32,845 nt of DNA from Burkholderiaceae bacterium (lineage in GTDB: Bacteria; Pseudomonadota; Gammaproteobacteria; Burkholderiales; Burkholderiaceae_C), in assembly GCA_022702125.1 (NCBI GenBank), contig JAKOND010000075.1, positions 1-32,845 on the forward strand, written 5' to 3'. Positions 1 through 32,845 of this stretch are shown here, in pieces (within the stretch, counting starts at the first letter, position 1; the number at the start of each line of letters is the position of its first letter). The notes below the pieces were generated by a model, which did not search any database, was not told where the DNA came from, and worked only from the letters and a program-made list of their open reading frames with translations. A program made the translations under genes and the position numbers.

Positions 1-1
1 T

Positions 2-78
2 TGGGGTGGCTGATGGGGCTCGAACCCACGACAACAGGAATCACAATCCTGGACTCTACCAACTGAGCTACAGCCACC
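2..78 (-). tRNA. tRNA-His (anticodon GTG)
   Basis: Read on the minus strand this is a complete cloverleaf. The acceptor arm GGTGGCT pairs with AGCCACC, the D-arm has AGCTCAGTTGG, and the T-arm has GGTTCGAGCC. The anticodon loop TTGTGAT gives GTG, which is His. CCA is encoded at positions 4-2. The pairing at the first base is as in bacterial tRNA-His, which carries an extra 5' G. It lies just downstream of ppiD but has its own -10 box. Confidence 0.96.
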
Positions 79-89
79 GTAGAGCCGAA

Positions 90-95
90 ATTATA
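90..95 (-). promoter_or_regulatory. -10 box of the tRNA-His promoter
   Basis: The minus strand reads a perfect TATAAT ending about 11 bases before the tRNA 5' end, so transcription would start near position 83. No convincing -35 hexamer is visible at 16-18 bases upstream, where the sequence is GC-rich. The box lies in the short gap between the ppiD stop and the tRNA. Confidence 0.6.
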
Positions 96-157
96 GCGCC
101 ATTCGGGCGAGCCGCCGGCGTGCGTGAAGATTTACGGCAGCTGCCGCGCTTCTGGAA

Positions 158-2074
158 TCATCCGACCCGGAGCGAGCCCGCCGGCTTCGGGACCTTGATG
201 CGCACCTTGGCGCGCTCCTGCAGCAGACGGTAGTACGCCTCGGCCTCGGCGGTGCCCCACCAGTTGGCGAACTGTTCGCGACCCTGCTTCTCCTGGGTGG
301 CGTCCTTGGCGCGCGGCTCGACCTTGTTGAGGCGGACGACAGCGTAACCGTCCTCGCCCAGGTCCGCGCCCGACAGCACCGGCAGCGATGCCGTCGGCAG
401 GCGCATCGCCGCATCGACGATTTCCGGAGCGAACGGCGGCCGCTCGTTGCGCGCAACGACGACCGCCGCGGGCAAGGTGGCCTCGGACGGCTTTTCCTTC
501 CAGGCGGCGAGCTTGGCGGCGCCGTCCTGCTTGGCCAGCGCGAGGGAGCGTTCGGCCACCAGGCGGGCCCGGACCTGCTCGCGCACCTCGTCCAGGCTGG
601 CGGTGCGCGCCGGCGTATGGCGCACCACCCGGCCGGCGGCCAGCTGGCTGGCGCCGATCTCGACCGCGGCGGTGTTGCGCTTCTTCTCGATCGCGTCGGC
701 CGAGAACAGCGCCTGCAGGAACTGCGGGCTGGCCAACGCGCCGGAGGCGTTCGGCGCCGGCGTGCGGGTCACGCCGGTGGCGGTCTGCAGCTTGAGGCGC
801 AGGCGCTCGGCCACCGGCGCGAGCGCGTCGGCCTGCTCGTAGACGCTGTTGCCGAAGTTCTCCGCGACTTCCGCGAAGCGGCGCTGGGCGGCCTGCTGAC
901 GGTACTCGGTTTCGAGTTCGGGGCGGGCGTCCTCGAAGCTGCGCTGCCGGCCGGGCTTGATGTCGGTGAGCTGGATCACGTGGTAGCCGAAATCGGATTC
1001 GACGACGTCGCCGATCTGGCCCTTCTGCATCCCGAAGGCCGCGTCCTCGAAGGGCTTGACCATGGCACCGCGGGCGAAGAAGCCCAGGTCGCCGCCGGAC
1101 GCGGCGGAACCGGGGTCCTGCGAATTCTTGCGCGCCAGCTCGGCGAAGGAGGCGGGGTTGGCGCGGGCCTGCGCCAGCAGCTCGGTCGCGCGCGCCTTCG
1201 CCTTCTCGCGCTCGGCGGCCGGCGCGTCCTTGGATGCGGTGATCAGGATGTGGCTGGCGCGCCGCTCCTCGGCGGTGGTCATGCGGGCCAGGTTCTGGTC
1301 GTAGTAGCTGCGCAGGTCGGCGTCGCTGGCGGTGATCGTGTCGCGGACGGCGGCCGGATCGAGCACGACGTATTCGACGTCGACCTGCTCGGGCAGGCGG
1401 AATGCCTCGGCATGGGACCGGTAGTAGGCTTCCAGGTCCGCATCGGACACTTGGACCTTGGCGGCATAGTCCTTGGGCCGGAAGACGGCGACCTGGATGC
1501 TGCGCCGTTCGAGCAGCGCATCGAGCGTCACATCCGCCGGTGCCGCGAAAGCGATCTCGGTCGTCGCGATGCCGGCCAGCACCTGGCGCGATGCGAGGTC
1601 GCTGCGGATGCGTGCCTCGAACATCTCGGGCGTCATGTTCTGGCGCGCCAGGGCGGCACGGTACTGGTCGATGTCCATCGAACCGTCGGGCCGGCGCAGG
1701 GCCGCGATGCCCGGGTCTTCCTGCAGCCGGCGGGCCAGGGCCGCGTCGCTGGGCGCCAGCAGCGCATCGGAGGCGGCGCTGAGCAGCACGCGTTCGCGCA
1801 CCAGGCGCTCCAATGTGGCGTAGCGCGCCTCGGGCGATTCCAGCAGCCGCGCATCCACCGACGGAGCGTTGGCACGGATGCGCTCGACTTCCGCGGTGTG
1901 CGCCGCGTCCCACTCGGCCCGGGTGATGTCGTGGCCGTCGACGGTGGCGACTGCCTCGCTCTTTTCCGACGAACGCTTGTAGCCATCGATCCCGACCAGG
2001 ACGAAGGACGGAATGATCAGCAAAAACAGCAAGACCATGACAATCTTGGCGTGCTTGCGGACGAATTCAAACAT
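158..2074 (-). CDS. ppiD: PpiD-like periplasmic peptidyl-prolyl isomerase/chaperone
   Basis: The product is a 638-residue inner-membrane-anchored foldase that helps outer-membrane and periplasmic proteins fold. A short cytoplasmic N-terminus (MFEFVRKHAK) is followed by one hydrophobic anchor at about residues 11-31. A long SurA-like helical region comes next. A parvulin domain lies at about 265-365, with the characteristic ASHIL, GGDLGFF and FGYHVIQL segments. The length matches E. coli PpiD (623 residues). A TTG two codons upstream keeps the frame open, but the ATG at 2074 is preferred because GAGAG lies about 8 bases before it and homologues begin MFEF. It lies downstream of hupB as in E. 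coli (lon-hupB-ppiD), but here tRNA-Val and a terminator are inserted between them. Many parvulin domains of PpiD proteins have weak isomerase activity; activity cannot be judged here. Confidence 0.93.
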   Translation of the reverse strand: MFEFVRKHAKIVMVLLFLLIIPSFVLVGIDGYKRSSEKSEAVATVDGHDITRAEWDAAHTAEVERIRANAPSVDARLLESPEARYATLERLVRERVLLSAASDALLAPSDAALARRLQEDPGIAALRRPDGSMDIDQYRAALARQNMTPEMFEARIRSDLASRQVLAGIATTEIAFAAPADVTLDALLERRSIQVAVFRPKDYAAKVQVSDADLEAYYRSHAEAFRLPEQVDVEYVVLDPAAVRDTITASDADLRSYYDQNLARMTTAEERRASHILITASKDAPAAEREKAKARATELLAQARANPASFAELARKNSQDPGSAASGGDLGFFARGAMVKPFEDAAFGMQKGQIGDVVESDFGYHVIQLTDIKPGRQRSFEDARPELETEYRQQAAQRRFAEVAENFGNSVYEQADALAPVAERLRLKLQTATGVTRTPAPNASGALASPQFLQALFSADAIEKKRNTAAVEIGASQLAAGRVVRHTPARTASLDEVREQVRARLVAERSLALAKQDGAAKLAAWKEKPSEATLPAAVVVARNERPPFAPEIVDAAMRLPTASLPVLSGADLGEDGYAVVRLNKVEPRAKDATQEKQGREQFANWWGTAEAEAYYRLLQERAKVRIKVPKPAGSLRVG

Positions 2075-2098
2075 GGGCAATCTCTCGGGCGACGGCGG

Positions 2099-2132
2099 AA
2101 AAAAGAAAAGGCGAACCTGCGTTCGCCTTTTT
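2099..2132 (-). terminator. Intrinsic terminator after tRNA-Val, just upstream of ppiD
   Basis: The stem GGCGAAC with GTTCGCC and a four-base loop lies at 2110-2127. On the minus strand it is followed by TTTTCTTTTTT (2109-2099). The other strand also has a T5 tail, so it may work in both directions. It would end the hupB/tRNA-Val transcript about 25 bases before the ppiD start codon. Confidence 0.85.
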
Positions 2133-2142
2133 CCGGATGGGA

Positions 2143-2218
2143 TGGTGGGTGCTGACGGGCTCGAACCGCCGACCTACGCCGTGTAAAGGCGCTGCTCTAC
2201 CAACTGAGCTAAGCACCC
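2143..2218 (-). tRNA. tRNA-Val (anticodon TAC)
   Basis: The minus strand folds into a full cloverleaf. The acceptor GGGTGCT pairs with AGCACCC, the discriminator is A, and CCA is encoded at 2145-2143. The anticodon loop TTTACAC gives TAC, which is Val. The gene begins only 16 bases after the hupB stop, so it is probably processed from a hupB-tRNA transcript. Confidence 0.96.
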
Positions 2219-2234
2219 CATCGATAAACCTGCC

Positions 2235-2507
2235 TCAGTTCAACGCATCCTTCAATGCCTTGCCTGGACGAAACTTCGGTACTTTAGCAGCCTTGATCTT
2301 AATGGCTTCGCCGGTACGGGGATTCCGGCCGCTGCGGGCGGCGCGTTTGCCGACGCCGAAGGTGCCGAAACCGACCAGCGAGACCGTGCCGCCGCGCTTG
2401 AGCGTGGTCTGGACGGCGCCGATGGTGGATTCGAGGGCGCGTGTGGCGGCGGCCTTGGAGATGTCGGCGTTCTTGGCGATGTGCTCGATGAGTTCGGTCT
2501 TGTTCAC
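2235..2507 (-). CDS. hupB: DNA-binding protein HU-beta
   Basis: The product is a 90-residue nucleoid-associated protein that bends DNA as a dimer. The whole HU fold is present: N-terminal helices beginning [20 protein letters not shown], the beta saddle [16 protein letters not shown], and the DNA-gripping arm [24 protein letters not shown]. The length is that of the family. The start is a GTG at 2507 with GAGGG about 6 bases upstream. The open frame continues 61 codons further back but nothing there resembles HU. The gene is followed at 16 bases by tRNA-Val and then ppiD. A likely -10 box lies about 85 bases upstream of the start. Confidence 0.96.
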
Positions 2508-2589
2508 GAAAAACCCTCGTTCGGAAATGACGGTGCCGGGCCATGCAAGGCGACGCTGCGACCGGCCTACAAGGGGCCGCAGGTCGGCG

Positions 2590-2595
2590 TGTATA
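2590..2595 (-). promoter_or_regulatory. Probable -10 box for hupB
   Basis: The minus strand reads TATACA here, placing the transcription start near 2583 and giving a leader of about 75 bases. The -35 position (near CTCGAT) is poor. A second TAGAAT-like box occurs near 2683 but has no -35 partner either. This is the better of the two by position and match. Confidence 0.4.
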
Positions 2596-2727
2596 GAGCA
2601 CCACCGGGGAAATCGAGCACCCTGCGAAAGGACTGCTCCGACCCGGCGCCACCCGCCCGGGCCTGGACAAGCGGGCGATTCTAGACGCATTTGCCGGGGG
2701 GCACCGGCGGGGCGGGAAGAGAAAATA

Positions 2728-3294
2728 TCAGCGTTTCACCCGGGCGCGGATCTCGGGCAGCGCCTTGCGGAGGTAGTACACCATCGACCATACGGTGAGC
2801 ACCGCCGCGGCCCAGATGAGCACCGAACCCCAGAAGCGGGTGTCGATGCCCCAGAGCACGCCGTTGTAGAGCAGGAACGGGATGGCGACCATCTGCACCG
2901 TGGTCTTGACCTTGCCCAGCATGTGCACCGCCACGCTGCGCGAGGCGCCGATCTGGGCCATCCACTCGCGCAATGCGGAGATGGCGATCTCGCGCCCGAC
3001 GATGATCAGCGCGACGAACACGTCGGCCCGGTGCAGGTGCACCAGCACCAGCAGCGAGGCGCACACCAGGAACTTGTCGGCGACCGGGTCCAGGAAGGCG
3101 CCGAAGGACGAGGTCTGGTCCAGCTTGCGGGCCAGGTAGCCGTCGAGCCAGTCGGTCGCGGCGAAGACCACGAACATCACGGTCGCGATCAGGTTGCGGC
3201 TGGCCGGCTCGATCGGCAGGTAGAAGATCCCCACGATCAGCGGAATCGCGACGATGCGCGTCCAGGTCATGAGGGTCGGAATGGTCAGGAACAT
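2728..3294 (-). CDS. pgsA: CDP-diacylglycerol--glycerol-3-phosphate 3-phosphatidyltransferase
   Basis: This enzyme makes phosphatidylglycerol phosphate, the committed step to phosphatidylglycerol and cardiolipin, in the inner membrane. The 188-residue product contains the full CDP-alcohol phosphotransferase motif D-x2-DG-x2-AR-x8-G-x3-D-x3-D, seen as [10 protein letters not shown] followed by GAFLDPVAD at about residues 65-90. Several hydrophobic helices are present, and the length is close to E. coli PgsA (182). The ATG at 3294 gives [14 protein letters not shown], the usual beginning of beta-proteobacterial homologues. An in-frame ATG at 3318 is possible but has no better ribosome site. It lies 58 bases after uvrC in the same direction, a conserved uvrC-pgsA pairing, so they are probably cotranscribed. 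Confidence 0.95.
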
Positions 3295-3352
3295 GGCGCC
3301 ATTGTGCCGAATCGCCATGCGCCGCCGGCGCCATGCCCCCACCGGCGGCGCA

Positions 3353-5371
3353 TCAGTGCAGCGCCCGGTAGATCTCGCCGGCCAGGTCGGCCGAGATGCC
3401 CTCGACCTGCGCGATGTCCTCGGCGCTGGCGGCGGCCACGCCGCGCACGCCGCCGAAGCGCTGCAGCAGCCGCGCGCGCCGCTTGGGCCCGATGCCGGGG
3501 ATGTCCTCCAGCTTGCTGCCGCCGACACGCACCTTGGCGCGCTGGGCGCGCATGCCGGTGATGGCGAAGCGATGGGCCTCGTCGCGGATCTGGGCGACCA
3601 GCATCAGCGCGGCCGAGTCCCGGCCCAGGTAGACCTTCTCGCGCCCGTCGGCGAAGACCAGTTCCTCCAGCCCGACCTTGCGGCCCTCGCCCTTCTCCAC
3701 CCCGACGATCAGCGACAGGTGCAGGCCGAGTTCGGCGAACACCCCGCGCGCCATCGAGACCTGGCCCTTGCCGCCGTCGACCAGCACCAGGTCCGGCATG
3801 CGCGGCTTGTCGCCGGGCGGGACGGCGCCGTCCCCGTCGCCCGCCTCGGCCGCGGCGCGCGCCGCCTCGGCCACCTTGCTGTAGCGCCGGGTCAGCACCT
3901 GCCGCATCGCGGCGTAGTCGTCGCCGGGAGTGATGCCTTCGATGTTGTAGCGGCGGTACTCGCCGTTCTGCATCTTGTGGTGCTGGAACACCACGCACGA
4001 TGCCTGGGTCGATTCGCCGGCGGTGTGCGAAATGTCGAAGCACTCGATGCGCAATTCGTCGAGCACGTCCATCGGCAGGTCCAGCGCCTCGGCCAGCGCG
4101 CGGGTGCGGGCCTGCTGCGAGCCTTCCTCGGCCAGCAGGCGCGCGAGCTGCAGCTCGGCGTTCTTCTGCGCCATCTCCAGCCAGATGCGGCGCTGCTCGC
4201 GCGGGTTGTGCACCGCGGTCACGCGGGTGCCGGACTGCAGCGCCAGCGCATCGAGCAGGCCGCGCGACACCGGCGCGCTGGTGATCAGCGCCGGCGGCAC
4301 CGGGATGTCCAGGTAGTGCTGGGCGACGAAGGCCTCCAGCACCCGGGTCTCGACCGGAACGCGGACGGATGCCGGCGCCGCAGGCGCGCCGTCCGGCACG
4401 ACGACGGCATCCGGCTCCCCGCCTCCGGACGCCGGGACCTGCGCCGCCGGATCCTCGGGGCTGTCCAGGTCGTCCTCGTCCACCAGCATGGCGGCCGCGT
4501 CCTCGACATGCACCGGGAAGTACGGCCGGTCGCCCAGGTGCCGGCCGCCGCGCACCATCGCCAGGTTGACGCAGGCGCGGCCGCCCTGCACCTTCACCGC
4601 CAGGATGTCCACGTCCTTGTCCGACGCGGTCTCGATGGACTGCTGGTGCAGCACGCGCGACAGCGCGGTCACCTGGTTGCGCAGCTCGGCCGCCTGCTCG
4701 AATTCGAGCTTCTCGGCGTGCACCATCATCTGCGCCTGCAGGGCATCGATCACCTCGCGGGTCTCGCCGCGCAGGAAGCGGCCGGCGTTGCGCACGTCCA
4801 GGCCGTACGCCTCGGGCGAGATCAGGCCGACGCAGGGCGCCGAGCAGCGCTTGATCTGGTAGAGCAGACAGGGCCGGGTCCGGTTGGAGAAGACCGTGTC
4901 CTCGCAGGTGCGCAGGCGGAAGGCCTTCTGCAGCAGCTGGATCGACTCCTTCACCGCCCAGGCGCTGGGGAACGGGCCGAAGTACTGGTGCTTCTTCTCG
5001 ACGCTGCCGCGGTAGTAGGCCACCCGCGGGAATTCGTGCGCGGCGATCTTCAGGTACGGATAGCTCTTGTCGTCGCGGAACAGGATGTTGTAGCGCGGAC
5101 CGAGCTGCTTGATGAGGTTGTTCTCCAGCAGCAGCGCCTCGGCCTCGGACCGCACCACCGTCGTCTCCATCCGGACGATCTTGGTGATCATGTGGCCGAT
5201 GCGGGTGCCGCCGTGGTTCTTCTGGAAATAGCTGGCGACGCGGCGCTTGAGGTTGCGCGCCTTGCCCACGTAGAGCAGGACGCCGGCCGCGTCGAAATAC
5301 CGGTAGACGCCCGGCAGCGCCGGCAGCGCGGCCACCTCGCGGAGCAGTTGTTCTGGATGCACATCGGTCAT
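3353..5371 (-). CDS. uvrC: Excinuclease ABC subunit C
   Basis: UvrC makes the two incisions around a lesion held by UvrB in nucleotide excision repair. In order, the 672-residue product shows an N-terminal GIY-YIG nuclease ([19 protein letters not shown], about 20-38), a Cys cluster with [13 protein letters not shown], and a UVR helix pair binding UvrB ([16 protein letters not shown], about 211-226). These are followed by the RNase H-like 5' nuclease with ECFDISH and [11 protein letters not shown], and a C-terminal helix-hairpin-helix pair ([18 protein letters not shown]). It is longer than E. coli UvrC (610). The extra length comes mostly from two acidic/Pro-Ala-rich insertions at about residues 294-340 and 500-525. 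All catalytic motifs are intact. It is divergent from earP with 116 bases between. Confidence 0.97.
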
Positions 5372-5455
5372 GGTGCGGCCTATTGTCCGCGCTGCCGGAA
5401 GGCGTCCGTGTGCGGGCGTTACCCGGCCGACGGCGGCCGGGGGCGGGCGGGTCGC

Positions 5456-5461
5456 TACAGT
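5456..5461 (+). promoter_or_regulatory. Possible -10 box for earP
   Basis: TACAGT lies 26 bases before the earP start codon in the short earP/uvrC divergent gap. The -35 region is GC-rich and unconvincing, so this rests on position and the -10 match only. Confidence 0.3.
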
Positions 5462-5487
5462 GGCGCCTTCGCGAATTCGGGCTTGCC

Positions 5488-6645
5488 ATGCGCTGGGACA
5501 TCTTCTGCAAGGTCATCGACAACTACGGCGACATCGGCGTCTGCTGGCGGCTGGCGGCCGACCTGGCGGCGCGCGGGGAGACGGTCCGGCTCTGGGCGGA
5601 CGATGCCCGCGCGCTGGCCTGGATGGCGCCCGGAGGCGCGCCCGGGGTCGAGGTGCGCGCATGGACCGACCCCCTGCCGCTGGACGGCCTCCTGCCGGGC
5701 GAGGTGCTGGTGGAGGCCTTCGGCTGCGATATTGCTCCTGAATTCATAGCGCGCAGCGCAGGCGGAATGCCGGCCGGAGCGCCGAAACCTGTCTGGATCA
5801 ACCTCGAATACCTGACGGCCGAGCCCTATGCGCGGCGCTGCCACGGACTGCCGTCGCCGGTGCAGCGCGGCCCGGCCGCCGGCTGGACCAAGTGGTTCTA
5901 CTACCCGGGCTTCACGCCCGACAGCGGCGGGCTACTGCGCGAAGCCGACCTGGCGGCGCGGCAGGCCGGCGTCGACCGGGACGCGTTGCGCGCGGCCTGC
6001 GGCGCAGCGCCCGCCGACCGGCTGGTCACCCTCTTCTGCTACGAGCCGCCGGCCCTCGGCGATCTGCTGGCGCGGCTGCGCGACGACCCGGTCCGGACGC
6101 GGCTGCTGGCGGCACCGGGCCGCGCTGCGGCGGCGGTGCGCGCTGCGCTACGGGCGGAAAACCCGCAGGGCAACCGCGCACCGGGCGCATCGTCCGACGA
6201 AGACGAAGACGAAGACGCAGACGAAGACGACGACGGTGGCGACGGCGCGCGAGCCGACCGACGGCTCGACGCCCTGTCCGTCCGTTTCCCGCCGCCCTGC
6301 CCCCAAGCGGATTTCGACGCCTGGCTGTGGGCCTCCGACCTGAACTTCGTGCGCGGCGAGGATTCGCTGGTGCGGGCGCTGTGGGCGGGCCGGCCGTTCG
6401 TATGGCACATCTATCCGCAGGACGACGGCGCGCATGCCGACAAGCTCGAGGCCTTCCTGGACTGGCTCGATGCGCCGGAGAGCCTGCGGCGTTTCCATCG
6501 CGTCTGGAACGGCCTGGCGCCCGGACCGCTCCCGGCCTGGGACCTGCCGGCCTGGCGGCGGACGGCGGCGGACGCCCGGTCGCGGCTGCTGGCGCAGACC
6601 GACCTGGTCGGGCGGCTGCTCGGCTTCGTGGCGGAAAAACGTTAA
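5488..6645 (+). CDS. earP: EF-P arginine rhamnosyltransferase EarP
   Basis: EarP transfers rhamnose from dTDP-rhamnose to Arg32 of EF-P, which activates EF-P for rescuing ribosomes stalled at polyproline. The 385-residue product (old DUF2331) begins [20 protein letters not shown]. Asp11 and Asp15 correspond to the conserved N-terminal aspartates needed for transfer. The C-terminal nucleotide-sugar site is seen as [16 protein letters not shown] followed by [12 protein letters not shown]. The substrate gene efp follows 97 bases downstream on the same strand, the usual arrangement. Unusual is a run of alternating Asp/Glu at about residues 237-249, encoded by GACGAA repeats (6196-6234), between the two Rossmann-like halves. 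The start was chosen from homologues; no strong ribosome site is visible. Confidence 0.95.
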
Positions 6646-6648
6646 AAT
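6643..6648 (+). promoter_or_regulatory. Possible -10 box for efp
   Basis: TAAAAT overlaps the earP stop codon and lies about 95 bases before efp. It could drive efp separately from earP, as EF-P is needed in much larger amounts than its modifying enzyme. The -35 region is poor. Confidence 0.3.
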
Positions 6649-6742
6649 CCGGAGCTTTGCGCAATTCGGGCAGCCACTGCCTGGTGGCGCCCCGCCGCAC
6701 CGGGTGCGGCCTGCAACTCCGGGCCCGACTGGCCAGAACCTT

Positions 6743-7297
6743 ATGAAAATCGCTCAAGAAATCCGCGCCGGCAACGTCATCATGCACGGCAAGGACCCGA
6801 TGGTCGTCCTCAAGACCGAATACAGCCGCGGCGGCCGCAACTCCGCCACCGTGCGCATGAAGCTCAAGAGCCTGATCGCCAACTTCGGCACCGAAGTGGT
6901 CTTCAAGGCCGACGACAAGATGGACCAGGTCATCCTCGACAAGAAGGAATGCACCTATTCCTACTTCGCCGATCCGATGTACGTCTGCATGGACACCGAG
7001 TACAACCAGTACGAAGTCGAAGCCGACAACATGGGCGACGCCCTGAACTACCTCGAAGACGGCATGCCGGTCGAAGTGGTGTTCTACGACGGCAAGGCCA
7101 TCTCGGTCGAACTGCCGACCAGCGTCGAGCGCGAAATCACCTGGACCGAGCCCGCCGTCAAGGGCGACACCTCCGGCAAGGTGCTCAAGCCCGCCAAGAT
7201 CGCCACCGGCTTCGAAGTGCCGGTGCCGCTGTTCGTGGCCCAGGGCGACAAGATCGAAATCGACACCCGCACCGGCGAGTACCGCAAGCGCGTCTGA
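6743..7297 (+). CDS. efp: Translation elongation factor P
   Basis: EF-P binds between the P and E sites of the ribosome and stimulates peptide bond formation at consecutive prolines. The 184-residue product has the three beta-barrel domains in normal length. The tip loop of domain I reads [10 protein letters not shown] and places Arg at residue 32. This is the residue modified by EarP, in place of the lysine found in the EpmA-dependent type. The adjacent earP gene agrees with this. Domain III ends with [15 protein letters not shown] clear terminator follows 24 bases after the stop. The ATG start is fixed by the family's [12 protein letters not shown] beginning. Confidence 0.97.
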
Positions 7298-7320
7298 CGC
7301 CCTGCGGCTCCGCATGCGAC

Positions 7321-7346
7321 AAAGGCTCCTCCGGGAGCCTTTTTTT
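7321..7346 (+). terminator. Intrinsic terminator of efp
   Basis: A 9-bp stem AAAGGCTCC/GGAGCCTTT with loop TCCG runs into seven Ts. It lies between efp and the convergent acetyltransferase gene. Confidence 0.92.
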
Positions 7347-7375
7347 CGTTCGGGGTCGCCACGACGGGGCGGGAA

Positions 7376-7900
7376 TCAGTCGTCGGGGATCAACCGCTTT
7401 CCCAGGCTGACCACCTCGTCCTGCCCGTAGCCCAGCCGGCGGTAGAAATCGATCACGGCCGCATTGCCGCTGCGCACCTGCAGGCTCAGCTTGGGGCAGC
7501 CGCGCGCCAGCAGGAGGCCTTCCACCTGCGCGATCAGCGCGCGTCCATGGTCGAGCCGCCGGTGCGCCGGCGCCACCGCCAGGTAGTAGAGCCAGCCGCG
7601 GTGCCCGTCGTAGCCCGCCATCGCGCTCGCGACGACCGGACCGTCGGCGCCGCCATCCGCCACCGTTCCGACCAGGAACAGCTCGGGCTGCGTGGTCATC
7701 TTGCGGTCGATGTCCCGGTACGGGTCGTTCCAGGGACGGACCAGGCCGCAGTCGCGCCAGAGCGCCACCACCGCCTCCGTGTCCCCGGGCCGGAAAGCGC
7801 GGATCTGCAGGCATGGCCCCGGACGACCGGAGGATGCGGCGTCCGCCACCGCATCGACGGCGGAATCGCCATCGACCGGCCGCGAAGGCGTCCGCGCCAT
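7376..7900 (-). CDS. YpeA-like GNAT family acetyltransferase
   Basis: This is an acetyl-CoA-dependent N-acetyltransferase of unknown substrate, 174 residues. It closely follows the pattern of E. coli YpeA: IRAFRPGDTEAVVALWRDC, then LVRPWNDPYRDIDRKM, GYDGHRGWLYYLAVAP, ARGCPKLSLQVR and a C-terminal YRRLGYGQDEVVSLGKRLI. The acetyl-CoA loop R/Q-x2-G-x-G/A is seen as RRLDHGRA, a slightly divergent form. About 30 extra N-terminal residues precede the YpeA core, so a later start is possible. The ATG at 7900 is supported by CAGGG upstream and by lying only 15 bases after the DUF349 gene, with which it is probably cotranscribed. Confidence 0.85.
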   Translation of the reverse strand: MARTPSRPVDGDSAVDAVADAASSGRPGPCLQIRAFRPGDTEAVVALWRDCGLVRPWNDPYRDIDRKMTTQPELFLVGTVADGGADGPVVASAMAGYDGHRGWLYYLAVAPAHRRLDHGRALIAQVEGLLLARGCPKLSLQVRSGNAAVIDFYRRLGYGQDEVVSLGKRLIPDD

Positions 7901-7915
7901 CCCGGGCCCTGCCGG

Positions 7916-10726
7916 TTACTTCCGCAGCAGCGCCTTGAGGGCGTTCTGCAGGCGGCGGGCCGCGGCGCCGTCGCTCGGGCCCGAAAGCACCTGCGCAGCG
8001 TCGTCGCCCCAGGTCTGGGCCGGCGGGGGATCGTTGCGGCGCGTCAGCAGCTTGAGCTGGAGCGCACGGCGGGCATCCTGCTGCTCGGCGGGCGTCGGCA
8101 CCTCGGCTGCCATTTCGAGCCGCAGCAGCGCCTCGGACGCGTCGCCCGCGGGCGCGCTACCCAGCGCCTGCGTCCAGCGGCCCCGGACCGCCGGGCTGAC
8201 CCGGTTGCCGAGTTCCTGGACGCTGGGCACCTTGGAGGCATCGCGCTCTTCCCAAGCGGCCAGCAACTGCGTGAGCGCCTCGCCATGGGCCTGGGCCGCC
8301 AGCTTGCGCAGCGCCAGCTGGGCGTGTTCGAGGGCCTCGCGTTGCGCGCGGAAAGCCGCGTCGCCCAGGCGGGGACCGCGGTCCTCGCGGGGCGCGCGAT
8401 CGCCGCCGAAGCGTCCGCCGCGGTCGGCCGGCGAGAAACGGTTGTCGCCCGGCGCCGGTGCACGCTCGCCAGGGCGTGCGCCGGGACGGGCATCGCGCCG
8501 ATCGCCGAACTTGCCGCCGCGTCCGGGCACGGCCGGCGCATCCTTCTTCATGCCGGGACGGTCGTCGCCGCGCACCGCCACCACGCGCTTGACCGGGGCC
8601 GGTGCGGGGGTGGGCGCGGGAGCGACCGCCGGCGCCGGAGCGTCGCCTTCGGCCGCGGGCGCTTCCACGGCGGCATCGGCGCCCGGTGCGGCATCCGCAT
8701 CGGACACGGACGCAGGCGCGGCCACGGTCGCATCCGTATCGGCAGCCGTGCCATCGGCGGCCGGCGCCGCGCCGGCATTCGCCGCGGCAGCAGCCTGGCC
8801 GTCCGCCACCGCCTGGGCCTGGCCGCGCAGCGCGGCCTCCAGCGCGTTCACGGCGGCACGGATCTTCTGCGCATCGCCGGTCGCGTTGGCGGCCTCCAGG
8901 GCCTTCGACGCTTCCAGCACCGTGCGGTCATGGCCGCTGATGGCGGCGGCGTGCTGCTCGCGCTCGGCGGTCTTGCGGTTGAAGGCATCGTCGATCGGCT
9001 TGCGGAACGCGTCCCAGAGCTTCTGCTCCTGGCGACGGTCCAGCGGCACGGCCTGCGCCTCGGCCTGCCAGCGCTGCTGCAGCGCCTTCACGGCATCGAT
9101 GCGCAGCATCGGCGCCTCGCCCAGCAGGCGCGACTCGTCGATCATCGCGTGGCGGCGCTCCAGACTGACTTTCTGCGCGTTCTCGAGCGGTGCGGCGGCA
9201 GCGGCGATGGCCTGCTTCCACTGCGGCTGCAGTTCGGCGAAAGCCTTCTCGCCCAGGTGGCCGGCATCGCGCCAGCGGTCGCCGAACTGGTGCAACGCGC
9301 GGTTGAACGCCTTCCAGTCGGTCGAGCCGGCCTGCGCCTCGCCCCAGGCCTTGACCTCGGCGATCAGCGCCAGCCGCTGGCTCTTGTTCTCGGACGCCTC
9401 GTGGCGGATCTTGTCCAGCCAGGCCTCGACCACCTTGTGGGCCTGGTTGCAGGCCTCGTCGAAACGCTTCCACAGCGCATGGTTGGACGCGCTGCCCTGG
9501 TCGGCCTTCTTCCATTCCTCGCGCAGGCCGCGCAGGGTCTCCTGCATCTTGCGGCCGCCCAGGGCCTGGCCTTCGGGCCGGTTGAGCAGGCCTTCGGCGC
9601 GTGCCACCAGGTCTTCGCGCACCCGGTCGGCGCTCCAGCGCTGCCAGCCTTCGAGTTCGCCGGCCGCCGTCAGCGCGGCATTGACCTGGGTTTCCAGCGC
9701 GCCGTCGATATGGCGACCGTGCTCCTTCAGCACCGCGCGCAGCGCGCCGGCCGCACCGGCGCTGGCCTTGCCGTGGCCTTCGGCGGTTTCCTGCTCCAGG
9801 CGGGCGACGGCCTCGCGCACCGCGGCAGTCGCTTTTTCGATGGTTTCCGGATCGGCCTTGCGCGGGGCGCGGGGTGCGCGGGGCGCTGCGGCACCGTCCT
9901 TGGCGGCAGCGGGTGCGGGACCCTCGGCCGATGCGGTCGTCCCGGCGCGGGCATGGCCCAGTTCCTCCGCCCACACCGGAACCGGCGGCAGCGGCGCGGC
10001 CGCATCGTCGGCGGCCGCGGCCGCCTGCGCCAGCGCTGCCTGGAACGCCTCCCAGACCACCAGCAACTGGCTGCGGGACGCATCCAGCAGCGGCGGGAAT
10101 TTGGCTTCCACGCTCGGCCAGCTGGCATCCTGCGACAGGCTCTGCGCCTGCTCCTGCCAGCGCAGCACGTCGGCCTGCAGCAGTTCCAGGGCGGCTTGCG
10201 CGTCCCTCCAGGACTTGGTGGACAGCACCTCGATGCGCTGCGCCAGCAGCACCGCGGCTTCGCGCTGCACCTGGACGCGGTGCTGCAGGTCCTCGATGAC
10301 CTTGATGCGCTCGGCCAGTTGGGCCTTCAGCGCCGAAAGGGGCTCGCGGCTCAGCGGGGCGCCGGCCTTGGCCGCATCGCGTTGCCAGGCCATCGCGTCG
10401 GCGATGTTGAGCTTGGGCGCGTCCAGCAGGGCGCGGGCCTTCTCGGCCCATTCGGCGGCGATGACCTCCTGGCCCTTGGCGCGCTTGATCTCGTCGAGGC
10501 GTTCGCGCAGGGGTTTGGCGGCGCCCTTGTCGCGCACGCTGAGTTCCTTGAACACGTCCTGGATCTGCTCGGCGGACGGTTGGGTGCCCAGCCACTCGCG
10601 CACCCGCGCGGCGCGCTCGCCCGAGGTGGCTGCGGAGAAGGCGCCGCCGGTCAGCGCATCGAGCGGATGCTGATCCGCATGCTTTGCCGTAGCGGAGGCA
10701 GGTTTGACGTCGGGAGCTTCGGACAT
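7916..10726 (-). CDS. DUF349 domain-containing protein with an Arg/Gly-rich segment
   Basis: This is a 936-residue cytoplasmic protein without signal peptide or membrane segment. Most of it is charged, Trp-containing helical repeats of the DUF349 type, e.g. KWAEKARALL-, WRDAQAALELL- and EEWKKADQ-like units, at about residues 40-640. An Ala/Pro/Asp-rich stretch (about 655-730) leads to a segment rich in Arg, Gly and Asp at about 733-786 (RGGKFGDRRDARPG, RGGRFGGDRAPRED). A final helical domain of about 150 residues follows. DUF349 proteins are common in Burkholderiales, but the function is not established. The ATG at 10726 gives MSEAPDVKPASA. The upstream frame extension is low-complexity, and no good ribosome site is seen before the ATG. 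The YpeA-like gene follows 15 bases downstream. Confidence 0.82.
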   Translation of the reverse strand: MSEAPDVKPASATAKHADQHPLDALTGGAFSAATSGERAARVREWLGTQPSAEQIQDVFKELSVRDKGAAKPLRERLDEIKRAKGQEVIAAEWAEKARALLDAPKLNIADAMAWQRDAAKAGAPLSREPLSALKAQLAERIKVIEDLQHRVQVQREAAVLLAQRIEVLSTKSWRDAQAALELLQADVLRWQEQAQSLSQDASWPSVEAKFPPLLDASRSQLLVVWEAFQAALAQAAAAADDAAAPLPPVPVWAEELGHARAGTTASAEGPAPAAAKDGAAAPRAPRAPRKADPETIEKATAAVREAVARLEQETAEGHGKASAGAAGALRAVLKEHGRHIDGALETQVNAALTAAGELEGWQRWSADRVREDLVARAEGLLNRPEGQALGGRKMQETLRGLREEWKKADQGSASNHALWKRFDEACNQAHKVVEAWLDKIRHEASENKSQRLALIAEVKAWGEAQAGSTDWKAFNRALHQFGDRWRDAGHLGEKAFAELQPQWKQAIAAAAAPLENAQKVSLERRHAMIDESRLLGEAPMLRIDAVKALQQRWQAEAQAVPLDRRQEQKLWDAFRKPIDDAFNRKTAEREQHAAAISGHDRTVLEASKALEAANATGDAQKIRAAVNALEAALRGQAQAVADGQAAAAANAGAAPAADGTAADTDATVAAPASVSDADAAPGADAAVEAPAAEGDAPAPAVAPAPTPAPAPVKRVVAVRGDDRPGMKKDAPAVPGRGGKFGDRRDARPGARPGERAPAPGDNRFSPADRGGRFGGDRAPREDRGPRLGDAAFRAQREALEHAQLALRKLAAQAHGEALTQLLAAWEERDASKVPSVQELGNRVSPAVRGRWTQALGSAPAGDASEALLRLEMAAEVPTPAEQQDARRALQLKLLTRRNDPPPAQTWGDDAAQVLSGPSDGAAARRLQNALKALLRK

Positions 10727-10855
10727 GTCGTAATAAGGGGGAAAAAACGGGGGAATGGAAAACGAAGTGCGGATGCAGGACGAAGCAGGCCGGCGATGCC
10801 GCATGCGCCGTCGGGGCTCCACTCCTTCATCTCTCTATTAGAGTGAGACGGATAT

Positions 10856-10887
10856 GGTGGCGATGTCATGGATTGGTAGTCGCCACC
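10856..10887. repeat. 8-bp perfect inverted repeat
   Basis: GGTGGCGA (10856-10863) and TCGCCACC (10880-10887) are separated by 16 bases. It lies about 130 bases upstream of the DUF349 gene start. It could be an operator or a transcript hairpin; the sequence alone does not say. Confidence 0.45.
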
Positions 10888-11245
10888 CGGTGACCGCCAA
10901 GAATCGAAAGCTATTCTCGCCGGTTTTGCGTTCATCCCGAATGGCCGGCTCCGCGACCGGTCGAACGGATGCCCGGCAGCATCCGGACAACTACCGCGGC
11001 AGTCCGGAACAGACCGCCCGAAACACCGTCTCCGAATCCGTTTTTCACGCGCCGGACACACTTCCACCGCAAAAAAACGTTCTTTTTTGGTCAGGGAAAT
11101 TGTTACCGCTTCATGGAATGTCGGCCGCGACCGTCCCGCCGCATGCCGCCTCCCTGCCGGATCTATCCTGTAAATAGCAACCGAAAAGGCAGTCGATACA
11201 ATTTTTTACCTATGTTATTTTGAATAATAAACCGAATCCTTATTC

Positions 11246-11275
11246 TTGACGCGATATTTGGTCGACTCCTAGAAT
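11246..11275 (+). promoter_or_regulatory. Sigma70 promoter for the lytic transglycosylase
   Basis: TTGACG (11246-11251) and TAGAAT (11270-11275) are spaced by 18 bases, each matching the consensus at five of six positions. They sit at the edge of an AT-rich patch. Transcription would begin near 11282, leaving a leader of about 195 bases before the ATG at 11478. Confidence 0.72.
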
Positions 11276-11477
11276 CCGCCGGTTTTCCCCTCGGACTCCT
11301 TCCGAGCCGCTGCCCCACCCAGGCTAAGTCCTTGTTCTTCCCTGCTTTCTTCTTGGGAAAGCCCCTCGGGTCGACAGGGATGGCGTACCAATCCAAACGA
11401 GCTTCCGTCAGTCAATGACTGCTGCACCGCAGCCTGTCGATGCAACGCCGGAATGCTTGCGTAGAAAGGAAATGCTG

Positions 11478-12362
11478 ATGACAGCGTCCCAAGAGATCCG
11501 GCGCGGCATGCGGACCATCGCGTCCGACATCGCCACCGGTTTTCTCGAAATCGTCCGTAATGGATTCGCCCTCCTCGGCCTGGCCGTGGTGTTCTCCGCC
11601 CTCCTGCTGCTCAGCCGTGCCGATCTTCGGCACAGCGGCGAACAGCAACTCATCGGCTGGCTGCAGTCCCGCCAGTCTCCCGCAACCTCGCCGAGCACGA
11701 CGGAGCCCGAAACGCCCTCCGCCACAGCGGCCGACGGCACGCTGCTGGTGAACGCCTCGGCGCAGGCCCAGCGTGCGACGAGCGCGATCGATCCGCGCCA
11801 GCTGCCGCGCCAGCAGGCGGCCGTCGCCTACTGGCTGAGCAAGAAGTACCGTGTCGCCCCGGAACCGGTGGGCACGCTGGTGGCCGAGGCCTTCGCCATC
11901 GGCCGCAGCAGCAAGCTCGACCCGACGCTGATCCTGGCCATCGTCGCCATCGAATCGGGCTTCAATCCCTTCGCGCAGAGCCCCGTCGGGGCGCAAGGCC
12001 TGATGCAGGTGATGACCAGCGTGCACAGCGACAAGTACAGCCACGCCGGCGGCAATCTGGCGGCATTCGACCCGGTCACCAACCTGCGGGTCGGCGTGAA
12101 GGTGCTGCAGGAATGCATCAGCCGCGCCGGCTCGCTCGAAGGCGGACTGCGCCACTACGTCGGCGCGGCCAACATCGCGGACGACGGCGGCTATGCCAGC
12201 AAGGTGCTGGCCGAGCATGCACGCCTTCAAGCCGTCGCCGCCATCGGCAAGGCCAAGGCACCCCGGGCGGCCACGGTGGCGGTACCGGCCGCCGTGCCCG
12301 CACCGCCCGCGGCTGCCTCGGCGTCGGCGAGCGAGAGCGTCGAGGTGGTGTCGGAAAGCTGA
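11478..12362 (+). CDS. Membrane-anchored lytic transglycosylase (SLT domain)
   Basis: The product cleaves peptidoglycan glycan strands to 1,6-anhydro ends. The 294-residue protein has an N-terminal cytoplasmic stretch and one hydrophobic segment (about 28-46, [16 protein letters not shown]). A low-complexity linker comes next, and then an SLT fold at about 130-250. The catalytic Glu159 is in [11 protein letters not shown], followed by the family motifs GAQGLMQVM and a conserved Tyr in GGLRHYVGA. The tail is Ala/Pro-rich. The second ATG (11478) is chosen because AAAGGA lies 7 bases before it; ATG 11472 and an upstream frame start at 11415 are less likely. It precedes the riboswitch and glyA on the same strand, but glyA seems to have its own promoter. 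The exact transglycosylase subfamily is not clear. Confidence 0.9.
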
Positions 12363-12389
12363 GCCTCCCGGGTCCGCGGATGCTTGGGC

Positions 12390-12395
12390 TACACT
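12390..12395 (+). promoter_or_regulatory. -10 box for the glyA riboswitch transcript
   Basis: TACACT places the transcription start at about 12402, exactly where the P1 stem of the riboswitch begins. The -35 position is GC-rich and weak. The good fit between predicted start and aptamer is the main support. Confidence 0.55.
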
Positions 12396-12401
12396 CGCGA
12401 A

Positions 12402-12594
12402 GTACGCGACTGGCGATAGGCGCGGCGGTTCGGCGGTCCCGGCAGGGAATGCGAATGCGCTGACGCTGACGTGGACGCCACGCCGGAGCCGCCATCGCGG
12501 GCCGGCCGGCAGCGACAGGCACCCGCCTGCCGCCAACCACGGGGAAGCGTACCGCCACGGCCGCGTGCCCGGCGTTCCGCCGTTCGCCTGGGCA
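12402..12594 (+). promoter_or_regulatory. ZTP (pfl) riboswitch controlling glyA
   Basis: The pfl motif senses ZTP/ZMP (AICAR nucleotides), which build up when 10-formyl-tetrahydrofolate is short. It is known upstream of one-carbon and purine genes including glyA. Seen here: P1 formed by GTACGC (12402-12407) and GCGTAC (12547-12552), the conserved GACTGGCG just inside P1, and GGGGAA before the 3' strand of P1. P2 can form between GGTTcGGCG and CGCCAACC. P3 pairs ACGGC (12557-12561) with GCCGT (12579-12583). The conserved ending CGCCTGGGCA (12585-12594) has CGCC able to pair with GGCG of the 5' part as the pseudoknot. The P2 apical region is long. The 48 bases between aptamer and ATG have no T-run, so translational control is more likely than termination. 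Confidence 0.88.
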
Positions 12595-12642
12595 GCCCTT
12601 GTTTCCACGCAGGGACCACCGTCTGTCAGGACTGCCACCGCC

Positions 12643-13887
12643 ATGTACCACCGCAATATCCTCGTCGAGCAAGCCGACCCCGAAGTCTTCGCCGCCATCC
12701 AGGCCGAGAACGCGCGCCAGGAACACCACATCGAGCTGATCGCCAGCGAGAACTACGCCTCGCCGGCCGTGATGGCCGCCCAGGGCTCGCAGCTCACCAA
12801 CAAGTACGCCGAAGGCTACCCCGGACGCCGCTACTACGGCGGCTGCGAGAACGTTGACGTGGTCGAGCAGCTCGCCATCGACCGCATCAAGCGCATCTTC
12901 GGCGCGGACGCCGCCAACGTGCAGCCCAATTCCGGCTCCCAGGCCAACCAGGCCGTTCTGCTGGCCTTCCTCAAGCCCGGCGACACCATCCTCGGCATGA
13001 GCCTGGCCGAAGGCGGCCACCTGACCCACGGCATGCCGCTCAACATGAGCGGCAAGTGGTTCAACGTGGTGTCCTACGGCCTCGACGCCAAGGAAGAGAT
13101 CGACTACGACGCGATGGAGCAGAAGGCCCGCGAGAGCCGCCCGAAGCTGATCATCGCCGGCGCCTCGGCCTACAGCCTGCGCATCGATTTCGAGCGCTTC
13201 GCCAAGATCGCCAAGGAAGTCGGCGCGATCTTCTGGGTGGACATCGCCCACTACGCCGGCCTGGTCGCGGCGGGCGTCTACCCCAACCCGGTCCCGCACG
13301 CGGACGTGGTCACCTCCACCACCCACAAGAGCCTGCGCGGCCCGCGCGGCGGCATCATCCTGATGAAGGCCGAGCACGAGAAGGCGATCAACTCCGCCAT
13401 CTTCCCCGGCCTGCAGGGCGGCCCGCTGATGCACGTCATCGCCGGCAAGGCGATCGCCTTCAAGGAGGCGCTGTCGCCCGAGTTCAAGGCCTACCAGGAG
13501 CAGGTCGCGAAGAACGCCATCGTGTTCGCCGAGACGCTGACCCAGCGCGGCCTGCGCATCGTCAGCGGCCGCACCGAAAGCCACGTCATGCTGGTGGACC
13601 TGCGTTCCAAGGGCATCACCGGCAAGGAAGCCGAAGCGGTGCTGGGCCGGGCGCACATCACCATCAACAAGAACTCCATCCCGAACGACCCGGAAAAGCC
13701 GATGGTCACCAGCGGCATCCGCGTGGGCACCCCGGCGATCACCACCCGCGGCTTCAAGGAAGAGGAAACCCGGCTGACGGCCAACCTGCTGGCCGACGTG
13801 CTCGACAACCCGCGCGACGAAGCCCACATCGCCGCGGTGCGCGAGAAGGTCAACGCGCTGACCGCACGCTTCCCGGTCTACGGCTGA
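12643..13887 (+). CDS. glyA: Serine hydroxymethyltransferase
   Basis: This is a PLP enzyme that converts serine and tetrahydrofolate to glycine and 5,10-methylene-tetrahydrofolate, the main one-carbon source. The 414-residue product has the normal length. The PLP lysine is Lys229 within [13 protein letters not shown]. Other family segments include [10 protein letters not shown], the folate and substrate region [27 protein letters not shown] and GGHLTHG. It begins [16 protein letters not shown]. The ribosome site is weak, with an AGGA about 12 bases upstream. A ZTP riboswitch occupies most of the 280-base leader region. nrdR follows after 30 bases, probably in the same transcript. Confidence 0.97.
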
Positions 13888-13917
13888 CGCCCGCGCGGGC
13901 CTCGGGAACGCACGGCC

Positions 13918-14367
13918 ATGAAGTGCCCGTTCTGCAGCCATATGGAAACCCAGGTCGTCGAAACCCGGGTGGCCGAGGATGCGAGCTTCGTGCGGCGCCG
14001 CCGGCAGTGCGGCGCCTGCGAAAAGCGCTTCACCACCTACGAGCGGCCCGACCTGAGCTTTCCCGCGCTGGTCAAGAAGGACGGCCGGCGGGTCGACTAC
14101 CGGCCCGAGAAGCTGCGCGGCTCGATGAACCTGGCGTTGCGCAAGCGGCCGGTGCCGATCGCGGCCGTCGACGCGGCGGTCGAGCGCATCGAGGAACGGC
14201 TGCTGTCCTTCGGCCTGCGCGAGATCGCATCGAGCCGGCTCGGCGAGATGGTGATGCTCGAACTCAAGGGCCTGGACCAGGTGGCGTACATCCGCTTCGC
14301 CAGCGTCTACCGCAGCTTCGAGGACATCGACGACTTCAAGAACCTGGTGGACGAGGTCCGGACCTGA
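13918..14367 (+). CDS. nrdR: Transcriptional repressor NrdR
   Basis: NrdR represses ribonucleotide reductase genes in response to ATP/dATP. The 149-residue product has an N-terminal zinc ribbon with Cys3, Cys6, Cys31 and Cys34 (CPFC and CGAC), followed by EKRFTTYER. An ATP-cone begins at [17 protein letters not shown] and ends in a helix with [17 protein letters not shown]. Length and order are those of the family. It lies 30 bases after glyA, a common arrangement in proteobacteria. Confidence 0.97.
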
Positions 14368-14418
14368 CGATCCGGCAGGGCCGGCGAAGCCTCCTGCGGG
14401 CACGATAGCTGCATGGCG

Positions 14419-14447
14419 TGTCCGGCCCGCGTCCGGCATGCCTTTTT
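14419..14447 (+). terminator. Weak terminator-like hairpin after nrdR
   Basis: TGTCCGG can pair imperfectly with CCGGCA (14433-14438), followed shortly by five Ts (14443-14447). The stem is short with one bulge. It may partly end the glyA-nrdR transcript before the yccS-like gene. Confidence 0.3.
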
Positions 14448-14474
14448 CCCGCCTGCCGCTTTTTTCGTCTTCCG

Positions 14475-16703
14475 ATGCCCCTGCTCTTCTCTCCGCAACT
14501 GCTGCGCCGCCTGTGGGCGCGCGATACTTTCGTCTACAGCCTGCGCGTGTTCCTGGCCCTGGGAATCGTCATGGCCGGCTGCTGGCTGGCGGGTACGATG
14601 GACCACGTGCTGCCGGTCTTCCTCGGCATCATCGCCTGCGCCCTGGCCGAGACCGACGACACCTGGCGCGGCCGCCTGCGCACGCAGGCCGCGGTGCTGG
14701 CCTGCTTCAGCCTGACGGCGCTGGTGGTGCACGCGGTGTTCGGCCATCCGTGGCTGTTCGCCGTGGTGCTGGCGACGGCGGCCTTCGGGCTGACGATGAT
14801 GGGCGCGGTCGGCGAGCGCTACCGGGCGGTGTCGTCGGCGACGCTGATCCTGGCCATCTACCTCACCATCGGGCTCGACCACGGCGGCGCCGCGCGTGGC
14901 GGCCAGCCCTTCTGGCTGGAACCGATGCTGATGGTCGCCGGCGCCGCCTGGTACGGGCTGCTGTCGGTGGCCTGGGCGGCCGCCTTCGCCAACCAGCCGG
15001 TGCAACAGAGCCTGTCGGAGCTGTTCCGGCTGCTGGGCGGCTACCTGCAGCTCAAGGCCCGGCTGTTCGAGCCGGTGCGCGGGCTCGACATGGAGCAGCG
15101 GCGGGTGGCCCTGGCCCAGCACAACGGGCAGGTGGTGCGCGCCCTCAACGCCGCGAAGGACACCCTGTTCGCCCGCCTCGGCAACGGCCGGCCGGGTCGG
15201 CGCATGGCGCGCTACCTGAGCCTGTACTTCATCGCCCAGGACGTGCACGAGCGGGCCAGCTCCTCGCATTCCCCCTACGAGGCGCTGACCGACGCCTTCT
15301 TCCACAGCGACGTGATGTTCCGCTGCCAGCGGCTGTTGTCGCTGCAGGGCCGCGACTGCCACCGGCTGGCCCGGGCGATCCGGCTGCGCCAGCCCTTCGA
15401 CAAGGGCCACGACAGCCAGCAGGCGCTGGACGACCTGCAGGCCGCCATCGCCTACCTGCGCGCGCAGGGACCGGCCCAGCGCCAGCGGCTGCTGCATGCC
15501 CTGGGCTCGGTCGCCGCCAACCTGGCCACGCTCGGACGCCAGCTCGCAGGCGCCGGCCATCCGCACACCCACGGCGCGCCCGACGACAGCAGCCTGTTCG
15601 ACCGGTCTCCGCGATCCTGGCGCGACGCGATGGACCGGGTGCGGTTGCAGCTGACCCCGTCGTCGCCGCTGTTCCGGCATGCGGTGCGCCTGAGCCTGGC
15701 CCTGACCGCCGGCTACGGCATGCTGCACCTGATCCACGTCAACCAGGGCTACTGGATCGTGCTGACCACGCTCTTCGTCTGCCAGCCCAGCTACGGCGCC
15801 ACGCTCAGCCGCATGGGCCAGCGCATCCTGGGCACCGCCGGCGGGCTGGTGGTGGGCTGGGCGCTGTTCCGGCTGTTCCCGAGCCCCTTGCTGCAGGCCG
15901 TCTTCACCGTCGCGGCCGGCACGGTGTTCTTCGCCTCGCGCAAGCAGCGCTACGCATTGGCGACCGGCGCGATCACGCTGGTGGTATTGCTGTGCTTCAA
16001 CCAGGTGGGCGACGGCTACGGGCTGATCCTGCCGCGGCTGGTGGACACGGTGATCGGCGCGGTCATCGCCGGGCTGGCGCTGCTGTTCGTGCTGCCGGAC
16101 TGGCAGGCCCGGCGGCTGGACCAGGCCGCCTCCCGGGCGGCGAGCACCTATGCGGCCTACCTGCGCCGGATCATGGCGCAGTACGCCACCGGCAAACAGG
16201 ACGATCTGGCCTACCGCCTGGCGCGGCGCAATGCGCACAACGCCGACGCGGCGCTGTCCACCGTGCTGGCCAACGTCTTCCAGGAGCCGGGCTATTTCCG
16301 CAGCAACGCGGAGGCCGGGCTGCGTTTCATGGTGGCGTCGCACACGCTGCTCAACTACCTGTCCTCGCTGGGCGCGCACCGCAGCGCGCTGACCGATCCC
16401 ACGATACGCGGCTTGGTGGAACAGGCCGCGGAGCACGTGGCGGCGGCGCTGGAGGAAATCGCCGCGGCCCTGATGGCGCACCGGCTGCCGAGCATCGACG
16501 CGGACGGCAGCCTGGCCTGGGCCGAACGGCTGGACCGGCTACAGGACGAGGGCGGCGATACGCCGCAGGTGGTGCCCACCCAGTTGGCTCTGGTGTGCCG
16601 GCAGGTCGCCACGCTGGGCACCTGGGCCGGCCGGCTGGCGGCGCCTGCGCAGGCCGTTTCCCCTGTCACCCCCCCCTCGCCCGCGACACCGGTTTCGGCC
16701 TGA
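14475..16703 (+). CDS. yccS: YccS-family inner-membrane protein (FUSC-like)
   Basis: The 742-residue product follows E. coli YccS from end to end. A first block of membrane helices (about 18-180) is followed by a cytoplasmic region with FIAQDVHERASSSHSPYEAL and RCQRLLSLQGRDCHRLAR. A second FUSC-like membrane block (about 395-540) contains GYWIVLTTLFVCQPSYGAT and ITLVVLLCFNQVGDGY. A C-terminal cytoplasmic domain has YRLARRNAHNADAALS. It even ends PVSA like the E. coli protein. The family is related to aromatic-acid efflux proteins, but no transport substrate is proven. The ATG at 14475 is chosen by homology; no strong ribosome site is visible, and a GTG at 14418 is a possible alternative. It lies 107 bases after nrdR. 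Confidence 0.9.
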   Translation: MPLLFSPQLLRRLWARDTFVYSLRVFLALGIVMAGCWLAGTMDHVLPVFLGIIACALAETDDTWRGRLRTQAAVLACFSLTALVVHAVFGHPWLFAVVLATAAFGLTMMGAVGERYRAVSSATLILAIYLTIGLDHGGAARGGQPFWLEPMLMVAGAAWYGLLSVAWAAAFANQPVQQSLSELFRLLGGYLQLKARLFEPVRGLDMEQRRVALAQHNGQVVRALNAAKDTLFARLGNGRPGRRMARYLSLYFIAQDVHERASSSHSPYEALTDAFFHSDVMFRCQRLLSLQGRDCHRLARAIRLRQPFDKGHDSQQALDDLQAAIAYLRAQGPAQRQRLLHALGSVAANLATLGRQLAGAGHPHTHGAPDDSSLFDRSPRSWRDAMDRVRLQLTPSSPLFRHAVRLSLALTAGYGMLHLIHVNQGYWIVLTTLFVCQPSYGATLSRMGQRILGTAGGLVVGWALFRLFPSPLLQAVFTVAAGTVFFASRKQRYALATGAITLVVLLCFNQVGDGYGLILPRLVDTVIGAVIAGLALLFVLPDWQARRLDQAASRAASTYAAYLRRIMAQYATGKQDDLAYRLARRNAHNADAALSTVLANVFQEPGYFRSNAEAGLRFMVASHTLLNYLSSLGAHRSALTDPTIRGLVEQAAEHVAAALEEIAAALMAHRLPSIDADGSLAWAERLDRLQDEGGDTPQVVPTQLALVCRQVATLGTWAGRLAAPAQAVSPVTPPSPATPVSA

Positions 16704-16711
16704 GGCGGCAC

Positions 16712-16735
16712 GCCCCGCCGTCCGGAGCGCGGGGC
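16712..16735. repeat. Inverted repeat between convergent genes
   Basis: GCCCCGC (16712-16718) and GCGGGGC (16729-16735) form a 7-bp stem in the 43-base gap between yccS and the Bug protein gene. It has no T-run, so terminator function is only suggested by position. Confidence 0.35.
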
Positions 16736-16746
16736 TTCGCGGACCG

Positions 16747-17769
16747 TCAATCGACCGTGATGCTCGCCGACTTGATCACCTGGCCGTACTTGGCGTATTC
16801 CGACTGGGTGAACTTCGCCAGTTCCTGCGGCGAGCCATAGGCCGGCCGGACCGCGAAGCCGCGCAGCTTTTCCTGCACGTCGGGCAGCGCCATGATCTTG
16901 CCGAGCTCGGCGCTGAGCCGCGCCACCACGGGCTGCGGTGTCTTTGCCGGAGCGTAGAGCGCGTACCAGCCGTTGACCTCGAATTTCGGGTATCCGGCTT
17001 CGGCGAAGGTCGGAACGTTGGGCAGCTCCGGGAGGCGGGCCGGCGCGGCCACCGCCAGAGCCCGGATCTTGTCGCCCCGGATCATCGGCATCGCGGCGGT
17101 GCTGGTGTCGAAGATCACCGCCAGGCGTCCGCCGATCAGGTCCAGCGTGTGCGCGTTGCCGCCCTTGTAGGGCACGTGCACCATCTTCACATTGGCGTCC
17201 TGGTTGAACAGTTCGCCCGCCAGGTGCAGCGGAGAGCCGTTGCCCGCCGAGCCGTACATCACCTCGCCCGGATGCGCCTTCGCGTCGTCCACCAGCGCCT
17301 TCAGCGTGGCGTACTTCGAGTCCTTCGGCACGGTGGCGATGATGGGCGCGGTGCCGATCAGGCCTACCGGCGCGAAATCGCGCACCGGGTCGTAGCCGGC
17401 CTTGGCGATCAGGTGCGGCCCGACCGCATGGCTGGCGAGCGAGCCCAGCACCAGCGTGTAGCCGTCTGCCGGCGCCTTGGCGGCCAGGGCGGTGCCGATG
17501 GTGGTGCCGGCGCCGGGCCGGTTGTCGATGATCACCGGCTGGCCCACCGCCTCGGCCAGCTTCTGGCCGACCAGGCGGCCGATGGCGTCGTTGGCGCCGC
17601 CCGCCGGATAGGGAACGATCAGGGTGACCGCGCGCTGCGGATAGGCGCTGTCGGCGGCGGTCTGCGCCAGGGCGGCACCGCCGGCCACCAGCAGGCCGGC
17701 CGAGGCCAGGATCGCACGGCGGGACCAGCGCGGGCCGCGCAGGCGGGAAGATGTCGGTTGAAGGGGCAT
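16747..17769 (-). CDS. Bug-family (TctC-like) periplasmic substrate-binding protein
   Basis: The 340-residue product is a solute receptor of the tripartite tricarboxylate transporter type, numerous in Burkholderiales and binding carboxylates or related ligands. The N-terminus is a signal sequence (SRRAILASAGLLVAGGAALA) with a twin-arginine-like start, cleaved probably after AALA. Family motifs follow: YPQRAVTLIVPYPAGGANDAIGR, IIDNRPGAGTTIGTALAAKAPADGYT, and VPYKGGNAHTLDLIGG. AGGAG lies about 8 bases before the ATG. No TctA/TctB partner genes are adjacent, which is usual for orphan Bug proteins. A DeoR-type regulator is divergent 172 bases away and may control it. The ligand cannot be deduced. 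Confidence 0.92.
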   Translation of the reverse strand: MPLQPTSSRLRGPRWSRRAILASAGLLVAGGAALAQTAADSAYPQRAVTLIVPYPAGGANDAIGRLVGQKLAEAVGQPVIIDNRPGAGTTIGTALAAKAPADGYTLVLGSLASHAVGPHLIAKAGYDPVRDFAPVGLIGTAPIIATVPKDSKYATLKALVDDAKAHPGEVMYGSAGNGSPLHLAGELFNQDANVKMVHVPYKGGNAHTLDLIGGRLAVIFDTSTAAMPMIRGDKIRALAVAAPARLPELPNVPTFAEAGYPKFEVNGWYALYAPAKTPQPVVARLSAELGKIMALPDVQEKLRGFAVRPAYGSPQELAKFTQSEYAKYGQVIKSASITVD

Positions 17770-17902
17770 GGGTTGTCTCCTGGGATACGGAATAGCGCGG
17801 ACCCTGTGCGGGCGGTCGTCTCGGTGCCTCTGTCAAGGTCGGCCAAATTCTTCCACAATCTCCCATCGAAGCAGGCGTACTTTGTCGCCAAACACGCGTA
17901 CC

Positions 17903-17919
17903 CTAGGTAAAACACCTAG
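17903..17919. promoter_or_regulatory. Candidate operator between the Bug and DeoR genes
   Basis: A perfect inverted repeat CTAGGT-AAAAC-ACCTAG lies 22 bases before the DeoR-type gene's start. A weak -35/-10 pair (TTGTCG, then TAGGTA with 16 bases between) overlaps its left half. Autoregulation by the adjacent DeoR-type protein is a reasonable guess. Confidence 0.45.
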
Positions 17920-17941
17920 CAACAACTACCACGCTCTTCCA

Positions 17942-18748
17942 ATGCCTGTTCCCCATCTGGTTCCCGTGTCGCTGCTTCCGGCCCAGCGCCGCGAACGCAT
18001 CGTGCAGTTCCTCCAGCGCCATGGCGCGGTGACGCTGCAACAGCTCGCGCAAGCGCTGGATGCGTCGGTCTCCACCCTGCGCCGCGACCTCGACGGCCTG
18101 GAGGCCGACGGCCTGCTGGACCGCACCCACGGCGGCGCCATCCTGCGCCAGCAGCACTACGGCACCTTCGAACCCGACGCGGCAGCGGCGGCCGAGCTGT
18201 CCCCGCGCGAAAAACGCGCCATCGGCGTGGCGGCCGCAGCCGCGCTGCTGCCCGGCCAGAGCGTGCTGTTCGACAGCGGCACCACCGTGCTGGAGGCGGC
18301 CCGCGCCGCGCTGGAGCGGCGCATCCCGCTGGTGGCGGCCACCAACGACCTGGCCATCGCCCAGCTGCTGGGCACCGGCGCGCAGGTGCGGGTCCACGTG
18401 CTGGGCGGACAGTTGCGCCCGGGCAGCAACACCTTGCTGGGCGACGGGGTGCTGCAGGGCGCGGCCGCGCTGCAGGCCGACGTGCTGCTGCTGGGCGCGC
18501 ATGCGGTCACCGGCATCGTGCTGTCGGAAACCGATGCGGACGTGGCCGCCGTCAAGCGCGCCTTCCTGCGTGCCGGGCTGCAGCGCCGGCTGCTCGTGGA
18601 CAGCTCGAAATTCCGGCCCCGCGCCTTCATGCAGTTCGGCGTGCTCGGCGACCTGCAGCAGGTGGTGACCGACGCCGGACTGCCCGGGGACCAGGCCGAA
18701 TCGCTACGGCAAGCCGGCGTGGCGGTGGACCGGGTCCGGGCCGGCTGA
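17942..18748 (+). CDS. DeoR/GlpR-family transcriptional regulator
   Basis: The 268-residue product has an N-terminal winged helix-turn-helix (ERIVQFLQRHGAVTLQQLAQ, then VSTLRRDLDGLEADGLLDR and THGGAI) at about 15-75, the exact DeoR signature. A C-terminal sugar-phosphate-sensing domain of the ribose-5-phosphate isomerase-like fold (DeoRC) follows, with DSGTTVLEAA, ATNDLAIA, GGQLRPGSNTLLGD and LVDSSKF. Such regulators are usually repressors released by a phosphorylated sugar. The neighbouring divergent Bug protein is a possible target. The start ATG at 17942 is the first in the frame after the operator-like repeat. Four in-frame residues separate it from an SLLPAQRRERIV alternative region, so a slightly later start is possible. 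Confidence 0.9.
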   Translation: MPVPHLVPVSLLPAQRRERIVQFLQRHGAVTLQQLAQALDASVSTLRRDLDGLEADGLLDRTHGGAILRQQHYGTFEPDAAAAAELSPREKRAIGVAAAAALLPGQSVLFDSGTTVLEAARAALERRIPLVAATNDLAIAQLLGTGAQVRVHVLGGQLRPGSNTLLGDGVLQGAAALQADVLLLGAHAVTGIVLSETDADVAAVKRAFLRAGLQRRLLVDSSKFRPRAFMQFGVLGDLQQVVTDAGLPGDQAESLRQAGVAVDRVRAG

Positions 18749-18759
18749 GTCGGATGCCG

Positions 18760-19857
18760 TCAGCCCGCCGTCGCCGGAATCGGAGCCACCGGCAGCGCCA
18801 CGTCGCCGCACTGCGCGCGGTGGCGCAGCGCGTGGTCCATCACCACCAGCGCCAGCAAGGCCTCGGCGATGGGCGTGGCGCGGATGCCGACGCAGGGATC
18901 GTGGCGGCCCTTGGTGACCACCTCGGCCGGCCGGCCCTGGGTATCGATGGATTCGCGCGGACTCAGGATGGAGCTGGTCGGCTTGATGGCGATGGACACC
19001 TCGATGTCCTGCCCGGTGCTGATGCCGCCCAGGATGCCGCCCGCATGGTTGGTGCGGAAACCCTCGGGGGAGAGCGAATCGCCGTGCACCGTGCCGCGCT
19101 GGGCGACGCTGGCGAAGCCGGCGCCGATCTCCACGCCCTTGACCGCGTTGAGTCCCATCATCGCGTGGGCGATGTCGGCATCGAGCTTGTCGTAGAGCGG
19201 CTCGCCCAGGCCGACCGGCATGCCCGAGGCGACGACGCGGATGCGCGCGCCGCAGGAATCGCCCGCCCTGCGCAGGGCGTCCATATAGTCTTCCAGCGCC
19301 GAGACGTCGGCCAGGGGCGCGAAGAACGGGTTGTTCGGCACGTGCTCCCAGCCCTCGAAGGCCAGCGGCATCTCGCCGAGCTGGGTCATGCAGGCCCGGA
19401 AGCCGATCCCGTACTGCTGCTCCAGCCACTTGCGGGCCACCGCGCCGGCCGCCACCGTCGGCGCGGTCAGCCGGGCGGACGACCGGCCGCCGCCGCGCGG
19501 ATCGCGGATGCCGAACTTGTGCCAATAGGTGTAGTCGGCATGGCCGGGCCGGAAGCTCTCGGCGATGGCGGCGTAGTCCTTGCTGCGCTGGTCGGCATTG
19601 CGGATCAGCAGCGCGATCGGGGTGCCGGTGGTGCGGCCTTCGTAGATGCCCGAGAGGATCTCGACCGCATCGGGCTCGTTGCGCTGGGTGACGTGGCGGC
19701 TGGTGCCGGGGCGCCGCCGGTCGAGCTCGACCTGGATGTCGGCCGCCTCCAGCGCCATGCCGGGCGGACAGCCGTCGATCACGCAGCCGATGGCCGGGCC
19801 GTGGGATTCGCCGAAGTTGGTGACGGTGAAAAGGGTTCCGATGGTATTGCCGCTCAT
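18760..19857 (-). CDS. aroC: Chorismate synthase
   Basis: The enzyme converts 5-enolpyruvylshikimate-3-phosphate to chorismate with reduced FMN, the last step of the shikimate pathway. The 365-residue product has all signatures: [20 protein letters not shown] at the start, [48 protein letters not shown] and [14 protein letters not shown]. Length is normal. The ATG at 19857 gives [12 protein letters not shown], the family's usual start. It is convergent with the DeoR-type gene (11 bases apart) and divergent from the diguanylate cyclase gene. Confidence 0.97.
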
Positions 19858-19989
19858 ACGCCGATTATCCCCGGGCGCCACGCCAGGCTCCGGCCCGGGG
19901 CTGATGCGAATTAATACGATTTTGAGCGCCGATACCGAGACAATGCGAAATTATTCCAACGACGTCCCGCATCGGCACGCACCTCGCGC

Positions 19990-21774
19990 ATGATGAGCCC
20001 CCACCCTCTCCCCTCCGATTCCGCCGGTCCGGCTGGCGATGCCAACGGCGCGGCGATCGGGCCGGCGGCCGCAGGCCTGCAGGCGCGCCGGGTCTACCAC
20101 CTGCGGATGCTGGCGACGCCGTTTCTGCTGCTGATCGTCGGCGCGTCGGCCTACCAGCGCAGCCTGTCGCCCTGGGCGCTCGGCCTGCTGACCTTGGCCA
20201 TCGTCCTGTGGCCGGTGCTGGCCAAGGCGCTGCCGCGGTGGCTGGGGCGTCCGACGGCCTGGGAGCAGCGCAACCTGATCGGCGACCATATCCTGGCCGG
20301 CATGACCTGCGCGGTCATCGGCTTCAACCCGCTGCCGTCGGTGCTGCTGATGGCGATGACCGGCATGTCCAGCATGGCCACCGGAGGCACGCTGCTGCTG
20401 CTCAACGGACTGACCTCGAGCGCCCTCGGCGCTTCATTGGCAGTCATGGCCTTCGGCGTGAACTGGTTCCCGGAATCGACCCGCATCGACGTGTTCTGCA
20501 GCCTGCCGCTGCTGCTGGTCTATCCGATCGCCATCAGCCACATCGCCCACCAGGCCCTGCGCCGGCTGGAACGCCGCCGCAGCGAGCTGGAGCACATCAG
20601 CCAGCACGACGGGCTGTCCCGGCTGCTCAACCGGACCGCCTGGGAGAAGCAGGTGCGCGCCGAATTCACCCGTTTCCAGCGCACCCACGAGCCGGTGACG
20701 CTCGTGATGGCCGACCTGGACCATTTCAAGCGCATCAACGACGAGTTTGGGCACGCGGCGGGCGACGAGGTCATCCAGCGCTTCGCCGCGCTCCTGCGCA
20801 AGGGACTGCGCTCCATCGACGTACCGGGGCGCTACGGCGGCGAGGAATTCGGCATCCTGCTGCCGGGCACCGACGCGCAGACCGCGTTGCAGCTGCTGGG
20901 CCGGATGCGCCAGCGGCTGCACGACGAGCCGCTGCTGAAGGACCACGTGGTCACCGCGAGCTTCGGGGCGGTGCAGCTCGACGCCTCCTTCAAGCGGCAC
21001 GGCAACTGGATCCGCCGGGCCGACAAGATGCTCTACGAGGCCAAGCACGGCGGCCGCGACCGCGTCGTGGTCGCCGTCGGCATGCAGGGCTCCGATGCCC
21101 CGGCGGACACCGAGCAGCACCACGAGGACGCGGCCGCGCCGGCGTGGAAATCGCAGGCGGATGCGCCGCAGGTCGCGGCGCCATCGGCCCTGCCGCCGCT
21201 CGACATCGCGGTGGATGCCGAGCGCGCCCAGCTGTCGCTGGCGCTGCTGCGCACTTTCGAGAAAGCGGACATGGCCGTCGGCTTGTTCGATCCGCAGGAC
21301 CGGCTGGTCATGGCCAACGAGGCGCTGCTGCGCTTCTACGGCCCTTCGGCGTTGCAGTCGACCATGCACAGCATCCTGGCGAACCTGGGCGACACCCGGG
21401 GCGCCTCGTCGCAGGCGGGCCGGACGGGCGGCCTGGAGTGGGCCAGCCCGCTGCTGGCACGCCGGCGCACGCTGCAGGTGCAGCGCGTCATCATGGCGAT
21501 GGCGGGCCATGGACTGGTGGAATTCCAGGAAACCCTGACGCCCGATGGCTGGCTGCTCCAGATCGTGGAGCCGGCGGTGGCCAGCCGGCCCGCATCGCCG
21601 CGAGGCGGGACCGTCATCCCGATCTCGGCGGCCCTGGCGGGCCATTCGCTGCGCTCCCAGCCGTCGCACCGCCCCGACAAGGCGGCCGACGACGAGAAGC
21701 CCGCGGCCGCGGGCGAACTCAGCTCTGTGGAGAATTGGTCTCGTCGACTGGCCAGTCGCGGATATAAGCCTTGA
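19990..21774 (+). CDS. Membrane-bound diguanylate cyclase (MASE2-GGDEF-PAS-like)
   Basis: It makes cyclic di-GMP from two GTP. The 594-residue product starts with a MASE2-type membrane sensor (about 30-195, several hydrophobic helices; ARRVYHLRMLATPF, EQRNLIGDHILAG, FNPLPSVLLMAMTGM). A GGDEF domain follows at about 205-365: DGLSRLLNRTAWEK, MADLDHFKRINDEFGH, active site GGEEF at 283-287, and an RSID inhibitory I-site (274-277). It should therefore be active and product-inhibited. After an Ala/Pro-rich linker there is a PAS-like segment at about 405-540 (KADMAVGLFDPQDRLVMANEALLRFYG). A PAS after, rather than before, the GGDEF is unusual. The start is one of two adjacent ATGs. The last 56 bases overlap the convergent CBS gene. 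Confidence 0.9.
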   Translation: MMSPHPLPSDSAGPAGDANGAAIGPAAAGLQARRVYHLRMLATPFLLLIVGASAYQRSLSPWALGLLTLAIVLWPVLAKALPRWLGRPTAWEQRNLIGDHILAGMTCAVIGFNPLPSVLLMAMTGMSSMATGGTLLLLNGLTSSALGASLAVMAFGVNWFPESTRIDVFCSLPLLLVYPIAISHIAHQALRRLERRRSELEHISQHDGLSRLLNRTAWEKQVRAEFTRFQRTHEPVTLVMADLDHFKRINDEFGHAAGDEVIQRFAALLRKGLRSIDVPGRYGGEEFGILLPGTDAQTALQLLGRMRQRLHDEPLLKDHVVTASFGAVQLDASFKRHGNWIRRADKMLYEAKHGGRDRVVVAVGMQGSDAPADTEQHHEDAAAPAWKSQADAPQVAAPSALPPLDIAVDAERAQLSLALLRTFEKADMAVGLFDPQDRLVMANEALLRFYGPSALQSTMHSILANLGDTRGASSQAGRTGGLEWASPLLARRRTLQVQRVIMAMAGHGLVEFQETLTPDGWLLQIVEPAVASRPASPRGGTVIPISAALAGHSLRSQPSHRPDKAADDEKPAAAGELSSVENWSRRLASRGYKP

Positions 21775-22177
21775 GCATCTGGTTCTCGAAGTCCTGGCTC
21801 TCGACGATGGCGCGGGCGACATCGTAGAAGCTGATCACGCCCATGAGCATGCGGTTGCCCATCACCGGCATGTAGCGGGCGTGGTGGCCGAGCATCATGC
21901 GGCGCACTTCGTCGACCTCGGTCTCGGGGGTGCAGGTCAGTGGCTCCTTGTCCATCGCGGTGCGCACCAGCGTGTCGCCGATCGCGCCGCCGTTGGCGAC
22001 GATGCACTGGATCATCTCGCGGAAGGTGAGCATGCCCACCAGTGCGCCCTGCTCCATGACCACCAGCGAGCCCAGGTCGCGTTCGGCCATGGCGCTGGCG
22101 GCCAGGGCCAGCGGCTCGTCGGGTGTGACGGTGAAAAGGGCGTTGCCTTTGACGCGCAGGATGTCGCTGACTTTCAT
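21719..22177 (-). CDS. Two-CBS-domain protein
   Basis: The 152-residue cytoplasmic protein consists of one CBS pair: the first at about 8-60 (TVTPDEPLALAASAMAERDL, LVVMEQGALVGMLTFREM), the second at about 75-130 (TPETEVDEVRRMMLGHHARY, MPVMGNRMLMGVISFYDV). CBS pairs bind adenine nucleotides or S-adenosyl compounds and usually regulate another protein; no partner is evident. It begins MKVSDILRVKG. The C-terminal 18 codons lie antisense to the end of the diguanylate cyclase gene. A fair promoter is seen just upstream. Confidence 0.92.
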   Translation of the reverse strand: MKVSDILRVKGNALFTVTPDEPLALAASAMAERDLGSLVVMEQGALVGMLTFREMIQCIVANGGAIGDTLVRTAMDKEPLTCTPETEVDEVRRMMLGHHARYMPVMGNRMLMGVISFYDVARAIVESQDFENQMLKAYIRDWPVDETNSPQS

Positions 22178-22216
22178 GGGGTGCCTTGTCGCTGCAGATT
22201 GCAGATGGGAAAGAAG

Positions 22217-22243
22217 AATATAGCCCACCGCCCCCGCTGCCAA
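22217..22243 (-). promoter_or_regulatory. Promoter for the CBS-domain gene
   Basis: On the minus strand TTGGCA (22243-22238) and TATATT (22222-22217) each match consensus at five of six positions. The spacer is 15 bases, which is short. It lies about 40 bases before the CBS gene and after the yihY-like stop. Confidence 0.45.
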
Positions 22244-22263
22244 GCGGCTGCGGCGGCCACCTT

Positions 22264-23613
22264 CTAGGTGTTTGGCTGGATGGGAGGGCGCGGACCCGCA
22301 CTCGGGGCAGGCCGGGCCGGCACGGCCGGCGCACTGTCCAGCACGTCGGACAGCCGCAGCCGGTGCCATCCGGCGTGCTGCCAGACCGCCTGCACCGGCG
22401 CGGCGTCCGGCAGGAGCAGGCGATCCACCAGGGGCGCCAGCGGCAGCGACCGGGGGTCGGCCAGCAGCACGTGGCGGGGCGCGACATCGTCGCTTTCCTC
22501 CTGCAGGCGGCCCACCCACTGGAGCTGGACCAGCGCATCGACCGCCGACTCGACCTGCAGCGGATCGACCCGCAGGCGGCGGTCCAGGTCCTGCAGCGTC
22601 AGTCCCGGACGGACCTGCCGGCGGGCGGCGTGCAGCTGCCGCAGCACTTCCAGAGCCAGTTCGAACTGCCAGCCCGGCGCGCCCGCATGGCGGCCGACGC
22701 CGGCGAGCAGGATCGGCAGGTAGGCGGCCACCACCGCGCCCAGCAGCACGATCAGCCAGGCCACGTAGATCCAGACCAGCAGGATCGGCAGCGTGGCGAA
22801 GGCGCCGTAGAGCACGGAGTAGGTCGGCACCGCGCCGAGGTAGAGGCCGAGCAGCTTCTTGGCCGCCTCCATGCAGACCGCCACGAAGCACCCGCCCGTC
22901 CAGGCGTGGCGCCATTTCACCGGGGTGTTGGGCACGAAGTGGTAGAGCGCGGCCATGCCGCCGGCCAGCAGCAGGAATTCGATCGCGTCCAGCAGCAGCC
23001 GCAAGCCCCCCGGCACCGTCTGGAGCGGGCCGCGCGAATAGCCGACCGCGAGGGAGGTCATGGTCAGGCTCGAACCCAGCACCAGGGGTCCGAGGGTGAG
23101 CGAGGTCCAGTAGACCAGCAGCCGCTGCGCCAGCGGCCGGGGACGCCGCACCCGCCAGATGTTGTTGAGCGTGCGGTCGATGGTCAGGATCAGCGCCAGC
23201 GCGGTCGCCAGCAGCACCGACAGGCCCACCGCGCCCAGGCTGCTGGCCTTGCTCGCGAACTGCGTCAGGTAGCCCAGCACCTGCCGGGCGATGGTGTCGG
23301 GCACCAGGCTGACGATGAGCCAGCGCTCGAGCTGGCGCTGGATCTCGCTGAAGATCGGGAACGCGGTGAACACCGCCAGCGCGACGGTGAAGAGGGGCAC
23401 CAGGGCCACCACCGTGGTGAAGGTCAGGCTGCTGGCGGTCAGGCCCAGGCGGTCCTCCCGGAACCGCTCGGCCAGGGTCTGCGCGGTGATGCGCCAGGGG
23501 AAGCCCGCCGCGCGGTGCCCGAGTCGGCGCCGCGCTGCGCCGCGCACGGCGTTCATGCAGGACTGCAGCCACGGCGGCAGCGGGCCCTGCACGAATGGTT
23601 GAGGCGAAGGCAT
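22264..23613 (-). CDS. YihY/BrkB-family inner-membrane protein
   Basis: The 449-residue product has the YihY/virulence factor BrkB domain at about 45-300: LTASSLTFTTVVALVPLFTV, FPIFSEIQRQLERWLIVSLVP, DRTLNNIWRVRRPRPLAQRLLVYWTSLTLGP, and SVLYGAFATLPILLVWIYVAW, with about six hydrophobic helices. A C-terminal cytoplasmic extension of about 130 residues contains a winged-helix-like part (LTLQDLDRRLRVDPLQVESAVDAL). The family was once called ribonuclease BN in error; its real function is unknown. The ATG at 23613 overlaps head to head with a possible ATG of the DUF2069 gene on the other strand. No ribosome site supports it strongly. Confidence 0.88.
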   Translation of the reverse strand: MPSPQPFVQGPLPPWLQSCMNAVRGAARRRLGHRAAGFPWRITAQTLAERFREDRLGLTASSLTFTTVVALVPLFTVALAVFTAFPIFSEIQRQLERWLIVSLVPDTIARQVLGYLTQFASKASSLGAVGLSVLLATALALILTIDRTLNNIWRVRRPRPLAQRLLVYWTSLTLGPLVLGSSLTMTSLAVGYSRGPLQTVPGGLRLLLDAIEFLLLAGGMAALYHFVPNTPVKWRHAWTGGCFVAVCMEAAKKLLGLYLGAVPTYSVLYGAFATLPILLVWIYVAWLIVLLGAVVAAYLPILLAGVGRHAGAPGWQFELALEVLRQLHAARRQVRPGLTLQDLDRRLRVDPLQVESAVDALVQLQWVGRLQEESDDVAPRHVLLADPRSLPLAPLVDRLLLPDAAPVQAVWQHAGWHRLRLSDVLDSAPAVPARPAPSAGPRPPIQPNT

Positions 23614-24091
23614 GGCCGCTATGATGCCATTTGCCGTGCCGATCGCCCCGCCCTCACCGCCCTCACCCGCTTCCGCCCGGCCGCCCGCCGCCGCGACGGC
23701 CGCGCCGCGGTCGGTCGCCCGGACGCGGGCCCTGGCGGTGGCCAGCCTCTGCGGGCTGATCCTGCTGTCGCTGGCCTGGGAGCTGTGGCTGGCGCCGATC
23801 CGGCCGGGCGGCTCGTGGCTGGCCCTGAAAGCGCTGCCGCTGTGCCTGCCGCTCGCCGGGCTGCTCAAGCACCGCATGTACACCTACCGCTGGGTCAGCC
23901 TGCTGGTCTGGCTCTATTTCACCGAAGGAGTGGTACGCGCCTGGGGCGATCCGGCGCCCGGCCGCTGGCTGGCGCTGGCCGAAGTCGCGCTGTGCCTGCT
24001 GCTGTTCGCCGCCTGCGCGCTGCATGTGCGCCTGCGGCTGGCGCACGGCCGCGCCGGCGCCGCCCGCGCAGCCGCGGCACCGGCGGCCTGA
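23612..24091 (+). CDS. DUF2069 membrane protein
   Basis: This is a small integral membrane protein of unknown function, up to 159 residues. The core (about 38-140) has three to four hydrophobic helices and the family's signature stretches ELWLAPIRPGGSWLALKALP and KHRMYTYRWVSLLVWLYFTEGVVRAW. The ends are Ala/Pro-rich. The first ATG shares bases with the yihY-like start codon on the other strand, so translation more likely begins at ATG 23621 or 23624 or at GTG 23636. A TATGAT sequence at 23620-23625 could instead be a -10 box. The FAD-linked oxidase gene follows 46 bases downstream. Confidence 0.8.
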   Translation: MAAMMPFAVPIAPPSPPSPASARPPAAATAAPRSVARTRALAVASLCGLILLSLAWELWLAPIRPGGSWLALKALPLCLPLAGLLKHRMYTYRWVSLLVWLYFTEGVVRAWGDPAPGRWLALAEVALCLLLFAACALHVRLRLAHGRAGAARAAAAPAA

Positions 24092-24137
24092 ACCGCTCCT
24101 TCGCTTTCCTGACGACGCACCACGCGAGACGAACACC

Positions 24138-25598
24138 ATGACCGCTCCTGCCTCCCCGAACCCCGCCGCCCCCGCCCTGATCGATGCCCTGCGCCGGATC
24201 GTCGGCGACGCCCACGTGCTGACCGATGGCGATTTGTCGGCCTGGGAGCAGGACTGGCGCAAGCGCGAACACGGCAAGGCCCTGGCGGTGGTGCGCCCGG
24301 CCAGCACCCAGGAGGTGGCCGCGGTGGTCCGGGCCTGCGCCGCCGCGGGCGCCCCCATCGTTCCGCAGGGCGGCAACACCGGCCTGGTGGTCGGTTCCAC
24401 GCCGGACGGCTCCGGCACCCAGGTGGTGCTGAGCCTGCAGCGCATGGCCGCCATCCGCCAGATCGACGCCGCCAACATGGCGGTGACGGTCGAGAGCGGA
24501 TGCGTGCTGCAGACGCTGCAGGAGGCCGCCGACCGCGCCGGATACCTGTTCCCGCTGAGCCTGGCGGCCGAGGGCAGTTGCACCATCGGCGGCAACCTGG
24601 CGTCCAACGCCGGCGGCACCCAGGTGCTGCGCTACGGCAACGCGCGCGACCTGTGCCTGGGGGTGGAGGTGGTCAATGCGCAGGGCGAGATCTGGAACGG
24701 CTTGACCGGCCTGCGCAAGGACAACACCGGCTACGACCTGCGCAACCTGTTCGTCGGCAGCGAGGGCACGCTGGGCATCATCACCGCGGCCACGCTCAAG
24801 CTCTACCCGAAGCCGGCGGCCGAGCTCACCGCCTGGGCGGCGGTCGGCTCGATGGAGGACGCGGTCACCCTGCTCGGGCTGGCGCAGCGGCACCTGGGCG
24901 CCAACCTGACCGGCTTCGAGGTCATGGGCCGCTTCGCGCTGGAGCTGGTGGACAAGCACTTCCCGCAGCTGAGGGTGCCCTTCGTCCACGGCACCGCCGA
25001 GGCCGCCCGCCCGGTCTTCGGGGTGCTGCTGCAGAACTCCGACCAGGAATCCGAGGCGCATGCCCGCCACCAGTTCGAGCACCTGCTGGAAACCGCCTTC
25101 GAGCAAGGCTGCGTCGCCGACGCGGTGGTGGCGGAGAACATCGCCCAAGCGCACCAGCTCTGGCACGTTCGCGAGAGCATCCCGCTGGCCCAGGCCGAGG
25201 AAGGCCTCAACATCAAGCACGATGTGTCGATCCCGGTGTCGCGCATCCCGGCCTTCGTCGCCACCACCGACGCCCTGCTGCGCGAACGCATCCCGGGCGT
25301 GCGGCTGGTCAACTTCGGGCACCTGGGCGACGGCAACCTGCACTACAACGTGCAGGCGCCCGCCGGCGGCGATTCGCGCGCTTTCCTCGAAGAGCGCGAG
25401 CACCAGGTGAACGCGCTGGTCTACGAGTCGGTGACCTCCTTCGACGGCTCGATTTCGGCGGAACACGGCGTCGGCTCGTTGAAAGTGCACGAACTGGAGA
25501 TCCACAAGTCGCCGGTCGCGCTGGCGATGATGCGCAACGTCAAGCGCGCGCTGGATCCGCAGAACCTGATGAATCCGGGACGGGTGCTCGCGGTCTGA
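24138..25598 (+). CDS. FAD-linked oxidase, D-2-hydroxyacid dehydrogenase type
   Basis: The 486-residue product belongs to the VAO/PCMH flavoprotein family, next to GlcD and D-2-hydroxyglutarate dehydrogenases. The N-terminal FAD-binding domain (about 45-225) shows PQGGNTGLVVGSTP, SLAAEGSCTIGGNLASNAGG, LRKDNTGYDL and GSEGTLGIITAATLKLYPKP. The C-terminal cap has the metal/substrate signature NFGHLGDGNLHYNV and SISAEHGVGSLK, ending in NPGRVL. It oxidises a D-2-hydroxy acid, passing electrons to an acceptor other than oxygen in most homologues. D-lactate, D-2-hydroxyglutarate and related acids cannot be told apart from sequence alone. The ATG at 24138 is preferred by homology. It is convergent with the receiver gene. 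Confidence 0.9.
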   Translation: MTAPASPNPAAPALIDALRRIVGDAHVLTDGDLSAWEQDWRKREHGKALAVVRPASTQEVAAVVRACAAAGAPIVPQGGNTGLVVGSTPDGSGTQVVLSLQRMAAIRQIDAANMAVTVESGCVLQTLQEAADRAGYLFPLSLAAEGSCTIGGNLASNAGGTQVLRYGNARDLCLGVEVVNAQGEIWNGLTGLRKDNTGYDLRNLFVGSEGTLGIITAATLKLYPKPAAELTAWAAVGSMEDAVTLLGLAQRHLGANLTGFEVMGRFALELVDKHFPQLRVPFVHGTAEAARPVFGVLLQNSDQESEAHARHQFEHLLETAFEQGCVADAVVAENIAQAHQLWHVRESIPLAQAEEGLNIKHDVSIPVSRIPAFVATTDALLRERIPGVRLVNFGHLGDGNLHYNVQAPAGGDSRAFLEEREHQVNALVYESVTSFDGSISAEHGVGSLKVHELEIHKSPVALAMMRNVKRALDPQNLMNPGRVLAV

Positions 25599-25619
25599 AT
25601 CCGGTGCCCCACGAGGCGC

Positions 25620-25637
25620 GCCTGACGCGCGTCAGGC
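25620..25637. repeat. 18-bp perfect palindrome between convergent genes
   Basis: GCCTGACGCGCGTCAGGC is fully self-complementary and spans the last codons and stop of the receiver gene, 21 bases after the oxidase stop. It could form a terminator-type hairpin in either transcript, but no T-run follows on either side. Confidence 0.5.
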
Positions 25638-26003
25638 CTTGGCGTCGCCCGCCGCGAGCAGATCGCGCACCCGGGCGACGATGTCGTCGAACACCACCGG
25701 CTTCATGAAGAACCCGTCGCATAGCGATCCGGGGGCGCCCAGGTCGGGCGCGACCGCGCTGCTCACGATGATCGGGATACCACGGGTCCGCGGATCGGCG
25801 CGCAGGCGCCGGCAAAGTTCGAGGCCGTTCATCACCGGCATCATGAAATCGGTCAGCACCAGATCGGGCTGCTGCTCGGCGACGCGCAGCAGGGCATCCC
25901 GTCCGTTGCGCGCAATGGCCGTCTCGAAGCCTTCGAGCTGGAACAGCACCTCGTACGTGGTCAGGATGTCGAACTCGTCGTCGACCAGCAGCACGAGACT
26001 CAT
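25632..26003 (-). CDS. Stand-alone response regulator receiver protein
   Basis: The 123-residue product is a single CheY-like receiver domain with no output domain. The acidic pocket is Asp8/Asp9, the phospho-acceptor is Asp52 (LVLTDFMMPVMNG), a Ser pair lies in IIVSSAV, and the conserved Lys is in FFMKPVVF. It should be phosphorylated by a histidine kinase encoded elsewhere. Its ATG overlaps the stop of the KaiC-like gene (ATGA), so the two are translationally coupled and probably work in one pathway. An 18-bp palindrome covers its stop codon. Confidence 0.93.
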   Translation of the reverse strand: MSLVLLVDDEFDILTTYEVLFQLEGFETAIARNGRDALLRVAEQQPDLVLTDFMMPVMNGLELCRRLRADPRTRGIPIIVSSAVAPDLGAPGSLCDGFFMKPVVFDDIVARVRDLLAAGDAKA

Positions 26004-27475
26004 AGGTGGGGCGCCTGCGCCATGCCGGTCGCGTTCGGGGCCACGGTCGCGAATCCGGCGGCCGGCCAGGCCAGGGGACGGACGTGCAGGCCCTCTTCGT
26101 CGATGTGCAGTTCCTGGGCCATCGAGTCGTAGTCGCTGTCGCGCATCTTGAGCACCGACAGCAGGCGGCGGCTGGACCCGTCGATCTGCGCGTGGCGCAT
26201 CCACAGGATGTTCTCGAACACCGCAGAGACGTTCTTGAGCGCCATGCCCGGCTGGCTGGCGAACAGCGGGATCTCCTCCGAGCACAGGGTGGTGATGCCA
26301 TCGCACCGCAGGCGGTTGGTCAGGGCGGTGAAGAACAGCACCATGCGCTCGGGATGGATGGAGCTTTCCTTGAAGCCCTCCACGCCGTCGAGGAAGACGC
26401 GCTGCGCGCCCAGTTCCGCCAGCGCATCGAAGAATTGCTGCACCAGCAGGTCGATGGTGAATTCCAGCGCGGGCTGCCACAGGATGCGGAGCCGGCCTTC
26501 GTCGAGGAATGGCTGCAGGTCGGTGCCGATGCTGCGCATCTTGGCGACCAGGCGGTCCGGCGACTCGTAGAAACCGAGGTAGACCGCCGACTCGCCCCGG
26601 CGCAGGCCCTCGACCAGGAAGCTCATGCCGCTGAGCGTCTTGCCCGATCCGGGAGCGCCCAGCAGGCTGGTGGTCGATCCGCGCGCGACTCCGCCCTGCA
26701 GCACGCGGTCGAGGCCCGGGATGCCGAAGGCATGGGTTTCGCCGAACACCCCGGGCTCGACGATCCGGCGCGAGGCGATGGATTCGAGCCTCGGATAGAC
26801 CCGGATGCCGTCGCTGGTGATGGCGAACATGTGGCGGCCGGCCATGTGGTTGGAGGCGCGCAGCTTGTGGACCTCGATCTCGCGGGTGCGGCGCATGCCG
26901 TCGGAGAAGTTGTTGAGCTCGATCAGACCGTCGACCAGGGTGTGCTCCGGATGCTGCTCGTTGCCACTGAGCGGCGCCAGCAGGAAGCAGGTGGTGCGCA
27001 GGCTGCTCACCAGCGCGCTGAGTTCGTGGATGAACTGCGACAGTTCCAGCGGCGAGGCGCTGAACTCGCTGGCGCTGCGGAATCCGTCGATGAACATCAG
27101 CTGCGGTCGGTGGGTCAGCATCGCGCCGGCCATCGCCTCGAAGAAACCGCGCAGGCCCCCTTCCTTGAGCTGCCCGTAGGCGCTGAGGTAGTGCACCCGC
27201 TCGGCCACCAGCGTCTCGTCGTAGAAGGACAGCTCGGTGAGGTGGCTGAGCAGCTTGACGTGGCTCTCGGCGATCAGCGTGACGTAGAGGACCCCGGCTC
27301 CGGCGCGCGCGTGGTGGAAGGCGATCTGGTTGGACAGGATGGTCTTGCCGGCACCCGCCCGACCCTCGATGAGGTAGAGCGAGCCCTCGATGAAACCGCC
27401 GTCGAGGATCTCGTCGAATCCTGGAATGCCGCTGGGCAGGCGAACGATCTTTCGGGGAGGTAGAGATGGGCGCAT
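26000..27475 (-). CDS. KaiC-like two-domain ATPase
   Basis: The 491-residue product has two RecA-fold KaiC domains in tandem. Domain 1 (about 10-240) begins LPSGIPGFDEILDGGF, with Walker A GRAGAGKT at 38-45 and Walker B LMFIDG. Domain 2 (about 245-470) begins FGIPGLDRVLQGGV, with Walker A GAPGSGKT near 272-279, Walker B RVFLDG, and ends VLKMRDSDYDSMAQEL. By eye, the paired catalytic glutamates of clock KaiC are reduced to one in both halves (IAES and FYES). Near the phosphosites only the Ser seems kept (NVSAVFENILW), with Ala for Thr. No kaiA or kaiB is nearby, as in most non-cyanobacterial homologues. The coupled receiver gene suggests a signalling role. The start is ATG at 27475; the ribosome site is weak. 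Confidence 0.88.
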   Translation of the reverse strand: MRPSLPPRKIVRLPSGIPGFDEILDGGFIEGSLYLIEGRAGAGKTILSNQIAFHHARAGAGVLYVTLIAESHVKLLSHLTELSFYDETLVAERVHYLSAYGQLKEGGLRGFFEAMAGAMLTHRPQLMFIDGFRSASEFSASPLELSQFIHELSALVSSLRTTCFLLAPLSGNEQHPEHTLVDGLIELNNFSDGMRRTREIEVHKLRASNHMAGRHMFAITSDGIRVYPRLESIASRRIVEPGVFGETHAFGIPGLDRVLQGGVARGSTTSLLGAPGSGKTLSGMSFLVEGLRRGESAVYLGFYESPDRLVAKMRSIGTDLQPFLDEGRLRILWQPALEFTIDLLVQQFFDALAELGAQRVFLDGVEGFKESSIHPERMVLFFTALTNRLRCDGITTLCSEEIPLFASQPGMALKNVSAVFENILWMRHAQIDGSSRRLLSVLKMRDSDYDSMAQELHIDEEGLHVRPLAWPAAGFATVAPNATGMAQAPHL

Positions 27476-27568
27476 GGAATGCTGGAAGGACCGGAATGTC
27501 GTCACCGGCGCGGTGCGGCCAGGACCGCTCGAGACTGGGCGCGCCAAAGACAAAGAGTATGACACCCC

Positions 27569-27660
27569 CCGGTGACCGGAGTAACAAGATGGGCAGCGGT
27601 CCGGGAGGGCGTCTGGCATGCGGGCCGTGCCATGGCGCGCGCCCGCGGCGGTGACCGGAG
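27569..27660. repeat. Direct repeat in the KaiC/VgrG divergent promoter region
   Basis: CGGTGACCGGAG occurs twice, at 27570-27581 and 27649-27660. The core GGTGACC is nearly palindromic, and the first copy extends to CCGGTGACCGG. The copies lie in the 258 bases between the divergent KaiC-like and vgrG starts, so they may be binding sites for a shared regulator. Confidence 0.4.
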
Positions 27661-27733
27661 CACGGATTCAGTCTGCGGTCAGTACCGGCGGCGCCATGGA
27701 CGACCATAGGCGCCATCTCCGGAGGCTCGATCC

Positions 27734-30700
27734 ATGGCTGCAGCACGTTCGCCCGGCGGCACCGCCGTCCCCAGTTCGCTGGGCCCCCTGACGCAGACGC
27801 GCCGCCTGCTGCGGCTGCGCACGCCGCTCGGCGCCGACGCGCTGTTCGCCGAGAACGCCGAGATCTGGGAAGGCATCGGCCCGTGCGACGGCCCGGCGCT
27901 GGACGGCGGCGACGATGCGCTCGGCCTCGGCCTCGGCCCCGCGCGCGCCGGCCTGCGCCTGGTGGTGCATGCGCTCGCGGGCGACGCCCGCCTCGACCTC
28001 GGGACCCTCATCGGCCAGCCCGCGCTGGTCGAGCTGCTCTGCCAGGACAGCGCCACCGACCGGCGCCCCTGGCACGGCCACATCGTCGCCGCGGCCCTGG
28101 TGGGCAGCGACGGCGGCCTGGCACGCTACCGCCTCGTCGTCGAGCCCTGGCTCGCCGTCCTCGCCCACACCGTGGACGCCTGGTGCTTCCAGGACCGGAG
28201 CGTGCCGCAGATCCTCGACGAGCTCTTCGGCGGTTACCAGCGCGCCGGCCGGGACCGGGGGCATGACCCGGGCCGCCTCGCCCCCGCCTGGCGCTGGGAC
28301 CTGGCCGACGCCCGCGCCTATCCGAAGCGCAGCCTGTGCGTCCAGTACCACGAGAGCGACCTCGACTTCGCCCTGCGCCTGATGCGCGAGGAAGGCCTCG
28401 TCTGCTGGTGGGAACACGACGGCGATGCCGACAGCCCGGGCCTCGGCCGCCACACCCTCGTCATCGCCGACCACAACGGCGCCTTCGCCCCCAACCCCCA
28501 GCCCACCGTCCGCTTCACCGCCAGCGACCACACCCTCGGCGAAGACAGCCTGACGCGCTGGACCGACATCGCCCGCCTCACCAGCGCCCGCGTCGCCCTG
28601 CGCAGCCGCGACCACCGCAGCCTAGACGACCGCCCGGTCGAGGCGCCCGTCGGCGCCGCCAGCACCGCTGGCCCGGGGGCCCCAGCCACGCCCCTGCCCG
28701 CATGCGCCATCGTCGACGTCCCCGGCGCCTACGCCTACGCGGACCGCGCCCAGGGCGAGCGCCTAGCCGCCCGCCAGGCCGAGGCGCTCGCCGCCGTACG
28801 CAGCCGCGCCCTGGCCCGCGGCCCCTGGCGCCGCGCCCAGGCCGGCACCACCTTCACGCTGGCCGACCACCCGCGCCACGACGGCCGGGATGCCGCCCGC
28901 GACACCTTCGTCGTGCTCTCGGCGCAGCACCGCGCCCGCAACGACATCGCCGCCGACGAACGCGCCCGCCTCGGAGGCGGAACAGCCGCCCCCGGACGCT
29001 CCCCCGGCCCGGCCGGCCGGGCCGCGGGCACCACCGCGCGCGACGACGACGCCCCGCTGCACGAAGCCGCCCTGCTGATGCAGCCGCTGGCCGTGCCGGT
29101 GCGCATGGGCCGCCAGGACCCCTCGCCCCACGGCGTGGCGGCCGACGGCGACTTCGGCGTGTTCAACCGGGTGGACGACCGCACCCGCGTCGCCACCGCC
29201 TCCGCGGCCCCCCCGTCGCTCTTCGACCGCCACGCCGTCGCGTCGCTCGCGCAACCCGAGGTGCGCCTCGCTCCCCGCCCGACGGTGCGCGGCACCCAGA
29301 CCGCCCTCGTCGTCGGCGACGGACACGCGGCAGGCGGCGCCGACCCGCACACCGACCGCGACGGTCGGGTGCGGGTGCAGTTCCACTGGCAGCGCGGCAG
29401 CCGCGCGAGCCACCGCCTGGACCATCCCCAGGACAGCCCGGACGACAACGCCCCGGCCTCGGCCGCCAGCGGCCCCTGGGTGCGCGTGGGCCAGAGCCTG
29501 GCCGGCGCCAACTTCGGCGCGGTCTTCACCCCGCGCGTCGGCCAGGAGGTGCTGGTCGACTTCCTCGGCGGCGACATCGACCGCCCGGTCATCGTCGGCG
29601 CCGTCTACAACGGCCGGGGCGCGCCCGATGCGCAGGGCAACCGCATCGCCGCCGGAGCAGCCGGCGCCCGCGGCAGCGCCCCCGCCTGGTTCGCCGGCAG
29701 CCGGAGAGCGGAGCCCCCCGGAGGGCACCACGAGGGCCCCCGCGAAGGCGGCCACGCGGACGATCCCGAAGGCCACCAGCACCCGGCCGTGCTGCTCGGC
29801 CACCGGAGCCAGGAGCTCGGCCACGGCGCCCCGGGGCATGGCGGCGCCAGCCAGCTCGTCTTCGACGACAGCGCCGCGGGCCACCGCATCGAACTTTCCA
29901 CCACGCCCGGCCCCGGTGCCACCACACCCGGCTCCGGTACGCAAGCCACGCGGCTGCAGCTCGGCGCGCTGCGGCACCAGCAGGGCAACCAGCGCCTGGC
30001 GCCGCGCGGCCACGGGCTCGAACTCGCCACCGACGACCACGGCGCGTTGCGCGCCGGCGCCGGCCTCCTCCTCAGCGCGCATGCCCAGCCGCCCAGCACC
30101 CAGGGCGGCGGCCAGCAACTCGACACCCGGGCGGCGCAGCAGGTGCTGCAGGCCGCGCGAGACCTGGCGCACACCTTGGCGGACTCCGCCCAGGCGCACC
30201 ACGCCCGGCTGGGCGGGGAGTCACCGGTCGCAGGCGCCGCTCCGGCTCAGGGCATGGACAGGAACCAGGGCCAGCAGTTGCCGGCCGAACACGGCCTGCA
30301 GGCCCTCGCCGAGAGCCTCGCCGCGACGGGCTTCGGGCCGGGCGCCGATGCACCTTCCGACGCAGGAGTCGTGGCGGGAGCCGACCAGGATGCCCCTGCC
30401 CCCACCGCAGGCGGCCTCGGCAGCGTGCCCGCCTGGGGCCGACCCGACCTGGTGCTGGCCGCTCCCGCCGGCATCGGACTGTTCACCCCTGCGGCCGCCC
30501 TGCTGGCCGCCGGCACCCACCTTACCCTGGGCGCAGGCCAGGACCTACTGGCCGTGGCGCAAGGTCACCACGCGAGCGTCGCCAAGGACGGCGTGGTGCT
30601 CTACACCCACGGCACCCCCGGCCGGGCCGCCGATCCCGCACGGTCCGAGGCCGAGACCGGCATCGCCCTGCATGCCGCGAGCGGCAGCGTGCATGCGTCG

Positions 30701-31243
30701 AGCAACACCGGTGCGACGCGCCTGACGGCTCGCGATGCGGTCGAGGTGACGAGCACGCAGGCGGGTGTCCTGGTGGCCTCGCCGCAGCGGATCAGGCTGA
30801 GCGCGGCGGGGGCGGCCCTCGAGATCGGTGCGGGCGGCATCACGGTCAAGGCGCCGGGGGCGGTGAAGTTCAAGGCTTCGATGAAGAACTTGACGGGAGC
30901 GGCCCGCGCCGCCGCTCCCGGCCTGCGGCTCCCTGTCAGCGAATTCGGGACGCAGGAGGTCTACAGCCAGAAAGTCGATCTGATGAACTTCATCGGCGTC
31001 GACGCCGAGCATGGAAACGCCTACGCCCAGGTGCCTTACACCGTGCGCGACGCGCAGGGCCATGTCGTCGCGCAAGGCACTACCAGCCTCACGGGCGAGA
31101 CGGAGCGCCTCTACACCAAGACGCAAGAAGCACTGCATCTGTATCTGGGCGAAGGCGAATGGCAGGTCTTCGCCGAAGGCACCGGTTCTCCACCCGGCGT
31201 TCCGGACGACGACATTCCGCATACCCCTGCGAGCGCATCATGA
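27734..31243 (+). CDS. vgrG: Type VI secretion spike protein VgrG with C-terminal extension
   Basis: VgrG trimers form the puncturing tip of the T6SS and carry effectors. The 1169-residue product has the gp27-like base (about 20-400; LLRLRTPLGADALF, YHESDLDFALRLMREEGLVCWWEH) and the gp5-like OB fold (about 520-635; TDRDGRVRVQFHWQRG, GANFGAVFTPRVGQEVLVDF, DRPVIVGAVYNG). A DUF2345 region (about 905-1055) follows, with the repetitive beta-helix-like IALHAASGSVHASS. The end (about 1065-1165) is a further beta-rich domain (QVPYTVRDAQGHVVAQGTTS) resembling transthyretin-like adaptor domains, not an enzyme. GGAGG lies 8 bases before the ATG. The stop overlaps the start of the next ORF (ATGA). It is larger than typical VgrG, partly through Pro/Gly-rich linkers, and very GC-rich. 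No other T6SS genes are in the window. Confidence 0.94.
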   Translation: MAAARSPGGTAVPSSLGPLTQTRRLLRLRTPLGADALFAENAEIWEGIGPCDGPALDGGDDALGLGLGPARAGLRLVVHALAGDARLDLGTLIGQPALVELLCQDSATDRRPWHGHIVAAALVGSDGGLARYRLVVEPWLAVLAHTVDAWCFQDRSVPQILDELFGGYQRAGRDRGHDPGRLAPAWRWDLADARAYPKRSLCVQYHESDLDFALRLMREEGLVCWWEHDGDADSPGLGRHTLVIADHNGAFAPNPQPTVRFTASDHTLGEDSLTRWTDIARLTSARVALRSRDHRSLDDRPVEAPVGAASTAGPGAPATPLPACAIVDVPGAYAYADRAQGERLAARQAEALAAVRSRALARGPWRRAQAGTTFTLADHPRHDGRDAARDTFVVLSAQHRARNDIAADERARLGGGTAAPGRSPGPAGRAAGTTARDDDAPLHEAALLMQPLAVPVRMGRQDPSPHGVAADGDFGVFNRVDDRTRVATASAAPPSLFDRHAVASLAQPEVRLAPRPTVRGTQTALVVGDGHAAGGADPHTDRDGRVRVQFHWQRGSRASHRLDHPQDSPDDNAPASAASGPWVRVGQSLAGANFGAVFTPRVGQEVLVDFLGGDIDRPVIVGAVYNGRGAPDAQGNRIAAGAAGARGSAPAWFAGSRRAEPPGGHHEGPREGGHADDPEGHQHPAVLLGHRSQELGHGAPGHGGASQLVFDDSAAGHRIELSTTPGPGATTPGSGTQATRLQLGALRHQQGNQRLAPRGHGLELATDDHGALRAGAGLLLSAHAQPPSTQGGGQQLDTRAAQQVLQAARDLAHTLADSAQAHHARLGGESPVAGAAPAQGMDRNQGQQLPAEHGLQALAESLAATGFGPGADAPSDAGVVAGADQDAPAPTAGGLGSVPAWGRPDLVLAAPAGIGLFTPAAALLAAGTHLTLGAGQDLLAVAQGHHASVAKDGVVLYTHGTPGRAADPARSEAETGIALHAASGSVHASSNTGATRLTARDAVEVTSTQAGVLVASPQRIRLSAAGAALEIGAGGITVKAPGAVKFKASMKNLTGAARAAAPGLRLPVSEFGTQEVYSQKVDLMNFIGVDAEHGNAYAQVPYTVRDAQGHVVAQGTTSLTGETERLYTKTQEALHLYLGEGEWQVFAEGTGSPPGVPDDDIPHTPASAS

Positions 31244-32845
31244 ACGAACCATCGCCTGCCACCGCCGCGCCTTCGTTTTCCCCGGAAACGTCGGACGCAT
31301 CGACCTTCACCCGCGCTCCCGGCGTAAGCCCATCCGACCTCGCATCGGCACCACCCGCTCCGGCGACGGCCGATGCGGCAGGCAGGCCGCTTGCGGTCGA
31401 TGCCGGGGCAGCAGAGCCGAATACGCACGTCGCTGGCAGCACTGCGTCGGTGCCATCCAGCCCCGATCCGGCGAATGCGGAGCGCGCGGCGGTCCCTCCC
31501 GAACATTCCTCTCCCGCAACACCCGAATCCGGCGAATCGTCCCCGGGCATACCTTCCGCGCCTGCAGCCCAGCCTGCTGCGGTTTCCGACGACGACACCG
31601 CCCCGGAGCCCTCGGCATCCCCCGCACCCGAGTCGACCGCAGAGTCCGGGGCCAATCCCGCCCCAACGCCGGAAGCCGCGGCGGAACCGCCAAAAATCGG
31701 CGTGGACATCCGTTTCATCGATTTCGCAGGTAAACCCATTCCCGATCTCCAGCACAAGGTCACCTGGATGGAAAAAGGAAAACGCCTCGAATTCCCCGGG
31801 AGAACCGACGCCGAAGGTCAGGGCATCAAGATCCTCTCGATGGAGATGCACACGCGCTTCGAACTCTGGATCCGCAAGGATGACGGCTCGTACGTCGTCA
31901 AGCATCGGGGAATGGTGGACTGCGAGAACCTCAGCCTGTGCGTGGTCAGCCCGCACATCCGGATCAAGGTCGAGACGGAACTCCACGCCGGAAGCCCCGG
32001 CGCGTTGCCACCGAAGCCGGTATCCCAGGATGCGAGCGTGGAGAAACGTCCGAATGCTCCGCTAACCCGTGCCAGCGGCGGGACTTCGCCGGAAGCAAGG
32101 CTGCAATCCGGCCGCGATGCGAAAGGTCATCCCGTGGCCACCGCCACGGTTCCCAGCAAGGATGCGAACGATCGGCACCGCCTGCCGACATTCGCGCTGT
32201 GGACCTGGAAAAGCTTCATCGAACGGTTCCGCGATTTCACGATGCCGGCCAAGGTGCCTGCGCCCGCCGCACCTGCCGCGCCCGTTGCCTCCGGCTCTCC
32301 AAACCATGGCGTCGCGCCGCCGATGTCTTCGGAGGCATCACCTCGAAAGCCTGATTCGTCGAAAAATCCGATCGCGCAGACAACGCAAGCGCCAGCCTCG
32401 CAGGCCCGAACCGTATCGAGCGCCGACCTGAAACGGGTCGAGAAGCTCATCGAATACATGGAAGAACAGGCGCGCTGGGACTGGCCCGCATTGAAAAAGA
32501 CCTACGGCTCCAGTGCGGGAATTCAGAACGCCCTTGCCAAAGGAACGTTCGAGTTCCCGAGCGCACAGAAAAGCGAGAAGAAATTCACTGGCAATTGCTA
32601 TGCATCCGTGAAAGTGGGACTGTGGCGCGCAGGCTTCGTCGAAGGGGTTGGCGGCGGTATTTCTCCCTCTACCGAGGCGAAAGCCTGGCTGGAATCCCAG
32701 GGGTTCGTGGACGTGACAAAAAGCCTGCCGGATGCGCGGTGGGCCGAGCCGGGCGACATCATCGTCTACGAATACGACGAAGCGACGATCAAGAAGAACA
32801 ACGAAAAGATAAAGGGCGCATTGGAAATTTACGAGCAAGAGCGGA
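31240..32845 (+). CDS. Putative T6SS effector, cysteine hydrolase-like (partial at right edge)
   Basis: The frame opens with ATG at 31240, overlapping the vgrG stop, and stays open for 535 codons to the window edge. Residues 1-150 are Pro/Ala/Ser/Glu-rich and disordered-looking. Residues about 151-255 form a transthyretin-like beta domain (IDFAGKPIPDLQ, GRTDAEGQGIKI, then SPHIRIKVETELHAGSPG). A second Pro/Ala linker runs to about 390. The C-terminal part has a Cys at 453 in TGNCYASVKVGLWRAGF at the start of a helix, and later WAEPGDIIVYEYDE. This is the layout of NlpC/P60 or CHAP-type cysteine hydrolases, many of which cut peptidoglycan. The expected catalytic His lies beyond the edge. There is no PAAR motif. 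Overlap with vgrG implies delivery by that spike. The enzyme assignment is tentative. Confidence 0.7.
   Translation, partial: MNEPSPATAAPSFSPETSDASTFTRAPGVSPSDLASAPPAPATADAAGRPLAVDAGAAEPNTHVAGSTASVPSSPDPANAERAAVPPEHSSPATPESGESSPGIPSAPAAQPAAVSDDDTAPEPSASPAPESTAESGANPAPTPEAAAEPPKIGVDIRFIDFAGKPIPDLQHKVTWMEKGKRLEFPGRTDAEGQGIKILSMEMHTRFELWIRKDDGSYVVKHRGMVDCENLSLCVVSPHIRIKVETELHAGSPGALPPKPVSQDASVEKRPNAPLTRASGGTSPEARLQSGRDAKGHPVATATVPSKDANDRHRLPTFALWTWKSFIERFRDFTMPAKVPAPAAPAAPVASGSPNHGVAPPMSSEASPRKPDSSKNPIAQTTQAPASQARTVSSADLKRVEKLIEYMEEQARWDWPALKKTYGSSAGIQNALAKGTFEFPSAQKSEKKFTGNCYASVKVGLWRAGFVEGVGGGISPSTEAKAWLESQGFVDVTKSLPDARWAEPGDIIVYEYDEATIKKNNEKIKGALEIYEQER

Follow-up and report, generated by a model that had tools for sequence, protein, structure and literature searches.

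A two-gene locus of a Burkholderiaceae bacterium (GenBank assembly GCA_022702125.1, contig JAKOND010000075.1) pairs a KaiC-like ATPase with a single-domain receiver. We propose, at a probability of about 0.5, that the two form a non-clock signalling unit in which a catalytically slow, ATP-binding KaiC ring is coupled to a kinase-driven receiver, with the signal running from receiver to KaiC. Across 67 distinct members of the group, the ATP-site residues and the loss of the first of two adjacent glutamates in both halves of KaiC are fixed, which is more than chance, and the phosphorylation chemistry of the receiver is more strictly conserved than that of KaiC. A complete chemistry is usual for receivers and shows that this one is used, not in which direction the signal travels.

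KaiC homologues are widespread beyond the cyanobacteria and mostly without a mechanism so far. The clade described here is a sharp, testable case, with a KaiC devoid of its catalytic bases tied, in every counted member, to a receiver with complete phosphochemistry. It bears on the relation between signalling ATPase and clock, and the system is small (two or three genes), so that a reconstitution from kinase, KaiC and receiver is possible.

Anatomy and surroundings of the gene pair

The window (the whole stretch of DNA that was analysed, 32,845 nucleotides) carries both genes on the minus strand, which the preliminary description left unstated; the coordinates it gave for the two genes (25632 to 27475) and the ATGA that they share (26003 to 26000) proved right. 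The features referred to below are as follows.

26000..27475, minus strand: KaiC-like double-domain ATPase (P0001), 491 aa, recognised by Pfam and by an AlphaFold2 model with the KaiC fold over its full length
25632..26003, minus strand: single-domain response regulator, receiver only (P0002), 123 aa, with D8, D9, D52, S82 and K101 present
26000..26003, minus strand: ATGA overlap in the sequence, combining the receiver ATG and the KaiC TGA
27341..27364, minus strand: CI Walker A, GRAGAGKT, residues 38 to 45
27266..27271, minus strand: A69-E70 of CI, standing where clock KaiC has E77-E78 and lacking the first Glu (residue comparison)
26636..26659, minus strand: CII Walker A, GAPGSGKT, residues 273 to 280
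26564..26569, minus strand: Y303-E304 of CII, standing where clock KaiC has E318-E319 and lacking the first Glu (residue comparison)
26225..26227, minus strand: S417 at the position of phosphosite S431, followed by A418 at that of T432 (residue comparison)
25848..25850, minus strand: phosphoacceptor Asp52 of the receiver

The frame of P0001 runs from an ATG at 27475 to a TGA at 26002 to 26000, and that of P0002 from an ATG at 26003 to its end at 25632. Pfam recognised KaiC (PF06745) in two stretches of the former (E = 3.2e-64) and Response_reg (PF00072, E = 1.3e-19) in the latter, with no further Pfam domain and no output domain; having the acid pair, the phosphoacceptor Asp, the Thr/Ser and the Lys of a receiver, P0002 is a single-domain response regulator. 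For the AlphaFold2 model of P0001 (pLDDT 86.2, pTM 0.81), the best Foldseek match was to KaiC (E = 1.4e-41), and comparison with 2gbl_D gave a Z score of 36.5 and 3.5 Å over 464 residues. The NCBIfam clock-KaiC models stayed far below cut-off on P0001 (TIGR02655, 108.0 of 546.25 bits; NF006799, 197.9 of 408 bits).

By itself, the 4-base overlap between the genes is unremarkable. The KaiC-receiver unit stands alone in the window: an FAD-linked oxidase gene (24024 to 25598, plus strand) converges on it, a VgrG-type gene (27734 to 31243, plus strand) diverges from it, and a kinase profile search of the window returned no histidine kinase.

Catalytic and phosphosite residues

The kinase base of clock KaiC is E318 (phosphoryl transfer is absent in E318A), the water in CI is activated by E77, and Mg is coordinated by E78 and E319 (PMC2777353); paired glutamates (EE) in CI and CII are reported for all cyanobacterial KaiC subgroups (PMC5520375). 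The CI residues of P0001 were judged against five KaiB-linked KaiCs from the same bacterial family, and the CII and P-site residues against PDB KaiC chains (gfyes versus feES-type motifs; nvsavf versus histit). Both Walker A sites, described earlier as intact, have their lysines (K44 and K279). The by-eye impression that each half keeps only one of the two adjacent glutamates was also borne out, the second being kept (E70, E304) and the first replaced (A69, Y303). The objection that both glutamates might be present at shifted positions fails, since IAES in P0001 occupies the same ungapped place as FEE in 5/5 of the KaiB-linked controls, and gfyes likewise stands against the feES-type motif in CII. 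The CII position of the controls itself reads E-E in two and D-S in three of the five.

At the P-site, S-T or S-S in all five controls, P0001 has S417-A418, with Ser at the S431 position and Ala at that of T432; the reported retention of Ser and loss of Thr is thus correct, and P0001 lacks two adjacent phosphosites (ST or SS). Set against the clock residues, P0001 therefore retains what is needed to bind ATP and to form the metal site, and both of its general bases are gone. Because both of these bases are absent, slow ATP hydrolysis and poor autokinase activity are to be expected. We picture the KaiC-like protein as one that would bind ATP in both halves, would probably form a hexameric ring and would be a slow catalyst.

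Conservation and co-variation in the group

Relatives were gathered by similarity to P0001 from genome contigs (17 loci), the bacterium's own family (200 genomes), its order (300), its phylum (398) and plasmids, with further samples (119 and 397 genomes) from the family of alphaproteobacteria to which the Microvirga genome G200 belongs. The plasmid search matched 284 records, nine of which were opened, and a receiver was found downstream in all nine. Residues were counted in 67 distinct members including the window, made up of 42 from a first round and 28 more, minus three repeats. Rows dropped were L032, L067 and L079 (contig ends), L085, L086, L182 and L183 (another KaiC type), L163 to L165 (repeats of L040 to L042) and L181 (its KaiC frame seemingly shifted, with the receiver present); L096 to L100 were used for neighbours and excluded from the residue counts.

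Each of the 67 distinct, complete members has the receiver directly downstream of KaiC; the receiver domain starts 3 to 83 bases past the end of the KaiC gene or shares up to 3 to 4 bases with it. On the KaiC side, K44, K279, D130, D363, K204, R206, K443 and R445 are each present in 67/67, and the metal-site residue is Glu in every member in CI and Glu (65) or Asp (2) in CII. No member has Glu at the E77 position or at the E318 position (Asp at the latter in six). The S431 position of the P-site holds Ser in 54, Thr in two and another residue in 11 (one of them Tyr), and Thr never occurs at the T432 position, where 30 members have Ser. On the receiver side, Asp9, Asp52 and Lys101 are found in 67/67, as are Asp or Glu at position 8 and Ser or Thr at position 82. 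The pattern seen by eye in a single protein is therefore a fixed trait of the group.

A tree of 87 KaiCs (quick method, midpoint root) took in 42 of the 67 members, the other 25 being assigned to the group by similarity and motifs. Its labels for receiver and KaiB were checked in every row; those for KaiCs of the type found on contig C295 of the same genome (C295-type) and for a third type were set from the sequences, and the neighbouring gene was checked in 15 loci of the former and 11 of the latter. The 42 receiver-linked KaiCs form one clade (SH-aLRT 99), separate from 25 C295-type, 15 third-type and five KaiB-linked KaiCs. The nearest relatives are found in two genomes of the order, at 50 to 51%, and on Caballeronia megaplasmids, at 51 to 53%. 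Nested inside the clade, a subclade of eight members (recB) has a degenerate CII motif and no Ser at the P-site (0/8; one has Thr), yet the receiver is kept in 8/8, with complete receiver chemistry. The tree tool warned that the KaiB-type rows and the C295-type rows are joined by long branches.

KaiC and receiver distances are correlated over the 42 pairs (Mantel r = 0.874; 0 of 2,000 permutations as high), as they are when only the 34 recA pairs are used (r = 0.881; 0 of 2,000), and both genes have therefore largely travelled together. The fixed adjacency and this co-variation led us to rule out that the receiver is an ordinary orphan unlinked to KaiC.

Upstream kinases and the direction of the signal

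A same-strand histidine kinase gene that ends at most 400 bases upstream of KaiC, or overlaps it as called, was taken as an upstream kinase. Such a gene is present in 15 of 47 complete loci and in 16 of 25 further distinct loci (16/28 before removal of three repeats), giving 31/72. Within the G200 family the figure is 15/18, the three loci without one being repeats of Microvirga records. Wherever the kinase is present, the gene order is kinase-KaiC-receiver. The domains of nine upstream kinases were scanned: two (L056, 296 aa; L094, 275 aa) show HisKA and HATPase_c only, with no sensor domain, and the other seven carry PAS, two of them together with GAF. Of the 15 upstream kinases of the G200 family (L166 to L180), 14 are 261 to 305 aa long as called. 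Taken together, the upstream kinases favour a kinase as the source of the phosphate that reaches the receiver.

Receivers accept phosphate from phospho-His or from small donors and are not known to accept it from phospho-Ser, and on the strength of this phosphodonor chemistry we set aside direct phosphorylation of the receiver by KaiC. In the reading that we prefer, the receiver would be a working phosphoswitch, its Asp52 phosphorylated by a histidine kinase that would be encoded just upstream in many relatives and would act in trans in the case of the window. Once phosphorylated, the receiver would dock on the ring, probably by direct binding, and change the ring's binding, the signal thereby passing from receiver to KaiC. 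The earlier proposal of a non-clock KaiC signalling module with a phosphorylated receiver as its output or input fits what the sequences offer, namely, no KaiB in this genome, no clock catalytic acids, NCBIfam scores far below cut-off and a conserved pair. The chief counterpoints to our reading in its simplest form are the prevalent P-site Ser, the in vivo phosphorylation of KaiC2 in Methylorubrum extorquens and the KaiB of some genomes that have the pair, the last two taken up below. On residue identity, the P-site Ser of 54/67 members suggests that KaiC itself may also be phosphorylated in most of them. Further counterpoints are the lack of a kinase in cis in the window and of one just upstream in 41 of the 72 loci.

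It is possible, with odds that we place clearly below even, that the signal enters at KaiC and leaves through the receiver. The ring, with ATP bound, would sense energy or redox state and control how the receiver is phosphorylated by a kinase, and the receiver, diffusing freely, would carry the signal. The clock offers a model, KaiC acting in like manner there on SasA and RpaA. The gene order where a kinase is present and the lack of an output domain on the receiver both suit this alternative, as do the two scanned kinases without a sensor domain and the shortness of those in L166 to L180, which suggest that another protein may do the sensing; against it, seven of the nine scanned kinases own a PAS domain, two of them a GAF domain as well.

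Relation to known systems

The KaiC-receiver arrangement was already described in 2011, in the genome paper of Ramlibacter tataouinensis (PLoS One; PMC3164672), which sorts kaiC genes into three contexts. In the last of these, a single-domain receiver gene frequently comes next after kaiC, and KaiC has one or no conserved phosphosite, with exceptions named; the window shares both the order of the two genes and the phosphosite count (S417 only). The Ramlibacter genome is also like that of our bacterium in lacking kaiB and in having two KaiCs, one of which has a specific histidine kinase after it. The third context was presented as a group in which the arrangement of the genes is less conserved, whereas the treed members here make up one clade and have lost both first glutamates. 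A limited search of the open-access literature, in the portions of text available, found no statement of a group-wide loss of both general bases or of the phosphosite asymmetry between receiver and KaiC. Added here are the fixed catalytic pattern, this asymmetry and, beside the genome's other KaiC, a pseudo-receiver that Pfam does not see.

P0001 resembles the clock KaiC of Synechococcus elongatus in the fold of both domains, in Walker A and B and in the Lys/Arg contacting ATP from the next subunit; it differs in having no equivalent of E77 or E318, no Thr432 and no KaiB in its genome. That the pair is a KaiB-less residual timer or hourglass strikes us as very improbable. The KaiC fold predicted throughout P0001 would be compatible with one, and a KaiB-less hourglass has been proposed for another Ramlibacter KaiC (PMC3164672), but P0001 comes with no KaiB, no second phosphosite and no catalytic bases, and the Ramlibacter authors, who name Rta_35460 as unable to phosphorylate two residues, argue that KaiCs of this kind probably fail at sustained cyclic timing (PMC3164672).

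By description, the pair can also be likened to kaiC2-kaiR2 of Methylorubrum (Methylobacterium) extorquens AM1, a two-gene cluster with one conserved P-site Ser (PMC8069551, PMC12573494) and a non-clock stress function in that species. There, the conserved Ser426 of KaiC2 is phosphorylated in vivo, an S426A variant fails to restore plant colonisation (Iguchi et al. 2018 via PMC8069551), and KaiC2 negatively regulates temperature-dependent UV resistance (Iguchi et al. 2018 via PMC8069551, PMC12573494). AM1 has, in addition, a kaiC1-kaiB2-kaiB1-kaiR1 cluster, whereas the genome of the window has no kaiB match. None of the checked G200-family members has a start codon that places the Ser at 426; the one locus that could reach this number is L184 of the phylum sample, given a TTG start. 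If KaiC2 of M. extorquens belongs to the clade, KaiC phosphorylation matters. This brings up a third alternative, in which KaiC would work like KaiC2, as a switch that phosphorylates its own Ser, with the receiver tuning how KaiC gains or loses the phosphate. The prevalence of the P-site Ser (54/67) and the two findings on Ser426 (PMC8069551) agree with it, but we consider it unlikely, given that the kinase-base Glu occurs in 0/67 (Asp in six) and that all eight recB members lack the Ser and still keep the receiver.

Distribution of the pair and of KaiB

Searches of the order, the phylum and the G200 family used a cut-off of E = 1e-60, so that the counts are lower bounds. The pair was found in at least 14/398 genomes of the phylum sample, in at least 6/300 of the order, own genome included (eight matches, two of them another KaiC type), and in at least 25/397 of the G200 family (27 matches, two of them another type). 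In the own family it occurs in 13/200 genomes, again including the own genome and counting one fragment at a contig end. The distribution of the pair is patchy. Conservation of the pair, proposed as a check across Burkholderiales in the preliminary description, holds in that the two genes stay together in all 67 counted members and co-vary over the 42 pairs, but the pair is not general, as few genomes of the order or family have it at all.

The reported absence of kaiB agrees with the lack of any match to KaiB (PF07689) in the own genome, which is 96.16% complete and could hold a missed gene; Synechococcus elongatus, the control for this search, was positive. Within the family, KaiB is present in 4/13 genomes with the pair and in 7/187 others (p = 0.003), and a C295-type KaiC (460 bits or more) in 9/13 and 16/187, respectively (Fisher p = 9e-7), both p-values being uncorrected for genome size or ancestry. 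KaiB was also found in 2/8 other genomes with the pair, one of which holds a 51% relative. From these counts, genomes with the pair tend to carry other KaiC systems as well, among them some of clock type. A KaiB-free genome is therefore not a rule for bearers of the pair, and the KaiB counts speak against "no clock" as a general statement.

A pseudo-receiver beside the genome's other KaiC

The other KaiC of the genome, on contig C295, is followed by a kinase gene, and the first ~135 residues of this kinase match no Pfam family at E = 0.01. A profile built from 14 N-termini of C295-type kinases, with rows chosen by a motif anchor, was compared with profiles of 42 solo receivers and of KaiB (10 rows). 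It matched the solo receivers with a probability of 97.1 (E = 6.2e-11, 119 columns); the probability did not exceed 1.8 for any of 20 column-shuffled versions, and for KaiB it was 0.2. Taken singly, 8/14 N-termini match the solo-receiver profile (E = 6.5e-6 to 0.008 at a search size of 1,000). By eye, the acid pair is gone, the phosphoacceptor Asp has become Glu in 13/14 (Asp remains in L035) and the Lys has become Arg in 14/14. Given the probabilities of 0.2 for KaiB and 97.1 for solo receivers, we rejected a KaiB-like domain as the identity of this N-terminus, a comparison that leaves room for a KaiB-like fold. The 2011 paper had noted a weak similarity of the same kinase region to receiver, SasA and KaiB (PMC3164672), and pseudo-receivers are known in KaiA and CikA (PMC12632262).

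The C295 KaiC and its hybrid kinase (second context in PMC3164672) are like the pair of the window in that KaiC is joined to a receiver-fold partner. They are unlike it in that this partner is a domain of a kinase and, as opposed to P0002, no longer has the phosphoacceptor chemistry, and in that the KaiC is of a different group. The pseudo-receiver on C295-type kinases leads to the idea that, outside the clock, KaiC rings usually partner with receiver-fold domains. We offer, as a speculation that may well be wrong, that such domains are general docking partners of non-clock proteobacterial KaiC rings, in the place of KaiB and of the thioredoxin-like domain of SasA. The receiver would be intact and open to phosphorylation in the pair described here and, in the other KaiC type, a kinase-fused pseudo-receiver whose Glu and Arg replacements look as though they held it in an active-like state. 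The phosphorylation of the receiver would replace the KaiC phosphorylation cycle as the state variable, with KaiC a catalytically quiet ATP ring serving as effector or scaffold. In Rhizobium sp. BG4, a KaiC-kinase pair adjoins a KaiC-receiver pair.

Gene neighborhood in the window

The gene divergent from kaiC encodes a VgrG-type protein, and a MASE2-GGDEF diguanylate cyclase gene has two further coding sequences near it:
27734-31243, plus strand, VgrG-type protein (Phage_GPD, Phage_base_V, T6SS_Vgr and DUF2345 domains)
19990-21774, plus strand, MASE2-GGDEF diguanylate cyclase
22264-23883, minus strand, BrkB-family membrane protein
23612-24091, plus strand, DUF2069 protein

Probable pseudo-receiver on the kinase beside the second KaiC

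The same genome encodes a second KaiC, on another contig (C295):
about 201-3466, minus strand, kaiC (locus L007) with a hybrid kinase gene 3' of it

The N-terminal ~135 amino acids of this hybrid kinase are unrecognized by Pfam and, judging from their sequence, look like a pseudo-receiver. In a profile comparison, the group profile of the pseudo-receiver-like kinase N termini matched the solo receivers (i.e., the single-domain receivers downstream of KaiC) at 97%; substitutions in these N termini include Asp to Glu and Lys to Arg.

Variant KaiC groups

Within the receiver-linked clade, the KaiCs of the recB subclade (loci L012 to L018 and L020) lack the serine at the position of clock KaiC S431 and have a degenerate CII motif. 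The receiver is retained in this subclade, as are the two Walker A sites. A third KaiC type (L019, L021 to L031, L033, L085, and L086) carries LGEP in CI and an FEQRP-like motif in CII, with the metal-site glutamate substituted, and has alanine at the phosphosite in all 15 members; a histidine kinase was found downstream in 7 of the 11 loci checked.

Distribution and genomic context

Loci L166 to L180, from the family of a Microvirga genome, are three-gene kinase-KaiC-receiver units in all 15 cases, and in 14 of these the kinase is short (261 to 305 amino acids as called). Large alpha- and betaproteobacterial replicons carry the best-scoring plasmid matches to the window KaiC, and each of the nine plasmid records opened has a receiver downstream of KaiC. 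Carriage on such replicons may account for the patchy distribution of the KaiC-receiver pair. Other KaiC systems and KaiB were enriched in family genomes containing the pair, in a comparison uncorrected for genome size and ancestry. On plasmid pRPC2 of Rhizobium sp. BG4 (L100), a KaiC-receiver pair adjoins a KaiC-kinase pair. In another member of the receiver-linked group (L181), the KaiC reading frame appears to be shifted about two-thirds of the way along, and the receiver is still present downstream.
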